Source: Myxococcaceae bacterium JPH2
GTDB taxonomy: Bacteria > Myxococcota > Myxococcia > Myxococcales > Myxococcaceae
Reading direction: 5' to 3'
Length of the DNA: 64,000 nucleotides
Assembly: GCA_016458225.1 (NCBI GenBank)
Contig: JAEMGR010000016.1
Location: 1 to 64,000, forward strand
In this document: in pieces, positions 1 to 64,000 of the stretch
How the letters are laid out: every line of letters starts with the position of its first letter
How positions within the stretch are numbered: position 1 is the first letter of the stretch
Translations under genes and position numbers: made by a program
Notes under the pieces: model-generated
The model's input: only the letters and a program-made list of their open reading frames with translations
Told to the model about the DNA's origin: nothing
The model's database searches: none

Positions 1-83
1 GCTGAACCCTCTCACGCGACAACTACCTTGACGCTCACCGGAAGCTTGAGGGGATGCCGCTCCGGGCACGACGGAGGCAGGCG

Positions 84-209
84 GTGAAGAAGAGTTGGTT
101 CAGCGAAGAGCAGATGGTTGCGATTCTGCGCGAGGCGGATCTGGAGCGGCAGTTTCGTTGGCTCGCACCTCGGACCGTTGAATGTCTGGCACGAACGGTG
201 ATGCAGTGA
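84..209 (+). mobile_element. IS3-family OrfA transposase remnant
   Basis: A GTG start preceded by GGAGG (73-77) opens a frame beginning VKKSWFSEEQMVAILREAD, the hallmark N-terminus of IS3/IS407-type OrfA helix-turn-helix proteins, which usually start MKKSRFSEEQ. Similarity stops after about 19 residues. The frame then runs through unrelated residues to a TGA at 207-209, whereas an intact OrfA is about 90-100 residues. No OrfB and no clear terminal inverted repeat are visible, so this is a decayed fragment joined to other DNA. The rest of positions 1-311 holds nothing else I can support. Confidence 0.7.
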
Positions 210-311
210 CGCATGGACACTCCGCTGGTGAAGCTCGCGGCGTGGTTTCGCCACTGCATCGCCTTCCTTCAGTTCTGCTGACCCTGGCGTTGGCTTGCTG
301 GGCTGGGTTGA

Positions 312-1841
312 TCAGCTGGGTTTGGGGACTTCGATTCCGTCTCGCTGGAGTTCGGCGGCGGTGGCGGTGGTGGCTTGGGTTCCGGGGGGATTCTCGTACC
401 AGCCTGGGTCTTCTTGGCCGTTGGTGTGTTCCCTTACCTTGAGGACCGTGAACATGCCTCCCATCGTGATGTAGCCGTGCTTGCCTTCACCTCCTGACAT
501 CGGAATGGAGTTCTCCGGGACGGGCATTCCCATTTCACCCATGTCTCCCATTCCGGCCTGGCCCATTGTCATGTAGCCCGGCAGGAGCTTGCGGACCTTG
601 GCGTCCAGGCCTCCTGGTTTCATTCCAATCACGTTCGGGAAGGCGTGCCCCATCTGGTTCATTACGTGGTGCGTCATGTGGCAGTGCATCGCCCAGTCGC
701 CTGGGACGTCGGCTACGAACTCCACGGTCCTCGTGCTCCCCACCGGCACCAACACCGTCGTCTCGGGCCACTGCGCGGACTCGGGGATTCTTCCTGCGTC
801 CGTCTCCGTCACTCGGAAGTGGTAGCCGTGCAGGTGGATGGGGTGGTGGTCCATCGGGCCCAGGTTTCCTAGACGGATTCGGACTCGCTCTCCCTTTCGC
901 ACCACCAGCGGCGCCGTGGCCGGGAAGGCCTTGGCGTTCAAGGTCAGCATGTTGAAGTCCGTCATCTCGTTTGGGTTCGGGCGACGTGTCCCCGCGTCGA
1001 TGCGCCATTCGTGCAGCATCAGCGCGAAGTCCTTGTCGACCTTCGGACCCGTCGGATGCCGAGGGTGGATGACGATGAGCCCCACCATGCCCATCGCGAT
1101 CTGCGTCATCTCGTCATGGTGCGAGTGGTACATGCCCATGCCGGACTGGCGGAAGGTGAACTCGTAGCGGAACGTCTCGCCCGGGTCGATGGGCTTCTGG
1201 TTGAGCCCTCCCACTCCGTCCATTCCGCTCGGCAGCAGGATTCCGTGCCAGTGCACCGTCGTTGGCGCGGACAGCCGGTTGGTCACGTAGAAGCGCACCC
1301 GGTCGCCTTCCACCACCTCGATGGTCGGTCCGTGCACCTGCCCGTTGTAGCCCCAGCAGAGTGCCTTCAGTCCGGGCGCGAACTCGTGCTCCACTTCCTC
1401 CGCCACCAGGTGAAAGACCTTCACCCCGTCCACCAGCTTCCACGGCAGGGTCGTTCCGTTCGGAACCACCACCGGCTGATAGTCGCGGTGGGGCATTCCC
1501 GGCGGGGCTCCGGCGTAGCTCGCTCGCTTCGGCGCTTCGGGTCTTGAGGGTGAGGCGGGCTGGGCTTCGGCTCGGGCGCCTCTCAGGAGCAGCGCGCCCC
1601 CTGCCAGGGCGGCTCCTGCTGTCGACAGGATGCCTCGCCTCGTGAGCGCACCGAAGCCCTGGGGTGCGGCGGCTTCGACGACCGGCACGGCTTCGCTGGT
1701 CGCGCTGGGGTCGATGCTCGCGACGGCGTCGCTGGCTTGGAGGGGCTCCGCGGGGTCGGTGGGCTCTCGCATCGGGTGGGGCTCGGTGGGGTGGGGCTGG
1801 TGCGTGGACATGGCGCCGGACTCAGGGATGCGAGTGCTCAT
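312..1841 (-). CDS. Two-domain multicopper oxidase, Tat-exported (copper resistance)
   Basis: A 509-residue periplasmic multicopper oxidase. A twin-arginine signal (LTRRGILSTAGAALAGGALLL, about 66-86) follows a 60-residue Pro/Glu-rich leader. The copper ligand motifs are HWHG (197-200), HSHHDE (239-244), HPIHLHG (333-339) and HCHMTHH (386-392). HWHG and HPIHLHG are only 136 residues apart, against about 340 in CueO, so this looks like the two-cupredoxin (small laccase-like, trimeric) architecture. A Met-rich tail (about 423-463, many MG/GM) suggests Cu(I) capture. It is the last gene of a three-gene minus-strand operon and overlaps the end of the TolC-like gene by 20 bp. A second ATG at 1811, after the upstream stop, is a reasonable alternative start. 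Likely role: oxidation of Cu(I) to the less toxic Cu(II) in the periplasm. Confidence 0.9.
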   Translation of the reverse strand: MSTRIPESGAMSTHQPHPTEPHPMREPTDPAEPLQASDAVASIDPSATSEAVPVVEAAAPQGFGALTRRGILSTAGAALAGGALLLRGARAEAQPASPSRPEAPKRASYAGAPPGMPHRDYQPVVVPNGTTLPWKLVDGVKVFHLVAEEVEHEFAPGLKALCWGYNGQVHGPTIEVVEGDRVRFYVTNRLSAPTTVHWHGILLPSGMDGVGGLNQKPIDPGETFRYEFTFRQSGMGMYHSHHDEMTQIAMGMVGLIVIHPRHPTGPKVDKDFALMLHEWRIDAGTRRPNPNEMTDFNMLTLNAKAFPATAPLVVRKGERVRIRLGNLGPMDHHPIHLHGYHFRVTETDAGRIPESAQWPETTVLVPVGSTRTVEFVADVPGDWAMHCHMTHHVMNQMGHAFPNVIGMKPGGLDAKVRKLLPGYMTMGQAGMGDMGEMGMPVPENSIPMSGGEGKHGYITMGGMFTVLKVREHTNGQEDPGWYENPPGTQATTATAAELQRDGIEVPKPS

Positions 1842-3249
1842 GGGAATGCTCTGGCGCGGCGGGGGCTGGGGGCGGGGCGGGGGACGGAGGCGGCTCGGTG
1901 GAGCCGGGGAGTCGGCCTCCCAGCAACTGCTCCAGCTCCGCTCGGGCCATCCAGTAGTCGCGGACGGTTTCGAGATAGCCTCGGTAGGACTCCACCTGCT
2001 CCTTCTTCGCGGTGAGCAACGGTGTCAGGCCAATCTGCATCGCGTTGTACTGGAGTTGCGACTGCGCGATGACCTTGTCTCGCAAGGGCAACACCGTCGT
2101 CCGGTAGTGCTCGGCTTGCATTCGCAGGGACTGCAAGCGGGCCCTCGCGGCTCGCACTTCGGAGCGCGCGTTGACGGAGAGCTCCGTCAGCCTTCGCTCG
2201 CTCTGCCGATACTGCGCCTCCAGCTTTCCAATCAATCCCTGTCGCTGGTCGAAGATGGGCAGCTCCAGCGACAGCGTCGGGCCGAACAGCCTTGGCCCAT
2301 CCGAGTCCCGGTGCGTGTGCACCCCGACTTCGACTCGGCCGAACCACCGCGTCGTCTTCGCCAGCTCCAGCGCGTTCCACATCAACGACGCCTGCTTGCG
2401 GGCCGCGTCGATGTCCAGGCGCTGTTTGATGGCGGTGGTCTCCAGGTGCTCCAGCGGGGCTTCCTTCGCGGGCAGCTCGGGGAGAGACTCGGAGAGGGTC
2501 CACTGGATTCGCGGGCCCCAGAGCCCCATCAGGCGATTGAGGTGCTCCCGGTCCTCGACCAGGGTCAGCTCCTCCTGCGAGAGGTCGAGCCTCGATTGCT
2601 CGGCCGTGGCCTGCTCGGTGGCCAGCTCCAGCTCGGTGATGTTGCCGGCTTCGCGCTGGCGCGCGGCGAACTCGGCGGATACCTCCGCCGCCAGGAGGAC
2701 TTCGCGGCGCAGCTCGACCAACTGCCGGCGCGCCTGGAACTCACGGAACGCCTTGCGCACCTCCGCCGCCGTCGAGAGCGCTTCGTGCGCCACGCGCAGC
2801 GTGTCCGCGATGAACTGCTCCTTCGCGACGCGCTTGCGCAGCGGCAGGGTGAAGATGTCCACGAACTCCTGCACGAGCGAGAACTCGTGCTCGGTGACTC
2901 CCAGGTTTCCGATGGGCACTCCGACGCTTCCGCTGAGCACCGGGTTGCTGAGCAGGCCCGCCTGCACCATGTCCGCCTGCGACACGCCCAGCTCCTCGTA
3001 GGTCTGCTGGAGCGCGGGGTTGTTGAGCAGGGCCACCTCCACCGCGCGGTCCGAGGTGAGCGGCTCCCCGAGCAGCGTGTCGAGGTGTCTTGAGACTTCC
3101 GCGTCCTCGGGGGTGCCTTGATCCCACCGGGTCTTCAGTCCCGTTCGCGCCTCGACGAGCGCGGCCACTTCCTGGTGGCCTCGCTCCTTCTGCATCGAGG
3201 CGCAGCCCCCCGCGAGCAGCGCGAGGGACAGCATCGCGGCTCTCTTCAC
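1822..3249 (-). CDS. TolC-family outer-membrane efflux lipoprotein (CusC-like)
   Basis: A 475-residue outer-membrane efflux channel protein. The GTG start at 3249 gives a lipoprotein signal (VKRAAMLSLALLAGGC) with a clear lipobox. The rest is long alpha-helical sequence with the two repeated TolC/OEP halves: NPALQQTYEELGVSQADMVQAGLLSNP in the first half and DIDAARKQASLMWNALELAK followed by PTLSLELPIFDQRQG in the second. The start codon overlaps the stop of the preceding small copper protein as GTGA, so the two should be translationally coupled. No RND pump or membrane fusion gene is in the window, so the inner-membrane partners must be encoded elsewhere or this channel acts alone. The C-terminus is His/Glu-rich (HSHEHSHP), a possible metal-binding tail. 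Confidence 0.88.
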   Translation of the reverse strand: MKRAAMLSLALLAGGCASMQKERGHQEVAALVEARTGLKTRWDQGTPEDAEVSRHLDTLLGEPLTSDRAVEVALLNNPALQQTYEELGVSQADMVQAGLLSNPVLSGSVGVPIGNLGVTEHEFSLVQEFVDIFTLPLRKRVAKEQFIADTLRVAHEALSTAAEVRKAFREFQARRQLVELRREVLLAAEVSAEFAARQREAGNITELELATEQATAEQSRLDLSQEELTLVEDREHLNRLMGLWGPRIQWTLSESLPELPAKEAPLEHLETTAIKQRLDIDAARKQASLMWNALELAKTTRWFGRVEVGVHTHRDSDGPRLFGPTLSLELPIFDQRQGLIGKLEAQYRQSERRLTELSVNARSEVRAARARLQSLRMQAEHYRTTVLPLRDKVIAQSQLQYNAMQIGLTPLLTAKKEQVESYRGYLETVRDYWMARAELEQLLGGRLPGSTEPPPSPAPPPAPAAPEHSHEHSHP

Positions 3250-3518
3250 GGATGGGCCCCGTGGTCGTGTCCGGAGGTTCCCGTTCCCTGCGGCTTCGCA
3301 TTCGTGTCCGCCGGTGCGACGGGTGTCAGCTTCATGCCGCACTTCGGGCAGCGCCCCGGCTTGTCGGCGCGGACCTCGGGGTGCATCTCGCAGGAGTAGA
3401 CCTGGGTGCCCGCGTCGGGCGTCGCGGCGGCGTGCGAGCCCCCTGCATGAGAGGGCGGCGTGTCCGCCAGGGCCGAGAGCGAGAAGAGGGTCGCGAGGAT
3501 GCAGAGTGTTTGACGCAT
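3246..3518 (-). CDS. Small periplasmic heavy-metal-binding-domain protein
   Basis: A 90-residue protein with a signal peptide (MRQTLCILATLFSLSALA) and a single heavy-metal-binding domain of the type YSCEMHPEVRADKPGRCPKCGM at about residues 41-62. This Cys/Met/His pattern is also found at the N-terminus of many CopA ATPases and CusB proteins. The tail is His-rich (GHDHGAHP). The ATG at 3518 is chosen because it starts the signal peptide; the open frame continues upstream to 3677 but looks non-coding. It is the first gene of the copper operon and shares GTGA with the next gene. Probably a periplasmic Cu/Ag chaperone or buffer. Confidence 0.85.
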   Translation of the reverse strand: MRQTLCILATLFSLSALADTPPSHAGGSHAAATPDAGTQVYSCEMHPEVRADKPGRCPKCGMKLTPVAPADTNAKPQGTGTSGHDHGAHP

Positions 3519-3660
3519 GAGACTCTCAGAGGGCTGGGCGGCCGGGCCGCCAGTGAGTTCGCCCCCGGAGAGCAAGCACCGGGCCAGGGTGTCCTCGCGC
3601 GCAACCCCGTGAATCGACGAGGGGTGTCCGCCCTGGCTCGCCCGTACTCGAGGGCGAGCT

Positions 3661-3679
3661 GTGATGGGGGACATCACAC
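3661..3679. promoter_or_regulatory. Perfect 7-bp dyad upstream of copper operon
   Basis: TGTGATG (3661-3667) and CATCACA (3673-3679) are exact reverse complements around GGGGA. The dyad lies 143 bp before the start of the heavy-metal-binding gene in a 241-bp intergenic stretch with no other gene. It is a candidate operator for metal control of the 3518-312 operon. The half-sites resemble CRP half-sites, but the spacing is wrong for CRP. Confidence 0.3.
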
Positions 3680-3759
3680 TGTGACGGCAGGCGCGGGCCC
3701 CGACTGTTCAGGGATGCACCGCTTCGCGCACAGGGGCCGAGCGGAGCCCGCCGAGCCGC

Positions 3760-4173
3760 TCACGGGCCGTAGGGAAAGTGTTGCAGGAGCTGGGTGACGG
3801 GAGGCTGGCAGAGCTGGACGATCCGGGCTTCGTCCAAGAAGGTCTGGGCCTTGGTGCGCAGGTAACAGCTCGCGGGGTCATCTCGCGGCGAGGCGTACTG
3901 GCACAGCTGCAACGACTGAGGCTCGTCGAGGAAGCTCTGGTGCTGGACGCGCAGGAAGCAGCGCGCGGGTGCTTCGGAGCTGGCGCCTTGGCAGAGCTGT
4001 GAGGCCGTGGTGTCGCTCACCAGGCCACCTTGTCGCGCTGTTTCGAAGCAGGAGAGCTGCGGCGGCTCCTCGGCTCGACTCACCGCCGGACCGACGAGCA
4101 GCAGGGCGCTCCCCAGGGAGAGCCACCCGCCCGCGCTCCGGACGCGCTGCCACCGGCTGTCTCGTGGCGCCAT
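3760..4173 (-). CDS. Small secreted protein with three Cys-containing repeats
   Basis: A 137-residue exported protein of unknown function. The ATG at 4173 has an excellent AGGAGGTG ribosome site. A signal peptide (residues 1-33, WLSLGSALLLVGPAVSRA) is followed by a repeated unit of about 35 residues: a Cys-aromatic-Leu start (CFETAR, CFLRVQ, CYLRTK), then a Leu/Gln segment ending QLCQ (59-62, 89-92, 120-123). Each unit therefore carries two Cys, six in all, probably forming disulfides in the periplasm. I do not recognise the family. It ends upstream of the copper operon on the same strand but 241 bp away, so co-transcription is uncertain. Confidence 0.75.
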   Translation of the reverse strand: MAPRDSRWQRVRSAGGWLSLGSALLLVGPAVSRAEEPPQLSCFETARQGGLVSDTTASQLCQGASSEAPARCFLRVQHQSFLDEPQSLQLCQYASPRDDPASCYLRTKAQTFLDEARIVQLCQPPVTQLLQHFPYGP

Positions 4174-4356
4174 CGCGCACCTCCTGGCCTCAAAGTAGGG
4201 CGTCCTCGGTTCCCCGTTCACGGGGGCGCGGCCGCTTGTCCGGCCGTCCCGTTGCGTCTGACACCAGGGGCCGCGCGGCGGGGCGCTCGGTGTGCTGGTG
4301 CCTGTGCTCGGCCGCGCCCTACAGTGCCCGGGCCGCGCGCGCACGAGAGGCTTCTC

Positions 4357-5346
4357 ATGAACGATGCATGTCGAGCCTGGCTGGCGGAGAACCTCAGTCG
4401 AGGCGTGGACGCGGATGCGCTTGTGCGCGAGCTGGTTCGTCGCGGGACGGAGGCGTCGGTCGCTCGGGCGGCGGTGGATGCGGCGTTGGCGCATCCCTCG
4501 GTGCGCGCGGCCTCGGAGCGCATGGGCGGCGGGAACGCGCTGCGCTCGGTGATGGACCTTCGCTCCATGCTGTTCCAACAGGCGGGGTGGCACTCGCATG
4601 TGGAGCGGATCCGCGACCTCTCTGCGCCTGAGTTCCTCGAGCGTTTCTATGTGCCGCACCGGCCCGTCATCCTCTCGGGGTTCATGGAGGGATGGCCGCT
4701 GATGGCGCGCTGGCAGCCTCTCGCGTTGATGCGCTCGCACGGCGACGTGGAGGTGGAGGTGATGACGGGCCGCGAGTCCCGCGCGGACCACGACTTGGAG
4801 CCCGAGCCGTGTCGCGCGCGGATGCGGCTCGGAGACTTCATCCGCCGACTCCTGGAGGGGGGCCCGACCAATGACCTGTACCTGACCGCTCGCAACTTCG
4901 CGCTGGAGCGTCAGGAGTTGCTCGGGCTGCGTGATGACCTGCGCTTCCCACCGGGATTCCTGCGTCCCTCGTCCGCGCATGGGGCTTTCAAGCTGTGGAT
5001 CGGTCCGGCGGGTACTCGGACCGCGCTGCACCATGACCTGGGCTCGGTGCTGTTTGGACAGGTGTCCGGGCGCAAGCGCTTCTGGCTCGTGCCTTCATTC
5101 CAGACGGAGCGCGTCTACAACCACCACTCGGTCTGGAGTGAAGTGGACGCCGAGCATCCGGACCCGGTGCGCTTTCCCGCGTTCGAGAAGGCGCACGTCC
5201 AAGAGGCGGTAGTCGAGCCCGGCGAGATGTTGCTCATTCCCGCCGGGTGGTGGCATCAGGTCCACGCGCTCGACGTCAGTGTCTCGGTGACGTTTCAGGA
5301 ACTCGATGTCCCCGGTGGCAACACGTGGTGGCGCTTCGCGGCGTGA
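4357..5346 (+). CDS. JmjC/cupin_8-type putative Fe(II)/2-oxoglutarate hydroxylase, paralogue 1
   Basis: A 329-residue protein. Residues 1-48 form a small helical module (CRAWLAENLSRGVDADALVRELVRRG...ALAHP) shared by all three neighbouring paralogues. Residues about 85-325 are a cupin-like/JmjC barrel: PVILSGFMEGWP, then GPTNDLYLTARN, then the metal motif HHD in RTALHHDLGSVLFGQV, the substrate/2OG strand RKRFWLVP and the distal His in GWWHQVHALDVSVSVTF. The HxD...H pattern is intact, so enzymatic activity is plausible; family members hydroxylate proteins or peptides. The start ATG has GAGAGG upstream. It is followed after 217 bp by a second paralogue with its own promoter candidate. The substrate cannot be told from sequence. 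Confidence 0.85.
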   Translation: MNDACRAWLAENLSRGVDADALVRELVRRGTEASVARAAVDAALAHPSVRAASERMGGGNALRSVMDLRSMLFQQAGWHSHVERIRDLSAPEFLERFYVPHRPVILSGFMEGWPLMARWQPLALMRSHGDVEVEVMTGRESRADHDLEPEPCRARMRLGDFIRRLLEGGPTNDLYLTARNFALERQELLGLRDDLRFPPGFLRPSSAHGAFKLWIGPAGTRTALHHDLGSVLFGQVSGRKRFWLVPSFQTERVYNHHSVWSEVDAEHPDPVRFPAFEKAHVQEAVVEPGEMLLIPAGWWHQVHALDVSVSVTFQELDVPGGNTWWRFAA

Positions 5347-5512
5347 GCGCTCGACGTCACGGCCCGGGCGGGAAGGGCGGTGTCGACGGGGGGCGCGTCG
5401 GTGGGGGGCGGCGGGGCTGGGCGCTCGGGGCTTCGTGCGGACGCATGGGCGCGGGTGATGGATTGGGGACGATGATGGGGAGATTCGAAGACGGACTCAT
5501 GAACAGCCCTCG

Positions 5513-5543
5513 TCGACAGGGAGACAGGCCCTGGCTTTATAAC
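5513..5543 (+). promoter_or_regulatory. Candidate housekeeping-sigma promoter before cupin paralogue 2
   Basis: TCGACA (5513-5518) and TATAAC (5538-5543), each five of six to the -35/-10 consensus, are separated by 19 bp. The predicted transcription start is about 5550, leaving a leader of roughly 14 nt before the GTG at 5564, which has no clear Shine-Dalgarno. The 19-bp spacer is longer than ideal. No other gene lies in 5347-5563. Confidence 0.4.
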
Positions 5544-5563
5544 GCACCGGATGCGGGCTGTTT

Positions 5564-6595
5564 GTGAATGAATCAGCGGGCATTGAGCGGCGGGCGTGGG
5601 TCGCGGAGAACCTCGCGCGAGGTGTGTCGACGGAACGTCTGGTGGCTCGGTTGTCCGAGGCCGGCGTGGCGAGTTCTGTCGCAGTCGAGATGGTCCACGA
5701 CGCCCTTGCTCACCCCGCGCTCGTTGCTGCTCGAGCGCGCACGTCACAGGGCGGGCGCGTGGAGCGTTGGTTGAGGACTCGCTCGGTATTGCATTCCCAG
5801 TCGGGTGAAGGGACCGCGGTGGAGCGTCGGCGGGGGCTTTCGCGAGAGGAGTTCTTCGAGTGCTATTACTTTCGCAACCGTCCGGTCATCGTCGAGGGGT
5901 GGTTGGGGGACTGGCCGGCCCTGACCCGTTGGACGCTGGACGGTCTGCACTCGCGCTTCGGTGATGCTCCCGTGGAGGTGATGGACGGTCGCGACGCGGA
6001 GCCCTCACCGGATCTGCACGCCGAGCGCCTGCGCCGCACGGTGCCCTTCGGTGAGTTCGTCGCCCGTATGCGTGGGGGGCCCACGAACGATGTCTATCTG
6101 GTGGCGCGCAACAGCCTGTTCCAACGTGAGCCATTCCGCGCCCTGTTGTCAGACGTCCGTGCGCCCGCTGGCATCATCCATCCAGAGGTGAGTGCTCCGG
6201 AGTGCGCGCACCTGTGGTTCGGTCCCGCGGGCACGTTGTCCAACCTGCATCATGATCATCTCAGCGTCCTCTTCTGCCAGGTGGTGGGACGCAAGCGCGT
6301 CTGGCTCGTGCCGTCCTGGGAGACGCCGCGTCTGGCAAACGGGCAGGGGCTCTATAGCGAGGTGGACATCGAGGCGCCCGACGTCGAGCGCTTCCCCGAG
6401 TTCGCTCGGGCGACGCTGTCCACCTGCGAGGTGGGGCCTGGGGATGCACTGCTCCTCCCCGTGGGCTGGTGGCACGCGGTGCGCGCGCTGGACGTGAGCG
6501 TGTCCGTGACGTTCGTGAACTTCGATGTGCCCCGGCGCAACACATACTGGCGGGACTACTGGCTGGGCCCGGTGCCCGCCGAGGTGAGGCGATGA
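5564..6595 (+). CDS. JmjC/cupin_8-type putative Fe(II)/2-oxoglutarate hydroxylase, paralogue 2
   Basis: A 343-residue protein from a GTG start at 5564. It has the same layout as its upstream neighbour: N-terminal helical module RAWVAENLARGVSTERLVARLSEAG...DALAHP (about 10-52), then a cupin-like barrel with PVIVEGWLGDWPALTRW, GGPTNDVYLVARN, the metal motif LHHDHLSVLFCQV, RKRVWLVPSWE and the distal His in LLPVGWWHAVRALDVSVSVTF. The metal ligands HHD...H are complete. The downstream paralogue starts inside its stop codon (ATGA at 6592-6595), so the two are translationally coupled. Alignment by eye suggests tandem duplication of an ancestor followed by divergence. The substrate is unknown. Confidence 0.85.
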   Translation: MNESAGIERRAWVAENLARGVSTERLVARLSEAGVASSVAVEMVHDALAHPALVAARARTSQGGRVERWLRTRSVLHSQSGEGTAVERRRGLSREEFFECYYFRNRPVIVEGWLGDWPALTRWTLDGLHSRFGDAPVEVMDGRDAEPSPDLHAERLRRTVPFGEFVARMRGGPTNDVYLVARNSLFQREPFRALLSDVRAPAGIIHPEVSAPECAHLWFGPAGTLSNLHHDHLSVLFCQVVGRKRVWLVPSWETPRLANGQGLYSEVDIEAPDVERFPEFARATLSTCEVGPGDALLLPVGWWHAVRALDVSVSVTFVNFDVPRRNTYWRDYWLGPVPAEVRR

Positions 6596-7467
6596 CAGAC
6601 GTTGCATCTCGTGGCGCGCGCCGCGCGTTGGCTCCGGAGTGGCGTCAGTGGCTGGTGGAGAACCTGCTGCGTGGCACCGCGCCGGAGGACCTGGTGACGG
6701 AGCTGGTGGGCGCGGGCGTCTCGGGGGAAGTCGCGCGGGAGGCCGTGGTGGCGGAGCAGGCCGAGCCCCATCTCCAAGGGGCCCTGCGCGCGGTGCAGCG
6801 GCAGCGCAAGCTGGAGGGCCTGTTGGATGTGTATGCGGACCTCCACCGTCAGGGCGCGTCGGCCACTCAGGTGGCGCGTCGCGCGTCGCTCTCTCCCGAG
6901 GAATTCTTCGCTCGGTACTACTTCCAGAACCTGCCCGTGGTCCTTGGCCCCGAGGTCTGGGCGGGAGGACCGGGTGCGCCTGCGTGGAGCGCGGAGCACG
7001 TGGCGGAGTTGCTGGGTTCGGACTCGGTCTGTCTTCCCTTGTTCGAGGATGCGCGACTGGCGTCATTGCGCGACACGCTGTGCTTGCCGCGCGGCTACGT
7101 GGCGGATTCGGCGCGTGCGTCCGAGCCGCGGTTGTGGTGGACGCCCGGTGGCTCGGATGTGTCCTTGCGTGTCGCGCACCAGAACCTCTTGCTGGGACAG
7201 GTGCGAGGGCGGCTCGACGTGAGCCTGGTCCCCGCGTTCGAGCTGATCCGCGTCCGGGGAGAGGACCCCGAGGGGCGGGCACCGCTGCGGCTCGACGTGG
7301 CCCTCTCTCCGGGCGAGCTGCTCTTGATTCCGGTGGGGTGGCGGTACGGCCTTCATGCTCCCGAGGCCAGCGTGGGTATTTCGTTCGAGGCCTTCGCGAC
7401 GACCGTGCCCAACGTGCACTGGGACGAACTGGACGGTGCGCCCGAACTCACCCCGTTCCCCGGGTAG
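6592..7467 (+). CDS. Cupin-like paralogue 3, metal ligands lost (probable pseudoenzyme)
   Basis: A 291-residue protein. It keeps the N-terminal helical module (RQWLVENLLRGTAPEDLVTELVGAG, about 15-39), the EEFFARYYFQNLPVVLGPEVW strand and the barrel core (LLGQVRGRLDVSLVP, GELLLIPVGWRYGLHAP). Aligned on GQV, the HHD of the paralogues becomes RVA and the distal His of GWWH becomes Tyr in GWRY, so all facial-triad ligands are gone. The GPTNDxYL motif is also missing. It is coupled to paralogue 2 by ATGA, which suggests the two products are needed in a fixed ratio, for example as partners in a hetero-oligomer. It converges on the CHAT gene with a 7-bp gap. Confidence 0.8.
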   Translation: MTDVASRGARRALAPEWRQWLVENLLRGTAPEDLVTELVGAGVSGEVAREAVVAEQAEPHLQGALRAVQRQRKLEGLLDVYADLHRQGASATQVARRASLSPEEFFARYYFQNLPVVLGPEVWAGGPGAPAWSAEHVAELLGSDSVCLPLFEDARLASLRDTLCLPRGYVADSARASEPRLWWTPGGSDVSLRVAHQNLLLGQVRGRLDVSLVPAFELIRVRGEDPEGRAPLRLDVALSPGELLLIPVGWRYGLHAPEASVGISFEAFATTVPNVHWDELDGAPELTPFPG

Positions 7468-7474
7468 CGCGCCG

Positions 7475-10234
7475 TCACTGATACAGCAGGACGGTGTCCA
7501 CCCACCGGGCGTCGGGCGACTCCTGGAGCCAGCGGAGCCGCTCGTCGCGCAGGGCGAGGGCGGGCTCGGCGCCGGCCAGGATTCGCTCGCGCACGTCGCG
7601 GAAGAAGCGGCCCGAGGCATCCGGGATGTCCTGCGTCGCCGCGAAGACGGCGCGTGCTCCCGAGGCGACGAAGGCCTGTGGGAGCGAGGACGTCTGGTGC
7701 AGGATGGGCGGCAGTCGCGCCGCGCCGCAGGCTCCCAGCAGGACGATGGGTGCGCCGTTCAGGTGGATGCGGCGCAGGGCCTCGGCGGTGAGGGCGTAGC
7801 GTCCGCCCGGGTCCGGCGCGAGCGCGATGACGGTGGCATCGGAGAGGCTTCGGTCCACCATGCCGTGGGCGTGGATCTCGATGTCCGTGGCGTCCTCCAT
7901 GTCGGTGAGCACGCGCTCGGGCGTGGCCTGCGCGCCGGTCAGTTCGATGGCGTGGGGGACGGTGGGGACCTCGGGCTCCCAGGCGGGGAGGCGGGGCAGG
8001 CGGAGCGACGGCGGCGTGTCCACGTTGGCGACGATGAGCCGCAGTGGGGGCCGGGTGGGCGCCACCACGCGCTCTCCGGGACCCACGTGGTAGCTCCAGG
8101 CGAGGTGTGAGGGCAGGAGTCCCGAGCGGGTATCCAGGGGCGGCGCGGCGAGCACGGCGACGCGCGTGCAGTCATGCAGGCGCGACACGAGGTCCGCGGG
8201 CACCAGGCCTGTGAGGTCATCGGGCAGGGGCGCTCGGCGGGCGGCGTCGAAGTGGCCTCGCACCTGGCCATCCGCGCCGCGCACCACGGCGACCGTGCGC
8301 TCGGCCTCGACGGAGGCGGCGACCACGCAGCCGTCAGGGACCTGGACGTGGAGCCCCTCGGCGATGATGGAGAGGGCCTCGGGGAAGGCGCCCGCCTTGC
8401 CCGCGCTCACCGCCAGCGTCTGGTAGGCCACGGCGCGCGCGTCGCGTGCGTCCGCGTCGAGGGTGAGGAGTGGCTCGGCTTCGGAGATGGCGCGGCGCAG
8501 GGTGGCCTGTCCGGCGCGCCAATCCCGTTCGACCTCGAAGCGGCCCTGGATGAGCGTGGCCAGCACGCGTCGCCCTGGGGACTCGCTGGCGGGAGAGACG
8601 CGGGCGAGCGCATCGCGCAGGCGGGGCTCGTCGGTGGGGCGCGGCTCCAGGCGGGCGAGGTCCGCGAGAATCCAGGCGCCGAGCAATCCCGGTGGCTGGC
8701 CGCATGAGAGGGCCTCCTCTAACTCCCGACGCGCCTCGCGAGGCCGCAACCGCATCAGCGCCAGGGAGGCCTGGATGCGGTGCAGCGACGTGCGCATGCG
8801 GCAGCTCTCGGGCTCGCGCGCCAGGGCCTCGGAGAGGACGGCGCGCGCCACGGCGAGGCGGACCTGGAAGCGCGCGGCATTGCCGAGCATGTAGAGCGCC
8901 AGCTCCTCGCGCTCCCATTCCCCCAGCGCGGTCGCTTCGGTCCAGCTCGCGCGCGCGAACTCCTCGGCTTCGGACAGGCGGTTGGCGGTCGTGGCGCGCA
9001 GGCTCATCTGCGCCATCAGGTCCAGGCACCGCAGGGGCAGCTTGCTCGCGCGGCAGCTCATGAGGGCCTCGCGCAGGCGCTGACTGGCGCGCAGCCCCTG
9101 GCCCGCGAGGTCTTCCAAGCGCGCGGACTCCTCCTCGACGCGCAGGCGAAGCCAGGGGTCGCGCGAGTCGCGGACCAACGACTCCAACTCGTCGATGTTC
9201 TCGGCGAGCAGCGGGTTGCGCAGCAGCGCGCCGAGGAGCATGTCGGGTGCGTCCGCCGCGCGCAGGCGCTTCACGAGTGATTCTGGGGAAGGGTGCTTGT
9301 CCAACGCGAGCTGGGCGTACTCGTGGGCCAGGGCGCCTCGCTTCGAGAAGTCCCGCCGTGCGGCCTCGCGCACGTGCTCGCTGAGCAGGTCCGTCCCCGC
9401 GACATGGTCCAACTCGGCGGCGAGCGGCTGCAGCGCCTGGACGGCCCGCGCGTCCGGCGCGGCGCGCACCAGCTCATAGAAGAGTTCGCGGGCATGTCCC
9501 GGGAATCTCCGGGCGGCCTCCACCGGCACGGGCGCACTGGGGCGGGTGAGGCGCGCGATGAGCGCCTCGTGCGTGACGCCCCAGGCCTGGGCTCGCTCGC
9601 GCAGGCGGGTGCGCAGCAGGGTCGCGAGTTGTCGGGCCTCGTCACTCCAGCCGGGCTCCGCCTTGGCGGCCAGGGCCTCGAAGGACTGGGCGGCCATGAG
9701 CGGCAGGCCCAGCTCGCGCAACACGAGTCCTCGGTTCCACAGCGCCTGAGGGTGTCCGGGCTCCTCCTCCAGCACGGCGTCCAGCAGGGTCAGCGCTTCG
9801 TCCAGGTGCCCTCCCATCAGCGCCGCGGCGGCGCGGTCGTTGTCGCGCGCGAGCGAGGCGGGCGTTCGCCGCAGGTGGGCGAGGGCCTGCTCGATGTCCC
9901 CGTGGGTGAGGTACGCCGCCGCGATGGCGAGGGCGTCGTCGCGGGCCTCCAGTCGCGCGAGCGCGCGCAGGGGCACGGGCATGGCATCCGGCGTGGGGCC
10001 GTGCGGAGGCGCGTAGCGGCGGTACACATCCGCGGCGGGCACGCTCAGCCGTGCCTCCAGGGGGCGGGTGGGCTCCGACGCGCGCCATAGCTCGGGGGCG
10101 TCACGCTGGCCGCCGAGCTTGCGCCACGACAGCCCCCAGAGTCCCAGGCCGAGCAGCACCACGAGGCTCAAGGCCCACCGTGCGCCTCCCGCGCGGCCGG
10201 CCACATTCAGCGGCGCGGCCTGCTTCCCCGCCAT
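7475..10234 (-). CDS. Membrane-anchored TPR protein with C-terminal CHAT (caspase-like) protease domain
   Basis: A 919-residue protein. The ATG at 10234 has GGAGG 7 nt upstream; the open frame beyond it is non-coding. A single transmembrane segment (RWALSLVVLLGLGLWGLSW, about 19-37) anchors a long helical region of TPR type, for example HLDEALTLLDAVLEEEPGHPQALWNRGLVLRELG in the first third and more degenerate repeats to about 600. The C-terminal CHAT domain holds the expected dyad: His790 in EIHAHG and Cys836 in LLGACGAA, followed by AFVASGARAVFAATQDIPD. CHAT proteins are caspase/separase relatives used in bacterial conflict and cell-death systems. Here the enzyme is membrane-tethered with no obvious adaptor gene beside it except the convergent cupin trio. 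The target is unknown. Confidence 0.88.
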   Translation of the reverse strand: MAGKQAAPLNVAGRAGGARWALSLVVLLGLGLWGLSWRKLGGQRDAPELWRASEPTRPLEARLSVPAADVYRRYAPPHGPTPDAMPVPLRALARLEARDDALAIAAAYLTHGDIEQALAHLRRTPASLARDNDRAAAALMGGHLDEALTLLDAVLEEEPGHPQALWNRGLVLRELGLPLMAAQSFEALAAKAEPGWSDEARQLATLLRTRLRERAQAWGVTHEALIARLTRPSAPVPVEAARRFPGHARELFYELVRAAPDARAVQALQPLAAELDHVAGTDLLSEHVREAARRDFSKRGALAHEYAQLALDKHPSPESLVKRLRAADAPDMLLGALLRNPLLAENIDELESLVRDSRDPWLRLRVEEESARLEDLAGQGLRASQRLREALMSCRASKLPLRCLDLMAQMSLRATTANRLSEAEEFARASWTEATALGEWEREELALYMLGNAARFQVRLAVARAVLSEALAREPESCRMRTSLHRIQASLALMRLRPREARRELEEALSCGQPPGLLGAWILADLARLEPRPTDEPRLRDALARVSPASESPGRRVLATLIQGRFEVERDWRAGQATLRRAISEAEPLLTLDADARDARAVAYQTLAVSAGKAGAFPEALSIIAEGLHVQVPDGCVVAASVEAERTVAVVRGADGQVRGHFDAARRAPLPDDLTGLVPADLVSRLHDCTRVAVLAAPPLDTRSGLLPSHLAWSYHVGPGERVVAPTRPPLRLIVANVDTPPSLRLPRLPAWEPEVPTVPHAIELTGAQATPERVLTDMEDATDIEIHAHGMVDRSLSDATVIALAPDPGGRYALTAEALRRIHLNGAPIVLLGACGAARLPPILHQTSSLPQAFVASGARAVFAATQDIPDASGRFFRDVRERILAGAEPALALRDERLRWLQESPDARWVDTVLLYQ

Positions 10235-10515
10235 GCAGGAACCTCCGACTACCCCCGATGTTCGTCGCGAACTCCGAGCCGGATTGTAGGACCAAGAGGC
10301 GAAGCCCGGACAGGGTGGGAGGCCGCTTTTCTCGCGCTCTCGCGATGTCCCGCTGCGTCGAACCTGGACGGCGGCGGGCGGAGCGAGGCCCGGGTGGCGA
10401 GTCCGCAGGGGTGTCGTGCCGGAGAGGCTCGGGACGCGAGGGCCTCCAGGGCGCGAGGGACGACACACCTTGAGAGGGGAGGCGTGAGACTTGTGCCCCC
10501 AGGAGAGGAGACGCC

Positions 10516-11619
10516 ATGCGCGCCAGGACGATGATCTCGCGGTGGTTGCGCGCGAGTGGGCTCGGTGCGCTGGTCACGGTGGCCGCGGTGGGGTGCACGG
10601 GCCCGCAGGAGGAGCTGGACTTCGGTCCTCAGACCTCGGTGCAGTCCACGGGGCTCGGGCAGTCGGTGGCCACCTTCCGCGATGTGCTCGGGGATGCGGG
10701 CCAGTGGGTGAACCTCCCCTCGGTGGGCTGGGTGTGGCAGCCGGACCCCGCCGTCGTGGGGACGGACTTCGTGCCCTATGTCACCGGCGGCCAGTGGATG
10801 GAGAGTGACCGGGGCTGGGTCTTCCAGACGCAGTGGGATTGGGGTTGGGCGCCGTTCCACTACGGCCGGTGGTTCGTCCAGCCGGGGCGGGGTTGGGTGT
10901 GGTGGCCCGATGAGGAGTGGGCTCCGGCGTGGGTGGACTGGCGCTGGGGAGATGGCTTCGTGGGCTGGGAGCCCGTGCCTCCACCGGGCCTCACGATCGC
11001 GCCCTTCTGGAGCTTCGTGTCCCTCGCGGACCTGGTGCAGCCGAACCTGTTCCTCTTCGTGGTGCCACGAGCGCGGGTGGTGGAGCTGCTGCCGAGGACG
11101 GCGCCGGTGGGCGAGCGCGTGCATGGCTTCCGTGGGGCGTGGACCCGGGGGCCCTCGCCGCGAGACGTGGAGCAGGCCACGGGGCAGCCGCCACCGCGCG
11201 CGCCGCCGACCGCGCCTCCCACGGCGCTCCGGCCGCGACCCATCGAGCCCACTCCCGCGCTGCCAGGAGGGGCTCCTCACGGCGCGGCTCGGACCCCCGC
11301 GCCTGCGAGGCCCCCGCCGTCCGCGCGCTCGGCGAGGCCCGTGACGCCGGCACCCGTGAGTCCCATGGAGCCCACCCACCCAACGGAGCCGAGGCCACCG
11401 CGTCCTGCTGCTCCCGCGCATCCCACGGTGGTGGCGCCCGCGCCCCCCGTGGAGCCCGCGCGTCCGCCCCCACCGGCACCCGCCCATCTTCCGCCGCCGG
11501 CGCCCGCGAGTCCGCCGCCGCCGGCCCCTTCGCATCCTCCGTCCTCGCAGCACACCGAAGCTCCGCCGCCCTCCCACGGTCACTCGGCGTCGCATCCCGA
11601 AGGACACCGTCCGCGGTGA
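10516..11619 (+). CDS. Trp-rich lipoprotein with long Pro-rich C-terminus (DUF6600-like)
   Basis: A 367-residue lipoprotein: lipobox LVTVAAVGC at about residues 20-28 after a short basic N-terminus, and an ATG preceded by GGAGAGGAG. Residues about 45-200 contain closely spaced Trp/Gly/Pro motifs (VGWVWQPDP, GGQWMESDRGWVFQTQWDWGWAPFHYGRW, RGWVWWPDEEWAPAWVDWRW, VGWEPVPP), a pattern seen in DUF6600/FecR-associated envelope proteins. Residues about 215-367 are almost entirely Pro/Ala/His-rich, probably an unstructured wall- or surface-spanning tail. No enzymatic residues are recognisable. It is transcribed divergently from the CHAT gene across 281 bp. Confidence 0.8.
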   Translation: MRARTMISRWLRASGLGALVTVAAVGCTGPQEELDFGPQTSVQSTGLGQSVATFRDVLGDAGQWVNLPSVGWVWQPDPAVVGTDFVPYVTGGQWMESDRGWVFQTQWDWGWAPFHYGRWFVQPGRGWVWWPDEEWAPAWVDWRWGDGFVGWEPVPPPGLTIAPFWSFVSLADLVQPNLFLFVVPRARVVELLPRTAPVGERVHGFRGAWTRGPSPRDVEQATGQPPPRAPPTAPPTALRPRPIEPTPALPGGAPHGAARTPAPARPPPSARSARPVTPAPVSPMEPTHPTEPRPPRPAAPAHPTVVAPAPPVEPARPPPPAPAHLPPPAPASPPPPAPSHPPSSQHTEAPPPSHGHSASHPEGHRPR

Positions 11620-11770
11620 GTTCAGCGCTGGGCTTCCGGGTCGCCCCTCCCTGAAGGGCAGGGGAGGCAGGCACCTGGGCGGCGAGCGGCCCGGCGTGAG
11701 TGGTGGGCGGCCCCTGGCGGCACTTCATAGGTTTGCGGCCGAACGCATCGCCGTCTCAGGGGAGGACGTC

Positions 11771-12337
11771 ATGGCCACCACTCAGTCCCAGCCGTTCGTT
11801 TCCGACATCAAGGAGATCCGTCGTCGCGCGCGCGAGCATCTGGAGGAGGGCGCGCGGACCACGAACTACGAGGGCAACGTGGACACGACCCTCAAGCTCC
11901 TGAACGACGCGCTCGCCACGGAGATCGTCTGCGTGCTGCGCTACACGTTCCACTACGTGAGCGCGGTGGGCATCCAGAGCGAGGCCGTGAAGGCCGAGTT
12001 CGGCGAGCACGCGCGCGAGGAGCAAGAGCACGCGATGCGGCTGGCCGAGCGCATCAACCAGCTCGGCGGCAAGGCCAACTTCAATCCCGAGGGCCTGCTG
12101 TCGCGCAGCGCCAGCCAGTACATCGAGGGCTCGAACCTGGTGGACATGATCCGCGAGAACCTCGTCGCCGAGCGCATCGCCGTCGAGACCTATCGCGACA
12201 TGATCCGCTACTTCGCCAATCACGATCCGACGACGCGGCGGCTCTTGGAAGACCTCCTCAGCAAGGAAGAGGAGCACGCCAACGACATGCATGACCTGCT
12301 CGTGGCGCACCAGGGCAAGCCCATGCTCGACAGCTAG
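11771..12337 (+). CDS. Ferritin-like (bacterioferritin/Dps-type) protein
   Basis: A 188-residue four-helix ferritin-like protein. The carboxylate/His diiron ligands are spaced as in bacterioferritin: Glu in LATEIVCVLRYTFH, E..H in HAREEQEHAMRLAERI, Glu in ENLVAERIAVETYRDM and E..H in SKEEEHANDMHDLL. The ATG at 11771 follows AGGGGAGGA. There is no signal peptide, so it is cytoplasmic. Probable roles are iron storage or protection of DNA from peroxide. It appears monocistronic and is followed by a strong stem-loop at 12356-12394. The 151 bp before it contain only a TAGGTT -10-like hexamer near 11729. Confidence 0.88.
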   Translation: MATTQSQPFVSDIKEIRRRAREHLEEGARTTNYEGNVDTTLKLLNDALATEIVCVLRYTFHYVSAVGIQSEAVKAEFGEHAREEQEHAMRLAERINQLGGKANFNPEGLLSRSASQYIEGSNLVDMIRENLVAERIAVETYRDMIRYFANHDPTTRRLLEDLLSKEEEHANDMHDLLVAHQGKPMLDS

Positions 12338-12355
12338 GGCGGGCAACGTCCGGTC

Positions 12356-12394
12356 CCCGCCCGCGCATCGACCTTCGGGTGTGTCGCGGGCGGG
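12356..12394 (+). terminator. Long GC stem with UUCG tetraloop after ferritin gene
   Basis: CCCGCCCGCG (12356-12365) pairs exactly with CGCGGGCGGG (12385-12394). Inside, ACC-TTCG-GGT (12371-12380) forms a second small stem capped by a UUCG tetraloop. It begins 19 nt after the ferritin stop. There is no T-tract, so it may be a 3-prime stabiliser or a non-canonical terminator. Confidence 0.45.
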
Positions 12395-12481
12395 TGGCCG
12401 AGCCCCTGGAGCCCCGTGCGGACCTGATTGCCGTCGCCCTCGCAGGGGGCGAGGTTTCCCTTGGGCTTGGGGGGACTGCAC

Positions 12482-13792
12482 ATGGCGGCGACGCGGCGGA
12501 CCACGGGGCTCGGATGGCGGGGGAGCGTGCTGCTGGGAACGCTGGTGCTGGCGTGCGAGGCGGCACCGGTGGAAGGGGCCATCGAGCAGGCGAGCCCAGG
12601 GGAGGAGGACCCGCTTCCTCCGCGAACAACGGAACCTCTGCGCACGGGGCCGGTGCACGAGTCCCAAGGCGCGCAGGGCCGGCCGCTCGCGCTGCTGGGC
12701 CCCGCGGTGACGTCGGGAGGCCGGGACGCGTTGGTGGCGTGGTGGGACGTGCGCGACGGCGGCGTCTACGGCCAGCGCGTGCGCGCGGACGGCACCTCGC
12801 CCGAGCCGATGGGCATGCGGCTCAACCCCACCGCGCGTCCCGGAGGTGCGCCCGCGGTCGCGGATGCGGGCCACTCGTTCGTGGTGGTGTGGGAGGCGAC
12901 GGACGGCGTGGCGGGCGCGCGGCTCGACCGCAGCGGTGCCCAGGTCCAGTCCTTCTCTGTCGTCACTTCGCATCAGGTCGTGGGCATCCCCGCGCTCGCC
13001 TGCGGTCGCGATGTCTGCCTCGTGGTCTTCATGCTCAAGGACGACGTGGGCTCGAGCCTGGGCTTCGTGCGCGTGTCTCCGCGCACGGGCGAGGTGCTCG
13101 ACCCCGAGCCCAATCCGCTCTCCGGTGCGCGCCTGAGCGGAGAGCCCGCGGTGGCGTGGAATGGCCGGGAGTTCCTCGTGGCCTGGACGGACTCGCGCGG
13201 TGGACTCGATGCGCCCGACATCTACGGCGCGCGCGTGGGGCCCGATGGCATCGTGCTGGAGGAGGGGGGCTTTCCCATCGGCGCGGCGCCGGGCGCCCAG
13301 CGCAACCCGAAAGTGGCTTGGACCGGACGGCGCTTCCTCGTGGTGTGGGAGGACCAGCGCCACGGCTCGGACTGGGACATCTACGGCGCGCGGGTGGAGC
13401 GGCAGGGCCACGTGGTGGACCCGAAGGGCATCGCCATCGCGACGGGGCCCGAGGACCAGCGCTTCCCTTCCGTGGCGCACCAGAAGTCACGGTCGCTCGT
13501 CGTCTGGCAGGACGGAGCCTCCCGAGGGCGCCGCATCCGAGGGGCGCGCCTGACGACTCGGGGCGTGGTGCGTGACCCGGAGGGGCTGTTGCTCTCCGAG
13601 AACGAGCACCGCGATGAATACCGGCCGGTGGTGGGGGCGTGTGGCCGAGGACGCTTCCTCGTCCCCTATGCGGCCTTCTCGGAGGTGGACGAGGTGTTCG
13701 CTCCCCACCTCATCCTCGCGCGTCGGGTGAGGCCGGACGCGCACGTGTTGGATGCCTCGCCTCTGGTGCTCACCCGGGGACCCTCGCGGTAG
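12482..13792 (+). CDS. Lipoprotein with beta-propeller-like VYGARV repeats
   Basis: A 436-residue lipoprotein (signal ending LLGTLVLAC; ATG at 12482 after GGGGGAC). The body is built from at least five repeats of about 55 residues. Each has a strand like FLVAWxDxR followed by DIYGARVxxDG: LVAWWDVRDGGVYGQRVRADG, FVVVWEATDGVAGARLDRSG, FLVAWTDSRGG...DIYGARVGPDG, FLVVWEDQRHG...DIYGARVERQG and LVVWQDGASRGRRIRGARLTTRG. The regular spacing suggests a beta-propeller on the outer membrane or surface. The function is unknown. It ends 57 bp before the patatin gene on the same strand, so the two may be co-transcribed. Confidence 0.78.
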   Translation: MAATRRTTGLGWRGSVLLGTLVLACEAAPVEGAIEQASPGEEDPLPPRTTEPLRTGPVHESQGAQGRPLALLGPAVTSGGRDALVAWWDVRDGGVYGQRVRADGTSPEPMGMRLNPTARPGGAPAVADAGHSFVVVWEATDGVAGARLDRSGAQVQSFSVVTSHQVVGIPALACGRDVCLVVFMLKDDVGSSLGFVRVSPRTGEVLDPEPNPLSGARLSGEPAVAWNGREFLVAWTDSRGGLDAPDIYGARVGPDGIVLEEGGFPIGAAPGAQRNPKVAWTGRRFLVVWEDQRHGSDWDIYGARVERQGHVVDPKGIAIATGPEDQRFPSVAHQKSRSLVVWQDGASRGRRIRGARLTTRGVVRDPEGLLLSENEHRDEYRPVVGACGRGRFLVPYAAFSEVDEVFAPHLILARRVRPDAHVLDASPLVLTRGPSR

Positions 13793-13849
13793 CCGTGGGT
13801 GCGGGTCTGGATAGACTGCGCCGCACTTTCGTCCCGTTGGGGAGGCGTC

Positions 13850-16800
13850 GTGCGGCAGCGGCAGTTTCGGGGAATCACGCTGGGAGTCTGGCTGCTGGCG
13901 TGCGTCGCGCTCGCGGCCGAGTCGTCGCCGCCCGCGCGAGGTGACATCGCGCTCACCATCAGCGGCGGCGTGAGCTTGGGGGCGTACGAGGCGGGGCTCA
14001 CCTGGGCCTCGGTGCGCTTCCTGCGGTTGCTTCAATCGCCCACGCCTGGTGCGTCCGTCATTCAGCCGCACCTCGCGGGGGTCACGGGCGCGAGCGCGGG
14101 CAGCATCAACGCGTTGCTCGCGGCGGCGCTGTGGTGTCAGGCGCCTGACTCCACCGCGGATGACAGCGTGGACTCCAACCTGATGCGGGACACGTGGTTG
14201 CCCGTGGGGCTGGATGACCTGCTGCCCGAGGACGCGAGGCGCTATCGCGCGGACGATGGCCTGCTCACGCGGGCCGCCCTGGAGCGGGTGCTCGCGGACG
14301 TGCGCGCCAAGGTCTTCGAGCCTCAAGGGCTGCGGCGCTTCCGTCCGGGCTGCGTGGTGCCGCTGGGGTTCAGCGTCACGCGCCTGTCGCCCGAGGTGCG
14401 CACCATCGCGGGCCTGCCGTCGGTCACCCAGCGCTTCGTGGTGCCGCTGCTGTTCGAGGTGACGCCCACGGGCCGTGTCCGCCTGCGCTATCAGCCGTTG
14501 CCCGAGGGGAGCGACCTCGCGTCGAGTGCGCTGTCGCTCGGTGAGAGCCCGGACCCCGAGGCGCCCGGCACCGCGGTGAGCCCGGCCCAGGTGAGTCAGG
14601 CGCTGATGTCCTCGGCGGCGTTTCCGCTGGCCTTCAGCCCGCGTGAGCTGTGTGACTGCGCGACGGCCTGTCCCGCGTCGCAGCAGGTCCGCCGGGGCAC
14701 GTGTCCTGGGCCGGTGGCGGGCGAGTCCCTCACCGGGTTGACGTGCGCCGCGCGCTCCACGCCGGGGCGCGAGGTGACGCTGTGCCGACGGCCCTACGTG
14801 GATGGCGGCGTGTTCGACAACGCGCCGGTGGGGCTGGCCATCGAGCTGGCGGAGTCGACGCGGACCGCGCGCCCGTGGTGGCCCGTGACGTACGTCTTCG
14901 TGGATCCGGATGTGCGGCGCTTGCAGGGCGGGCTGGGCGCGGGACCGGCGCAGGAGTCCACGTCCGACGCGAGCCTCGCGGGCAGCCTCGATTTGTTCGC
15001 CGGGCTGGTCACCACCGCGCGCAACTCGGAGCTGGGGCGCGCGGCTCGCGCGATGCAGTGGAACCGCACGTCGAGAGATTTGTTGCTGCGGGCCGCCTAT
15101 GAGAGCCGCCAGTACGCGCGCCTCCATGGCGTGCTGTCCGACCTGGCGCACGAGAAGCTGGAGGCGGTGCGCATGCTCGACGCGCCCGACCCGCGCCCGA
15201 GGCTCACCGCGGAGGCGCGCCTGTATCGCGGCCGGTTGCTGCTCTCGTGTGTGACTCGGCTGCGCGGCGCGATCAGCGGCCCCGAGGGGGAAGCCCTGCT
15301 GCGTGACTGCGCGCGGGCGCTTCGAGGCGAGTCAGGGGTGGACCCCTTGCGCGCGGATGCGGCGCAGTCGTCGCGCGTAGGGGCGCGGCTCTCGATGGAC
15401 GAGTTGGTGGACCTGGGCACGGCGCTGGCGGCGATGTTCAGCGAGGGCAACCCCTTCCGGCGTCAGGTGGACGCACCGCTCACTGCGTCCTGGATGCCCG
15501 GAGTGGACCGACTGCGCATCCAGGACGTGGTGCGCGATGGCGTCGAGCTGAGCGCCTCCACGCTGGAGTTCTTCGCGGGCGAGCTGGAGTCCATGGTGCG
15601 CGGGGGCCTCACCGAGCTTCAGCAGGTCCGCCTGCGCGGCTCGATGCTGGAGGTGATGCGCCTGTGTCGAGGACTCTCGTTCGCGACGAACCTGCTGGCC
15701 AACGCGGTGCTGGATTCGCAGCTCCAGGGCATGGAGGCCATGCCGCTCTCCGCCGTGGCCACGCCCGCGCATGACGCGCGCGAGGCGCTCCGAGCCAAGC
15801 CGCCCGGCGTGCTCTTCGCCCCCGATGCTCCGAGCCGCGTGGTGGAGGCCGGGCTGTCGCTGCTCGTGGATGAGCAGGTGGCGGCGCTCCAGCGAGAGCC
15901 CGATGGGGCCACCGCGCACGACGCGGATCCCGCGCTGCTCGCGCATCGCACGCGCCTGTTGGGCACGCTGGTGGGGCTGGTGCCCGCGCTTCAGCTTCGG
16001 GCCGCGTCGCTGGAGTCGCTCGCCGAGCAGGCCCAGGCGCTCCAGGGGGGGCGCTCTCCGGAGCGGCGGCTGTATGTCTCCACGCGGTTCGCGCCGCTGG
16101 CCAGCTCGCAGTTGGGCAACTTCGCGGGCTTCCTGGACCGGCCGCTGCGCGAGCTGGATTACTACTCGGGCATCTACGATGCGGTGCACACCTTCGCGGT
16201 GGAGGCGTGCGCGCGACAGGACCCCTACGCGCGGGGCGCGCCCATGCCGGTGCGGCGTCCTCCGCCCTCGGACGAGTTGGACCTGGAGGCGCCCGACACG
16301 CAGCGGTGCGTGGGGCAGGGGATGCGCTTGAGCGCGGAGCGGATGGGGCTGCTGGCCTCGCCGCGCGCGCGGCACGTGCTGGTGACGCTCGCGGGAGAGG
16401 AGCTGGCGGCCACGCTGGGCAGTCGCGCGCGGGCCGAGGCCCTGCTGAGCGAGCCCTCGTGGGCCTGGGCGAGCGGGGATGTGTCGCTGCCCCGAGGCGA
16501 CGCGGTGGCCGCGGCGTTGGCGGCGGCGCGCTCGCATCGGCGGGCGTGTGGCGCGCGCGACACGGAGGCGCTGTGCCTGGAGGACCCCGGGTTCGATGCG
16601 TTCCTCGCGGGGCTGCGCGCCCAGGGCTTCCAGGCGCAGGACCCGAGCATGAAGCTGGCGCTGGAGGACCCCGCGCGCTGGTGGGGCACGACGCTGCGGC
16701 GCGTGGTGGATCGCGCCACGGTGGTGGAGCTCCAGGAGGCGAACAACTCGCCGGACGCGCCGCCGTCCACCGCGAGGGATGGGGTGCGCTGGGTGCTGGC

Positions 16801-17335
16801 GGCGGGGCAGCTCTGGACGCGGCGCTCGGCGCTCAACGGGCCCACGCCGCGCTTCGAGTTGGACCCCTCGAGCGTGCCGAGGACCGCGCCGCCAGGCGCG
16901 ACTGCGTGGAAGCCGTGGGCGCTGCACCTGCTGCCTTATCGCGTGGCGTTCGATGCCGCGAACGGTGGCGTGGCGGCGGCGTGGCTGGAGCCCGCGCTGC
17001 GCCTGTCGCCGAACCTGTCCCTGGTGTCCCAGGTGGAGCCGATCGACTTCGAGAGCGAGCACGACCGACTGTCGAGCACCGTGGGGATCCGGCCCACCTT
17101 GCACATCAACGGCGTGTCGCTGGGCCTGGGCCCCCGCGCCTCGGTGCACTGGACGGGGAGCGAGCGCCGCTTCGATTGGGGCTTCGCGCTGCACGCCGCC
17201 ATTCTCCAGGACCGCCTGGGCGTGAGCGTCGGCGTGCGCGAGTCACCGTTCCAGGGCGGAGGGTCGCTGCGAGGGCTGACGGTGTCGCTGTCCCTCGCGG
17301 ACCTGAACGGCCTGGCCTATTGGTTCACGCTGTAG
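13850..17335 (+). CDS. Very large exported patatin-like phospholipase
   Basis: A 1161-residue protein. GTG at 13850 follows GGAGG by four bases and starts a signal peptide (LGVWLLACVALAA). The patatin domain shows the oxyanion loop ISGGVSLGAYEAG (about 37-49), the nucleophile elbow GASAG with Ser82 (80-84) and the catalytic Asp318 in YVDGGVFDNAPVGL. About 650 mostly helical residues of unknown role follow. The last 150 residues are strand-rich and end in LAYWFTL with a terminal hydrophobic residue, as in outer-membrane barrel proteins (WALHLLPYRVAF, SLVSQVEPIDF, ASVHWTGSERRFDWGFAL, GVSVGVRESPF). The enzyme is probably surface- or outer-membrane-bound and attacks lipids, perhaps of prey. A Cys-rich insert lies at about 265-315. 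Confidence 0.85.
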   Translation: MRQRQFRGITLGVWLLACVALAAESSPPARGDIALTISGGVSLGAYEAGLTWASVRFLRLLQSPTPGASVIQPHLAGVTGASAGSINALLAAALWCQAPDSTADDSVDSNLMRDTWLPVGLDDLLPEDARRYRADDGLLTRAALERVLADVRAKVFEPQGLRRFRPGCVVPLGFSVTRLSPEVRTIAGLPSVTQRFVVPLLFEVTPTGRVRLRYQPLPEGSDLASSALSLGESPDPEAPGTAVSPAQVSQALMSSAAFPLAFSPRELCDCATACPASQQVRRGTCPGPVAGESLTGLTCAARSTPGREVTLCRRPYVDGGVFDNAPVGLAIELAESTRTARPWWPVTYVFVDPDVRRLQGGLGAGPAQESTSDASLAGSLDLFAGLVTTARNSELGRAARAMQWNRTSRDLLLRAAYESRQYARLHGVLSDLAHEKLEAVRMLDAPDPRPRLTAEARLYRGRLLLSCVTRLRGAISGPEGEALLRDCARALRGESGVDPLRADAAQSSRVGARLSMDELVDLGTALAAMFSEGNPFRRQVDAPLTASWMPGVDRLRIQDVVRDGVELSASTLEFFAGELESMVRGGLTELQQVRLRGSMLEVMRLCRGLSFATNLLANAVLDSQLQGMEAMPLSAVATPAHDAREALRAKPPGVLFAPDAPSRVVEAGLSLLVDEQVAALQREPDGATAHDADPALLAHRTRLLGTLVGLVPALQLRAASLESLAEQAQALQGGRSPERRLYVSTRFAPLASSQLGNFAGFLDRPLRELDYYSGIYDAVHTFAVEACARQDPYARGAPMPVRRPPPSDELDLEAPDTQRCVGQGMRLSAERMGLLASPRARHVLVTLAGEELAATLGSRARAEALLSEPSWAWASGDVSLPRGDAVAAALAAARSHRRACGARDTEALCLEDPGFDAFLAGLRAQGFQAQDPSMKLALEDPARWWGTTLRRVVDRATVVELQEANNSPDAPPSTARDGVRWVLAAGQLWTRRSALNGPTPRFELDPSSVPRTAPPGATAWKPWALHLLPYRVAFDAANGGVAAAWLEPALRLSPNLSLVSQVEPIDFESEHDRLSSTVGIRPTLHINGVSLGLGPRASVHWTGSERRFDWGFALHAAILQDRLGVSVGVRESPFQGGGSLRGLTVSLSLADLNGLAYWFTL

Positions 17336-17347
17336 CGTCGTGCTCGC

Positions 17348-19906
17348 TCACGCGCCCCAGAAGTAGCTCCACTTGAGGAGGATGGCGTCGTTGGCCGGAC
17401 CGGCGAGCAGCCGCTTCGGGAGCAGGGTGGCGGCGGGACTGTCCCCCTCGGGCGCCGGCAGTCCCTGCTGCGCGCGCGAGTAGACGAGGAACAGCGTGGA
17501 GCCCAGGCGGTACTCCCAGCGCAGCACCACGTTCACGTTCAGGGCCGTGTCATAGAAGCTCTCCCCGTCGGCGCGGTCGACGGGGGTGAGGTCGGCGAGG
17601 TGGATGGGCGCCTTCGCCTCGTTCGAGCTGGCGCTGTAGAAGCGCCCATAGGCGCCGTAGTCGGTGAAGAGCTGCGCGTAGCCCTGGAGGGTCAGGTGCG
17701 GCGTGAGGATCCACTGCTGCCGCAGCGTGAGGGACAGGAAGTTGGACTTCAGGTCGCCCAGGACGAAGTGCTCGTCACCCAGGTCCTCCACGAAGCGGGC
17801 AATGTAGGGCGTCCGGTCATTGCCCACCTCCACGCGCGTCTCCAGCGACGGATGAGGCCGCACGGAGACGAACACGTCGCCGCCCCAGCCCACGCGCGCC
17901 GGGGTCGGACCTCCGGCGCGGTGCAGGCCCATGGACGCGTTGCCGCCGACGGACACCGCGCGCTTCGCGTTGGTCTCCACGTAGAAGTTGACGTAGTGGG
18001 CGCCCTCTCGCTCCAGCGGCACCCCGGCGCCGTCGAGCGCGCGCACGTCGTAGCCGCCGACGTCGGTGCCTACGTCCAGCTCGATGAGGTCGAAGGTCGG
18101 CAGCACGGCGATGAGGTTCAGGTCCACGAACGCGCCCCGGAACGTCGCGCGCGAGTCCGCCGTCCACTTCGCGCCGCCGGCGAGGATGGCCCTGAACAAC
18201 TTGAGCGGCCCCAGCCCGTCCTGGCGCTCGTAGCGCAGGGAGAAGCGAGGCGTCTGCTCGTTCTGCGCGCGCTGGAAGCCCGTGGCCACGAGCGACAGCG
18301 TCGGGGACGCGAAGTCGACGCCCACGTCCGCGCGGAAGCCGTTGCCGCTGAAGCGTCCGGCGCGCAGGTAGCCGCCCACGCCCATGTCACCGCGCCGCAG
18401 CACCGTGCCGTCGTGCAGCGTCCGCTCGGGCAGCCCCCGTACCACCTGCGAGGCATTGAGCTGGCCGTACACCGCCCACTCGCGACTGGCCGAGCGCAGG
18501 TCGAAGTCCATGCCCAGCACGTTGCCGCCGCGCGTCCGGCACTCGGCGGGCTGGCGCTCGTCATCCAGGGCCGCGTCCTCGTCGCGGCACAGCCCGGCCA
18601 TGGGCAGCGCCGAGGCGAAGCTCACGCCCACGCGCGAGGCCGTGCCCACTGGCGCCCGCGCCGCCGCGGCCAGGAAGTTGGTGGTGGCCAGCGGCGCACC
18701 AGGCAGCTCCGCGTCCGGCCCCAGGTGCAGCGGCCGGCTGGCGTGCACGCGCAGGCGTCGGTCCGGATTCGCCTCGTCCTGCTCCTGCCAGGGCCCGGCG
18801 ACGAGCGCGTCCAGCACGCCCACCTGCACGCCCGGCCCCACCGTGCCCGTCAGCTTCGCCGCGCCGAGGATGGGCGTCTCCAGCCCCACGCGCCGCGAGT
18901 AGAACATCGTCAGCGGCGAGCGCCCGCCCTCCCAGCCCACCGGCTGGAACAGCTCCATGCCCTGCGTGAAGAAGGGCCGGCGCTCGTTGTAGTAGGACTC
19001 GAAGGTGGAGAGGTTGAGCAGGAGTTGATCCGCCTCCAGCTCGCCGAAGTCCGGGTTGAACGTGGCGTTGAGCATCAGCCCGCTGCTCAGCGCGCCTCGG
19101 ACATCCAGGCCCACGTCGAGCACCGGGCTCATCATCCGGGGCGTGGGCTGCGTCGCGTCCGAGAACTGCGGTCGCATCACCCCGCGCGCCGCCACATAAG
19201 GCACCAGCTCCCAGCGTCCGCGGGGCTGAAGGTCCACCAGCCCGGTCAGCCGCCCCAGCCGAGACACGTTCGCGCTCGCCTCGCGCGGGTTCTCGACGGA
19301 CTCCAGCTCCTCGTTCTTGCGCGCGATCTCCCGGCGCACCGAGAAGCCCCACGACTGCACCGGGGCCTCGGGGAAGCGCAGCAGCGACAGAGGGATGGCG
19401 TACTCGGCGACCCAGCCGTCCTCCACGTTGCCCACGGCCGCGTCCCAGACGCCGCCCCAGTCAGTGGTGTAGTTGCGGTCGTCGTAATAGAGGCCATCTT
19501 CCTGGATGCCACCCGCGTTGACCGAGAACCCGTAGCCGGTCCGCCGGTCGTTCATCGGGTCGATGATGAGGCGCACCGAGTCCGAGTAGGGGAAGTCGTC
19601 GCGCCGGCCCAGGCGCCTATCGATCAGCTCGGGCTGTGAGTCGTGCGCGACGATGCCCACGTAGAGCATGTCCGCGTCGTAGAGGACCCGGACCTCGGTG
19701 CGCTCACTGGGCGTCCGTCCGGACACCGGATAGCGCTCCACGAACGCATCGAACACGGGCGCCTTCGCCCAATCGGGTTCATCAAGACGGCCATCCACGC
19801 GGAGTGGCCCGCCCGCCCTCACGGCCTGAATGGGCTCCGCTGCCTGCGCGACCGTGGCCCCCAACAACACCGCCAGTGCGCAACCCCTCATGACTCCAGA
19901 CGACAT
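17348..19906 (-). CDS. DUF5916-type outer-membrane protein with CBM9-like N-terminus
   Basis: An 852-residue protein. MSSG at 19906 has GAGGAG upstream and a signal peptide ending VAQA-AEP. Residues about 25-230 resemble the carbohydrate-binding family 9-like domain of DUF5916 proteins (PLRVDGRLDEPDWAKAPVF, TEVRVLYDADMLYVGIVAHD, DSVRLIIDPMNDRRTGYGFSVN, GWVAEYAIPLSLLRF). The remainder is a long beta-rich region (FNPDFGELEADQLLLNLSTFESYYNERRPFF, then alternating aromatic strands) ending in LLKWSYFWGA, consistent with an outer-membrane barrel. The function of the family is unknown. The gene is divergent from the hydrolase pair, with two dyads between them. Confidence 0.85.
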   Translation of the reverse strand: MSSGVMRGCALAVLLGATVAQAAEPIQAVRAGGPLRVDGRLDEPDWAKAPVFDAFVERYPVSGRTPSERTEVRVLYDADMLYVGIVAHDSQPELIDRRLGRRDDFPYSDSVRLIIDPMNDRRTGYGFSVNAGGIQEDGLYYDDRNYTTDWGGVWDAAVGNVEDGWVAEYAIPLSLLRFPEAPVQSWGFSVRREIARKNEELESVENPREASANVSRLGRLTGLVDLQPRGRWELVPYVAARGVMRPQFSDATQPTPRMMSPVLDVGLDVRGALSSGLMLNATFNPDFGELEADQLLLNLSTFESYYNERRPFFTQGMELFQPVGWEGGRSPLTMFYSRRVGLETPILGAAKLTGTVGPGVQVGVLDALVAGPWQEQDEANPDRRLRVHASRPLHLGPDAELPGAPLATTNFLAAAARAPVGTASRVGVSFASALPMAGLCRDEDAALDDERQPAECRTRGGNVLGMDFDLRSASREWAVYGQLNASQVVRGLPERTLHDGTVLRRGDMGVGGYLRAGRFSGNGFRADVGVDFASPTLSLVATGFQRAQNEQTPRFSLRYERQDGLGPLKLFRAILAGGAKWTADSRATFRGAFVDLNLIAVLPTFDLIELDVGTDVGGYDVRALDGAGVPLEREGAHYVNFYVETNAKRAVSVGGNASMGLHRAGGPTPARVGWGGDVFVSVRPHPSLETRVEVGNDRTPYIARFVEDLGDEHFVLGDLKSNFLSLTLRQQWILTPHLTLQGYAQLFTDYGAYGRFYSASSNEAKAPIHLADLTPVDRADGESFYDTALNVNVVLRWEYRLGSTLFLVYSRAQQGLPAPEGDSPAATLLPKRLLAGPANDAILLKWSYFWGA

Positions 19907-20046
19907 GCCGCTCCTCGATGCGCGCGCTCCGCCCCCAAGCCGCGGCAGCGCATGGCCGCAAACGCTCCAGATGAACTTTCATTTCGCAGGGATTGAGTCC
20001 TCGCTGACTTCCCCTGGGTGCGGATCCGCAGCCGCGTCAGCCTTAT

Positions 20047-20084
20047 CTACGAATTCGTTCGTAGAAGTCAACGAAGGGCTTCGT
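20047..20084. promoter_or_regulatory. Twin ACGAA-N4-TTCGT dyads, 22 bp apart
   Basis: Site 1: CTACGAA (20047-20053), TTCG, TTCGTAG (20058-20064). Site 2: ACGAA (20071-20075), GGGC, TTCGT (20080-20084). Both contain ACGAA-N4-TTCGT, and the cores repeat with a 22-bp period, two helical turns, as expected for cooperative binding of two dimers on one DNA face. They lie in the 344-bp gap 19907-20250 between divergent genes (143 bp from the DUF5916 start, 167 bp from the hydrolase start). The rest of that gap holds no gene I can support. No regulator gene is adjacent. Confidence 0.5.
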
Positions 20085-20191
20085 ACTTTGGCGTCCCGCG
20101 AGGTCGGACGCAGCGCTCGCTAAGGGAAATCCACGGGTCTGAATCACCGGGATGTCTGGGAATGAAGGGCTGATAAACGGCGCGTGAGGGT

Positions 20192-20221
20192 TTGACCGGA
20201 CTGGGGGCGCGTCCCTACCAT
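20192..20221 (+). promoter_or_regulatory. Candidate promoter of hydrolase pair
   Basis: TTGACC (20192-20197) and TACCAT (20216-20221) with an 18-bp spacer, about 30 bp before the ATG at 20251. It matches the -35 at five positions and the -10 at four. The twin dyads lie over 100 bp upstream, a position more typical of activation than of promoter occlusion. Confidence 0.35.
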
Positions 20222-20250
20222 CACGCTCGGCCGAGGGGGCTGTTCACGAC

Positions 20251-21081
20251 ATGCAGACGTTGCCGGAAACGCCTGGGTACCTGCCCCAGGGCGCGGACTC
20301 TCTTTATTTCGTGCATCACCATGCCGTGGGCCCTTGCCGGGCGGCGGTGCTCCTCGTGGGGCCCATGGCCCTGGAGCGCACGCACGGCTACGTGGTCTGG
20401 GCTCGGTGGGCGCGCCATCTCGCGCAGCGCGGCGTGGATGTCTTGCGCTTCGACTACCGCGGCGTGGGGGAGAGCACGGGGCGCTTCGAGCAGATGACGC
20501 TGGCGCGATGGGAAGAGGACGTGCGCGCCGCGCTCGGGCACCTGCGGGCGTCCTGTCCTGACGTGCCGGTGGTGGTGCATGGCCTGCGGCTGGGGGCCCT
20601 GCTGGGCGCGCGCGTGTTCGCGGATGAGGGATTGGCGGGCCTGCTCTTGTGGGACCCTCCCGAGTCCGGGCGCGCGCACCTGATGGACTTGCTCAGGCGC
20701 AAGGTGGCGTCCGACAACCTGGAAGGCACGGGGGGACCGCGCCGCTCGCGTGAGGATTACGTGGCGGAGCTGGAGTCCGGGATGCTCATGGAGGTGGAGG
20801 GCTATCCGTGGTCGCGCGAGCTGTGGCGCAGCACGGAGTCCTACGGACTGGCGCTGCCCCCGCGTGATGACGCGCGGCCGTGGCGGGTGGTGCACCTGGA
20901 TGGGCGCCCGGCGGACAAGTGCCTCGTGCCGGGGCGGAGCCTCACGGCGCGCATCCCCCGGCCCTTTTTCTGGACCGCGAGCAACAAGCTGCTGCCGGAC
21001 ATGTCCCAGGTCTTCGAGGACGGACTGTCTTTCATTGCCGAGGCGAGCGCGCGACCGCAGGCGCAGGAGGCGGTGTCATGA
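20251..21081 (+). CDS. Alpha/beta-hydrolase, exosortase-associated hydrolase-2-like, nucleophile Ser replaced by Arg
   Basis: A 276-residue alpha/beta-hydrolase fold protein: AVLLVGPMALERTHGYVVWARWARHLAQRGVDVLRFDYRGVGES is the classic beta3-beta4 region. The nucleophile elbow is HGLRLGA (110-116), so the GxSxG Ser is Arg113. From family knowledge, this GLRLGA form is typical of exosortase A system-associated hydrolase 2 proteins, whose mechanism is unclear. No signal peptide is seen. The stop overlaps the ATG of the next gene (ATGA at 21078-21081). No exosortase, glycosyltransferase or PEP-CTERM gene is in the window, so the usual context is missing. Confidence 0.8.
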   Translation: MQTLPETPGYLPQGADSLYFVHHHAVGPCRAAVLLVGPMALERTHGYVVWARWARHLAQRGVDVLRFDYRGVGESTGRFEQMTLARWEEDVRAALGHLRASCPDVPVVVHGLRLGALLGARVFADEGLAGLLLWDPPESGRAHLMDLLRRKVASDNLEGTGGPRRSREDYVAELESGMLMEVEGYPWSRELWRSTESYGLALPPRDDARPWRVVHLDGRPADKCLVPGRSLTARIPRPFFWTASNKLLPDMSQVFEDGLSFIAEASARPQAQEAVS

Positions 21082-22067
21082 GGGAGCTGTTCGAGGTGGA
21101 CGTGCTCGGGCACCGGCTCTGGGGCACGGCGCATCCGGTGCCCGCGGGCGTGTCGCCGCGCACGGTGGGCTTTCTCTTCCTGAACCCCGGACACGTGCCT
21201 CGCGACGGGCACGCGGGCCTGTCCGCGCGCGCCGCGGATCGCCTGTCCGCGCAGGGCTATCCCTGCTTCCGGGTGGACCTGCCGGGCCTGGGGGACACCG
21301 AGGGGCCGCTGCCGGACACGACCGCGGAGCTGTACCGGCAGGTGTGTGACGGCGGCTTCGTGCCCGTGTCGCTCGCGTTGGTGGAGGCGCTGTGTCTGCG
21401 CCATGGCCTGGACGGACTGGTGCTCGGCGGCCTGTGCGGCGCGGCCACCACGTCCACGTATCTGGCGGATCGAGACCCGCGCGGCGTCCGAGGCGTCTTC
21501 CTCTTCGAGCCCGAGTTCTACGTGACGGAGCCCGTCCAGGACGAAGCGCCTCCCGATGCGTCGCGCCCGCAGGGCCGCCGAGAGCGCTGGCTCGGCCGGG
21601 CGCGGCGGGTCACCTCCAAGGTGTTCTCCTTCTGGGGCTGGATGCGCATGCTCACCCTGGAGAACGAGTACTCGCGGCTGTTCCGCTACGTGCCGTTCCC
21701 GCGTCAGGCGCTGCTCGACCTCTTGTTGGATCGCGACGTCCTGCCGGATGTGGCCAACGTGCCCTTGGTGCAGGCGTGGCAGCGGGTGGTGCAGCGCGGA
21801 ACGCCCGCCCTGGTGCTCACCGCGGAGGGCAAGCTGCGCGACGTCTTCTTCGAGCGCATCCACCAGGCCGCGCTCGCGCATCTGCCTCACCCCAACGTGT
21901 CTCGCTTCAAGCTGACCGGCACCAACCACATCTTCACGACGGGGGGCGCTGGCGAGCGGGCCGTGGAGCACCTGGTGCGCTGGGCGAACACGCACTTCCC
22001 CGCGAGGGGAGAGGGCGCCACGGCGCGCTCGGAAGGGACGTGGGGGAGCACCCGACTGGCTGGGTGA
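21078..22067 (+). CDS. Alpha/beta-hydrolase, exosortase-associated hydrolase-1-like, Cys at nucleophile position
   Basis: A 329-residue partner of the preceding protein, started within its stop codon with AGGAGG upstream. The beta-strand/oxyanion region reads VGFLFLNPGHVPRDG and YPCFRVDLPGLGDTEG. The elbow is VLGGLCGAATT with Cys120 where Ser is usual, as in exosortase hydrolase 1 proteins (GLCDxA). A late His in LTGTNHIFTTGGA (about 295-308) would serve as the catalytic base. Residues about 160-210 are a charged insert or lid. A Cys-nucleophile protein coupled to one without a nucleophile suggests a heteromeric enzyme acting on an activated acyl or polysaccharide intermediate; this is inference. 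Confidence 0.78.
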   Translation: MRELFEVDVLGHRLWGTAHPVPAGVSPRTVGFLFLNPGHVPRDGHAGLSARAADRLSAQGYPCFRVDLPGLGDTEGPLPDTTAELYRQVCDGGFVPVSLALVEALCLRHGLDGLVLGGLCGAATTSTYLADRDPRGVRGVFLFEPEFYVTEPVQDEAPPDASRPQGRRERWLGRARRVTSKVFSFWGWMRMLTLENEYSRLFRYVPFPRQALLDLLLDRDVLPDVANVPLVQAWQRVVQRGTPALVLTAEGKLRDVFFERIHQAALAHLPHPNVSRFKLTGTNHIFTTGGAGERAVEHLVRWANTHFPARGEGATARSEGTWGSTRLAG

Positions 22068-22120
22068 GGCGCGGCGCCCAAGCGAGCAGCCCGCACCGTC
22101 CCGTGGTTGAATCGCCGTTC

Positions 22121-22963
22121 ATGCTGGCTCTCCCCCCCTCGCTTGCTCGTCCTGTGCTCGTCCGCTGGCTCGGTCCGTTGCTCCTCGGCGCGCTCTCGGC
22201 CTGCGTCACCGTTCCCAGGGTCCCCCCGCCTCCGCCGGACCTGCAGGCCGAGTGTGACGCGGGCCGCGTGTCCTCGTGCCAGTCGCTCGGCGGGCAGCGG
22301 ATGGGGGAGGGGAAGCCCGAGGACGCGGCCGACGCCTTCGCCAAGGCATGCAATCAGGGCGATGTCGCGTCCTGCATCACCGCGGGCCGCATCCGCATGG
22401 ACCACGGCGACCTCGATGGCGCCGAGCCGCCGCTGCGCCAGGGCTTCGACGCGGACAACGAGGAGGCCACCCTGGCGCTGGCGGATCTCCACGCGGCGCG
22501 AGGCGACGCGGCGGAGGCCGAGCGCCTGCGCTGGGCGGCGCTCGCCGTGGAGAAGTCACTCGTGGAGGCGGTCCTCGGGGCCCGGCTGGGGCTGGGCGGC
22601 GAGACGGGCATGATGTTCGACATCCACGTGCAGCCCATGTCCTTCCTGGCTCGGCGCATCAACCTGGGACTGAGCATGTCCGCGATGACGCACCGCAAGT
22701 CGGAGCTGAACTCCTACGTGGGCTACCAGCACTTCTTGACGAGCTGGGCGGCGCCCTACGCGCGGATGTTCCTGGGGGCGGGCTGGCACAACAACACCCC
22801 CGAACTCAACGTCGGCGGCGAGGTGGGCATGAAGCTCATCCTCGGGGAGATCGGTCATCTTGGCGTGGCGTTCGGCACCACGTCGGTGGGCGGGTCGTAC
22901 TTCGGCATCCAGCTCGGGCTCGACTGGAAGCTCGCGCTGGCCATTGCCCTGCAAGTCCACTGA
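22121..22963 (+). CDS. Sel1/TPR-like lipoprotein with beta-rich C-terminus
   Basis: A 280-residue lipoprotein (LLLGALSAC lipobox; ATG at 22121). Residues about 45-140 are short helical repeats with paired Cys (LQAECDAGRVSSCQSLGGQRM, AFAKACNQGDVASCITAGRIRM), the pattern of Sel1-like repeats in myxobacterial lipoproteins. Residues about 160-280 are amphipathic strands (FDIHVQPMSFLARRINLGLSM, LNSYVGYQHFLTSWAAPYARMFLGAGWHNN, HLGVAFGTTSVGGSYFGIQLGLDWKLALAIALQVH), consistent with an outer-membrane-associated barrel. It lies 53 bp after the hydrolase pair and may share their transcript. The function is unknown. Confidence 0.75.
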   Translation: MLALPPSLARPVLVRWLGPLLLGALSACVTVPRVPPPPPDLQAECDAGRVSSCQSLGGQRMGEGKPEDAADAFAKACNQGDVASCITAGRIRMDHGDLDGAEPPLRQGFDADNEEATLALADLHAARGDAAEAERLRWAALAVEKSLVEAVLGARLGLGGETGMMFDIHVQPMSFLARRINLGLSMSAMTHRKSELNSYVGYQHFLTSWAAPYARMFLGAGWHNNTPELNVGGEVGMKLILGEIGHLGVAFGTTSVGGSYFGIQLGLDWKLALAIALQVH

Positions 22964-22970
22964 GCGGGCG

Positions 22971-23519
22971 TCAGGTCCAGTCCCACGCCACCACGACCCA
23001 CTCGTCCGTCTCGTCGCGGTACGTGGTGACGGGCTGGAAGCCCACCCGGGCATGGGCGCGCATGGAGCGCGTGTTGCGCGAGGCGATCTCCGTGAGGCAC
23101 AGCTCGTAGCGATTCGCGTAGCTTGAGCGGTGCTCACGGTAGAGCGCGTCGAAGATGCCCTGGCCCCGGTAGTCGCGCGCCACGCAGACCTGGCCCATGA
23201 CGTAGTAGCGGTAGGCGCCCAGGGGCTTGCCCTTCCACGACAGCGTGTCGAAGAGCTGGAACATGGGCTCCAGGATGGGGATGAACGCGCGCGTCTCCAC
23301 GGGCATCACCAGCGCGTAGCCCGCGAGCCGCTCGCCATCCCGGGCGATGATGCTGGGCGCCACCGCGTGCATGCGCTCGAGCGTGTCCAGCGTGTGGGCC
23401 ACCGTGACGAAGCCCTGCTCCAGGGCCTCCTGGGGCGACACGTGGCCACGCAGGTTCTCTCGCTGGAGGGAGAGCACCTGTTCCAGTTCGGACGGGGAGG
23501 TGACGAGCGTGGTGCGCAT
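22971..23519 (-). CDS. GNAT-family N-acetyltransferase
   Basis: A 182-residue GNAT protein. Acetyl-CoA binding motif A is visible as VCVARDYRGQGIFDALYREHR (R-G-Q-G-I-F), with the later strand CLTEIASRNTRSMRAHARVGFQPV typical of the family. The long first half (LRGHVSPQEALEQGFVTVAHTLDTLERM) resembles members that act on small molecules. It lies 23 bp after the endonuclease III gene on the same strand, probably in one transcript. The substrate is unknown. Confidence 0.85.
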   Translation of the reverse strand: MRTTLVTSPSELEQVLSLQRENLRGHVSPQEALEQGFVTVAHTLDTLERMHAVAPSIIARDGERLAGYALVMPVETRAFIPILEPMFQLFDTLSWKGKPLGAYRYYVMGQVCVARDYRGQGIFDALYREHRSSYANRYELCLTEIASRNTRSMRAHARVGFQPVTTYRDETDEWVVVAWDWT

Positions 23520-23542
23520 GACGGGGCTCCGGGGGAGAAGGG

Positions 23543-24184
23543 TCAGCGCTCGACGCCAACCTTGGGGCAGATATCAGCGAGCATGCACGTGTCGCACTTG
23601 GGCTTGCGCGCCACGCACGTATAGCGGCCGTGCAGCACCACCGCAGGCCCAAAGAAGGTCCAGTCCTCCTGGGGGACCAGGGCCATCAGGTCCTTCTCGA
23701 TGGCCTCGCCCTTCTCCTGCTTCGTCAGGGCGAGTCGCTGGCTGACGCGGCCCACGTGGGTGTCCACGATGATGCCCGAGGGGATGTTGAACGCGGTGTT
23801 GAGCACCACGTTCGCCGTCTTGCGCGCCACGCCCGGCAGCTGGATGAGCTGCTGGATGTCCCGTGGCACCTCGCCCCCGAAGTCAGCCAGCAGGGCCCGG
23901 CTCATGGCCTGCACCGTCTTCGTCTTCTGCTTGAAGAAGCCGGTGGGCTTGAGGTCCTCCTCCAACTCGGCGGTGTCCGCGTCCGCGAAGGCGCGCGGGC
24001 CCGGGTACTTGGGGAACACCGTGGCGGTGACGCGGTTGACGCGCTCATCCGTGCACTGCGCCGCCAGGATGGTGGCCACGAGCAGCTCGAACGGCGTGGA
24101 CCAGTTCAGCTCGTAGCGCGCGTCCGGGTACTTCTCGCGCAGTCGATGGAGCAACTCGGGGATGGACGGAGGCGTGGGTTTCAT
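23543..24184 (-). CDS. nth: Endonuclease III (DNA glycosylase/AP lyase)
   Basis: A 213-residue endonuclease III of normal length. The helix-hairpin-helix LPGVARKTANVV (116-127) carries the catalytic Lys122, and Asp141 is in IIVDTHVGR. A C-terminal [4Fe-4S] cluster has the spacing C190-x6-C197-x2-C200-x5-C206. It removes oxidised pyrimidines from DNA and cleaves the abasic site. The gene is followed by the GNAT and preceded at 57 bp by the alcohol dehydrogenase end, all on the minus strand. Confidence 0.96.
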   Translation of the reverse strand: MKPTPPSIPELLHRLREKYPDARYELNWSTPFELLVATILAAQCTDERVNRVTATVFPKYPGPRAFADADTAELEEDLKPTGFFKQKTKTVQAMSRALLADFGGEVPRDIQQLIQLPGVARKTANVVLNTAFNIPSGIIVDTHVGRVSQRLALTKQEKGEAIEKDLMALVPQEDWTFFGPAVVLHGRYTCVARKPKCDTCMLADICPKVGVER

Positions 24185-24241
24185 GGGGACGGGGAGAAGG
24201 TAATCGGCGGGGCGCTCGACGTCATCGCGAGAGTGGTGCCG

Positions 24242-25405
24242 TTACATCGAACGCGTGACGAGTTCGCGCAGCTCGTCGTCCGTGAGCGGCAGGGGATTGG
24301 CCTTCATGCTGCTCGCGGCCCGGGCCTTCTCCACGAGCGTGGGGACGTCCGCCTCCGTGAGCCCTTGTGCGCGCAGGCCTGGGACGCGAAGCGCGTGCAC
24401 CAGGTCGCGCACCCACGCGATGCCGTCCTCGGCGCGCGCGTCCGGTCGGCCGGTGAGCGTCACGGCCACTTCCTGGAAGCGCGGCAGGGCGGGGTGTTGG
24501 GGGGCCCGGGTGCGCAGCGCTTGCAGGTTCACTTCCAACGTGGCCGCCAGGAGCGTGGCGCACAGCGCCCCATGCGCGGCCCCGAGCATTCCACCCAGCG
24601 GCGCCGCGAAGCCGTGCACCGCGCCCAGCCCCGCGTTGGCCAGACACAGGCCGCCCAGCAGGCTCGCCAGGGCGAGGTCCTCACGGCGAGGGGCATCCAG
24701 TCCCTCCAGCACGGCCGCGCGCAGCGAGCGCGCCGAGCGGTGCATGCCCTCACGGGCCAGCGCATCCGTGACGGGGTTGGCGCGCGCGGAGACGAAGGGC
24801 TCGATGAGCTGGGACAGCGCGTCGAGTCCACCGGCCGCGAGCACGGCGGGGGGCGCGCCCTGGAGCAGCTCGGGATCCACGAGCGCCACGCGCGGCAGCA
24901 TGTGCGGGCTGCGCAGGCTGGCCTTCACCCGCGACTCCCTCGAGCCCAGCACCGCGTTGCGCGTCACCTCCGAGCCCGTGCCGGCGGTGGTGGGCAGGGC
25001 GAGCAAGGGCAGGGACGGCTTCGTGAGCGGCTGGCCTCGACCGATGACCTCCAGGTAGTCGAGCGGGTCTCCTCCGTTGGCGGCGAGCGCGGCGATGGCC
25101 TTGCCCGCGTCCAGCGCGCTGCCGCCGCCCATGGCCAGTACCGCGTCGCAGCGTGCGTCCACGGCGTGGGCCGTCCCTTCGCGGGCCACCTCCACCGTGG
25201 GCTCTCCCTCCACGGAGAAGTCCGCGGTGGGGATGCCCAGTCGGTGGAGGCCATCGCGCAGGGGCTGGGCGCGCGCACGGTCCTTGCCCGTGACCAGCAG
25301 GACGCGGGTGGCGCCGAGTCCGCGAGCCAGCTCCGGGGCCTCCGCCAGCCGGCCCGGGCCGAAGACGATGCGCGTCGCGGTGGCGAACTCGAAGGCGGCG
25401 GTCAT
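24242..25405 (-). CDS. Iron-containing alcohol dehydrogenase family protein
   Basis: A 387-residue group III (Fe-ADH) oxidoreductase. The NAD(P)-binding loop is AMGGGSALDAGKA (91-103), with LPTTAGTGSEVTRNAV (138-152). Metal ligands by alignment with FucO are Asp195 in GGLDALSQ, Gln199 where FucO has His, His264 in GAVHGFA and His278 in GAAHGA. The D-x3-Q form occurs in a subset of the family and may alter metal preference. It oxidises an alcohol or reduces an aldehyde or keto group with NAD(P)H; maleylacetate reductase-like activity cannot be excluded. It begins one base after the ABM gene stop, so the two form an operon. Confidence 0.88.
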   Translation of the reverse strand: MTAAFEFATATRIVFGPGRLAEAPELARGLGATRVLLVTGKDRARAQPLRDGLHRLGIPTADFSVEGEPTVEVAREGTAHAVDARCDAVLAMGGGSALDAGKAIAALAANGGDPLDYLEVIGRGQPLTKPSLPLLALPTTAGTGSEVTRNAVLGSRESRVKASLRSPHMLPRVALVDPELLQGAPPAVLAAGGLDALSQLIEPFVSARANPVTDALAREGMHRSARSLRAAVLEGLDAPRREDLALASLLGGLCLANAGLGAVHGFAAPLGGMLGAAHGALCATLLAATLEVNLQALRTRAPQHPALPRFQEVAVTLTGRPDARAEDGIAWVRDLVHALRVPGLRAQGLTEADVPTLVEKARAASSMKANPLPLTDDELRELVTRSM

Positions 25406-25406
25406 C

Positions 25407-25724
25407 TCACCACCCCGCGTCGTCGGGGAAGCGGTTGACGTAGCGGCGGCTGGTCCGGGGCTCGGCCATCATCGGCGCGACGGTGTCCCTCCAGGTGAGG
25501 TAGTGCGGCGTCTCCTTGTGCGCGGCGGGAGCCTGGGCGGTGCGATAGGCCTCGACGAGCATGAAGCGCGTGGGGTCCTCGGTGTCCTGCACCACGTCGA
25601 AGCGCGCGATGCCGGGCTCCTTCACGCTCTCGCGGGCGTTGGCCAGGGTGGCTTGGAGGAAGGCGTCGACGGACTCGGGTTTGACGTGCACCGCGACGTG
25701 GATGATGAGCAGGCTGTTCGGCAT
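25407..25724 (-). CDS. Antibiotic biosynthesis monooxygenase (ABM)-domain protein
   Basis: A 105-residue single ABM-domain protein of YgiN/LsrG size: [74 protein letters not shown]. The ferredoxin-like fold works as a dimer; relatives are cofactor-free quinol monooxygenases or LsrG isomerase. It is the first gene of a two-gene operon with the alcohol dehydrogenase and is divergent from menB across 54 bp. The neighbours suggest quinone/naphthoquinone or aldehyde chemistry, but this is inference. Confidence 0.85.
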
Positions 25725-25778
25725 GCGCGCGAGGCTAACCGGCGCGCGGTGAGGGGGGAACTGGTAGGGTCCGCGCCC

Positions 25779-26681
25779 ATGACTTCTTCCATCTCGCCGC
25801 TGTTCAATCCCGCGCGTTGGCGGACCGTGGACGGCTTCAAGTTCAAGGACATCACCTTCCACCGCGCGGTGGATCAGGGCACGGTGCGCATCGCGTTCAA
25901 CCGTCCCGAGGTGCGCAACGCCTTCCGTCCGCGCACCGTGGACGAGCTGTCCCAGGCGCTGGAGGCCACGCGCTTCATGACGGACGTGGGCTGCGTGCTC
26001 ATTACCGGCAACGGCCCCTCGCCCAAGGACGGGGGCTGGGCGTTCTGCTCGGGCGGAGATCAGCGCATCCGCGGCAAGGACGGCTACAAGTACGAGGGCG
26101 ACGAGGGCGCGTCCGATCCCGCGGGGCTGGGCCGCCTGCACATCCTGGAAGTGCAGCGCCAGATTCGCTTCCTGCCCAAGGCCGTCATCGCCGTGGTGCC
26201 TGGGTGGGCGGTGGGCGGTGGCCACAGCCTCCACGTCGTCTGCGACATGACCATCGCGAGCCAGGAGCACGCGGTCTTCAAGCAGACCGACGCGGACGTG
26301 GCCTCGTTCGACGGCGGCTATGGCTCGGCGCTGCTCGCGCGGCAGGTGGGCCAGAAGCGCGCCCGGGAGATCTTCTTCGTCGGGGGCAACTACTCCGCGC
26401 AGGAGGCCTTCGACATGGGGATGGTCAACGCGGTCGTCCCGCACGCGGAGCTGGAGGAGTTCGCGCTGAAGTGGGCCGCGGAGATCAACACGAAGAGCCC
26501 CACCGCCATCAAGATGCTCAAGTACGCCTTCAACCTGCCGGATGACGGCATGGTGGGTCAGCAGCTCTTCGCGGGCGAGGCCACGCGTCTGGCCTACGGC
26601 ACCGCCGAGGCCCAGGAAGGCCGCGACGCGTTCGTCCAGAAGCGCAAGCGCGACTTCAAGCGCTTCCCCTGGTCGTACTGA
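25779..26681 (+). CDS. menB: 1,4-dihydroxy-2-naphthoyl-CoA synthase
   Basis: A 300-residue crotonase-fold enzyme of menaquinone synthesis that closes the second ring of o-succinylbenzoyl-CoA. Diagnostic MenB stretches are [22 protein letters not shown], the [12 protein letters not shown] oxyanion-loop region, [43 protein letters not shown] (Asp form, as in M. tuberculosis) and the C-terminal [13 protein letters not shown]. No other men genes are in the window. The ATG lies 8 nt after TAGGGT, a possible -10, with no clear ribosome site, so the mRNA may be leaderless. Confidence 0.95.
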
Positions 26682-26691
26682 CGCCCTCGCT

Positions 26692-27207
26692 TCAGTCCCG
26701 GCCGGACGAGAGCCGCCAGCGCAACAGCAGCGGCTCCTCGCTCGGCACGGGACGGAAGCCCACGCGGCGCAGCACGCCGATGGACGCGGCGTTGTCGCGC
26801 AGGCACTCGGCCACCACCGCGCGCACGCCCGGCTGCTGGAACGCCCACGCCACCATCGCCCGCGCGGCCTCGGTCGCCAGTCCCTGTTGGCGGTACTCGG
26901 GAACCACCGAGTAGCCCAGCTCCACGTCGCCTTGCTCGTCCGGGCCTCCCTTGAAGCCCATGTCGCCCACGAGCACTGCGTCCTCCCTGTGCACGAGCAG
27001 GGTGTCCCACTCGCCCAGCGCGGGCTGGCTCGAGAAGAAGGGCAGGGCCTCGGCGACGTCACGTCCCGGCCAGGCGGGGTGCACGCGGACGCCGAGCGCG
27101 GCCTCGAAGCGCTGGCGATCCTCCAGCGCCTCGCGTGCCAGGTGCTGCGTGAAGGGCTTCAACTCCAGACGCGCGGTGCGCAGGTGCGGCACGGGATGAC
27201 CTCGCAC
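26692..27207 (-). CDS. RimJ-type GNAT acetyltransferase
   Basis: A 171-residue acetyltransferase of the RimJ/RimL group: [12 protein letters not shown] start, [43 protein letters not shown] (CoA loop RQQGLA) and [21 protein letters not shown]. Substrates of relatives include ribosomal N-termini and amino acids; this one is unassigned. The start is ambiguous. A 15-bp tandem duplication repeats a GAGGTC/GGGGTC-like ribosome site plus GTG, giving in-frame GTG starts at 27207 and 27192; the second begins right at the conserved LRTARLELK region. It converges on menB (10-bp gap). Confidence 0.85.
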
Positions 27208-27216
27208 GGGATGACC
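27189..27216. repeat. 15-bp tandem duplication at a start site
   Basis: GCACGGGATGACC occurs at 27189-27201 and again at 27204-27216, with a period of 15 bp. The duplication keeps the reading frame of the minus-strand GNAT and doubles its ribosome-site-plus-GTG module. Confidence 0.6.
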
Positions 27217-27383
27217 CCGGAAGAGGGGTGCACCGTAGCAGCTCGGGGCCGGGTCGCAGGGCGCCGCGTCGCGTCAGTCGCGGAGAGTGCCCGCGCGGGT
27301 TGACCCGGGAAGAAGGAGGCGTGAGAAGTGTTGCCGCGTCCGTCTCCGCGCCGCCCCCGGCACCCGACCGGGATGGGAATGAC

Positions 27384-30300
27384 ATGACCGATCTCCGCCT
27401 GAGTTTGACTCGCCAGGGCCTGTTGCTGCCGGCGATGGTGATGTTCCTCGCGGGCCCCGCGTGGGCCGCATCCGTGCCGGTGGGGAACGCCGGCTTCGAG
27501 TCCCTGACCGGAAATGGGATTCCGACCGGGTGGACCGCGACCGGGTCCGGCAAGGTGTCCGCCAGCTCGGAGGCGCGCTCGGAGGGGGGCCGCAGCCTCG
27601 TCATCGAGAACCCTGCGGGCGGCGGAGAGACCGCCGTCCAGTCCGAGCCGCTGAAGCTCCAGGTGGGGCGGCTGTACCGGCTGAGCGCCTGGGTGCGCAC
27701 GCGCGGCGTGCAGGCGGATCCGCAGGCCCGCTACCCCACGGCGGTGGGCGCGTGTCTGGCCATGAAGAGCTTCCCGTTCACCAACTGCACGCCGCCGCAG
27801 GGCGCGGACGCGAGCGGGCGCGTGTCGGTGATGTTCTTCGCCACCCAGGCTCAGGACTACGTGCGCGCGTACCTGGGCCACAACGGCAAGGCCACCGGCA
27901 CCGCGTGGTTCGATGACGTGCGCGTCGAGGAAGTGGATGACATCACCGCGTACATCCCGCTGGAGAGCGTGCGCTGGGCGGGCAAGGGCTTCCGGTACGA
28001 CGACGGTGGATGGATCTACGTCCACGTCGAGGGCGAGCCCTATGAGCGCGGCAAGCAGTTCGGTGAGCTCGCCTCGCAGGAGATCGTCCGCTACATCGAG
28101 AAGCTGGGCATCCAGAAGGACAAGTCGGACGCGAGCAAGGGGTGGGAGCAGACGCGTCTGCTCGCGGACTCGCTCTTCCTGCGCAAGTACGACACCGAGT
28201 ACCTGGAGGAGATGAAGGGCATCGCGGACGGCGCCAACAAGGGCGGCGCGAAGTTCAAGGACCGCGACCTGGAGCTGCTCGACATCGTCGCGTTGAACTC
28301 CGCGGTGGACATCAGCCAGCTGGAGTCCGCGAACAAGGTGACGGCGTCGCCCCTCACCGGCCGCAACTTCGTCAAGGGCGAGGATGAGAACGGCCGGGCC
28401 GGAGAGGGCGACCACTGCTCGTCCTTCGTCGCCACGAAGTCCGCGACGAAGAATGGCCGGGTCGTCATGGGGCAGATCTTCATGTGGAACGGCTACACCG
28501 GCGTCCACTGGGACGTGGTGCTGGACGTGCAGCCGACGAAGGGCCACCGCTTCGTGATGCAGACGTTCCCGGGCGGCATCCACAGCGGCGCGGACTGGTT
28601 CATCAACGACGCGGGCATCGTCATTGGCGAGACGACGGTGGGCCAGACGCCGTTCAACGCGGACGGCACGCCGCAGTCCAACCGCATCCGCAAGGCGGCG
28701 CAGTACGCCTCGTCCATCGACGACGTGGAGCGCATCCTCAAGGACCGCAACAACGGCCTCTACACCAACGATTGGACCCTGGCCGACACCAAGTCCGACG
28801 AGGGCGCGTGCCTGCTGCTGGGCACGAACAAGACCAGGCTGTGGCGCACGGGCGGCAATGGTCGCGCGAGCGACACGCCGGGCAACCTCAAGGACTTCAT
28901 CTGGGCCAACAACAACACGCGAGACCCCGAGGTCCGCAAGGAGTACGTGCCCAACCCGAGCAACGCGCCGGTGGACCTCGCGTTCAACACGTGGAACCGC
29001 GACATCGCCTTCTGGGACTTCTACGCGAAGAACGGGCAGGGCGGCATCGACGTGGACGTGGCCACGCGGATGATGGCCTCCAGTCCCATCAACCGGCCGC
29101 ACGCGTGTGACGGGAAGATCACCACGTCGGAGATGACCGAGAAGCTGATGTTCCTCGCGCACTACGGCAAGACGACGCTGCGCGAGAAGATGGTGGGCGG
29201 CCGGTGGATCCCCGACCTGCCCGGCGCCACGCCGCACCTGTCGCTGGGCTATACGGCGTTCAGCCCCCTCTTCGTGGCGGAGAAGCTCCAGGCGGCCAAG
29301 GCCCGCCAGCCCGCCGAGCCGAAGGCGGAGACGCCCAAGCGGGACCTGTCGCGCGTGAAGGAGTCGCTGGGCTTCGACGAGAAGCGCCTGTGGGCCAACA
29401 CGGTGTTCCCCGCCACGGATGGCGACAACTGGTTCTCCAGCGGCTCGGCCGCGTACTGGAACCTCCTCAAGGAGCTGCCCGAGGGCGAGGACAAGCTGGA
29501 CAAGGCCTTCGAGCAGCAGCGCGACGCGCTGTCGGACCTGAACACGCGCTATCTCTACGTCACCTCGCGCGAGGCCGATGTGGTGCCGGGCGCGGCCCGC
29601 ACGGACTACGGCCGCTATGGCGCCTATCTGGTGCCGCGCGTGAAGGGCACCTTCCTCCTGCACCAGCTCCGGCTCCTCCTGGGCAACAAGCAGTTCGCCC
29701 AGGTGATGGGCACGGTGCACACGCGCTTTGGTGGGAAGAAGCTCACCACGGCGGACTTCGTGCGCACCGCGAGCGAGGTGGCTGGTCGCGACCTCAAGCC
29801 CGTCATCAGCCAGTGGGTGGAGCGAAGCGGGCTGCCCGAGCCGCGCATCTCCACGCGCGCGGTGAAGGCGAAAGAGGGCTTCGAGGTGACGCTGAAGGTG
29901 GACCAGTCCGGCGCGCCGTGGCGCTTCTCCACGCTGGTGGAGGTCCAGACGGACAAGGGCTCCGTGTTCGAGCGCGTGGAGGTGAAGGGCGGCAGCGACA
30001 CCTTCACGGTTCGCACGGCGGACAAGCCGGTGCGCGTGGTGTTCAACGCGTCCAGCGACATCCCGGTGCGCCGCGAGCGCTTCTACACGCTGGGCAACAC
30101 GGTGGATGACTGGGACCGCCTGCTGTTCGTGTACGGCTCGGCGCGGCAGGTGGAGTCGGAGCGCACGCTGGCGCTCGGCTACCGCGAGGCGCTCGCGGAC
30201 GCGTCGGCGGAGATCCTCGCCAACGTGAAGCCGGACGCGGAAGTGACGGACGCGGACCTGGCGGACCGCGACCTGGTCGTCTTCGGCGGCGCGGAGGACA

Positions 30301-30632
30301 ACGGGCTCATCGCTCGGCTGGCGGCGGAGAAGAAGCTGCCGCTGGAGGCGGGGCGTCGCTTCTTCCGCTGGCAGGGCAAGACGTATGGCCGCGCCGATGA
30401 CGGTCTGGCCATTGCGCTGCCGAACCCGTGGAACCCCAAGCGCGCGCTGTACCTGTTCCTGGCCAACAGCGGCCTGGAGCTGTGGCACATGACGCATGCC
30501 TTCCAGCGTGGCCTCCAGGGCTGGGCGCTGTTCCGCGGCGCGGACGTGAGCACCAAGGGCTACCACGCCCCGGACTCGCTCACGCAGGACGTGTCCGTGG
30601 ACATCCCCGCTCCCACGCTCGGCATGCGCTGA
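27384..30632 (+). CDS. Exported three-part hydrolase: CBM-like, C45/phospholipase-B-like Ntn domain, M1-type C-terminal region
   Basis: A 1082-residue exported protein. Signal peptide ending AGPAWAA (1-29); a galactose-binding/CBM4_9-like domain (about 30-190: VGNAGFESLTGNGIPTGW, SLVIENP, LYRLSAWVRT, AWFDDVRVEEV); then a C45/phospholipase-B-like Ntn-hydrolase domain (about 200-640) with nucleophile Cys345 in DHCSSFVATKSAT and later WFINDAGIVIGETT. From about 700 the sequence resembles the region after the active site in M1 aminopeptidases (YGRYGAYLVPRVKGTFLLHQLRLLLG, TADFVRTASEVAGRDLKPVISQWVERSGLPEP) but has no HExxH. C45 enzymes act on amide or acyl bonds by self-cleavage before the Cys. The joining of these parts is unusual. 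The upstream frame from 27228 is not credible coding sequence. Confidence 0.82.
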   Translation: MTDLRLSLTRQGLLLPAMVMFLAGPAWAASVPVGNAGFESLTGNGIPTGWTATGSGKVSASSEARSEGGRSLVIENPAGGGETAVQSEPLKLQVGRLYRLSAWVRTRGVQADPQARYPTAVGACLAMKSFPFTNCTPPQGADASGRVSVMFFATQAQDYVRAYLGHNGKATGTAWFDDVRVEEVDDITAYIPLESVRWAGKGFRYDDGGWIYVHVEGEPYERGKQFGELASQEIVRYIEKLGIQKDKSDASKGWEQTRLLADSLFLRKYDTEYLEEMKGIADGANKGGAKFKDRDLELLDIVALNSAVDISQLESANKVTASPLTGRNFVKGEDENGRAGEGDHCSSFVATKSATKNGRVVMGQIFMWNGYTGVHWDVVLDVQPTKGHRFVMQTFPGGIHSGADWFINDAGIVIGETTVGQTPFNADGTPQSNRIRKAAQYASSIDDVERILKDRNNGLYTNDWTLADTKSDEGACLLLGTNKTRLWRTGGNGRASDTPGNLKDFIWANNNTRDPEVRKEYVPNPSNAPVDLAFNTWNRDIAFWDFYAKNGQGGIDVDVATRMMASSPINRPHACDGKITTSEMTEKLMFLAHYGKTTLREKMVGGRWIPDLPGATPHLSLGYTAFSPLFVAEKLQAAKARQPAEPKAETPKRDLSRVKESLGFDEKRLWANTVFPATDGDNWFSSGSAAYWNLLKELPEGEDKLDKAFEQQRDALSDLNTRYLYVTSREADVVPGAARTDYGRYGAYLVPRVKGTFLLHQLRLLLGNKQFAQVMGTVHTRFGGKKLTTADFVRTASEVAGRDLKPVISQWVERSGLPEPRISTRAVKAKEGFEVTLKVDQSGAPWRFSTLVEVQTDKGSVFERVEVKGGSDTFTVRTADKPVRVVFNASSDIPVRRERFYTLGNTVDDWDRLLFVYGSARQVESERTLALGYREALADASAEILANVKPDAEVTDADLADRDLVVFGGAEDNGLIARLAAEKKLPLEAGRRFFRWQGKTYGRADDGLAIALPNPWNPKRALYLFLANSGLELWHMTHAFQRGLQGWALFRGADVSTKGYHAPDSLTQDVSVDIPAPTLGMR

Positions 30633-30674
30633 GGCGTCGTGCCCCGGGCACGGGGCCCTGGTTAGACTTCGGGG

Positions 30675-31640
30675 ATGGTGACCCTCCCCGAAGCCTCGCC
30701 GATTCGCCACGTCACGTTGCCGGAGCCGTGGCTGCTGGACGCACTCTAGCCGCTGCCTCCGGCGCTGCGGGTCGGGCTCTGGGACCTCCAGTCGGAGCCC
30801 CAGGGCCTCGCGCTCGGAGACATCGAGGCGGTGGTGCTGCCGTACATCGGCGCGGTGAAGCGATTGCCCGCGCTCCAGCGGGCGCCGCGCCTGCGCCTCG
30901 TGCACACGCTGACCACGGGTTACGACGGCGTGCTCGCCGCGGTGGGCGATGACGTGACGGTGGTGACGGCGTCGGGAGTCCACGCCGCGTCCACCGCGGA
31001 GCTGGCCATCGGGTTGATGCTGGCCTCGCTGCGCGGCATCGACCTGGCCGCGAGAGACCAGCCCGAGGGCCGCTGGAATCACGTCACCCGCACGTCGCTG
31101 GCGGACCGCAAGGTGCTCTTGGTGGGCGTGGGCGGCATCGGTCAGGAGATTGCTCGAAGGCTGGCGCCCTTCGAGGTGGTGCTCACGCGAGTGGGCACGC
31201 ACGCGCGCGACGATGCGGATGGGCACGTGCACGGCGTGGCGGAGTTGGTGGAGCTGGCGCGGGATGCAGAGGTCCTGGTCGTCATCACGCCGCTGACCGA
31301 GTCGACGCGTGGTCTTGTCGATGCGCGGGTGCTCGCGGCCCTGCCGGAGGGCGCGCTGGTGGTCAATGTCGCGCGCGGCCCGGTGGTGGACACGGCGGCG
31401 CTGACCGCGGAGGTCCTCAAGGGACGTCTGCGCGCCGCGCTCGATGTCATGGACCCCGAGCCGCTGCCTCCGGGCCATCCGCTGTGGACCGCGCCGGGCG
31501 TGCTGATGACGCCGCACCTGGGCGGAGACAGCTCGGCGTTCGCGCCGCGCGCCATCCGATTGTTGCGGGCGCAGCTTGCTCGGCTCGCCGCCGGCCAGCC
31601 CCTGGTCAACGTGGTGCGGCCGGGCTTCACACGCGCGTGA
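30675..31640 (+). pseudogene. D-2-hydroxyacid dehydrogenase with in-frame amber stop at codon 25
   Basis: From ATG 30675 the frame reads 24 codons, then TAG (30747-30749), then stays open in the same frame to 31640. The downstream part is a 2-hydroxyacid dehydrogenase: substrate-domain start LRVGLWDLQ, NAD loop LVGVGGIGQEIARRL, catalytic Arg in VNVARGPVVDTAAL, Glu in DVMDPEPLP and His in MTPHLGGDS. A single base change explains the stop. Re-initiation at GTG 30828 or 30831 would give about 270 residues lacking the first beta-alpha unit. Alternatives are readthrough or a sequencing error. A TAGACT hexamer lies 6 nt before the ATG. Confidence 0.75.
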
Positions 31641-31716
31641 CGTTCGCTCACGCGGCTGGGGCCTCTGCGTCGCGTGGATTGCACGGGGCCTGGTCCGGCC
31701 GGCTATAAGGCTCGCG

Positions 31717-32367
31717 ATGACCACCGTTCTCTATGTCCACGGCCTCGAATCGGGGCCGCGAGGGACCAAGGCCCGCGTGCTGGAGCAGGCGGGCTTCCGC
31801 GTGGTGGCCGCGCAGATGCCCTGCAACCGCTCGGCGGTGGTGCGCGATCCGTTTGTGATCGGCACGGTGTTGGTGGCGCTCGCGCTGCTGGGCGTGGGGA
31901 CGTGGGCGCTCGGCTGGGTGGGCTTCCTCGTCGCGGGCGTCGTTCTGCTGGGGCTTCGGCCTTTCGCGAAGCGCTGGCTCGTGCGGCGCACGGTCCGGCG
32001 CAGCATCGACGTGCAGCTCGCGATGCTGAAGTCGTATCCCGTGGACGTGGTGGTCGGCTCGTCGTTCGGCGGGGCCATCGCGCTGGAGTTGCTGGCGCGG
32101 GGGGCCTGGACGGGCCGCACCGTGCTGCTGTGCCCCGCGCAACGGCTGGTGGCCGAACGGGTGGGGGACACCGCGCCCGTGCTGCCGAGCGACGTGTCCC
32201 GCATCGTGGTGGTGCACGGGCGCCAGGATGAGACCGTGCCCCTGGAGCACTCGCGCGCGCTCGTGGCACCTCGGGCCGCGCGGTTGATCGAAGTGGATGA
32301 TCAGCACCGGCTGGCGAACACCGCCACGCCCGAGAACTTCAAGCAGTGGATCGCCCTCACGGGGTAG
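31717..32367 (+). CDS. Small alpha/beta-hydrolase with inserted membrane hairpin
   Basis: A 216-residue protein of the YqiA-like esterase type: VLYVHGLESGPRGTKARVL (oxyanion loop), nucleophile GSSFGG (Ser116), Asp in VVVHGRQDETVP and His in DDQHRLAN. Between strand beta4 and the helix before the nucleophile, residues about 47-81 form two consecutive hydrophobic stretches (VIGTVLVALALLGVGTW and GWVGFLVAGVVLLGL) followed by a basic cluster KRWLVRRTVRR. This is the pattern of a membrane hairpin, which the soluble family lacks. The enzyme is therefore probably membrane-attached. TATAAG ends 7 nt before the ATG, so a leaderless transcript is possible. Confidence 0.8.
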   Translation: MTTVLYVHGLESGPRGTKARVLEQAGFRVVAAQMPCNRSAVVRDPFVIGTVLVALALLGVGTWALGWVGFLVAGVVLLGLRPFAKRWLVRRTVRRSIDVQLAMLKSYPVDVVVGSSFGGAIALELLARGAWTGRTVLLCPAQRLVAERVGDTAPVLPSDVSRIVVVHGRQDETVPLEHSRALVAPRAARLIEVDDQHRLANTATPENFKQWIALTG

Positions 32368-32371
32368 GGCT

Positions 32372-34108
32372 TCAGCGCCAGAGGTTCGTGCGCGCCAGCT
32401 CCAGGACTTCATCGCCTCGGCCGCTCAGCAGGGCCTTGACGGAGAAGAGGGTGAAGCCCGCGGCCATGGCGGCGGTGATGCGCGGAGGCATCACCAGCTC
32501 CGAGCGACTGACGACGGCGTCCACGAGCGCGGGGCCCGGCGTGGCGAGCGCCTCGGCCACCGCGGCGTCGACGTCCGCTGGGTCCTGCACCCGGATGCCG
32601 CGCATGCCGATGGCTTGGGCCAGCGCCGCGAAGTCGGGATTGCGCAGCGTCGTGCCCATGTCGAGCAGGCCCGCCACCTGCTGCTCCATGCGCACGAACC
32701 CGAGCGAGCCGTTGTTGAAGATGACGACCTTGATGGGCAGCCCGTGCTGCACGAGGCTGAGCACGTCGCCCATCAGCATGGTGAAGCCCCCGTCGCCCGC
32801 GAAGGCGATGACCTGCCGTCCGGGGAACGCCTTCTGCGCGCCAATGGCCTGGGCGAGCGCGCTCGCCATGGAGCCGTGGTTGAACGAGCCGAGCAAGCGG
32901 CGCTGGCGCGTCATGGTCGCGTAGCGCGCGGCCCAGACCGTGGGCAGGCCCACGTCGCACGTGAAGATGGCGTCCTCGGTGGCGTGGGTGCTGAACGCGC
33001 GCGCCACCTGCGGCGGATGAAGGGGCGTCTTGCCGGGCGTGCCCTCCGCGAGCGCGTCCAGCTCCGCGCGCGTCTTCTGGTAGTGCGCGAGCGCCCGGTC
33101 CAGGTGCTCCCGCTTCGTCTTCTCTTCGAGGAGCGGCAGCAGCGCCCCGAGCGTGTCCGCCACGGTGCCCACCAGGCCCAGGTCCACGGGCGCGCGGCGT
33201 CCGATGTTCTCCGGGCGCACATCCACCTGGAGGACGCGGGTGCTCGCGCTGTCGGGATAGAACTGGCGATAGGGAAAGTCCGTGCCGAGCATCAGCAGCA
33301 CGTCGCAGTCGAGCATGGCCCAGTATCCCGACGCATAGCCGATGAGCCCGGTGAGGCCCACGAAGCAGGGGTTGTCCGGCTCGAGGTATTCCTTGCCGCG
33401 CAGCGCGGTGACGACGGGCGCCTTGAGCTTGCGCGCCAGTTCAATCACCCGCTCGCTCGCGCCCTCGCAGCCCGCGCCGCACAAGAGCGTGACGCGGGCC
33501 GCGCCGTTGAGCAGCGTGGCCGCGGACTCCAGCAGCGTCGCGCGCGGAAGCACGTGGGGCGAGGGGAGGGTGAGCGACTCGAGGCTCGGCATGCGCGCCG
33601 ACACCGCCTTCTGCAGCGCCACATCGCCCGGAATGACGATGACCGAGACACCCCGCTGGCCCACCGCGGCGCGGATGGCGATCTCCAACGTCCGAGGCAT
33701 CTGCTCCGCGGAGGAAACGAGCGCGCGGTAGTGACTGCAGTCGCGGAAGAGCGCCTCGGGATGGGTCTCCTGGAAGTAACCCGAGCCCAGCTCCGGCGAG
33801 GGAATCTGCGCCGCGATGGCCAGCACGGGCACGCGGCTGCGGTGGCAGTCGAACAGGCCGTTGATGAGGTGCAGATTGCCCGGCCCGCAGCTCCCCGCGC
33901 AGACCGCGAGGGTTCCGGTGAGGTGGGCCTCCGCGCCCGCCGCGAAGGCCGCGGCCTCCTCGTTGCGCAGCGCGACCCACTCGAGGTCCCCGCGCCGTCG
34001 CAGCGAGTCCGTGAGCGCGTTCAGACTGTCACCCACCACGCCGTAGATTCGCTTCGCTCCGGCCAGGGCCAGGGTCTCCACGAACTGATCCGCCACGGTC
34101 GTCTTCAT
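32372..34108 (-). CDS. poxB: Pyruvate dehydrogenase (quinone)/pyruvate oxidase
   Basis: A 578-residue ThDP- and FAD-dependent enzyme that oxidatively decarboxylates pyruvate to acetate and CO2 and passes electrons to quinone. It follows E. coli PoxB almost motif by motif: GVVGDSLNALTDSLRR, NEEAAAFAAGAEA, CAGSCGPGNLHLINGLFDCHR, GSGYFQETHPEALFRDCSHY, and the ThDP motif GDGGFTMLMGDV...IFNNGSLGFV. E. coli PoxB has 572 residues, with membrane binding through the C-terminus. The start at 34108 (MKTTVADQF) fits the family. The gene converges on the alpha/beta-hydrolase (4 bp) and diverges from the NAD(P)-binding protein. Confidence 0.95.
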   Translation of the reverse strand: MKTTVADQFVETLALAGAKRIYGVVGDSLNALTDSLRRRGDLEWVALRNEEAAAFAAGAEAHLTGTLAVCAGSCGPGNLHLINGLFDCHRSRVPVLAIAAQIPSPELGSGYFQETHPEALFRDCSHYRALVSSAEQMPRTLEIAIRAAVGQRGVSVIVIPGDVALQKAVSARMPSLESLTLPSPHVLPRATLLESAATLLNGAARVTLLCGAGCEGASERVIELARKLKAPVVTALRGKEYLEPDNPCFVGLTGLIGYASGYWAMLDCDVLLMLGTDFPYRQFYPDSASTRVLQVDVRPENIGRRAPVDLGLVGTVADTLGALLPLLEEKTKREHLDRALAHYQKTRAELDALAEGTPGKTPLHPPQVARAFSTHATEDAIFTCDVGLPTVWAARYATMTRQRRLLGSFNHGSMASALAQAIGAQKAFPGRQVIAFAGDGGFTMLMGDVLSLVQHGLPIKVVIFNNGSLGFVRMEQQVAGLLDMGTTLRNPDFAALAQAIGMRGIRVQDPADVDAAVAEALATPGPALVDAVVSRSELVMPPRITAAMAAGFTLFSVKALLSGRGDEVLELARTNLWR

Positions 34109-34333
34109 GCGGTGCGCCTCGCCCGCTCCGGCTTGAACGCGAGCCGCCATCGGAGCGCTCGCGGTGATTCCATGCCAACTCGCGCGCGGCCCGCGCACCC
34201 AACCCACGCGACGGTTGGACAGCGGACGATGCGGCCGACCCATGAGGGCGGATGCGTTCCCGTTGGCTTCCGGACAGCGCGCCCAGCCGCGGGGCAAGTG
34301 TCGTCGCCCGAGCGCGCGGCTCAGCATTCCTCC

Positions 34334-34966
34334 ATGAAGATCGCCCTATATGGAGCCACCGGTGTCCTCGGTCGTCGCATCGCCCAGGAGGCCCTGTCCC
34401 GAGGTCATCAGGTCCTCGCCCTCTCGCGAGATCCGTCCAGGCTCGACCTGAAGGATCCCCAGCTCACGAGCGCCCGCAGCGACGCGAAGGACCCCGCCGA
34501 CGTGGCCCGTCACGTGGCGGGGCAGGACGTGGTGGTCTCCGCGCTCGCACCGGATGGAGGCAACCCCAGCTCGCTGGTCGCCCTCACGCGCTCACTCATC
34601 GACGGTGTGCAGCGCGCGGGCGTCCGCCGGCTCCTCATGGTGGGCGGCGCGGGCAGCCTGGAGGTGGCGCCTGGCAAGCAGCTCGTGGACGCGCCCGAGT
34701 TCCCCGTGTCGTGGAAGCCCATCGCCATCGCGCACCGGGACGCGCTCGACGTGCTCCGGAAGTGTCCGCTCGAATGGACCTCGCTGAGCCCCGCCGCGCT
34801 CATCCAGCCCGGCCAGCGCACCGGCAAGTTCCGCCTGGGCACCGAGCAGCTCGTGGTCGACGCCAAGGGCGAGAGCCACATCTCCGCCGAGGACTACGCC
34901 GTCGCGCTCGTCGACGAGTTGGAGAAGCCGAAGCACCTGCGCCAGCGCTTCACTGTCGGCTACTGA
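34334..34966 (+). CDS. NAD(P)-binding Rossmann protein (YwnB/NmrA-like)
   Basis: A 210-residue atypical short-chain oxidoreductase. The dinucleotide loop is GATGVLG (7-13), with DVVVSALAPDGGNPSSL and RRLLMVGGAGSLEVAPG typical of the YwnB/flavin-reductase-like group, and LSPAALIQPGQRTGKFRLGTEQLV near the end. Related proteins reduce flavins or quinones or sense redox state. A strong terminator follows at 34993-35032. It starts 225 bp from divergent poxB. Confidence 0.88.
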   Translation: MKIALYGATGVLGRRIAQEALSRGHQVLALSRDPSRLDLKDPQLTSARSDAKDPADVARHVAGQDVVVSALAPDGGNPSSLVALTRSLIDGVQRAGVRRLLMVGGAGSLEVAPGKQLVDAPEFPVSWKPIAIAHRDALDVLRKCPLEWTSLSPAALIQPGQRTGKFRLGTEQLVVDAKGESHISAEDYAVALVDELEKPKHLRQRFTVGY

Positions 34967-34992
34967 GCACTCGCTCCCAGCCGTCCCTCCCG

Positions 34993-35032
34993 CGCGCCGT
35001 CCCCTTTCCGAGGGGCACGGCGCGTCGTCTTT
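34993..35032 (+). terminator. Intrinsic terminator after NAD(P)-binding protein gene
   Basis: CGCGCCGT-CCCC (34993-35004) pairs with GGGG-c-ACGGCGCG (35012-35024) around a 7-nt loop, giving 12 pairs with one bulged C, followed by TCGTCTTT. The stem begins 27 nt after the stop codon and separates this gene from the tetR operon. Confidence 0.7.
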
Positions 35033-35125
35033 CCAGGAGCCACCGAGGCGCCCGAGCGCTCGGGCCGTGAGCCGCGGGCCTGCGTGGGCACCGCTGCCCT
35101 ATCGCTCGGCGGCCGACCCGCGCGC

Positions 35126-35153
35126 TTGACGGAAGTCCGAGGCCGGGTAAATC
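35126..35153 (+). promoter_or_regulatory. Candidate promoter of tetR-emrB-emrA operon
   Basis: TTGACG (35126-35131) and TAAATC (35148-35153) with a 16-bp spacer. The predicted transcription start falls near 35160, inside the dyad at 35158-35189 and only a few bases before the ATG at 35166, so the mRNA would be nearly leaderless. Confidence 0.4.
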
Positions 35154-35157
35154 ATTG

Positions 35158-35189
35158 CTCAGAAAATGAATCCAGATTCAAAATCTGAG
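35158..35189. promoter_or_regulatory. 32-bp dyad operator over the tetR start codon
   Basis: CTCAGA-AAA-TGAATC-CA-GATTCA-AAA-TCTGAG. The outer arms (35158-35163, 35184-35189) and inner arms (35167-35172, 35175-35180) are exact reverse complements about one centre (35173/35174); only the AAA spacers break symmetry. It covers the predicted +1 and codons 1-8 of the TetR gene. The arrangement fits autorepression by the TetR protein, and the 32-bp size could hold two nested dimers. Confidence 0.6.
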
Positions 35190-35789
35190 GCGCCCGTCCA
35201 GAAACTGCGCTCGCGCATCAAGGAGGCCACCTCCGAGGCCATCCTGAAGGCGGCGGCGGAAGTGTTCGTGGACCAGGGGCTCCACTCGGCGCGGATGGAG
35301 TCCATCGCCGAGCGGGCGGGCGTGTCGGTGGGCACGCTCTACAACCACTTCGCTGACCGAGCGGCCTTGCTGGAGGCCCTCAAGACGCAGCGTCGCCAGT
35401 GGCTGTTCGACCGCCTGGACGAGACGCTGGAGCCCCTGACGGGGCAGCCCTTCCGGGTGCAGGTGCGAGCGTTCGTGGAAGCGCTCTTCGCGCACGTCTG
35501 CAACAAGGACGCGTTCGCGCGGCTGCTCATGCAGCAGCAAGAGGAGATGGTTCGCAACGCGGGCCACACCAAGGCGCTGGCCGAGCTGCACCGCCGGCTG
35601 GAGGTGCTCCTCGACGTGGGCATCCGCGCCGGCGAGGTGCGGGCCGAGGGGCGCGCGCTCTATCCCACGCTGCTGATGGGCATGGTGCGCGCCCTCATCC
35701 TGCGCCGCGAGGCGCTGGGGGCGGAGGCGATGACCGGCGCCTGGGTCGATGAGGTCGTGCGCGTCTTCCTGAAAGGCATCGAGGTCTAA
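35166..35789 (+). CDS. TetR-family transcriptional regulator of efflux operon
   Basis: A 207-residue TetR repressor. The N-terminal helix-turn-helix is AILKAAAEVFVDQGLHSARMESIAERAGVSVGTLYNHFADRAALL (about 25-69); the remainder is the helical ligand/dimer domain. It is the first gene of an operon with an EmrB-type exporter (2-bp gap) and an EmrA-type adaptor, so it most likely controls its own transcription and the pump in response to an exported compound. The start codon has no Shine-Dalgarno and lies inside the dyad operator. Confidence 0.92.
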   Translation: MNPDSKSEAPVQKLRSRIKEATSEAILKAAAEVFVDQGLHSARMESIAERAGVSVGTLYNHFADRAALLEALKTQRRQWLFDRLDETLEPLTGQPFRVQVRAFVEALFAHVCNKDAFARLLMQQQEEMVRNAGHTKALAELHRRLEVLLDVGIRAGEVRAEGRALYPTLLMGMVRALILRREALGAEAMTGAWVDEVVRVFLKGIEV

Positions 35790-35791
35790 CC

Positions 35792-37420
35792 ATGGCTGTG
35801 TCCGCCGCCTTGTCCGTGCCGGTGGGCGCCGCAACGCGCCCGCCCGTCAACAAGTGGTTGGTCACGTTGTCGGTGACGTTCGGCACGCTGATGGGCGCCA
35901 TCGACTCGTCCATCGTCAACGTGGCCCTTCCTCAGATTCGCGGCGCGGTGGGCGCCACGGTGCAGGAGATCACCTGGGCCAGCACGGGCTTCGTCATCGC
36001 CACGGTGATGGTGATGCCGCTCACGGGCTTCCTCGGGCGCCTCTTCGGACAGAAGCGGGTGTACCTCGCGTGTCTGGTGTTGTTCGTCGCGGGCTCGTTC
36101 CTCTGTGGGCTCGCGTGGAACCTGCCCACGCTGGTGCTCTTCCGTTTCCTCCAAGGATTGGGGGCCGGCGCGCTCCAGCCCACCGAGCAGGCCATCCTCC
36201 GTCAAACGTTCCCGCCCAAGGAGCAGGGCACGGCGATGGCCGTGTTCGCCATGGCGGTGATGGTGGGCCCGGCGATTGGCCCCACGCTCGGCGGCTACAT
36301 CGTCGACAACTGGCACTGGTCCTGGATCTTCTTCATCAACGTGCCGGTGGGCATCCTCGGCTTCTTCATGGTCGTGCGCTTCGTGCACGAGGACGAGGAG
36401 CTGCGGACCGCGGCGCAAGCGGAGGCCGCTCGGCAGCGCAAGCACATGGACTGGTCGGGCATTGTCCTCTTGTGCGTGGGCCTGGCCTCGCTCCAGTACC
36501 TGCTGGAGGAAGGGCAGAGCCATGACTGGTTCGACTCGGCGCTGATTACCGGCTGCACGCTCTTGGCCGTCACCTGCCTCATCGCCTTCGTCATCCGCGA
36601 GCTGACGGCGGTGGCGCCGGCCGTCAACCTGCGCCTCTTCAAGGACCCGGTGTTCGCGTCGGGCACGATGCTCAACGCGGTGGTGTTCGCCGTGCTCATG
36701 GCGAGCATGTTCCTCCTGCCGCTGTTCATGCAGGAGCTGCTCGGCTTCACCGCGACGCAGTCGGGTCTGGCGCTCATGCCGCGCACGCTGGTGATGCTGG
36801 CGATGATGCCGCTGGCGGGCCGGATGTACGGCCGCGTGCCGGCGCGGGTGATGGTGGTGGCGGGCATCGTGCTGGCGGGCCTGGGGGCCTACCAGATGGG
36901 CGGCTTCTCGCTCGACACGGGCGCGCGCAACATCATCAGCGCCATCGCGTTGCAGGGCGTGGGCTTCAGCCTCCTGTTCGTCCCGCTGAGCGCCACGGCG
37001 CTGTCGAACGTGCCGCGTGAGCGCATGGCGGACGCGACGGGCCTCAACTCGCTCTTGCGCCAGATTGGTGGCTCGGTGGGACTGGCCATCTTCGCGACGA
37101 TGCTGACGCGCCACACGGTGGAGGCCAAGGCGGCCATCGCCGCGCACGTCACGCCCGAGCGCGTGGAGGTCGCCACGCGCATGGCGCTGATGCAGAAGGG
37201 CCTGATGGCGCGCGGTCTGGACGTGGTGAGCGCGAAGGCGGCCAGCCTCCAGATGATGGCGGGCAGCGTGTCGCGGCAGGCCGCGGTGCTGGCCTTCGAC
37301 CGACTCTTCGTGCTGGCGGCGGCGTTGTTCGTGGTGGTGCTGCCGCTCGTTTACTTCCTCAAGGCCGCGCCCAGCGGCGGGGCTCCTCAAGAGAAGCCCC
37401 ACATCGACGTGGAGATTTGA
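35792..37420 (+). CDS. EmrB/QacA-type drug:H+ antiporter (DHA2, 14 TM)
   Basis: A 542-residue MFS transporter of the DHA2 group. It begins LVTLSVTFGTLMGAIDSSIVNVALPQIRG (DHA2 TM1 motif D1), with FLGRLFGQKRVYLACLVLF (motif A), GAGALQPTEQAIL, and motif C as VMVGPAIGPTLGGYIVDNWHWSWIFFINVPVG. Fourteen hydrophobic segments are expected, with a long soluble loop at about 195-225. The ribosome site is GAGG in the end of tetR. Together with the downstream adaptor it should form a tripartite pump with a TolC-like channel, which may be elsewhere or the one at 1822-3249. Confidence 0.92.
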   Translation: MAVSAALSVPVGAATRPPVNKWLVTLSVTFGTLMGAIDSSIVNVALPQIRGAVGATVQEITWASTGFVIATVMVMPLTGFLGRLFGQKRVYLACLVLFVAGSFLCGLAWNLPTLVLFRFLQGLGAGALQPTEQAILRQTFPPKEQGTAMAVFAMAVMVGPAIGPTLGGYIVDNWHWSWIFFINVPVGILGFFMVVRFVHEDEELRTAAQAEAARQRKHMDWSGIVLLCVGLASLQYLLEEGQSHDWFDSALITGCTLLAVTCLIAFVIRELTAVAPAVNLRLFKDPVFASGTMLNAVVFAVLMASMFLLPLFMQELLGFTATQSGLALMPRTLVMLAMMPLAGRMYGRVPARVMVVAGIVLAGLGAYQMGGFSLDTGARNIISAIALQGVGFSLLFVPLSATALSNVPRERMADATGLNSLLRQIGGSVGLAIFATMLTRHTVEAKAAIAAHVTPERVEVATRMALMQKGLMARGLDVVSAKAASLQMMAGSVSRQAAVLAFDRLFVLAAALFVVVLPLVYFLKAAPSGGAPQEKPHIDVEI

Positions 37421-37423
37421 GAC

Positions 37424-38653
37424 ATGACGACGACGACAGCCCCCCAGCTCGTGAAGCCCGAGGCGGGAGCGCCCGCGGCCGAGGCTGCGGCGAAGCGCGG
37501 CAAGCGTGGGTTCTTCATCCTCGGCGGCGTGGTGGTGGCGGTGCTGGTGGCCTTGGGAGGCTTCAAGGTCATCACCGCGGGGCAGGAGACCACCGACGAC
37601 GCGCAGGTCGAGGCGGACGTGGTGCCCCTGGCCGCGCGCGTGTCCGGGCCGGTGGTGTCAGTCGAGGTGGTGGACAACGCGCTCGTGCACAAGGGGGACG
37701 TGCTGGTGCGCATTGATCCGCGGCCCTATGAGGCGCGGGTGAAGCAGGCCGAGGCGGAGCTGGAGTCGGCGCGCGCGCAGGCCGTGGCGGCGGATGCCCA
37801 GGCCACGGTGGCGGCGGCGGGCGCGAAGGGTGGCTTGTCCACGGCGCGCGCCCAGGTGTCGAGCAGCACGTCGGCGGTGAGCAGCGCGGAGGCGCAGGTG
37901 GCCTCGGCGCGCGCGGCCGTGGCTCGGACGGAGGCCCAGTCTCGCAAGGCGGCGCTGGACCTGGACCGGGCCCGTCAGCTGCACGCGCAGAACGTGGTGT
38001 CGCAGCAGGCGCTGGATGATGCGCAGACAGGGCAGGACACCGCGCTGGCCGCGCTGGAAGGGGCTCGGGCGCAGCTCGCGGTGGCCGAGGAGGGTCGCCG
38101 CGCCGCGGAGAGCAAGGTGGCCGAGGCGCGGGGCCAGCTCGACATGAGCTCGCCCATCGACGAGAAGATCGCCGCGGCCCAGGCCAGCGCGTCGCTGGCG
38201 CATGCGCGCGTGAAGGGCGCGGAGGCGGCGCTGGAGCAGGCGAGGCTCCAACTCGAGGACACCCGCATCGTGGCGCCCGCGGAGGGTCAGGCGTCCAAGC
38301 TGTCCGTGCACGTGGGCCAGTTGCTGTCGCCCAGTCAGGCTGTCGCGGAGCTGGTGCCCTCGCGCACGTACGTGGTGGCCAACTTCAAGGAGACCCAGGT
38401 GGGGCACATGGTGCCCGGGCAGCACGTCGAGGTGGTGCTGGACGCGTACTCAGGCGAGAAGCTGGAGGGCACGGTGGAGAGCCTGTCGGGCGGCACCGGC
38501 GCGCGCTTCTCGTTGCTGCCTCCAGACAATGCGTCGGGCAACTTCGTGAAGGTGGTGCAGCGCGTGCCGGTCCGCATCGCCTGGGTGAATGCGCCCCAGG
38601 GGCTGGCGCTGCGCGCGGGCCTGTCGGCCGAAGTGACGGTGCACACGAAGTAG
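37424..38653 (+). CDS. EmrA/HlyD-type membrane fusion protein
   Basis: A 409-residue periplasmic adaptor. One transmembrane anchor (GFFILGGVVVAVLVALGGF, about 28-46); split biotinyl-lipoyl strands TTDDAQVEADVVPLAARVSGPVVSVEVVDNALVHKGDVLVRIDPRPYE and DTRIVAPAEGQASKLSVHVGQLLSPSQ; a long Ala-rich coiled-coil hairpin between (about 105-275); and the beta-barrel end YVVANFKETQVGHMVPGQHVEV. It partners the EmrB-type antiporter 3 bp upstream. The coiled coil is long for EmrA and could reach an outer-membrane channel directly. Confidence 0.9.
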   Translation: MTTTTAPQLVKPEAGAPAAEAAAKRGKRGFFILGGVVVAVLVALGGFKVITAGQETTDDAQVEADVVPLAARVSGPVVSVEVVDNALVHKGDVLVRIDPRPYEARVKQAEAELESARAQAVAADAQATVAAAGAKGGLSTARAQVSSSTSAVSSAEAQVASARAAVARTEAQSRKAALDLDRARQLHAQNVVSQQALDDAQTGQDTALAALEGARAQLAVAEEGRRAAESKVAEARGQLDMSSPIDEKIAAAQASASLAHARVKGAEAALEQARLQLEDTRIVAPAEGQASKLSVHVGQLLSPSQAVAELVPSRTYVVANFKETQVGHMVPGQHVEVVLDAYSGEKLEGTVESLSGGTGARFSLLPPDNASGNFVKVVQRVPVRIAWVNAPQGLALRAGLSAEVTVHTK

Positions 38654-38752
38654 CACTGGCGGGCGATATGCCTCGGCTGCTCGGGCGTTCAGGTGATGCG
38701 GGACCTCGTTGGCGCGGATGGCCGCGCGGCGATGGCCTGCTGGAGCCTGACC

Positions 38753-39706
38753 ATGTTCGAGAAGCGCAGTGTCGTGACCCTGGCATTCCTGCTGGGGTTG
38801 TCCGTCGCGTGCGGTGAGGGCGCGGCCCCTGTCGAGGGGGCGGCCACCCAGTCAACCCAGGCGGCCGTGCTGTCCGAGTGGCCCGGGCCCACGAACACCG
38901 GTGTTCCCGTGGGCAACCCGCTGCAGTCCGTGCCCGCGATGACCATCCGTGTCCCGGGCACCATCATCGAGGACGTGGAGGTCACCGGCTGCATCCAGGT
39001 GCAGGCCAATGACGTCATCATCCGGCGCACGCGCATCATCGCCAACGAGCGGTGCGGCATCTACACCGGCTTCGGTGAGTACACGGGACTGCTCATCGAG
39101 GACGTGGAAGTGGATGGCAGTCAGGCGCCCAGCGATGGCCAGGTGTTGGTGGGCTCGTCGGGCTACACGTGCCGCCGCTGCAACCTGCACCACGGCCGCA
39201 CGGGCTTCGGTCTCTCCAGCAACGTGGTGGTGGAGGACTCGTATGTCCATGACGCGCAGTCGCTGAGCCCGGAGACGCACAAGAGCGCGGCCTCGGGGCA
39301 TGGCGGCGGGAACGTCGTCCTGCGGCACAACCGCATGGAGTGTGTCGCCAACGCGTGCTCATCCGCCGTGTCGCTGTACGGCAACTTCGCGCCCATCGAC
39401 AACGTGCTGATTGAAGGCAACCAGCTGGCGACGACGGGCTCGTACTGCACCTACGGTGGCTCGCTCAGCAACAAGCCGTTTCCGCAGGGCTCCAACGTCC
39501 GCTACCTCGACAACCACTTCATGACCACGTACCACCCGGACTGCGGCATCTACGGCACGGTGGCGGGCTTCGAGGAGGATGTGCGCGGCAACCTGTGGCA
39601 GGGCAATGTCTGGGATGACAGCGCCGAGCCCGTCTGTCTGCACAACGCCGAATGCGGCACCGGCCGCAAGTGCGGTCGGCGCGGCCACTGCGTCCCCATT
39701 CCGTGA
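38753..39706 (+). CDS. Secreted right-handed beta-helix lipoprotein
   Basis: A 317-residue protein. ATG 38753 (GGAG upstream) gives a signal with lipobox FLLGLSVAC. Residues about 65-260 show short repeated strands with I/V-I-x-D and N-x-x motifs (TIIEDVEVTGCIQVQANDVIIRRTRI, GLLIEDVEVDG, SSNVVVEDSYVHDAQ, GNVVLRHNRMEC, IDNVLIEGNQL), a parallel beta-helix like those of pectate lyases and other polysaccharide-active proteins. There are many Cys (about 14), probably disulfide-bonded. No clear catalytic set was recognised. It converges on the DUF5360 gene (9 bp). Confidence 0.8.
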   Translation: MFEKRSVVTLAFLLGLSVACGEGAAPVEGAATQSTQAAVLSEWPGPTNTGVPVGNPLQSVPAMTIRVPGTIIEDVEVTGCIQVQANDVIIRRTRIIANERCGIYTGFGEYTGLLIEDVEVDGSQAPSDGQVLVGSSGYTCRRCNLHHGRTGFGLSSNVVVEDSYVHDAQSLSPETHKSAASGHGGGNVVLRHNRMECVANACSSAVSLYGNFAPIDNVLIEGNQLATTGSYCTYGGSLSNKPFPQGSNVRYLDNHFMTTYHPDCGIYGTVAGFEEDVRGNLWQGNVWDDSAEPVCLHNAECGTGRKCGRRGHCVPIP

Positions 39707-39715
39707 GCCGAGCGC

Positions 39716-40201
39716 TTAACGGGTAGCGCCACACAGGCACGTCGCCAGCGCCTCGAAGAGGCTCGGGCGCGAGGGGCTGGCGACGGTCGCCTCGGGGGCG
39801 CGCAGCAGCGGGCGGACGAAGAACAGCGGCCATAGCATCACGGCCAGGTTCGGCAGCAGCCACGTGGGATCGAACTCGCCCAGGATGGTCCAGTACGCCA
39901 CCGCCATGAGCCCCGCGCAGAAGGTCAGCGTCAGGGAGACCCACGCCATGGCGCGCCACTCCGGCCGGCCTCGTCCGTGGAGATACACGCTCAGGTATCC
40001 GGTCAGCGCGAAGAGCACGTCGAGGGGAAGGAAGGACCAGTTCCAGGCCACCACCCTTGCGTCGTGGTAGTCCTTGAACAGCCACCCCTCGGGCGGCGTG
40101 AAGACTCCCAGCGCCGCGAGGCTCGTGGCGAGCCAATAGGCGAGGAAGAGCGTGTCCGTCGTCATCAGGAACGGACGCAGGCGGCGCATCGGGTCAGCCA
40201 T
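39716..40201 (-). CDS. DUF5360-type four-TM membrane protein
   Basis: A 161-residue integral membrane protein with about four transmembrane segments: TLFLAYWLATSLAALGVF, FLPLDVLFALTGYLSVYL, WVSLTLTFCAGLMAVAYWTI and LLPNLAVMLWPLFFV. The charged loop FKDYHDARVVAWNWSFLPLD is characteristic of the DUF5360/YvaD family of unknown function. The ATG at 40201 lacks a ribosome site and lies 6 nt after TAGGGT. The gene is divergent from the WGR operon across 81 bp. Confidence 0.78.
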   Translation of the reverse strand: MADPMRRLRPFLMTTDTLFLAYWLATSLAALGVFTPPEGWLFKDYHDARVVAWNWSFLPLDVLFALTGYLSVYLHGRGRPEWRAMAWVSLTLTFCAGLMAVAYWTILGEFDPTWLLPNLAVMLWPLFFVRPLLRAPEATVASPSRPSLFEALATCLCGATR

Positions 40202-40221
40202 GCGATGACCCTAATCCCGGA

Positions 40222-40237
40222 TACCCCTTGAAGGGTA
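40222..40237. promoter_or_regulatory. TACCC-N6-GGGTA dyad in divergent promoter region
   Basis: TACCC (40222-40226) and GGGTA (40233-40237), extended inward by CTT/AAG with one bulge. It lies between the DUF5360 start (40201, minus) and the WGR gene start (40283, plus), a good place for an operator shared by both. Confidence 0.35.
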
Positions 40238-40257
40238 GGGTGGCGCATTTGTCACCT

Positions 40258-40282
40258 GGAGTGGCTATGGTCGCGCCACTCC
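40258..40282 (+). promoter_or_regulatory. 8-bp dyad abutting the first ATG of the WGR-MoxR-VWA-SWIM operon
   Basis: GGAGTGGC (40258-40265) and GCCACTCC (40275-40282) are exact reverse complements around TATGGTCGC, and the right arm touches the ATG at 40283. TATGGT (40266-40271) resembles a -10 element. The dyad could be an operator over the promoter. If transcribed, it would be a hairpin hiding GGAG and blocking the start codon. Confidence 0.5.
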
Positions 40283-43200
40283 ATGGCTCGCTACGAATTC
40301 ACCGAAGGCACTTCGCAGAAGTTCTGGGAAATCACCCTCCAGGGCGCGTCGTTCACCGTGCGGTTTGGGCGGCAGGGCACGCAAGGCCAGACGCAGGAGA
40401 AGTCATTCGCGTCCGAGGACAAGGCTCGCACCGAGCACGACAAGCTCGTCGCGGAGAAGGTGAAGAAGGGGTACTCGCTGGTGGCTGGCGCGCTGGCCGC
40501 CGCCGCGGTGCCTGTCCCGGTGGAGCCCGAGCCCGAGGCTCGCGTTGCCGCGGCTTCGAAGGCGAAGAAGGCCCAGGGGGCTGAAGTGGCCTCGGCCGCC
40601 AAGGAGTCCTCGCCCGCTGCGGTGGCCCCTCCCGCCGAGGACCGTGGGCCGGTCCAGAAGTGGACCCCGGAGGAACTCCCCACCGAGCGCGTGAAGGGCG
40701 TGTACTGGACGCCCGCGCTGCGCCACATGCTGGTGCCTCGCCCCGGTGGCTTGCGCGCGGTGGTGCGTCCGGTGCCGAGCGTCGAGGTGGCGTGGGCCGC
40801 CGTGCGCCGCTCCTTCCTGGCGCAGGACATCATGGCGGTGGAGAAGTTGAAGGAGGGCAGCTCCACCGACAAGCCTCGGCAGTGGCAGTGGCGCACGTCC
40901 TACGCCGCGGCCGAGCGCGCGATGGCGGAGCGCTTCGACTCGCCGACGCCCCGCGTGGGGACCGAGGCCGAGGACATCGCCCTGGTGCGCGACCTGTTCG
41001 TCCAGTACCGCTATCCCTCCAACTGGTTCGCGGAGTCCCAGCACGAGCGCGTGGCGGACTTCCTGGTGGCCACGGTGGGCCTGGAGCAGGCCCTCCTGCG
41101 CAGCGCTCGCGCGGTCGACGACGAGCTGCCCTACACGGGCGTGGGGCTCTTCGCTCGGTTCCGTGAGTTGATCAGCCTCGCGGACGAGGCCACCTACCGC
41201 TCCCTGCGGGACACCTGCTTGCCCGTCTTCGCGACGTGCGCCGCCGCGGTTCGCCAGAAGGACGATGGCGCGGCCAATGACCTCCTGAGCGCCGCTTCGT
41301 TCTTGTTCCCCTTGGGGCCCTGGGCGGGGGCGAAGGAAGAGGCCGCCCTGAAGGCCGCCCTGGATGCCGTGGGCGAGTTCGGGGACCTCGACGTCACGCA
41401 CGCCTCTGTCCTGGCGGCGGGAGGCCTGGCGTGCCTGGAGGCGTTCCGGCGGAAGAACCGCAAGGTGAGCCACGAGTTCTGGTCGTTCGATCAGTCGCAG
41501 CGCCTCTACCTGACCTCGCTGCTGGAGCTGGAAGGCAAGGCGGCGCTGGAGGCCCTCATCAAGCTCCAGGTGGGCGACCCGTGGGAGGACGATGGCCACT
41601 ACCAGGGCCTGTACTGCTTCGTCCTGGCGCACATCGACGATGACGCCGCGATTGAGGTCCTCATCAAGCATCTCAAGCGTGAGACGGAGGAGGCCCCCTG
41701 GGCGACCGCCTCGCTCCATGTCGCCGCGGCGGTGCAGCGCGCGCGGGTGAATCGGCTCCTGGAGGCGGCGGGGGACAAGCGCGCGAAGGCGGCGGCACTG
41801 TCCATCACCAACGGTTCCCCCGTGCCCCTGACGTTCCGCGTGCGAGACGTCCACGCCCCCGTGATTGGCTCCGGCGACGACGTGCATGCGGAAGGAGTCC
41901 ACGTGGACTCGTACGTAGGAACGGTGCCGAAAGAGGCGAAGCCCTATCAGCGGCGCTCCGTGTCGTTCCGCTTCACCACCGAGCCGGCCATCGTCTGGCG
42001 GGACGAGGAGGAGCGCCTGGGGTACCTGCCCTCGGAGGAGGACGGAGGCCATGAGCAGGAATGGGACGGCAAGCCGCTGAGCAAGCTCGACCGGGCCGAG
42101 ACCGAGGCCTACGTGGCCCACCTGGAGCGCTACCAGTTGGAGGTGCCGGACTACGGCGTCGGGCTGCTCTCGCGTGAACTCGTCCTGCGCCTGGTCCAGC
42201 TCCCGTATGGCTCGGCCTCCTACAGCTACAACCGGTTGGGGACGTGGATCGCCAAGTACGGGCTGGACATGCTCCCGTGGACGCTCGACGTGGCCGCGGC
42301 CGAGTTCAACAACGCGCTCCTACCTTTCGGGCACGTGGCGCTGGTGCCGTACATCGCCGCGTGGTTCGCGGGAAAGAAGGACAAGCCGCGGGCGCGGGCG
42401 TGGCTGATGCGCCATCCGCGCATCGCCGCCGCGGGCTGTCTGTCGTTGGCGCTGGATGGCTCGGGCGCCGAGCAGGAGGCCGCCACGCGGGTCCTGCGCT
42501 ACCTGGCATCCATGGAGCAGCGCGGGACCATCCTCGAGCTGGCGGCCCAGGGCGGGGCGAAGGATGTGGCGGCCGTCACGGCGCTGCTGGACGCGGATCC
42601 GCTCGCGGCGCCCAAGGTGAAGAAGCCGGAGCTGCCCGCCTATGCCTCGCCAGCGAAGCTGCCGGCGCTGACCACGCGTGATGGACGCCGCCTGTCCGCC
42701 GCGGAGGTGGAGACGCTGCTCGTGCAGTTGGCGTTCTCGGTCTCGGATGAGCCGCACCCGGGCGTGCTCCACGCGCGCGAGGCTCTCACCGAGGCGTCGC
42801 GTGCCGCCTTCGCCTGGGCGCTGTTCGAGGCCTGGGGCAAGGCCAAGTACGACGCCAAGCAGAGCTGGTGCCTGCAGGTGGTGGGCTTCCTGGGCGATGC
42901 GGAGTGCGCGCGCAAGCTGACGGCGCTGGCTCGGGAGTGGCCCGGCGAGAACGCGAGCAAGCGCGCGGAGGCGGCGCTGGACGCGCTCTACAATCAGGGC
43001 AGCGAGACGGCGCTGGTGCTCATCAACCTGCTGGCGGAGAAGTCCCGCTTCCCTGCCTTCAAGACCGCGGCGCGGGAGCGCATCGACCTGCTCGCGCGTC
43101 GGCGTGGGCTCACCGCGGACGAGCTGGCGGATCGCCTGGTGCCCACCTTCGGTCTGGATGACGCGGGCGGCACGGTGCTGGACTTCGGGCCGAGGAAGTT

Positions 43201-44032
43201 CTCGGTCGGCTTCGACGAGGCGCTGCGGCCGCTCGTGCGCAACGAGGCGGGCGAGTTGCTGAAGGACTTGCCCAAGCCGGCCAAGTCCGACGCCGCGGCG
43301 AAGGCGAAGGATGCCGCGGCGCGCTTCACGGGCCTGAAGAAGGACGTGCGGTCCGTGGCGAGCCTCCAGGTGAAGCGCCTGGAGCGGATGCTCATGTCGC
43401 AGCGGAGCGTGGCGGCGGCGGACTTCATCGCGTTCTTCGTGAAGCACCCGCTGGTGTTCCACCTCACGCGGCGCTTGCTCTGGGCGGTGTTGGACGGCGC
43501 TCGGCGCGTGCCCTTCCGGGTGGCCGAGGACGGCACCTTCGCCACGGTGAAGGACGATGCCTTCAAGCTGCCCGCGGACGCGCGCGTGGTGGTGGCGCAC
43601 CCTGTCCATATCGAGGCCTCGCAGCAGGCGGCCTGGGGACAGGTGTTCGCGGACTACGAACTCATCGTTCCGTTCCCGCAGCTGGGTCGTCCCGTCTTCG
43701 CGGCGCAGGCCACGGAGAAGGGCGCGGTGAGCCAGCGCTTCCAGGGCGTGAAGGTGCCGACCAAGGCCCTGCGCGGGCTGGAGTCGCGGCGCTGGTCGCG
43801 GGACATCAGCGATGGCGGTGGCATCTCGACGTACTACTGCTTCGTGGATCGGCCCGGCGCGCGGCCCGTCATGGCCTGGCTGCACTTCGAGCCGGGCTTC
43901 ATCGTGGGCATGGACGCGGAGGAGGCCACGCAGACGCTGGGCGAGCTGCGGCTGGATGGCTGCGCGTTCCAGGAACTGGACCCGGTGAGCTTCTCCGAGC
44001 TGATGTTCGACATCGAGCGGCTGAAGGCCTAG
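40283..44032 (+). CDS. WGR-domain/DUF4132 protein (YehI/MolR-like)
   Basis: A 1249-residue protein. Residues 1-75 are a WGR domain (YEFTEGTSQKFWEITLQGASFTVRFGRQGTQGQ...KSF), a fold also found in PARP proteins that senses DNA ends. An Ala/Pro/Lys-rich linker (about 70-135) leads to a long alpha-helical HEAT-like region. The C-terminal about 190 residues match DUF4132 (FADYELIVPFPQLGRP, RFQGVKVPTKALRGLESRRWSRD, YYCFVDRPGARPVMAWLHFEPGFIVGMDAEE). E. coli YehF/YehI (MolR) have this layout. It is the first gene of a five-gene operon; the next gene starts 10 bp later. Confidence 0.85.
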   Translation: MARYEFTEGTSQKFWEITLQGASFTVRFGRQGTQGQTQEKSFASEDKARTEHDKLVAEKVKKGYSLVAGALAAAAVPVPVEPEPEARVAAASKAKKAQGAEVASAAKESSPAAVAPPAEDRGPVQKWTPEELPTERVKGVYWTPALRHMLVPRPGGLRAVVRPVPSVEVAWAAVRRSFLAQDIMAVEKLKEGSSTDKPRQWQWRTSYAAAERAMAERFDSPTPRVGTEAEDIALVRDLFVQYRYPSNWFAESQHERVADFLVATVGLEQALLRSARAVDDELPYTGVGLFARFRELISLADEATYRSLRDTCLPVFATCAAAVRQKDDGAANDLLSAASFLFPLGPWAGAKEEAALKAALDAVGEFGDLDVTHASVLAAGGLACLEAFRRKNRKVSHEFWSFDQSQRLYLTSLLELEGKAALEALIKLQVGDPWEDDGHYQGLYCFVLAHIDDDAAIEVLIKHLKRETEEAPWATASLHVAAAVQRARVNRLLEAAGDKRAKAAALSITNGSPVPLTFRVRDVHAPVIGSGDDVHAEGVHVDSYVGTVPKEAKPYQRRSVSFRFTTEPAIVWRDEEERLGYLPSEEDGGHEQEWDGKPLSKLDRAETEAYVAHLERYQLEVPDYGVGLLSRELVLRLVQLPYGSASYSYNRLGTWIAKYGLDMLPWTLDVAAAEFNNALLPFGHVALVPYIAAWFAGKKDKPRARAWLMRHPRIAAAGCLSLALDGSGAEQEAATRVLRYLASMEQRGTILELAAQGGAKDVAAVTALLDADPLAAPKVKKPELPAYASPAKLPALTTRDGRRLSAAEVETLLVQLAFSVSDEPHPGVLHAREALTEASRAAFAWALFEAWGKAKYDAKQSWCLQVVGFLGDAECARKLTALAREWPGENASKRAEAALDALYNQGSETALVLINLLAEKSRFPAFKTAARERIDLLARRRGLTADELADRLVPTFGLDDAGGTVLDFGPRKFSVGFDEALRPLVRNEAGELLKDLPKPAKSDAAAKAKDAAARFTGLKKDVRSVASLQVKRLERMLMSQRSVAAADFIAFFVKHPLVFHLTRRLLWAVLDGARRVPFRVAEDGTFATVKDDAFKLPADARVVVAHPVHIEASQQAAWGQVFADYELIVPFPQLGRPVFAAQATEKGAVSQRFQGVKVPTKALRGLESRRWSRDISDGGGISTYYCFVDRPGARPVMAWLHFEPGFIVGMDAEEATQTLGELRLDGCAFQELDPVSFSELMFDIERLKA

Positions 44033-44042
44033 GGCACCCGGC

Positions 44043-45158
44043 ATGACGCGCGCGCGACGAAGCGAAACGGCGAAGGCTCCGGCGCTCCAGCGCCCTCCGG
44101 CCGAGGTCCTCCACGCGGAGGAGCTGGCGCGGTTGCGCGAAGCGGACACAGGGCCACGTCCTCCGGGCTGGCAGCTGTCGCTCCAGGCCGTGCGGGCCTT
44201 CATCCTGGGCGACGCGGCCCAGGGGCTGCGGCGCAAGCTGGTGTGTCCGGCGTCGCTCGTCGAGCGCTGCATGGTGACGCTCGCCACCAACCGGGGCCTC
44301 TTGTTGGTGGGCGAGCCGGGCACGGCCAAGTCCCTGCTGTCCGAGCTGCTGGCGGCGGCCGTGTCCGGCGTCTCCACCCTGACCATTCAAGGGGGGGCGG
44401 CCACCACGGAGGACCACATCCGGTACTCGTGGAACTACGCCTTGCTGGTCAACGAGGGCCCCTCGCCGCGCGCCTTGGTGCCGGGGCCCATGTACCTGGG
44501 CATGAAGCAGGGCCAGCTCGTGCGCTTCGAGGAGATCACCCGCTGCCCGCTGGAGGTGCAGGACGCGCTCCTGTCGCTGCTCTCCGAGCGGGTGCTGGCG
44601 GTGCCGGAGCTGGAGGGCCCCGAGGGCATGCTGTTTGCTCGCGAGGGCTTCAACATCATCGCCACGGCCAACACGCGGGACCGGGGCGTCAACGAGATGT
44701 CCGCCGCGCTCAAGCGGCGCTTCAACTTCGAGACGCTCTTTCCCATCCTGGACGCGGACGCGGAGCTTCAGCTCGTGAAGGAAGAGTCCGCGCGACTGCT
44801 CGCGCGCTCGGGTGTGCCGGTGACGCCGCCGGACGAAGTGCTCGAAGTTCTGGTGCGCACCTTCCGCGAGCTGCGCACGGGCGAGGTGAAGGACGGGCAG
44901 GCGGTGGAGAAGCTCTCCACGGTGCTGTCCACGGCGGAGGCCGTGTCGGTGGCGCACGCGGTGGGCGTGCGTGGCTGGTACCTGCGCGGTGATGGGGGCA
45001 CTCCGGCGGACGTGGTGGAGTGCCTGGCGGGCACGGCCGCGAAGGACAACGCGGAGGACCTGAAGAAGATCCGCCGCTATCTGGAGCAGCGCGTGGGCCA
45101 TCGGACGGGCGCGCACTGGAAGGCGCTCTACGAAGCGCGCTTCCTCCTGCCGGGATGA
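44043..45158 (+). CDS. MoxR-type AAA+ ATPase (YehL-like)
   Basis: A 371-residue AAA+ ATPase. Walker A is GEPGTAKS (90-97); the Walker B region reads QLVRFEEITR, with Glu163 in place of the usual first Asp but catalytic Glu164 kept; sensor 1 is IIATANTRDRG; the Arg-finger region is SAALKRRFNFETLFP. The insertion AATTEDHIRYSWNYALLVNEGPSPRALVPGPMYLG (119-153) contains a substrate-facing loop longer than in classical MoxR. MoxR ATPases work with VWA proteins as chaperone-like remodellers, and the VWA partner is two genes downstream. The stop overlaps the next start (ATGA). Confidence 0.9.
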   Translation: MTRARRSETAKAPALQRPPAEVLHAEELARLREADTGPRPPGWQLSLQAVRAFILGDAAQGLRRKLVCPASLVERCMVTLATNRGLLLVGEPGTAKSLLSELLAAAVSGVSTLTIQGGAATTEDHIRYSWNYALLVNEGPSPRALVPGPMYLGMKQGQLVRFEEITRCPLEVQDALLSLLSERVLAVPELEGPEGMLFAREGFNIIATANTRDRGVNEMSAALKRRFNFETLFPILDADAELQLVKEESARLLARSGVPVTPPDEVLEVLVRTFRELRTGEVKDGQAVEKLSTVLSTAEAVSVAHAVGVRGWYLRGDGGTPADVVECLAGTAAKDNAEDLKKIRRYLEQRVGHRTGAHWKALYEARFLLPG

Positions 45159-47491
45159 CGCTCCACGTCCTCGGTATCCGGCACCACAGTCCGGGCTGTG
45201 CCCGCGTGGTGCGGCAGGTCATCCGCGAAGTTCGACCCCGGCACGTCCTCATCGAGGGACCGTCGGACATGAACGTGCGGTGGGCAGAGCTGCGGCTCGG
45301 GCATCGGCTGCCCATCGCGGTGTTCACCTACCTGCACGTGGAGGGGCGCTCCCGCGCGAGCTGGAGTCCCTTCTGCGCGGGGTCTCCCGAGTGGGTGGCG
45401 CTGGAGACCGCGGAAGAGGTGGGGGCCGAGGCGCGCTTCATCGACTTGCCCGCGTGGCACGACGTCTTCACGGGCGTGGCCAATCGCTTCGCGGATCGCC
45501 GAGGCGAAGTGGGGCGCGAGCGGACTCGGATGTGGCTGGAGGCGCTGCTGCGCCACTACCGCCTCGATGACGAGGACGCGCTCTGGGATCATCTCTTCGA
45601 GCTGCCGTGTGATGCCCAGGTCCTGCGTGAGCGCCTGCGGCAATACTTCGCGCTGCTGCGGGGCGACGCGCCCGGAGGCCCGAGGGATGGTCCGCGCGAG
45701 GACTTCATGGCCGATGCGGTGGCCTGGGCCGAAGGCGACGTCGCGCGCCGCGCGGATGGGCGAGACGGCGTGGTGGTGGTGTGCGGCGGCTTCCATGCTC
45801 CGGCGCTGGAGCAGCTTGCGCGGGGACGGGTTCGGGACGCGTTCCCGGTGGCGCCGCCTCCGCCCGCGGGGGCACGGTGGGGGAGCTTCCTGGTGCCGTA
45901 TGACTCGAAGCAGATGGATGCCTTCGCGGGATACGACGCGGGGATGCCGTCGCCGGGGTTCTATGCGCTGGTGCACACGCATGGGCCGGAGGTGGCCGCC
46001 GAGGCCTTGCTGACGCGGGTGGCTCGGCGCCTGCGGGACAAGGGCCAGCCCGTGAGCACCGCGGACCTCATCGCGGCGCGAACGCATGCGGAGGGCCTGG
46101 CTCGCTTGCGAGGACATGCGGCGCTGGCTCGCACGGATGTGTTGGATGGGCTGTCCGCGGCGCTGGTGAAAGAGGGCCTGGAGGTTCCACCGCCGTGGGC
46201 GGGGCGCGGGCCGTTGCCGCCGCGCACGGAGCCCTTGTTCGTGGAGATGGTCGCGGCGCTGGCGGGGGACGAGCGCGGAGAGCTGGATGCGCGCACGCCC
46301 CATCCGCCGCTGGTGCGGGATGTCGCGGAGGTGCTGCGCAAGTGGGGCCTGGAGCCTGGGAGCTCGGGCCGCGCGGTGAAGCTCGTGCTCACCGAGTCCG
46401 AGGACCGGGAGAAGAGCCGCGTGCTGCATCGCCTGCGCGTGCTGGGCATCCCGGGCTTCGCTCGGAGGCACGGGCCGCGCACGCCCACGGGTGTGGTCCT
46501 GGAAGAGCGCTGGGAGGTGGGGACGAATCCGGAGCAGCTCTCGGCGCTGATCCAAGCCGGAGCGCACGGCGCGACGTTGGAGTCCGCGGCGCTGGTGTTG
46601 CTGGAGGAGCGGCTGCTCCAGGCCGAGGGACGGCTGGGGGCGCTCGCGGACGCGTTGCTTCAGGCGGTGTTCGTGGGGTTGGAGGGGCTCGCGCTGGAGG
46701 TGGTCGGGCGCGCGGCGGGGACGGTTGGCAACGAGTCCTCTCTGGGTGAGCTCGGGACTGCGCTGGGGACACTGCTCGATGTGTGGCACCACGGGGCCCT
46801 GATGGGGGCGGCTCGGGCGCCGCAACTCGAGCCTTTGTTGGCGCAGGCGGTGGATCGCGGGCTGTGGTTGCTGGAGGGGGCGGGGAGTACGGCGGAGGGG
46901 CAGGTGGTCGCGGCGGTGGTGGCGCTGCGAGACGTGTTGCGAGGCGGGCCGGATCGCGCGCGAGCCCTGGCTGTTCGGGCTGACGGAGTCTGGACGCGCA
47001 AGACGCTGGACGGGGCGGCGGCGCCCGAGGTGCGGGGCGCGTGTCTGGGCGCGCTGTGGAGCCTGGGCCGCTTCGATGACAGCACGGCGGAGGCCACGGC
47101 GGTGCGCGCGATGCGGGCCTTGGCTCAGCCGGCCGCGCTGGGAGATTTCCTGGCGGGGCTCGCGGCGGTGGCCCGCGCGCAGATGCTGCAATCCCAGGCA
47201 CTGCTGGGCTCCGTTCACGACGTTGTCAAGGCGATGACGGAGGCAGACTTCCTGACGGCACTGCCCGCGCTGCGGCTGGCCTTCTCGTTCTTCCCGCCCA
47301 TGGAGCGAGCGACGTTGGCTCGCACCGTCCTCCGGCTGGAGGGCGCGGACGAAGGCGCTGCCCACACCCTGCTGTCGCTGGACCTGGAGGCCGAGCAGGT
47401 GGCGCGTGGCGTGGCGCTCGAAACGCGCGCGCGCGAGCTGGCGGCGCGATGGGGACTCCGCGACGCCGCGGACTCGGAGGTGCGCGGATGA
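45155..47491 (+). CDS. DUF5682 protein (YehM-like)
   Basis: A 778-residue cytoplasmic protein starting inside the ATPase stop codon. The N-terminus MTLHVLGIRHHSPGCARVVRQVIREVRPRHVLIEGPSD is the signature of DUF5682, reminiscent of the TraB/GumN fold in which a short beta-strand with H/E residues precedes a helix. Other conserved bits are RFIDLPAWHD (about 96-105), VVVVCGGFHAPAL (about 207-219) and YALVHTHGPEV. The C-terminal half is helical and repetitive (Ala/Leu/Gly-rich). Function is unknown even in E. coli; the conserved His/Glu residues could form a metal or catalytic site. It is coupled on both sides by ATGA. Confidence 0.85.
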   Translation: MTLHVLGIRHHSPGCARVVRQVIREVRPRHVLIEGPSDMNVRWAELRLGHRLPIAVFTYLHVEGRSRASWSPFCAGSPEWVALETAEEVGAEARFIDLPAWHDVFTGVANRFADRRGEVGRERTRMWLEALLRHYRLDDEDALWDHLFELPCDAQVLRERLRQYFALLRGDAPGGPRDGPREDFMADAVAWAEGDVARRADGRDGVVVVCGGFHAPALEQLARGRVRDAFPVAPPPPAGARWGSFLVPYDSKQMDAFAGYDAGMPSPGFYALVHTHGPEVAAEALLTRVARRLRDKGQPVSTADLIAARTHAEGLARLRGHAALARTDVLDGLSAALVKEGLEVPPPWAGRGPLPPRTEPLFVEMVAALAGDERGELDARTPHPPLVRDVAEVLRKWGLEPGSSGRAVKLVLTESEDREKSRVLHRLRVLGIPGFARRHGPRTPTGVVLEERWEVGTNPEQLSALIQAGAHGATLESAALVLLEERLLQAEGRLGALADALLQAVFVGLEGLALEVVGRAAGTVGNESSLGELGTALGTLLDVWHHGALMGAARAPQLEPLLAQAVDRGLWLLEGAGSTAEGQVVAAVVALRDVLRGGPDRARALAVRADGVWTRKTLDGAAAPEVRGACLGALWSLGRFDDSTAEATAVRAMRALAQPAALGDFLAGLAAVARAQMLQSQALLGSVHDVVKAMTEADFLTALPALRLAFSFFPPMERATLARTVLRLEGADEGAAHTLLSLDLEAEQVARGVALETRARELAARWGLRDAADSEVRG

Positions 47492-48627
47492 CGGGCGGAC
47501 TTCCACCGATTGCTCGCTGGCGGCTCATCCTGGGGGATGCCGCGGAGGATGCGCTGGGCTCGGGCTTGTCGGACGCCGCGCGCTCCATGGACAGCGCGCT
47601 GGAGTGGCTCTACGGCCGCGATGAGTCGCTGGGCGAACGAGAGATTCACCGGAGCGACACCCGCGAGGGCGGCCGAGGTGACTCGACGCTGTCGGTGCCC
47701 GATTGGGTGAACGCCGTGCACCGCCTCTTCCCTCGGGAGACCATCGAGCGATTGGAGCGCGATGCGGTGGAGCGCTTCCACATCGACGAGATGGTGACGC
47801 ATCCCGAGGTCCTCCGGCGCGCTCAGCCGAGCACCTCGCTCCTGGCCGCGGTGCTGCGCACCCGTCACTTGCTCAAGCCCGAGGTCCTGGCGCTCGCTCG
47901 CGCGCTCGTGGCCGAGGTGGTCCGCGAGCTGATGGAGACGCTGCGCACCGAGGTGCGCCAGGCCTTCGGTGGCACGAGGGATCGGCGCCGTCCTGGGACG
48001 CGGAAGGTGGCCGCGCAGCTCGACTTCAAGCGCACGCTCGCGCGCAACTTGAAGAACTGGCGCCCCGACGAGCGCAAGCTGTACCTGGACCGTCCTCGGT
48101 TCTTCTCGCGCTCGCGCCGCATGCTGGAGCCCTGGCAGGTCATCCTGCTCGTGGATCAGAGCGGGAGCATGGTGACGTCAGTCATCCACTCGGCGGTGAC
48201 GGCGGCGTGCCTGTGGGGCTTGCCGGGCGTGCGCACGCACCTGGTGGCCTTTGACACGAGCGTGGTGGACCTGACGCGAGACGTGGTGGACCCCGTGGAG
48301 TTGCTCATGAACGTGCAGCTCGGCGGAGGCACGGACATCCAGCAGGCAGTGGAGTACGCGCAGGAGCTGGTGGATGCGCCGCGCCGGGCCATCGTCGTGC
48401 TCATCTCCGACTTCTACGAGGGGACCAGCCCCGAGTGGCTGGTGCGACGGGTGCGCGCGCTGGTGGGGCAGGGGACGAAGGTGCTGGGCCTCGCGGCGCT
48501 CGATGCCGAGGCCGAGCCGGACTATGACCGGGCGCTCGCGGCGCGGTTGGTGGATGCGGGCGCCGAGGTGGCGGCGATGACGCCTGGGCAGCTCGTGGGC
48601 TGGCTGGCCGAGAAGATGGGGCGCTGA
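47488..48627 (+). CDS. VWA-domain protein (YehP-like), MoxR partner
   Basis: A 379-residue protein started within the preceding stop (ATGA, GGAGG upstream). Residues about 1-210 are helical and basic (VAAQLDFKRTLARNLKNWRPDERKLYLDRPRFFSRSRR). Residues about 215-379 are a von Willebrand A domain with a complete MIDAS: DQSGS (Asp223, Ser225, Ser227), Thr in QLGGGTDIQQAV and Asp in VLISDFYEG. It should bind Mg2+ and a protein ligand under control of the MoxR ATPase. The short TGATG overlap with the next gene implies fixed stoichiometry. Confidence 0.9.
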   Translation: MTGGLPPIARWRLILGDAAEDALGSGLSDAARSMDSALEWLYGRDESLGEREIHRSDTREGGRGDSTLSVPDWVNAVHRLFPRETIERLERDAVERFHIDEMVTHPEVLRRAQPSTSLLAAVLRTRHLLKPEVLALARALVAEVVRELMETLRTEVRQAFGGTRDRRRPGTRKVAAQLDFKRTLARNLKNWRPDERKLYLDRPRFFSRSRRMLEPWQVILLVDQSGSMVTSVIHSAVTAACLWGLPGVRTHLVAFDTSVVDLTRDVVDPVELLMNVQLGGGTDIQQAVEYAQELVDAPRRAIVVLISDFYEGTSPEWLVRRVRALVGQGTKVLGLAALDAEAEPDYDRALAARLVDAGAEVAAMTPGQLVGWLAEKMGR

Positions 48628-50585
48628 TGCGAAGCGACCTGTTGACGCTGACGGCCGAGTCGCTCGCCGCGCTGGCGAACGTGGGCGTGGTCAAGCGAGC
48701 CCAGAAGGAACTCCAGGAGGGCAATGGGCCCCAGGTCCACGAGGAGCCGGATGGCACCGTGGTGGGGACATTCACCGAGGGCGTCGTCACCCGCTTGCCG
48801 CCCGGCAAGGCGCTGAAGGATGCCCCCTGTGGCTGCAACGCGAAGCTCGTGTGCCGTCATCGCGTGGCGCTCGTCCTGGCCTATGCGCGTGTCGCGCAAG
48901 AGGCTGCTGCCGCTGTCACTCCCGAGACGCGACAGGAAGTCTCACCGGGCACGCTGGAGGATGCCGCGCTGGAGGCGGTGCTCGGCGCTCGGGTGATGAG
49001 TGACGCACGGAGTGCCCGGCGACGGGGCGTGCTGTGCGAAGTCATGCGAGCCGGGTCGGCGAGCGACGTGCCCACGGTGCGGTTGCCCTCGGCGACTGTT
49101 CGCTTCCTGGCTCACGCGGAGCTGGCGCATGCGCGCTGCGACTGCGTGACGGGGGGTGGCTGTGTGCACGTGGCCTTGGCGTGCTGGGCGTTCCGTGAGG
49201 CGGACCGTCGAGATGCCTCGCGCGACTCGCTGCTCCTCGAGCTCAAGGACGGAGAGGCGTCCACGGCCGTGGATGCCGGCTGGGCTCGGGCGCTGGAGCC
49301 CGCGGTGATGTTGCTCTGTGAGGGCGTGGACCAATCCCGCGCGTCGCTCGGGCAGGCCTTCGCGGTGGCGCGCGCGGAGCTGTCCGGCGCGACGTGGCTG
49401 GCGCTCGGGCTGGAGGACATCGAGCGGGCGCTGGGGTGGCACCGGGCGCGCTCGGCACGCTACCGCGCCGCGGAGCTGCGCTTCCTGCTCGCCGAGCTCT
49501 TTGCTCGGGTGCGTGCCGCGTCGCCGCCCGGAGGCGAGCTGCCGGCGCGCGCGGTGGTGGGACAGGGCGAGGCCCTGGAGACTCGGTTGGATCGCGTGCG
49601 CTGGGTGTCGCTGGGCGCGCGCGTGGACTCGGATGGGCGGCGGCGCACGCTGGAGGTGTTCCTGGCGGATCCGGACATGGCCTCGGTCTTCGCGATGGAG
49701 CACACCTGGGACACTCCGGAGGACGAGCCTCTGCCCTCGGGACCGGAGCTGGGGCGGCGTCGCGTCGCGGGCGCCACATGGGACGTGCTCGCGCGTGGAC
49801 AGGTGGTGACGCAAGCCGCGGTGCGCCGCGCGAACCGCGAGGTGCGACTGGAGGGCAGCCGCACCGTGGCCACGTCCGTGACGCTCCAGACCGGGGACTT
49901 TGATTCGCTGCCTTCACCCGTGCGCGTGGAGGACGTGCGCGCGCTGCGAGAGGCGTGGCTCGCGCGACCGCCTCGGATGCTCCGTCCCAAGGCCCGCGCC
50001 GAGGATGTGCACGCCGTGCGCGTGGGCGCCGTCCACGAGGTGGCCTTCGACTCGGCCCGTCAGGAGCTGCGCGCCACGCTGGAGGACGTCCACGGACAGC
50101 CGTTCACGCTGGTGCGCGGCTTTCGGGCGGCGGCGCCGCGGGCCTTGGAGATCCTCGCCGCGACGCTGGAGGCGGACCACGGCCCCGTGCGGTGGGTGGC
50201 GGGGCCGATGCGATGGGGCGGCTCGGGCCTGGAGCTGGAGCCCACGCTGCTCACGGCGGACCGCGTGGTGGTGCCGGACCTGGACGCGGGCGAGGCCGTG
50301 CGCCCGTTGCGTGGAGGCCCCTCGCGCGGGGACGCGGCGGATCCGCTGCGTGCGCGCATCGACGCGCTGGCGGGCCTGCTGGAGGAGGCCTTGCACCGAG
50401 GGCTGCGCCACCTGGAAGGGGACTATCCCGAGCGTGCCTGCGCGCTGGCCGTGACGCTGGAGGACGCGGGCCTGAGGGACCTCGGGCTGCGGCTGCGTCG
50501 TCTCGGGGAGTCCATTGTCGCGGGGCGTGAGGCCGCATGGGACTGGGCCCACGCGGCGATTCGGTTGGCGCTCCTGGAGGACTGA
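48627..50585 (+). CDS. Double SWIM zinc-finger protein (YehQ-like)
   Basis: A 652-residue protein, last gene of the operon. It carries two SWIM-type zinc motifs of form CxCx5CxH: C68-G-C70...C76-R-H78 and C171-D-C173...C179-V-H181. SWIM fingers bind DNA or proteins and occur in SWI2/SNF2 ATPases and MuDR transposases. The remainder (about 200-652) has no recognised enzymatic motif and mixes helices with beta-hairpins. E. coli YehQ has one annotated SWIM finger, so the second is noteworthy. A convergent RCC1 gene ends 10 bp downstream. Confidence 0.85.
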   Translation: MRSDLLTLTAESLAALANVGVVKRAQKELQEGNGPQVHEEPDGTVVGTFTEGVVTRLPPGKALKDAPCGCNAKLVCRHRVALVLAYARVAQEAAAAVTPETRQEVSPGTLEDAALEAVLGARVMSDARSARRRGVLCEVMRAGSASDVPTVRLPSATVRFLAHAELAHARCDCVTGGGCVHVALACWAFREADRRDASRDSLLLELKDGEASTAVDAGWARALEPAVMLLCEGVDQSRASLGQAFAVARAELSGATWLALGLEDIERALGWHRARSARYRAAELRFLLAELFARVRAASPPGGELPARAVVGQGEALETRLDRVRWVSLGARVDSDGRRRTLEVFLADPDMASVFAMEHTWDTPEDEPLPSGPELGRRRVAGATWDVLARGQVVTQAAVRRANREVRLEGSRTVATSVTLQTGDFDSLPSPVRVEDVRALREAWLARPPRMLRPKARAEDVHAVRVGAVHEVAFDSARQELRATLEDVHGQPFTLVRGFRAAAPRALEILAATLEADHGPVRWVAGPMRWGGSGLELEPTLLTADRVVVPDLDAGEAVRPLRGGPSRGDAADPLRARIDALAGLLEEALHRGLRHLEGDYPERACALAVTLEDAGLRDLGLRLRRLGESIVAGREAAWDWAHAAIRLALLED

Positions 50586-50595
50586 GCGCGGACGC

Positions 50596-52044
50596 TCAGC
50601 GGCTCGGCGTGGGCGTCGCGCTCGTCAGCAGGTGGGCGGGCACGGGCGCGGCGGTGGCCACGTTCCAACTGTCTGGCCGGTTGGCCAGGTCACCCGTGGG
50701 GAGCACGCCGTTGCCGAGGATGCCTGTCTTGTTCCGGCCCCAGGAGAACACGCGGCCGTCGGTGGCCACCGCGTAGCAATAGAAGGACTCGCTCGTGGTG
50801 GAGATGCTCCGGAAGGTGACGCCCGGGGCGATCTGCACGGGACGGAAGACGAGCTTCTCGAACAGCCCCCAGTCCCATCGATAGGGCGTGGGGTAGGTGG
50901 CGAAGTCGAGCATGGCGCCGTTGCCCACCTCGCCCATGGCCGAGTCTCCCCATCCCCACAGCGTCCCGTCGTCCAGGATGACGTGCGTGGTGTGGCCGGA
51001 GGCGGCGACCTGGACGACGCGATGCGCGCCGAACTCGGGGAAGGAGAGCAGCCGAGGCGTGGCCACCGGGTTCCATCCGCCCGTGGGGCTGCCCAGGCCC
51101 AGGTACGTGCCGCGAACGCCCCAGCCCCACAGGCGTCCTTGGTCGTCCAACGCGTAGGCGAACGCGTCTCCACCCGGGGCGAGCTGCACGATGCGCGAGG
51201 TGATCGCCACCTGTCGCGGCTGGGCGTACTCGGTGGGCCGGCCCGTGCCGAGGTTCTCCTGCGCCACGGCGCCGCCGCCCCAGGCCCAGGCGTGTCCCTG
51301 CTCATCCAGCGCGAAGGCGATGAAGTCGTTGGTCGCGATGTCGACGATGCGAGTGCCCGTGGGCAGGGGCACCTTGAACGGCCGCGTCATGTTGCGGCCC
51401 ACCGTGTCCCCGTCGCCCGCGATGCCGGTCGAGTTGCCGACCGCGGTGCCGTTATGTCCCCAGACCCACACCGAGCCGTCCTGCTTCAGCGCCAGGTTGA
51501 ACAGGAGTCCCGAGCGCACCGAGACGACGCCGTTGAAGGGCTGACCGCTGGCGTCCTGCGGGATGAGGTACGGGATGCCGTTGTTGCCGGGCGCGGGAGA
51601 GTTGGGCAGGTCGTTCGTGGTGCCGTCGCCCCGCTGGCCGAAGCGGTTGTCTCCGAATGTCCACACGCGCCCGAGCACATCCAGCGCGATGCTCTGATAG
51701 CCACCGCCCGCCACGCCCTGGAAGCGCAGAGAGGGGTCCACCGCGATGGGCGCCGCCGGCACCTGGTTGTAGGCCACCGACGTTCCGAACCCGAGCTGCC
51801 CCAGCCGGTTCGAGCCGATGCCGAGCACCTTGCCGTCCACGAGATAGAACGCCTGGTACTCGGCGGTGTGGATGCTGACGGACACCGAGCCCGTGCCCCC
51901 ATCGGACGGCTCGCTCCCGCCATCCGCGGTCAGCGCACCCTGGGGCGCCACACCCGACGAATCCTGCAGCGAGGGGACCGCGACGTCCGAGCAGCCCAAC
52001 CCGGCGCACAGCAGCGCCAGACTCCACATGCGTGAACTTGGCAT
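50596..52044 (-). CDS. RCC1-repeat (beta-propeller) lipoprotein
   Basis: A 482-residue lipoprotein from ATG 52044 (GAGGA upstream), lipobox LALLCAGLGC. At least six RCC1-type blades of about 55 residues follow: GIGSNRLGQLGFGT, VWTFGDNRFGQRGDGT, VWVWGHNGTAVGN, AWAWGGGAVAQENLGTG, LWGWGVRGTYLGLGS, LWGWGDSAMGEVGNG and VFSWGRNKTGILGNG, each preceded by FALDxxG or similar. This should close into a seven-bladed propeller on the outer membrane or surface, probably a binding protein. An A/T-rich promoter region and a dyad lie upstream (52060-52120). Confidence 0.85.
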   Translation of the reverse strand: MPSSRMWSLALLCAGLGCSDVAVPSLQDSSGVAPQGALTADGGSEPSDGGTGSVSVSIHTAEYQAFYLVDGKVLGIGSNRLGQLGFGTSVAYNQVPAAPIAVDPSLRFQGVAGGGYQSIALDVLGRVWTFGDNRFGQRGDGTTNDLPNSPAPGNNGIPYLIPQDASGQPFNGVVSVRSGLLFNLALKQDGSVWVWGHNGTAVGNSTGIAGDGDTVGRNMTRPFKVPLPTGTRIVDIATNDFIAFALDEQGHAWAWGGGAVAQENLGTGRPTEYAQPRQVAITSRIVQLAPGGDAFAYALDDQGRLWGWGVRGTYLGLGSPTGGWNPVATPRLLSFPEFGAHRVVQVAASGHTTHVILDDGTLWGWGDSAMGEVGNGAMLDFATYPTPYRWDWGLFEKLVFRPVQIAPGVTFRSISTTSESFYCYAVATDGRVFSWGRNKTGILGNGVLPTGDLANRPDSWNVATAAPVPAHLLTSATPTPSR

Positions 52045-52100
52045 GGGCACATCCTCGCTCGCGGGCGTGTGTGATTAAAGCAGCAAAACGAGAAAAATCT

Positions 52101-52118
52101 CCAAGTTGAATGACTTGG
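52101..52118. promoter_or_regulatory. CCAAGT-N6-ACTTGG dyad between divergent genes
   Basis: CCAAGT (52101-52106) and ACTTGG (52113-52118) are exact reverse complements in an unusually A/T-rich patch (52070-52125) within the 249-bp gap between the RCC1 and ATP-grasp genes. A candidate operator or promoter UP region; no gene lies in the gap. Confidence 0.35.
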
Positions 52119-52293
52119 TTCTTCTGGGCCGAGCGTGTGTCAGGCATGGCTTGAGGTCCCGTCGGAGTGCGCCCCCGCTGTTCCCAGGTGAAAGGCGCTC
52201 TCGGATGCCGCGTGTCTCCTGTGTCGGTGAAGGTCCTCGAGTTCACTCCGGTGTGGCTGTCGTGGATGGGGAGGTGACGCGCGGAGGTGGACG

Positions 52294-53175
52294 ATGAGTC
52301 CGTCGCGCCGAGGTGTCGCCATCGCGTTCGGGCGCAACCCTCACCAGTCGGACCCCTTCGACGTCGAGGCGGACGCGGCGGAGGCGCTCGGAGTCGAGAC
52401 CTATCCGGTGGACCTCGCGGCGCTCCTGTCGGGAGACAGCGCGCGAGCGGTCGAGCACCTTCCTGAGAGAGGCCGTCTGCGATTGCTCTACCGGGGCTGG
52501 ATGCTCACAGAAGCGGAGTACGGCGAGCTGGCCGAAGCGGTGGCCGAGCGAGGGCATCGGCTGATGACCTCCCCCACGCAGTACGCCAGCGCGCTCTATC
52601 TGCCCCAGTGGTATCCGAAGCTGGCGCGCTACACCGCCCGCTCGGTGTGGACGGAGGGGACGGACGCGGCCGAAGCGTGGCGCCTCGCGCGCGCCCTGGG
52701 GCCTCCGCCGTGGATCCTCAAGGACCACGTGAAGTCCGCCAAGGAGCAGTGGGCCGAGGCCTGCTACGTGCCCGAGGGCGCCACCGCGGAAGACTTCGCG
52801 CGCACCTGCGAGAACCTGGTGGACGCGCGCGGTGAGCGCTTCGAGCGGGGGCTGGTGGTGCGCCGCTACCTGCCGCTGAAGGTGATGGGCCGCACGCCCG
52901 CGGGCCCCGCGCACCTGGAGTTCCGCCTGTTCTTCTCGCGGCGGGGCCTGCTGGCCGCGGAGCCGTACCACGAGTTCGACGTGGAGGTGCCGGACTTCAC
53001 GGCCTTCACCGCGCTGGCGCGCCGCATCGACTCGCCCTTCTTCACGATGGACGTGGCGATGCTGCAGGACGGCGGCTGGGCCGTCGTCGAGGTGAACGAC
53101 GGCGGCGTCTCGGGGCTGCCGCCCGCGGTGGATCCGCGCGACCTCTTCGCGGCGCTGCTCACGCCAGACGGGTGA
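52294..53175 (+). CDS. ATP-grasp-domain protein (DUF4343-like)
   Basis: A 293-residue protein from ATG 52294 (GGAGGTGG upstream). The ATP-grasp features are the Lys-containing strand PPWILKDHVKSAKEQW (about 144-159), the specificity strand RGLVVRRYLPLKVMG, Glu in LEFRLFFSRRGLLAAEPYH and the metal-binding end VAMLQDGGWAVVEVNDGGVSGLP. ATP-grasp enzymes join a carboxylate to an amine or thiol. Members of this group stand alone and have no assigned substrate. It converges on an MFS gene (17 bp). Confidence 0.82.
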   Translation: MSPSRRGVAIAFGRNPHQSDPFDVEADAAEALGVETYPVDLAALLSGDSARAVEHLPERGRLRLLYRGWMLTEAEYGELAEAVAERGHRLMTSPTQYASALYLPQWYPKLARYTARSVWTEGTDAAEAWRLARALGPPPWILKDHVKSAKEQWAEACYVPEGATAEDFARTCENLVDARGERFERGLVVRRYLPLKVMGRTPAGPAHLEFRLFFSRRGLLAAEPYHEFDVEVPDFTAFTALARRIDSPFFTMDVAMLQDGGWAVVEVNDGGVSGLPPAVDPRDLFAALLTPDG

Positions 53176-53192
53176 GCCGCGCGGCGAGGGCC

Positions 53193-54470
53193 TCAGGCCG
53201 TGGCGACGGCGGCCTGGGGCTTCTTGCGCAGGAAGAGCACGAACATGGCGATGACCACGCAGATGCCGCCCAGGGTGATGAGCGCGTCGAACGCGATGCT
53301 GCCCCGCGCGCCCATGCCCCGGAAAGCCGAGGCCCGGCCATCGAGCGCGGTGGTGTAGCTGATGGCGAAGTTCGAGGCGGCGACGAACAGCGTGTACTTG
53401 GTGGTGATGGCCGCGCCCGCGCTGACCATCTCCAGCACCATGCCCGCGAACGCCGCGAAGGCCGCGCCATTGGCCAGGCTGTAGGCCAGCGTGCCCCACG
53501 TGTACGTAGCGGGCGTCATGGGCGCCAGCGCCATGGCGAAGGCACACAACCCGGTGGTGCCGCCCATCAGCGCGTACGCGAGCTTGCGGTTCATCCGGTC
53601 CGACAGCCAGCCGCCCGCCAGCGAGCCCAGCGCGCCGGAGATGCCCATGCCCAGGCCGTTGACCAGCTCCACCAGGTGCTCGGGGGCGTGGTACTCGCCG
53701 GCCATGGCGCTGAACAGGTTGGTGAGCGCGCCGCAGCTCACCGGCGCCAGACACAGCACCAGCATGATGATGCCGTCGCGGCTGAACGCCGTGCGCAAGA
53801 GGTCCGTCACGATTCCCTTCACCCGCGCGATGGCGGCGCGCAGCAGCGGCTCCCGGCTGCGCGGGGTGCTGTCCTCGCGCTCGTGAATCCAGAAGATGCA
53901 CGCGCTGGTGGCGAGCACGAGCGTGGTGAGGGCGATGCCCGCCACCTGCCGCGAGAACGCGCTCGCCAGCCAGATGGCCATCGCCCCCAGGAGGCTCGTC
54001 GAGCCCACGTTGCCGGCCATCTGCCAGCCGCCCGCCTTGCCCTTGTCCTCGGTGCGGGTGGTGTTGGCCATCAAACCATTGAGCGCGGCGTGGCCCGTGG
54101 TGGCCACGGCCTGCAGCGTGGTGAGCAACACGGTGAGCAGCCCCAGGTGCTGCGCCGGCTCGGAGATGAGCGTGCACGCCAAGAGGAGCCCGGCGGTGAG
54201 CAGCGCGCTGACGCAGTACCAGACGCGGCGCCAGGGCCCCAGGTCGATGAGCGGCACCCACAGGAGCTTCCACGCGTGCGGCGTGAACGCGGTGGCGGAC
54301 AGGACGCCAATCTGCGCCAGGCTCAAGCCGTCCTTCGCCAGCCAGTACGGCACCGCCGTCTGCATCAATCCCACCGCGGCGCCGAACTGGAAGTCGAGCA
54401 GGGCGAACAGGGGCGGCCAGGACCAGCGCTCGGAGGGCGTTGCGGGCAGGGCCACGTCGGTGTCTGTCAA
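53193..54470 (-). CDS. MFS transporter of the PAT/AmpG-like group
   Basis: A membrane transporter of about 425 residues with 12 predicted segments. Typical PAT/AmpG features: FALLDFQFGAAVGLMQTAVPYWLAKDGLSLAQIGVLSATAFTPHAWKLLWVPLID at TM1-2, HAALNGLMANTTRTEDKGKAGGWQMAGNVGSTSL, and SGALGSLAGGWLSDRMNRKLAYALMGG in the second half. AmpG carries muropeptides into the cell for wall recycling; this family also includes other solute permeases. The start is uncertain: TTG 54470 or GTG 54455 are possible, neither with a good ribosome site. It is divergent from the cysteine-synthase-like gene. Confidence 0.82.
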   Translation of the reverse strand: MTDTDVALPATPSERWSWPPLFALLDFQFGAAVGLMQTAVPYWLAKDGLSLAQIGVLSATAFTPHAWKLLWVPLIDLGPWRRVWYCVSALLTAGLLLACTLISEPAQHLGLLTVLLTTLQAVATTGHAALNGLMANTTRTEDKGKAGGWQMAGNVGSTSLLGAMAIWLASAFSRQVAGIALTTLVLATSACIFWIHEREDSTPRSREPLLRAAIARVKGIVTDLLRTAFSRDGIIMLVLCLAPVSCGALTNLFSAMAGEYHAPEHLVELVNGLGMGISGALGSLAGGWLSDRMNRKLAYALMGGTTGLCAFAMALAPMTPATYTWGTLAYSLANGAAFAAFAGMVLEMVSAGAAITTKYTLFVAASNFAISYTTALDGRASAFRGMGARGSIAFDALITLGGICVVIAMFVLFLRKKPQAAVATA

Positions 54471-54559
54471 AGCGGACTCGCGATGGGGATGGGGTGGTGT
54501 GACAGGGATAGCAGCTTTGCGCCGAGGCGTCGCGCGGGGTGGGGGTTGCCTGGCCGGGC

Positions 54560-54581
54560 GGACTCCATTACGGGGGAGTCC
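54560..54581. promoter_or_regulatory. GGACTCC-N8-GGAGTCC dyad before cysteine-synthase-like gene
   Basis: GGACTCC (54560-54566) and GGAGTCC (54575-54581) are exact reverse complements, 27 bp before the ATG at 54608, followed by TGCCCTTTTCCC. It is either an operator or a leader hairpin with a weak T-run, that is an attenuator-like element. Confidence 0.4.
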
Positions 54582-54607
54582 TGCCCTTTTCCCTCGGGGG
54601 ACCTGAC

Positions 54608-55600
54608 ATGGCGCCACGCATTGGAAGACTCTGGGACGCGGTGGGCAACACGCCCTTGTTGCGCATCGGTTCGCTCAGCGACGCTTCGGGCTGCGACATC
54701 CTGGGCAAGGCCGAGTTCATGAACCCCGGCGGCAGCATCAAGGACCGGGCCGCCAAGGGCATGATTCGCCGCGCCGAGCAGGACGGGCTCTTGAAGCCCG
54801 GGGGCACCATCGTCGAGGGCACCGCCGGCAACACCGGCATCGGCCTGGGGCTGTTGGGCCGCGAGCGCGGCTACCGCGTGGTCGTCACCATGCCGGACAA
54901 CCAGGCCCGCGAGAAATACGAGCTGCTGGAGGCCATGGGCGTGGAGGTCCGCAAGGTCCCCGTCGTGCCCTTCGCCAATCCCAATCATTTCTTCCATCAG
55001 GCCCGGCTCCTCTCCGAGCAGCACGGCTGGTTCTGGGCCAACCAGTTCGAGAACCCCGCCAACGGTGACTTTCATTTCGAGACGACGGGTCCCGAAATCT
55101 GGGAGCAGTGCGAGGGGCGGGTGGACGTGCTGGTGGCCTCGGTGGGCAGTGGTGGCTCCTTGTCGGGCGTGAGCCGCTACCTCAAGGAGCGCAACCCCGC
55201 GCTGCGCGTGGTGTTGGTGGATCCGCTGGGCTCGGGCCTCTACTGCTTCGTGCGCGAGGGGAAGCTCGAGTCGACGGGCAGCTCCATCACGGAGGGCATT
55301 GGCATCATGCGGGTGACGGAGAACTTCCGGCGCGCGCGGGTGGACGAGGCCGTGCGGGTGGATGACCAGGCCATGCTGGAGATGCTGTACCACCTGGCCC
55401 GCCAGGACGCGCTCGTGGTGGGCACGTCCGCGGCGCTCAACGTCCGAGCCGCCTGGGAGTTGGCCCGCCGCCACTCGGGCGAGGGGCTGCGCATCGTCAC
55501 GCTCTTGTGCGACCACGGCAGCCGGTACGCCTCGAAGGTGTTCAACCCGGAGTTCCTCGCGACGAAGCAGCTCGAGGTCCGGCCGCTCCAGCTCACCTGA
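54608..55600 (+). CDS. PLP-dependent cysteine synthase-like enzyme
   Basis: A 330-residue fold-type II PLP enzyme. The PLP Lys45 is in NPGGSIKDRAA; the asparagine loop EGTAGNTGIGL (70-80) is a variant of EPTSGNTG in CysK; the phosphate-binding loop is SVGSGGSLSGV; later VVGTSAALNVRAA and LLCDHGSRYASKVFN. It most likely makes cysteine from O-acetylserine (or a related beta-replacement), but the Glu-Gly-Thr-Ala loop suggests a distinct subgroup. ATG 54608 follows GGGGGACC. Length is close to CysK (about 310-325). Confidence 0.88.
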   Translation: MAPRIGRLWDAVGNTPLLRIGSLSDASGCDILGKAEFMNPGGSIKDRAAKGMIRRAEQDGLLKPGGTIVEGTAGNTGIGLGLLGRERGYRVVVTMPDNQAREKYELLEAMGVEVRKVPVVPFANPNHFFHQARLLSEQHGWFWANQFENPANGDFHFETTGPEIWEQCEGRVDVLVASVGSGGSLSGVSRYLKERNPALRVVLVDPLGSGLYCFVREGKLESTGSSITEGIGIMRVTENFRRARVDEAVRVDDQAMLEMLYHLARQDALVVGTSAALNVRAAWELARRHSGEGLRIVTLLCDHGSRYASKVFNPEFLATKQLEVRPLQLT

Positions 55601-55657
55601 CACGGGCGGCTGAAGTCCCCTGGCCGTGGGGCGTCAGTCCGGATATGGGAGGGGGCG

Positions 55658-56662
55658 ATGACGACGCCCCCCTCGCCCATGCCGCTGTGTATCGCGCCGA
55701 TGATGGACTGGACGGACCGCCATTGCCGGTACTTCCTGCGGCTCATCAGCCCCCGCACGCTGCTGTACACGGAGATGGTGACCACGGGCGCCGTCCTCCA
55801 TGGGGACCGCGAGCGCCTGCTGGGCTTCTCGCCCCAGGAGCACCCGGTCGCGCTCCAACTCGGCGGCTCGGAGCCCGCGGACCTGGCCGAGTCCGCGCGC
55901 ATCGGCGAGGCGTGGGGCTACGACGAGATCAACCTCAACGTGGGCTGCCCCAGTGACCGCGTGCAGTCCGGGCGCTTTGGCGCGTGCCTGATGGCGGAGC
56001 CGGACACCGTGGCGCGCGGAGTGGCGGCGATGCGCGAGGCGGTGCGGGTGCCGGTGACGGTGAAGTCGCGCATCGCCATCGACGAGATGGAGGAGTGGCC
56101 CACGCTGGAGGACTTCGTGCGGCGCGTGTCCGCCGCGGGCTGCACGCGCTTCATCGTGCACGCGCGCAAGGCGTGGCTGAAGGGCCTGAGCCCCAAGGAG
56201 AACCGCGACGTGCCGCCGCTCCGCTACGAGCTGGTGCACCGGCTCAAGGCCGAGTTCCCCCACCTGGACATCTCCATCAACGGCGGCATCAAGACGCTCG
56301 ACGCGGTGGCCGAGCAGCTCCAGCACGTGGACGGCGTGATGGTGGGCCGCGCGGCCTACGAGACGCCGTACCTGCTGGCGGACGCGGACCGGCGCTTCTT
56401 CGGGAGCACGCGCCCGCCGCTCACGCGCCACGAGGTGGTGGACGCGATGCTGCCGTACATCGAGGCGCAGCGCGTCCGAGGCGCGCCGCTGGGCGCCATC
56501 ACCCGCCACATGCTGGGGCTCTTCCAGGGGTTGTCCGGCGCGCGCGCGTGGCGGCGCCACCTGAGCGAGAACGCCCACAAGGCAGGGGCGGGCCCGGAGG
56601 TCGTCGTGGCCGCGGCAGCGTTCGTGCCCCGCGCGGCGCCCGAGCTTCCCGCCGTGGCGTGA
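55658..56662 (+). CDS. dusA: tRNA-dihydrouridine synthase A
   Basis: A 334-residue FMN enzyme that reduces uridines 20/20a of the tRNA D-loop. PLCIAPMMDWTDRHCRYFLRLISPRTLLYTEM is the DusA start; INLNVGCPSDRVQSGRFGACLM (91-112) carries catalytic Cys97; VPVTVKSRI, FIVHARKAWLKGLSPKENRDVPPL and ISINGGI complete the FMN barrel; VMVGRAAYETPYLL near 230-243 is DusA-specific. The length fits the family. ATG 55658 or the internal ATG 55679 could be the start. Confidence 0.95.
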   Translation: MTTPPSPMPLCIAPMMDWTDRHCRYFLRLISPRTLLYTEMVTTGAVLHGDRERLLGFSPQEHPVALQLGGSEPADLAESARIGEAWGYDEINLNVGCPSDRVQSGRFGACLMAEPDTVARGVAAMREAVRVPVTVKSRIAIDEMEEWPTLEDFVRRVSAAGCTRFIVHARKAWLKGLSPKENRDVPPLRYELVHRLKAEFPHLDISINGGIKTLDAVAEQLQHVDGVMVGRAAYETPYLLADADRRFFGSTRPPLTRHEVVDAMLPYIEAQRVRGAPLGAITRHMLGLFQGLSGARAWRRHLSENAHKAGAGPEVVVAAAAFVPRAAPELPAVA

Positions 56663-56808
56663 GCCGTCGGTCCAGAGGGCGGGGCGGACGGGGGAGCGAC
56701 CCCCGGGCCCGCGCGCCCCGTGGGGCCTGTCCTGCGGAATGACGGCCTGTCTTCCGGTCCATGCGTGCCTACCCTGTGGGGTGCACAACACCGCTCAGGG
56801 AGGAGCGC

Positions 56809-57510
56809 ATGGTTTGTTCGACCTGGCGTCGAGGACTCGTGGGAATTTTCGGGGCGGGCCTGCTGGTGCTCGGAGGCTGCAGCACGTCGCGCGCCAACGC
56901 GAAGGTGAATGACGAATGGATGGCGCGCGTTCCGGACGCGCAGCTGGGAGACGTGCGCCAGGCGCAGATGGCGCAGCAGAAGGCCGACGAGAGTGTCAAG
57001 CGCGCCGAGGTCGAGGTCCAGGACGCGAAGAGCGCCGAGTCGGCGGCCAAGCACAATGAGGACGCGGCCAAGAGCCGCCGGGCCGCGAGCCAGAAGACGC
57101 TCGAGGCCGCCATGGCCAAGGGGCGGGCGGAGGCCATCAGCCAGGCCCAGAACGACCTGCAGGACGCGAACGCGGGCGTGGTGGCCGCGTCGTCGGAGGT
57201 CGCCTACCGCAAGCGCGCGGTGGCCACCAAGGAGGCCACGAAGACGCTGCGTGAGCGCGAGCGCTCGGTGGCGGAGGCGCAGCTGGCGCAAGAGCAGTAC
57301 CAGGCGCTCAAGAAGAGCGGCGACGTGCGCGCGCAGAAGCTCAGCGCCTCCAAGTTCGACGCCGAGCTGGCCGATGCTCGCCGCAAGGAAGAAGAGGCCC
57401 AGCGCAACGTGGACTCGCAGCGTCAGCGCGAGCAGCAGGCCCGCGCGGACTGGAAGCAGAAGCAGGAGTCGGCGCAGGGCTACGGCGGCAGCGGCTCGTC
57501 CACCAAGTAG
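56809..57510 (+). CDS. Coiled-coil lipoprotein
   Basis: A 233-residue lipoprotein: ATG after AGGGAGGAG, signal and lipobox LLVLGGC (about 18-24), then an almost uninterrupted charged coiled coil (about 45-220) rich in Ala, Lys, Glu and Gln (QMAQQKADESVKRAEVEVQDAKSAES, ARRKEEEAQRNVDSQRQREQQ), and a Gly/Ser tail. It resembles myxobacterial periplasmic spacer-like lipoproteins. No catalytic motif is visible. A 17-bp tandem repeat spans its stop codon. Confidence 0.8.
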   Translation: MVCSTWRRGLVGIFGAGLLVLGGCSTSRANAKVNDEWMARVPDAQLGDVRQAQMAQQKADESVKRAEVEVQDAKSAESAAKHNEDAAKSRRAASQKTLEAAMAKGRAEAISQAQNDLQDANAGVVAASSEVAYRKRAVATKEATKTLRERERSVAEAQLAQEQYQALKKSGDVRAQKLSASKFDAELADARRKEEEAQRNVDSQRQREQQARADWKQKQESAQGYGGSGSSTK

Positions 57511-57537
57511 GCGCTGCCTCCAAGTAGGCGCTGCCTC
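57504..57537. repeat. 17-bp tandem duplication over a stop codon
   Basis: CAAGTAGGCGCTGCCTC is present twice without gap (57504-57520, 57521-57537). The first copy carries the TAG of the coiled-coil lipoprotein gene. A recent replication-slip duplication; no functional role is evident. Confidence 0.7.
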
Positions 57538-57540
57538 GCG

Positions 57541-58551
57541 CTACTCGAGCGCGAGGAGGATCTTCCCGAAGTGGGTGCCGTCGGCCATGTGACGATGGGC
57601 GTCGGCCACCCGCTCGAACGGGAAGACGGAGTCGACGACGGGGCGCACCCGTCCGGCTTCCAGCTCGGGCCCCCACCGCGCCCACGCGCGGTGGGTGATG
57701 GCCCGCTTCTCGTTCAGCGGTCGCCCTCGGAAGGCCGTGCCCTTGAGCTGGAGCCGGCGCATCACCACGGCCTCCACATCCAGCTCCGCGCGTTCTCCCT
57801 CCAGCAGTCCCACGAGCACCAGGCAGCCGCCGGTCTTGAGCGCCTGGAGGTTGCGCGCGAGCGTGGCGCCGCCCGCGAAGTCCACCACCACGTCCACGCC
57901 CGCGCCTTGCGTGTGCCGGAGCACCGCGCTCGCGAAGTCCTCGGTGGCGCGCAGGATGCCCACGTCTCCGCCCAGCTCGCGCGCGCGACGCAGGCGCTCC
58001 TCGGTGCTGACCGTGAAGTAGACGGTGGCGCCCGCGTGGTGGGCCATCTGGAGGCACATGCTGCCCATGCCACTGCCGCCCGCATGCACGAGCACGGACT
58101 GGCCCGCGCGAAGCTGGCCCAGCTCGAAGAGGACCTCGTCCGCGGTGACGAGCGCCTCGGGCAGGGCCGCGGCGTGGGTGAACGACTCGCCCGCGCGAAC
58201 GGGCAGCGCCATGCGGTGATCCAACACGCAGTACTCGGCGTAGCCCCCGCCGTTGACGAGCCCCGCCACGCGCTGCCCGCGCTCGAAGCCGCGCACGTCC
58301 GCGCCCAGGTCCACCACCTCGCCCGCCACCTCCACCCCCAGGATGGGCGTCATGCCCGAGGGCAGGGGGAACTCCCCCGCGCGAAGCTGGAGGTCCGCGC
58401 GGTTGAGCGCCGAGGCGCGCACGCGCACGAGCAACTCCTCCGGGCCGGGGCGGGGGCGCGTCACCTCGCGCACGTGCAGCACCTCGGGGCCGCCCGTGCC
58501 TTCCATGACCACCGCGCGCATGCGCTCCTGCTCCGTGCCCGGCCGCTTCAT
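57541..58551 (-). CDS. Zinc-independent MDR (quinone oxidoreductase-like) reductase
   Basis: A 336-residue medium-chain reductase: GPEVLHVREVTRPRPGPEELLVRVRASALNRADLQLRAGEFPLPSGMTPILGVEVAGEV (quinone oxidoreductase signature, no structural zinc Cys), NADPH loop HAGGSGMGSMCLQMAHHAGATVYFTVST and VVVDFAGG. The start at 58551 overlaps the stop of the oxoamine synthase (ATGA), although family similarity begins at the inner MRAVV (58521). It is translationally coupled to the synthase and could reduce the alpha-aminoketone it makes. Confidence 0.88.
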   Translation of the reverse strand: MKRPGTEQERMRAVVMEGTGGPEVLHVREVTRPRPGPEELLVRVRASALNRADLQLRAGEFPLPSGMTPILGVEVAGEVVDLGADVRGFERGQRVAGLVNGGGYAEYCVLDHRMALPVRAGESFTHAAALPEALVTADEVLFELGQLRAGQSVLVHAGGSGMGSMCLQMAHHAGATVYFTVSTEERLRRARELGGDVGILRATEDFASAVLRHTQGAGVDVVVDFAGGATLARNLQALKTGGCLVLVGLLEGERAELDVEAVVMRRLQLKGTAFRGRPLNEKRAITHRAWARWGPELEAGRVRPVVDSVFPFERVADAHRHMADGTHFGKILLALE

Positions 58552-59762
58552 GCGTCCGCACCCGCGACGGCGCGCACCGCGGTGCACAGCCGGGTCATGT
58601 CGTCATCGGACAGGTTGGCGCGCAGCATCACCCGAAGGCCCGCGCGCCCCCGCGCGACGATGGGGAAGAACACCGCCGAGGTGTAGAAGCCCTTGTCCAA
58701 CATGTGCCGGGAGCGCTCCACGGCCTGCTCCTCGGCGCCCACTTCCACGACGCGGATCTGCGACAGGCTGCCCCGGTTGGGCGCCTCCACCTGCGAGTCG
58801 AAGCGCTGGAGGTTCGCCTTGAGCGCGCCTTGCAGTCGGCCCAGCTCGGGCGTGCGGTGCAGCTTCGCGGACGCGAGCCCCGCGCCAATGGACGCCACGT
58901 TGAGGCCCTGCGACCAGGCCAGCGGCCCACCGAAGCGATGCACCCGGTCCTCCAGGTGCCGCGCGCCCAGCATCACCACGCCGCCCGAGGTGCCGAAGCC
59001 CTTCGCCAGCGAGGCGACCACCAGCGTGAGCGGATGAATCTCATCTCCGAGGAGCGCGCGGACGAAGCCCTCGCCGTGCTCGCCGTGCACGGACAGGCCA
59101 TGCGAGTCATCGAAGTAGAGATAGAGGCCATAGCGCTCCTGGAGCGCGAGCAGGTCCTTCACCAGCGCGGCCCCGCCCATGGAGTAGAAGCCGTCCGCCA
59201 CGTAGGCCACGCGCGGGTGCTTCCGGCAGACGTCCTCCAGGAAGTTCAAGTCATTGTGGGGGCACGTCAGCACCGGCGCTTCGTCGGCGCAGATGGGCTT
59301 GATGAGGTTCATCGAGAAGTGGCAGGACTTGTCGAACACCATCACCCGCGGCTGGCCGTCGTCGCAGAGCTGGCCTCCCGCGACGAGGGGGAGCAGCCCC
59401 GCGGTGGCCGCGCTCGCGGAGACCGCGGTGATGGCGCGCGTGCGCCAGAGCGAGCCCAGCTCCTGCTCCAGCGCGTCCAGGAGCGACAGGCGCACCCGCA
59501 CGCGCGAGATGCCCGTGTCGATGAGCTTCTCCTGCTGGAGCGCCTCGATGGCGCCATCCAGCACCGCCGGGTGCGCGTCCAGGCCCAGGTACGAGCACGA
59601 CGAGAGGTTGAGGAACTCGCGGCCGTCCTCCAGGCCCAGGCGCCCGCCACCCAGGTGGTGGACGCTCAGGTCGATGACCCCGTGCCGCCGCGCCGCCTCG
59701 AAGGACGGGTTGCCCAGGGCCACCATCGCCTCCCCATTCCGGTACCGACGTCTCTCTTCCAT
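58548..59762 (-). CDS. Alpha-oxoamine synthase (BioF/KBL/CqsA-type)
   Basis: A 404-residue PLP enzyme that condenses an amino acid with an acyl-CoA. PLP Lys254 is in VASLAKGFGTSGG, the Asp/His motif is FDDSHGLS (217-224), the stacking His148 is in KSCHFSMN, and GVIDLSVHHLGGG and LNLSSCSYLGLDAHPAV are conserved. It is not clearly BioF, KBL or SPT; CqsA-like signal synthases share this overall form. A 14-bp hairpin covers its ribosome site and it lies behind the fumarase gene. It overlaps the downstream MDR gene (ATGA). Confidence 0.85.
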   Translation of the reverse strand: MEERRRYRNGEAMVALGNPSFEAARRHGVIDLSVHHLGGGRLGLEDGREFLNLSSCSYLGLDAHPAVLDGAIEALQQEKLIDTGISRVRVRLSLLDALEQELGSLWRTRAITAVSASAATAGLLPLVAGGQLCDDGQPRVMVFDKSCHFSMNLIKPICADEAPVLTCPHNDLNFLEDVCRKHPRVAYVADGFYSMGGAALVKDLLALQERYGLYLYFDDSHGLSVHGEHGEGFVRALLGDEIHPLTLVVASLAKGFGTSGGVVMLGARHLEDRVHRFGGPLAWSQGLNVASIGAGLASAKLHRTPELGRLQGALKANLQRFDSQVEAPNRGSLSQIRVVEVGAEEQAVERSRHMLDKGFYTSAVFFPIVARGRAGLRVMLRANLSDDDMTRLCTAVRAVAGADA

Positions 59763-59763
59763 G

Positions 59764-59802
59764 GAGTCCTCGCTATCCCTGTGATTCTGGGAGCGAGGAC
59801 TC
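59764..59802 (-). promoter_or_regulatory. Hairpin masking the ribosome site of the oxoamine synthase gene
   Basis: On the minus strand GAGTCCTCGC-TCCC pairs with GGGA-ta-GCGAGGACTC around a 9-nt loop (14 pairs). The 3-prime arm contains the ribosome site (AGGA) and ends one base before the ATG at 59762. It lies between the fumarase stop (59833) and this start. It could be a translational switch or a site for an RNA- or DNA-binding protein. Confidence 0.6.
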
Positions 59803-59832
59803 TAGCGGGAGGCGCGGCGGGAGGGCAGCGGC

Positions 59833-61467
<1,635 letters not shown>

Positions 61468-61657
61468 CGTGTCGTCACTCCACGGCGCTGGGGTGGGCGA
61501 AGGCTTACCTCCATTGCGGCTGGGAGGGGAGATGGTTTGAGCAACCCCTGGCCGGGGGGCGGGCGGGCGCCGGGCATTTGCCCGCATGCGAGCCACAAGG
61601 GGAGTTCATCCCAGGAACCGGCGGTCCGGGGCACAGCTTGGCTGCACGACTGCGCCA

Positions 61658-61672
61658 GCGTTGTGTCAACGC
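61658..61672. promoter_or_regulatory. GCGTTG-TGT-CAACGC dyad in fumarase/OmpA divergent region
   Basis: Exact 6-bp arms (61658-61663, 61667-61672) around TGT, in the 280-bp divergent promoter region 61468-61747. A candidate operator; nothing else in the gap looks coding. Confidence 0.35.
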
Positions 61673-61747
61673 GTGCATGGTTCGCACCCCGGCCCGTTTT
61701 CGCGCACACCCCGCCCTTGCGAGAGTGCGACCCACTGGGAGGGTTCA

Positions 61748-62560
61748 ATGAACCGGACGATTGTCACGCTGGCCGCGGTGCAGCTCCTCGTCGGATGTGG
61801 CGTGCCGAAGGCACAGCTCGACGCCAAGGCGCTGGAGGCGGAGAACTACCGGCGCCAGTACGGCGACGAATCCGAGAAGGTCAAGGCGCTGGAGGCCCGC
61901 GTCGCCGAGCTGGAGTCCGGGAAGAAGGACCAGGCCAAGGCCGACGAGGCGCTGTCCGCCAGCGAGGCGCGCGTGCAGGAGCTGTTGAAGAAGGTGGAGA
62001 TGCTCAACGCCCTCAACGCCTCCCTGGCGCAGAGCAAGGACACCCTGGAGAAGGCGCGCGCGGAGCTGGAGAAGAAGTCGGAGCAGTACGAGTCGCTCGC
62101 CTCCAGCCTCAAGGATGAAATCAAGGCCGGGAAGATTGAGCTGTCCGAGCTGAAGGGCCGGATGGTGGTGAAGATGAAGGACAAGATCCTCTTCTCGTCC
62201 GGCAGCGTGAAGATCAACCCCGAGGGACAGGCGGCGCTCGCGAAGGTGGCCGAGGCGCTGAAGGACGTGAGCGGCAAGCTGGTGCGCGTGGAGGGCCACA
62301 CGGACGACGTGCCCACGGACCCCAAGGGCCCGTTCCCCAGCAACTGGGAGCTGTCCACCACGCGCGCGCTGACGGTGTTGAAGCTCCTGCAGGACAAGGG
62401 CGTGTCCGCGGACAAGCTGTCGGCGGTGGGCTACGGCGAGCACCACCCCATCTCCAGCAACAAGACGACGCAGGGAAAGAGCCTCAACCGCCGCATCGAG
62501 ATCGTCCTGGCTCCCGAGGACCAGGCCCCGGGCGCGAAGTCGAAGTCGGCGAGCCGGTAA
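61748..62560 (+). CDS. OmpA-family lipoprotein with coiled coil
   Basis: A 270-residue lipoprotein: GGAGG 6 nt before the ATG and lipobox VQLLVGC. A coiled coil (about 22-140) precedes an OmpA peptidoglycan-binding domain: DKILFSSGSVKINPEGQAALAKVAEALKD, VRVEGHTDDVPTD (binding Asp), SNWELSTTRALTVLKLLQDKGV, LSAVGYGEHHPISSNKTTQGKSLNRRIEIVL (binding Arg). It ties the outer membrane to the wall. It is followed 24 bp later by another lipoprotein on the same strand. Confidence 0.92.
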   Translation: MNRTIVTLAAVQLLVGCGVPKAQLDAKALEAENYRRQYGDESEKVKALEARVAELESGKKDQAKADEALSASEARVQELLKKVEMLNALNASLAQSKDTLEKARAELEKKSEQYESLASSLKDEIKAGKIELSELKGRMVVKMKDKILFSSGSVKINPEGQAALAKVAEALKDVSGKLVRVEGHTDDVPTDPKGPFPSNWELSTTRALTVLKLLQDKGVSADKLSAVGYGEHHPISSNKTTQGKSLNRRIEIVLAPEDQAPGAKSKSASR

Positions 62561-62584
62561 CCCCGAGCCAGCGAGGACACACGC

Positions 62585-63220
62585 ATGAACTTGAGATGGA
62601 TGGGCATGGCCGCCCTGGCGGCGATGGGACTCTCGGGCTGCGTAGCGGGCGGCGCGCGGCCGGCGGTGGAGATGCGCTTCTTCGAGTCACCCGCGGGCGG
62701 CGCAGTGCACGAGCGGGTGCGCGAGGCGGGCATCTTGAACGCCACGCTGATGGGGGCCGCGAACCTGCGCTACCTGCGGCCCGCCGAGTTGCTGAAGGCC
62801 GCGGAGACCGGCGCGGGCCAGGGGGATCCGCAGAAGCTGATGCGCGCGGCGCGCACGCTCGTCCCGGGGGATGGCGTGGTGTTGCTCGGCACCGTGCGCG
62901 GCGAGGCCACGGGAGGCAGCACGGCGACGCGGGCCATCTACTCGCTGGCCCTCGCGTGCGCGCGCACGGACCTGGACAGCCCCGGCGACCTGCGCGACTG
63001 CCAGGGCTACGTGCTGCGGGTGACGCGCACGTGGCCCGCGGAGGTGTACGCGCTCCAGGACGCCACGGTGTCGCTCATCTCCGAGGGAGGCACGGCCCAC
63101 GGCCGCATCCGCGCGCGCAGCGAGCCGGGCGCGTTCAAGGCCGAGCTGGAAGGCGAGTTCGCCGCGAGCGTGCTGGAGCTGGGCGCGGGCGCGTCACTCG
63201 CCACCGGCGCGGGGCGCTGA
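62585..63220 (+). CDS. Conserved-type lipoprotein of unknown function
   Basis: A 211-residue protein with a lipoprotein signal (MAALAAMGLSGC) after GAGGA. The interior is mixed alpha/beta (LNATLMGAANLRYLRPAEL, DGVVLLGTVRGEATGGSTATRAIYSLALACARTDL, YVLRVTRTWPAEVYALQDATVSLISEGG) without a recognised motif. Probably co-transcribed with the OmpA-like gene. Its 3-prime end overlaps the convergent methyltransferase by 27 bp. Confidence 0.7.
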   Translation: MNLRWMGMAALAAMGLSGCVAGGARPAVEMRFFESPAGGAVHERVREAGILNATLMGAANLRYLRPAELLKAAETGAGQGDPQKLMRAARTLVPGDGVVLLGTVRGEATGGSTATRAIYSLALACARTDLDSPGDLRDCQGYVLRVTRTWPAEVYALQDATVSLISEGGTAHGRIRARSEPGAFKAELEGEFAASVLELGAGASLATGAGR

Positions 63221-63775
63221 GGCGGGGACCTCGTAGACGTAGAGGGGCGTGCGGTACAGGTCGTCGAGCCGGTGGGTGTGCACGGGACGCCAGCCATGCA
63301 GCGCGAAGGTGTGGCTGACGACGCGCGCGCCCGCCGGCAGCTCGGCGAGCAGCTTCGGGGCGAGCTTCGCCATGGCCCCGGGGTACAGGTAGCAGACGAC
63401 GGTGGACGCGCCCGCGAACGGGGCGCGGAAGAAGTCCTCGCGCGCCACCCGGAGATTGGGGCGGGGCGCGAGGCGTTGTCGCAATGAGCAGAAGCCCGCG
63501 GGCAGAGGCGACAGCTCGTAGGCCACCACCTGGGCCTGGGGACAGCGATCCGCCAGCGCGAACGCCAGCGTTCCCCAGCCCGCGCCCAGCTCCAGCACGA
63601 CGCCCCGCGTGTCAGGTGGCACGAGCGCGAGCACTTCGCGCCGGACACCCGGCGAGGTGGGCATGGGCGAGATGCCCGTGCGCAGGGTGTAGACCACGAT
63701 GGAGCCCAGGCCCGCGAGGAGGCCCCCGAGCGACAGCAGGAAGAGGACCGCTTCCGTCGTGCCCAGGGTGGCCAT
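63194..63775 (-). CDS. Membrane-anchored SAM-dependent methyltransferase-like protein
   Basis: A 193-residue protein. An N-terminal hydrophobic segment (AVLFLLSLGGLLAGLGSIVVYTL, about 9-31) is followed by motif I VLELGAGWGTLAFALADR, motif II VVAYELSP and later STVVCYLYPGAMAKLAPKLLAELPAGARVVSHTFAL, typical of class I methyltransferases of the LPS/porphyrin-like small group. The target is unknown. It lies just downstream of the MFS exporter end on the same strand. Confidence 0.8.
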   Translation of the reverse strand: MATLGTTEAVLFLLSLGGLLAGLGSIVVYTLRTGISPMPTSPGVRREVLALVPPDTRGVVLELGAGWGTLAFALADRCPQAQVVAYELSPLPAGFCSLRQRLAPRPNLRVAREDFFRAPFAGASTVVCYLYPGAMAKLAPKLLAELPAGARVVSHTFALHGWRPVHTHRLDDLYRTPLYVYEVPASAPRAGGE

Positions 63776-63787
63776 GCGGGCGGGGAC

Positions 63788-64000
63788 TCAGGAGGACGCG
63801 GGGGCGGCGCCCTGGTTCGCGGCGGCCTGGGCCGCGGCCTCGCGCGCGGCCTTCTCCAGCCGATCCACGCGTCGCAGCTCCGGGAAGGCCCAGGCCCACA
63901 GCCCCACCACCACGAGCGTGCCCACCGCGCCAGAGACGACCGCGGGCACCGCGCCCACCTGCTCGGCCAACCAGCCCGCGCGGAACTCTCCGAACTCGTT
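63788..64000 (-). CDS. MFS exporter C-terminus (partial, runs off the window)
   Basis: Reading leftward from 64000 the frame stays open for 70 residues: NEFGEFRAGWLAEQVGAVPAV, then a transmembrane segment VVSGAVGTLVVVGLWAWAFPELRRVD and an Ala-rich tail ending at 63788. This matches the last helix of MFS_3/enterobactin-exporter-like transporters (F-P-E-L-R motif). The gene begins outside the window; the ATG-like TTG inside is not a start. Confidence 0.75.
   Translation of the reverse strand, partial: NEFGEFRAGWLAEQVGAVPAVVSGAVGTLVVVGLWAWAFPELRRVDRLEKAAREAAAQAAANQGAAPASS

What the first reader, a model, noticed from the sequence alone, without database searches (positions are those of the whole stretch)
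40283..50585. Tightly coupled WGR-MoxR-DUF5682-VWA-SWIM operon
Five large genes with junctions of 10 bp, ATGA, ATGA and TGATG encode a WGR/DUF4132 protein (a fold known to sense DNA ends), a MoxR AAA+ ATPase, a DUF5682 protein, a VWA protein with full MIDAS and a double-SWIM zinc protein. The set parallels E. coli yehI/L/M/P/Q, whose function is not settled; MoxR-VWA pairs are known ATP-driven remodelling modules and occur in predicted conflict systems. The fixed stoichiometry and the DNA/zinc-binding ends suggest a DNA- or nucleoprotein-linked remodelling machine, possibly defence or stress related.
Basis: partly seen in the sequence, partly recalled or inferred. Interest (0 to 1): 0.8.

Follow-up and report, generated by a model that had tools for sequence, protein, structure and literature searches.

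The report
MoxR-VWA machine with hidden TIKI hydrolase
This myxobacterial gene cluster is a relative of a common but unexplained E. coli gene set, and one of its proteins of unknown function looks like a TIKI-family enzyme coupled to an ATP-driven protein-remodelling motor, which gives experimenters a specific activity to test.

Summary
The five-gene operon is real as described. It is a myxobacterial member of the E. coli molR/yehI-yehLMPQ group (MoxR 65.5% identical to YehL). E. coli's WGR-bearing counterpart is MolR, not YehI.

New: DUF5682, without known function, has a predicted N-terminal TIKI-superfamily domain (ChaN, TraB, Ere, RRSP). hhalign to ChaN: E=5.5e-6 over 185 columns (16 unrelated pairs >=0.016); His10, Glu34, Arg181, His214 in 41 of 41; ChaN and HopBA1 stand above unrelated structures. 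Foldseek alone gave nothing at E<=0.001.

MoxR, DUF5682 and VWA occur together in 39 of 39 typed loci, in four architectures with different accessory genes; each forms a split in all three core trees. WGR-DUF4132 is the loosest part.

Best reading: an ATP-driven remodelling/hydrolase machine with exchangeable targeting parts. Defence is not supported: none of 18 neighbours tested gave a convincing PADLOC hit; the operon is near-core in E. coli (5155 of 5426). A DNA-damage link rests on MolR and Deinococcus relatives.

The parts
40283..44032 (+). WGR-DUF4132 protein (1249 aa), MolR-type
   Evidence: Pfam WGR and DUF4132; 38% identity over 640 aa to the long MolR piece of E. coli, 32% over 602 aa to YehI
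40295..40477 (+). WGR domain (residues 5-65)
   Evidence: Pfam 1.3e-16; solved homologue 2ra8 4.1e-10
43250..43795 (+). DUF4132 domain (residues 990-1171)
   Evidence: Pfam 4.9e-46
44043..45158 (+). MoxR AAA+ ATPase, YehL-type (371 aa)
   Evidence: Pfam AAA_5; 65.5% identity to E. coli YehL
44310..44333 (+). Walker A GEPGTAKS (residues 90-97)
44523..44534 (+). Walker B as R-F-E-E (residues 161-164); R161, E163 and E164 in 41 of 41 sequences
45155..47491 (+). DUF5682 protein (778 aa), YehM-type
   Evidence: Pfam 1.6e-102
45155..45832 (+). Predicted TIKI-superfamily domain (about residues 1-226)
   Evidence: hhalign to ChaN 5.5e-6 and TraB 1.3e-4; model pLDDT 88, pTM 0.88; ChaN Z 8.7, HopBA1 8.5
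45182..45184 (+). Predicted active-site His10
   Evidence: 41 of 41; aligned with the ChaN first-strand His
45254..45256 (+). Predicted active-site Glu34
   Evidence: 41 of 41; equivalence by strand order and motif, one column off in the ChaN alignment
45695..45697 (+). Predicted active-site Arg181 (RExxM motif)
   Evidence: 41 of 41; aligned with TraB RN..MA
45794..45796 (+). Predicted active-site His214 (GxxH motif)
   Evidence: 41 of 41; aligned with TraB GAGH and ChaN GxGH
46412..47449 (+). C-terminal helical-repeat (HEAT-like) half of DUF5682, about residues 420-765
   Evidence: model and importin/CAND1/symplekin-like matches, Z about 8-9, within the range of common helical arrangements
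47488..48627 (+). CoxE-type VWA protein, YehP-type (379 aa)
   Evidence: Pfam VWA_CoxE 2.8e-58; 59.2% identity to YehP
48154..48168 (+). MIDAS DxSxS (residues 223-227); T282 at 48331-48333, D308 at 48409-48411
48627..50585 (+). Double-SWIM-like zinc protein, YehQ-type (652 aa)
   Evidence: 32.9% identity to YehQ; Pfam SWIM below cut-off in this member
48828..48860 (+). First CxC-CxH motif (residues 68-78)
49137..49169 (+). Second CxC-CxH motif (residues 171-181)

Best explanation
The operon encodes an ATP-driven protein-remodelling machine whose working end is a TIKI-superfamily domain hidden in DUF5682. Shown: genes, junctions, domains, a constant core MoxR-DUF5682-VWA, co-inheritance with four accessory sets. 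Supported by profile and fold comparison: the DUF5682 N-terminus has the TIKI fold with a conserved His-Glu-Arg-His set, followed by a HEAT-like helical half. Inferred: the MoxR hexamer, docked through the MIDAS of the CoxE-type VWA protein, remodels either the DUF5682 enzyme itself (metal or cofactor loading, as recalled for CoxD/CoxE and NorQ/NorD) or a substrate handed to it for cleavage. Inferred: accessory proteins (SWIM zinc modules; WGR-DUF4132, DUF5691 or HEAT solenoids) choose the target; in this Yeh type the WGR domain may direct it to damaged DNA or its bound proteins.
For: 39 of 39 typed loci carry all three core genes (architectures), with DUF5682 and VWA in one frame in L049 and L057. 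A search by MoxR alone in 40 relatives gave 9 strong places (E at most about 1e-79; the next is 1.9e-7); all 9 lie beside DUF5682 places. Twelve of twelve type splits occur in the core trees. TIKI: hhalign of the 41-sequence N-domain gave ChaN E=5.5e-6 (probability 86, 185 columns), TraB 1.3e-4 (probability 54) and Ere 0.0055; accepted superfamily pairs in the same test gave 1.4e-8 (TraB-ChaN), 4.2e-5 (ChaN-Ere) and 0.092 (TraB-Ere); 16 unrelated pairs gave >=0.016, the 8 with DUF5682 >=0.22. H10, E34, R181 and H214 are in 41 of 41. VIA Z for the N-domain model: ChaN 8.7, HopBA1 8.5, then EreC 7.0, Ere-like 6.6-6.9, RRSP 5.7-6.8. PMC6254334 (passages) names ChaN, HopBA1, Bcr135 and RRSP as TIKI proteins, with catalytic His/Glu residues and a conserved basic residue. 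VWA_CoxE 2.8e-58. A Lon-like protease lies beside the type A locus L038.
Against: Foldseek alone gave no PDB match at E<=0.001 for either model. In the VIA list only the Tetrahymena chain, ChaN and HopBA1 stand above unrelated folds; the Ere and RRSP rows tie with Ffh (7.0), IspH (6.8) and histidine phosphatases (about 6). The best match, a Tetrahymena complex IV subunit, is of a family I did not establish. A profile search of DUF5682 against PDB sequences found no TIKI protein. Glu34 is one column off the ChaN Glu in the ChaN alignment, and the TraB alignment does not reach His10 or Glu34. The Glu of the ExH motif is absent, as in the TraB consensus. ChaN binds haem (title of 2g5g), so the fold does not prove hydrolysis. 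Core-tree distances agree only loosely between types (rank correlation 0.30-0.58). The 5 type C slices have no SWIM profile hit. In plasmid records MoxR matched 44, VWA 40 and DUF5682 28; most of these were not opened. No interaction, ATPase or hydrolase result exists here.
Confidence: 0.5

Rival explanations
1. DUF5682 is the client, not the tool: MoxR and the CoxE-type VWA mature or metallate DUF5682, which then acts alone as a small-molecule or haem/metal-binding enzyme, as ChaN or Ere do.
For: VWA_CoxE is the best VWA family; ChaN is the best profile match; MoxR proteins are described as maturing and activating protein complexes (PMC3893208, passages).
Against: 35 of 39 typed loci also carry an accessory protein of a defined type, and DUF5682 and VWA share one frame in L049 and L057, which suggests a standing complex rather than a one-time maturase.
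Confidence: 0.3
2. A DNA-damage-linked nucleoprotein remodelling or repair machine, with WGR as DNA-end sensor.
For: WGR in the first gene. MolR is listed as LexA-regulated (PMC11039860 and PMC8533742, passages). A one-mismatch SOS-like site ends 9 bp before molR in L053. Deinococcus DUF4132 and WGR genes rise on DdrO depletion.
Against: One-mismatch sites are common in L053 (9 found, 5.6 expected; 26 of 200 shuffles reach 9). 0 of 10 other promoters (12 scans of -300..+20) had a lineage damage box, the window included. No WGR profile hit in the type A and B slices, and none in 3 of 13 Yeh-type slices.
Confidence: 0.3
3. An anti-phage or other conflict system of the MoxR-VWA ternary kind.
For: Patchy in Myxococcota (61 of 193 genomes have a DUF5682 match). 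Found in 28 of 72,556 plasmid records, in Iodobacter beside a type I restriction system. MoxR-vWA-VMAP systems are described as conflict systems (PMC10910872, passages).
Against: PADLOC gave only WGR_XIII 2.3e-5 on the WGR stretch and REase_II 0.0084 on MoxR. 8 window neighbours gave one weak hit (LmuB 4.6e-4) and 10 neighbours from seven Yeh-type loci gave none at 1e-5. Near-core in E. coli, 5155 of 5426. No relative confirmed among viral contigs with two peptide patterns. PMC7159879 has no occurrence of SWIM, WGR, DUF5682 or YehL in its main text (term search).
Confidence: 0.1

Closest known systems
E. coli molR/yehI-yehK-yehL-yehM-yehP-yehQ
   Same: All five protein kinds, same order of the last four; identities 65.5% (YehL), 37.7% (YehM), 59.2% (YehP), 32.9% (YehQ), 38% over 640 aa (MolR piece)
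   Different: E. coli has two DUF4132 genes (MolR with WGR, YehI without) plus yehK; the window has one WGR-DUF4132 gene. No function found for either.
Plasmid copies in Iodobacter (L054) and Sinorhizobium (L055)
   Same: All five kinds, MoxR 64.5% and 72.7% identical
   Different: Sinorhizobium order is MoxR-DUF5682-DUF4132-VWA-SWIM; Iodobacter has a second DUF4132 gene and a split SWIM gene
RavA-ViaA (E. coli MoxR-VWA)
   Same: MoxR ATPase plus VWA protein in one operon (PMC3893208, passages)
   Different: Different MoxR subfamily; no TIKI, SWIM or WGR partner recalled; the window VWA matches ViaA only weakly (E 0.018)
CoxD/CoxE, NorQ/NorD, CbbQ/CbbO activases (recalled)
   Same: MoxR plus a VWA protein (CoxE-type by Pfam here)
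   Different: Their clients are metalloenzymes or Rubisco; here the constant partner is DUF5682
TIKI superfamily: ChaN, TraB/GumN, Ere, RRSP
   Same: Predicted fold and His-Glu-Arg-His set of the DUF5682 N-domain
   Different: DUF5682 adds a helical-repeat half and is tied to a MoxR-VWA motor; lacks the Glu of the ExH motif
MoxR-vWA-VMAP ternary conflict systems
   Same: MoxR and VWA core
   Different: No VMAP or effector-associated domain among the Pfam hits; bpMoxR model below cut-off (19.7 against 27 bits)

Membership tests
YehL-type MoxR-DUF5682-VWA-SWIM operon | MoxR most similar to YehL | tested here: met
   65.5% identity over 362 aa
YehL-type MoxR-DUF5682-VWA-SWIM operon | DUF5682, CoxE-type VWA with MIDAS and SWIM-like protein adjacent | tested here: met
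   SWIM only by motif and homologues
YehL-type MoxR-DUF5682-VWA-SWIM operon | Groups with Yeh-type loci in all core trees | tested here: met
   Yeh split of 15 sequences, support 1.0, 1.0, 0.998
TIKI superfamily (DUF5682 N-domain) | Parallel beta-sheet TIKI fold | tested here: met
   On a predicted model only: ChaN Z 8.7 (141 residues, 3.7 A), HopBA1 8.5; Ere and RRSP rows tie with unrelated folds; hhalign ChaN 5.5e-6. Foldseek alone found none at E<=0.001
TIKI superfamily (DUF5682 N-domain) | First-strand His, second-strand Glu, basic residue, last His | tested here: met
   41 of 41 each. His10 and His214 align with ChaN, Arg181 and His214 with TraB; Glu34 is one column off in the ChaN alignment and is matched by strand order
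TIKI superfamily (DUF5682 N-domain) | Second Glu (ExH) of the RRSP-type 2His/2Glu set | tested here: not met
   Ile8 in the window (Val in many relatives) two residues before His10; the TraB consensus also lacks it, so the superfamily claim stands but RRSP-type catalysis is not claimed
TIKI superfamily (DUF5682 N-domain) | Hydrolase activity | not testable with these tools
   needs purified protein
MoxR-vWA ternary conflict system | VMAP, beta-propeller or effector-associated third component | tested here: not met
   none among the five proteins by Pfam or PADLOC
Anti-phage defence system | Position in defence islands | tested here: not met
   18 neighbours tested, no convincing hit (10 of the 42 genes listed were given); one plasmid locus lies beside restriction genes
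LexA/SOS-regulated operon | Lineage damage box at the promoter | tested here: inconclusive
   E. coli molR one-mismatch site only; none in window -300..+20 with three patterns; patterns are recalled

The most novel reading that the evidence does not exclude
A previously unrecognised class of ATP-dependent protease or hydrolase machine: a YehL-type MoxR ring with an acidic Walker B variant (RxEE) drives a TIKI-fold peptidase (DUF5682) through a MIDAS adaptor, with exchangeable zinc and solenoid targeting subunits; the Yeh/MolR version, near-core in E. coli, processes proteins at damaged DNA.
Probability: 0.15. Interest if true: 0.9.

Novelty: new member of a known kind. Interest (0 to 1): 0.6.

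Why it matters
YehL is one of seven named MoxR subfamilies (PMC3893208, passages), and I found no stated role for its operon in the searches listed in the report. A TIKI-superfamily assignment for DUF5682, with four predicted active-site residues, makes the question testable in a laboratory E. coli strain: mutate four residues, look for substrate, metal and ATP dependence. It would also tie an enzyme superfamily shared with animals (Tiki, TRABD) to a bacterial AAA+ motor. In the held library 'DUF5682' occurs in 0 papers, and the listings of the combined searches showed none that joins this operon or DUF5682 with a TIKI protein; the papers in those listings were mostly not opened.

Tried and rejected
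Defence system: PADLOC on the five proteins (WGR_XIII 2.3e-5 on the WGR stretch, REase_II 0.0084 on MoxR), on 8 window neighbours (only LmuB 4.6e-4, on the protein at 37424-38653) and on 10 neighbours from seven Yeh-type loci (none at 1e-5; 10 of the 42 genes listed) gave nothing convincing. A viral-contig scan with two peptide patterns confirmed no relative; one unverified phage record matched DUF5682 at 25.6%.

SOS regulation as a general trait: 0 of 10 promoters outside molR (12 scans; for Nonomuraea the open-frame start was used, not a called start); the recalled myxobacterial pattern gave 2 window matches against 2.0 expected, not at this promoter. An exact SOS box was not found in L053.

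Relatedness of the accessory proteins: hhalign of all 36 family pairs linked only SWIM proteins (swimA-swimB 2.4e-9; SWIM-swimA 0.0021, probability 13); DUF5691, WGR-DUF4132 and the type C protein stayed unrelated at this sensitivity.

TIKI by PDB sequence search found only coiled-coil and helical noise; by Foldseek alone nothing at E<=0.001. The VIA list for the whole protein was mostly helical repeats, with the Tetrahymena chain on residues 1-226 at the top, so the N-domain was modelled alone. PMT, another TIKI structure named in the paper, was not among the 50 rows shown. RRSP rows 6a7h and 6a8j are taken as RRSP from their residue numbers; 5w6l is titled so. The genome-contig scan with a single protein found one locus.

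Dropped or partial rows: of the 70 match rows, 28 places were fetched as long loci for typing (20, 8 among the 12 regions). The 11 plasmid loci were picked from the hit lists (44 records; 40 records). L053, L056 and L074 were read but not typed. Four loci (L049, L057, L071, L073) fit no type; they are in the trees but not in a tested split. Profiles: ChaN 20 of the 30 loci; TraB 5 of the 6 loci and 21 of the 26 new ones; Ere 18 of the 20 loci. Type labels came from accessory genes only, with profiles built from some of the same loci.


Full report
The observation. The five ORFs and their junctions are as described. Pfam assigns WGR plus DUF4132, AAA_5, DUF5682 and VWA_CoxE to the first four. 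The fifth has two CxC-CxH motifs, invariant in six aligned sequences, but is below the Pfam SWIM cut-off itself. The window belongs to a 9-Mb genome close to the myxobacterium Citreicoccus inhibens, whose DUF5682 protein is 93% identical.

What it is. tblastn and annotated records show the same set in E. coli (L053, a record labelled plasmid that carries the yeh region), on an Iodobacter plasmid and on a Sinorhizobium plasmid in a different order. Identities to E. coli are 65.5% (MoxR/YehL), 59.2% (VWA/YehP), 37.7% (DUF5682/YehM) and 32.9% (SWIM/YehQ). For the first gene, E. coli MolR is the closer counterpart: its two pieces in L053 lie just before yehI and match the window at 32% over 129 residues (WGR part) and 38% over 640, against 32% over 602 for YehI, whose alignment has no WGR part. 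Another E. coli strain has an intact WGR-DUF4132 gene there and a further DUF4132 gene before it.

A constant core and exchangeable partners. All 39 hold MoxR, DUF5682 and VWA; in L049 and L057 DUF5682 and VWA share one frame, in L073 the order differs, and in L055 DUF4132 lies between. The 28 were found by DUF5682 and the 11 by MoxR or VWA. A search by MoxR alone in 40 relatives gave 9 strong places, all 9 beside a DUF5682 place. Four architectures appear. Yeh type, 13 loci: SWIM-like protein after VWA, WGR-DUF4132 in the slice in 10 of 13. Type A, 11 loci: SWIM protein, and DUF5691 in 10 of them, before MoxR, including Deinococcus, Hymenobacter, Methylosinus and Rhizobium plasmids; the Fusobacterium locus shows only the SWIM part. 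Type B, 6 loci: a SWIM-HEAT protein after VWA. Type C, 5 loci: a protein without Pfam hit in the 2 tested before MoxR, no SWIM profile hit. Four loci fit none. In trees of MoxR, DUF5682 and VWA each type forms a split in all three, 12 of 12, support 0.66 to 1.0; distance correlations are 0.86-0.94 within and 0.30-0.58 between types. The core and its partners therefore seem to descend together.

DUF5682 has a predicted TIKI-superfamily N-domain. The aligned motifs G-x-R-H-H-x-P, VLIEGP, RExxM and VVCGGxH resembled TraB, ChaN and erythromycin esterase. I built profiles of these families from the same phylum. With 41 DUF5682 N-domains, hhalign gives ChaN E=5.5e-6 (probability 86, 185 columns), TraB 1.3e-4 (probability 54) and Ere 0.0055, while accepted relatives among themselves gave 1.4e-8, 4.2e-5 and 0.092, and 16 unrelated pairs gave 0.016 or worse. 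A first, shallower test gave TraB 8.4e-4 and Ere 0.014, with TraB-Ere itself at 0.0034 and 8 controls at 0.026 or worse. His10, Glu34, Arg181 and His214 are in 41 of 41. In the ChaN alignment His10 and His214 fall on the ChaN His residues; Glu34 is one column off. The N-domain model (pLDDT 88, pTM 0.88) aligns with ChaN (Z 8.7, 141 residues, 3.7 A) and HopBA1 (8.5, 136 residues, 3.1 A). EreC (7.0), Ere-like proteins (6.6-6.9) and RRSP (5.7-6.8) follow but tie with Ffh (7.0) and IspH (6.8), which are unrelated. The top match is a Tetrahymena complex IV subunit (10.7) whose family I did not establish. Foldseek by itself found nothing at E<=0.001. The TIKI list and the catalytic His/Glu and basic residues come from passages of PMC6254334. 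The Glu of the ExH motif is missing, as in the TraB consensus. I take the fold as likely and activity as open. The C-terminal half is a helical repeat.

Motor parts. Walker A is kept. Walker B reads R-x-E-E in all 41 MoxR sequences, with Glu in place of the usual Asp ('usual' is recalled). MIDAS residues are kept in 40 or 41 of 41. The ATPase and the metal-dependent docking site look functional.

How it most likely works. A MoxR ring, docked through the VWA protein, remodels a target or the enzyme itself, with DUF5682 as the chemical end and scaffold. SWIM proteins and solenoids select targets. In the Yeh type a WGR protein may point it to DNA ends. Steps after the fold assignment are inference.

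Damage and defence. MolR is listed among LexA-regulated genes (PMC11039860 and PMC8533742, passages; also PMC3978071 and PMC4576408, passages), and Deinococcus WGR and DUF4132 genes rise when DdrO is depleted. A one-mismatch site ends 9 bp before molR in L053, but such sites are near chance in number there, and 0 of 10 other promoters, the window included, gave a box. Defence finds little: no convincing PADLOC fit, near-core presence in E. coli (5155 of 5426 genomes hold at least 80% of yehLMPQ), no confirmed viral relative. Plasmid carriage and patchiness in Myxococcota (61 of 193) suggest mobility, which does not by itself mean defence.

Literature. Searches for Yeh names, DUF5682, DUF4132 with WGR, combined terms, MoxR-vWA conflict systems, TIKI names and molR with LexA listed no paper that I could see assigning this operon a function or DUF5682 a fold. 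I opened passages of PMC8533742, PMC3893208, PMC10910872, PMC6254334, PMC11039860, PMC3978071 and PMC4576408, and ran a term search in PMC7159879; the other listed papers, some of which mention a yeh gene once, were not opened. Subscription journals are largely outside the library, so this is not proof of absence.

Noticed in passing
window 44523-44534: Walker B of the DUF5682-associated MoxR is R-x-E-E in 41 of 41 sequences, with Glu in the place of the usual Asp (recalled).
   Followed up: partly
window 40216-40285: The region just before the WGR start holds an inverted repeat (GGAGTGGC...GCCACTCC) and, by eye, is more alike in the sister genome than the divergent DUF5360 gene beside it.
   Followed up: no
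L056: An E. coli conjugative plasmid carries yehI to mlrA between IS26 copies, beside CTX-M-15: it looks like a chromosomal segment on a resistance plasmid. Described as annotated only.
   Followed up: no
L054 1158-18916: Iodobacter plasmid: the operon lies near transposase genes and just before a type I restriction cluster, with a second DUF4132 gene and a split SWIM gene.
   Followed up: no
L038 6943-10262: A Lon-like AAA protease and an unknown 263-aa protein follow the VWA gene of a type A locus.
   Followed up: no
L049 8236-12804 and L057 9807-13901: DUF5682 and VWA lie in one open frame.
   Followed up: partly
L048 3532-4569: A protein with two WGR stretches and a SUKH domain upstream of a type C core; L049 has a short WGR-DUF4132 protein upstream.
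   Followed up: no
L084 14811-16205, minus strand: A second CoxE-type VWA protein lies close to a Yeh-type operon.
   Followed up: no
PDB 8b6h_DQ / 7w5z_E: A Tetrahymena mitochondrial complex IV subunit is the best structural match of the DUF5682 N-domain; its family was not checked.
   Followed up: no
L113: E. coli strain Sanji has three DUF4132 genes in a row, the last being yehI.
   Followed up: no
window 50596-52050, minus strand: An RCC1-repeat protein converges on the operon end.
   Followed up: no
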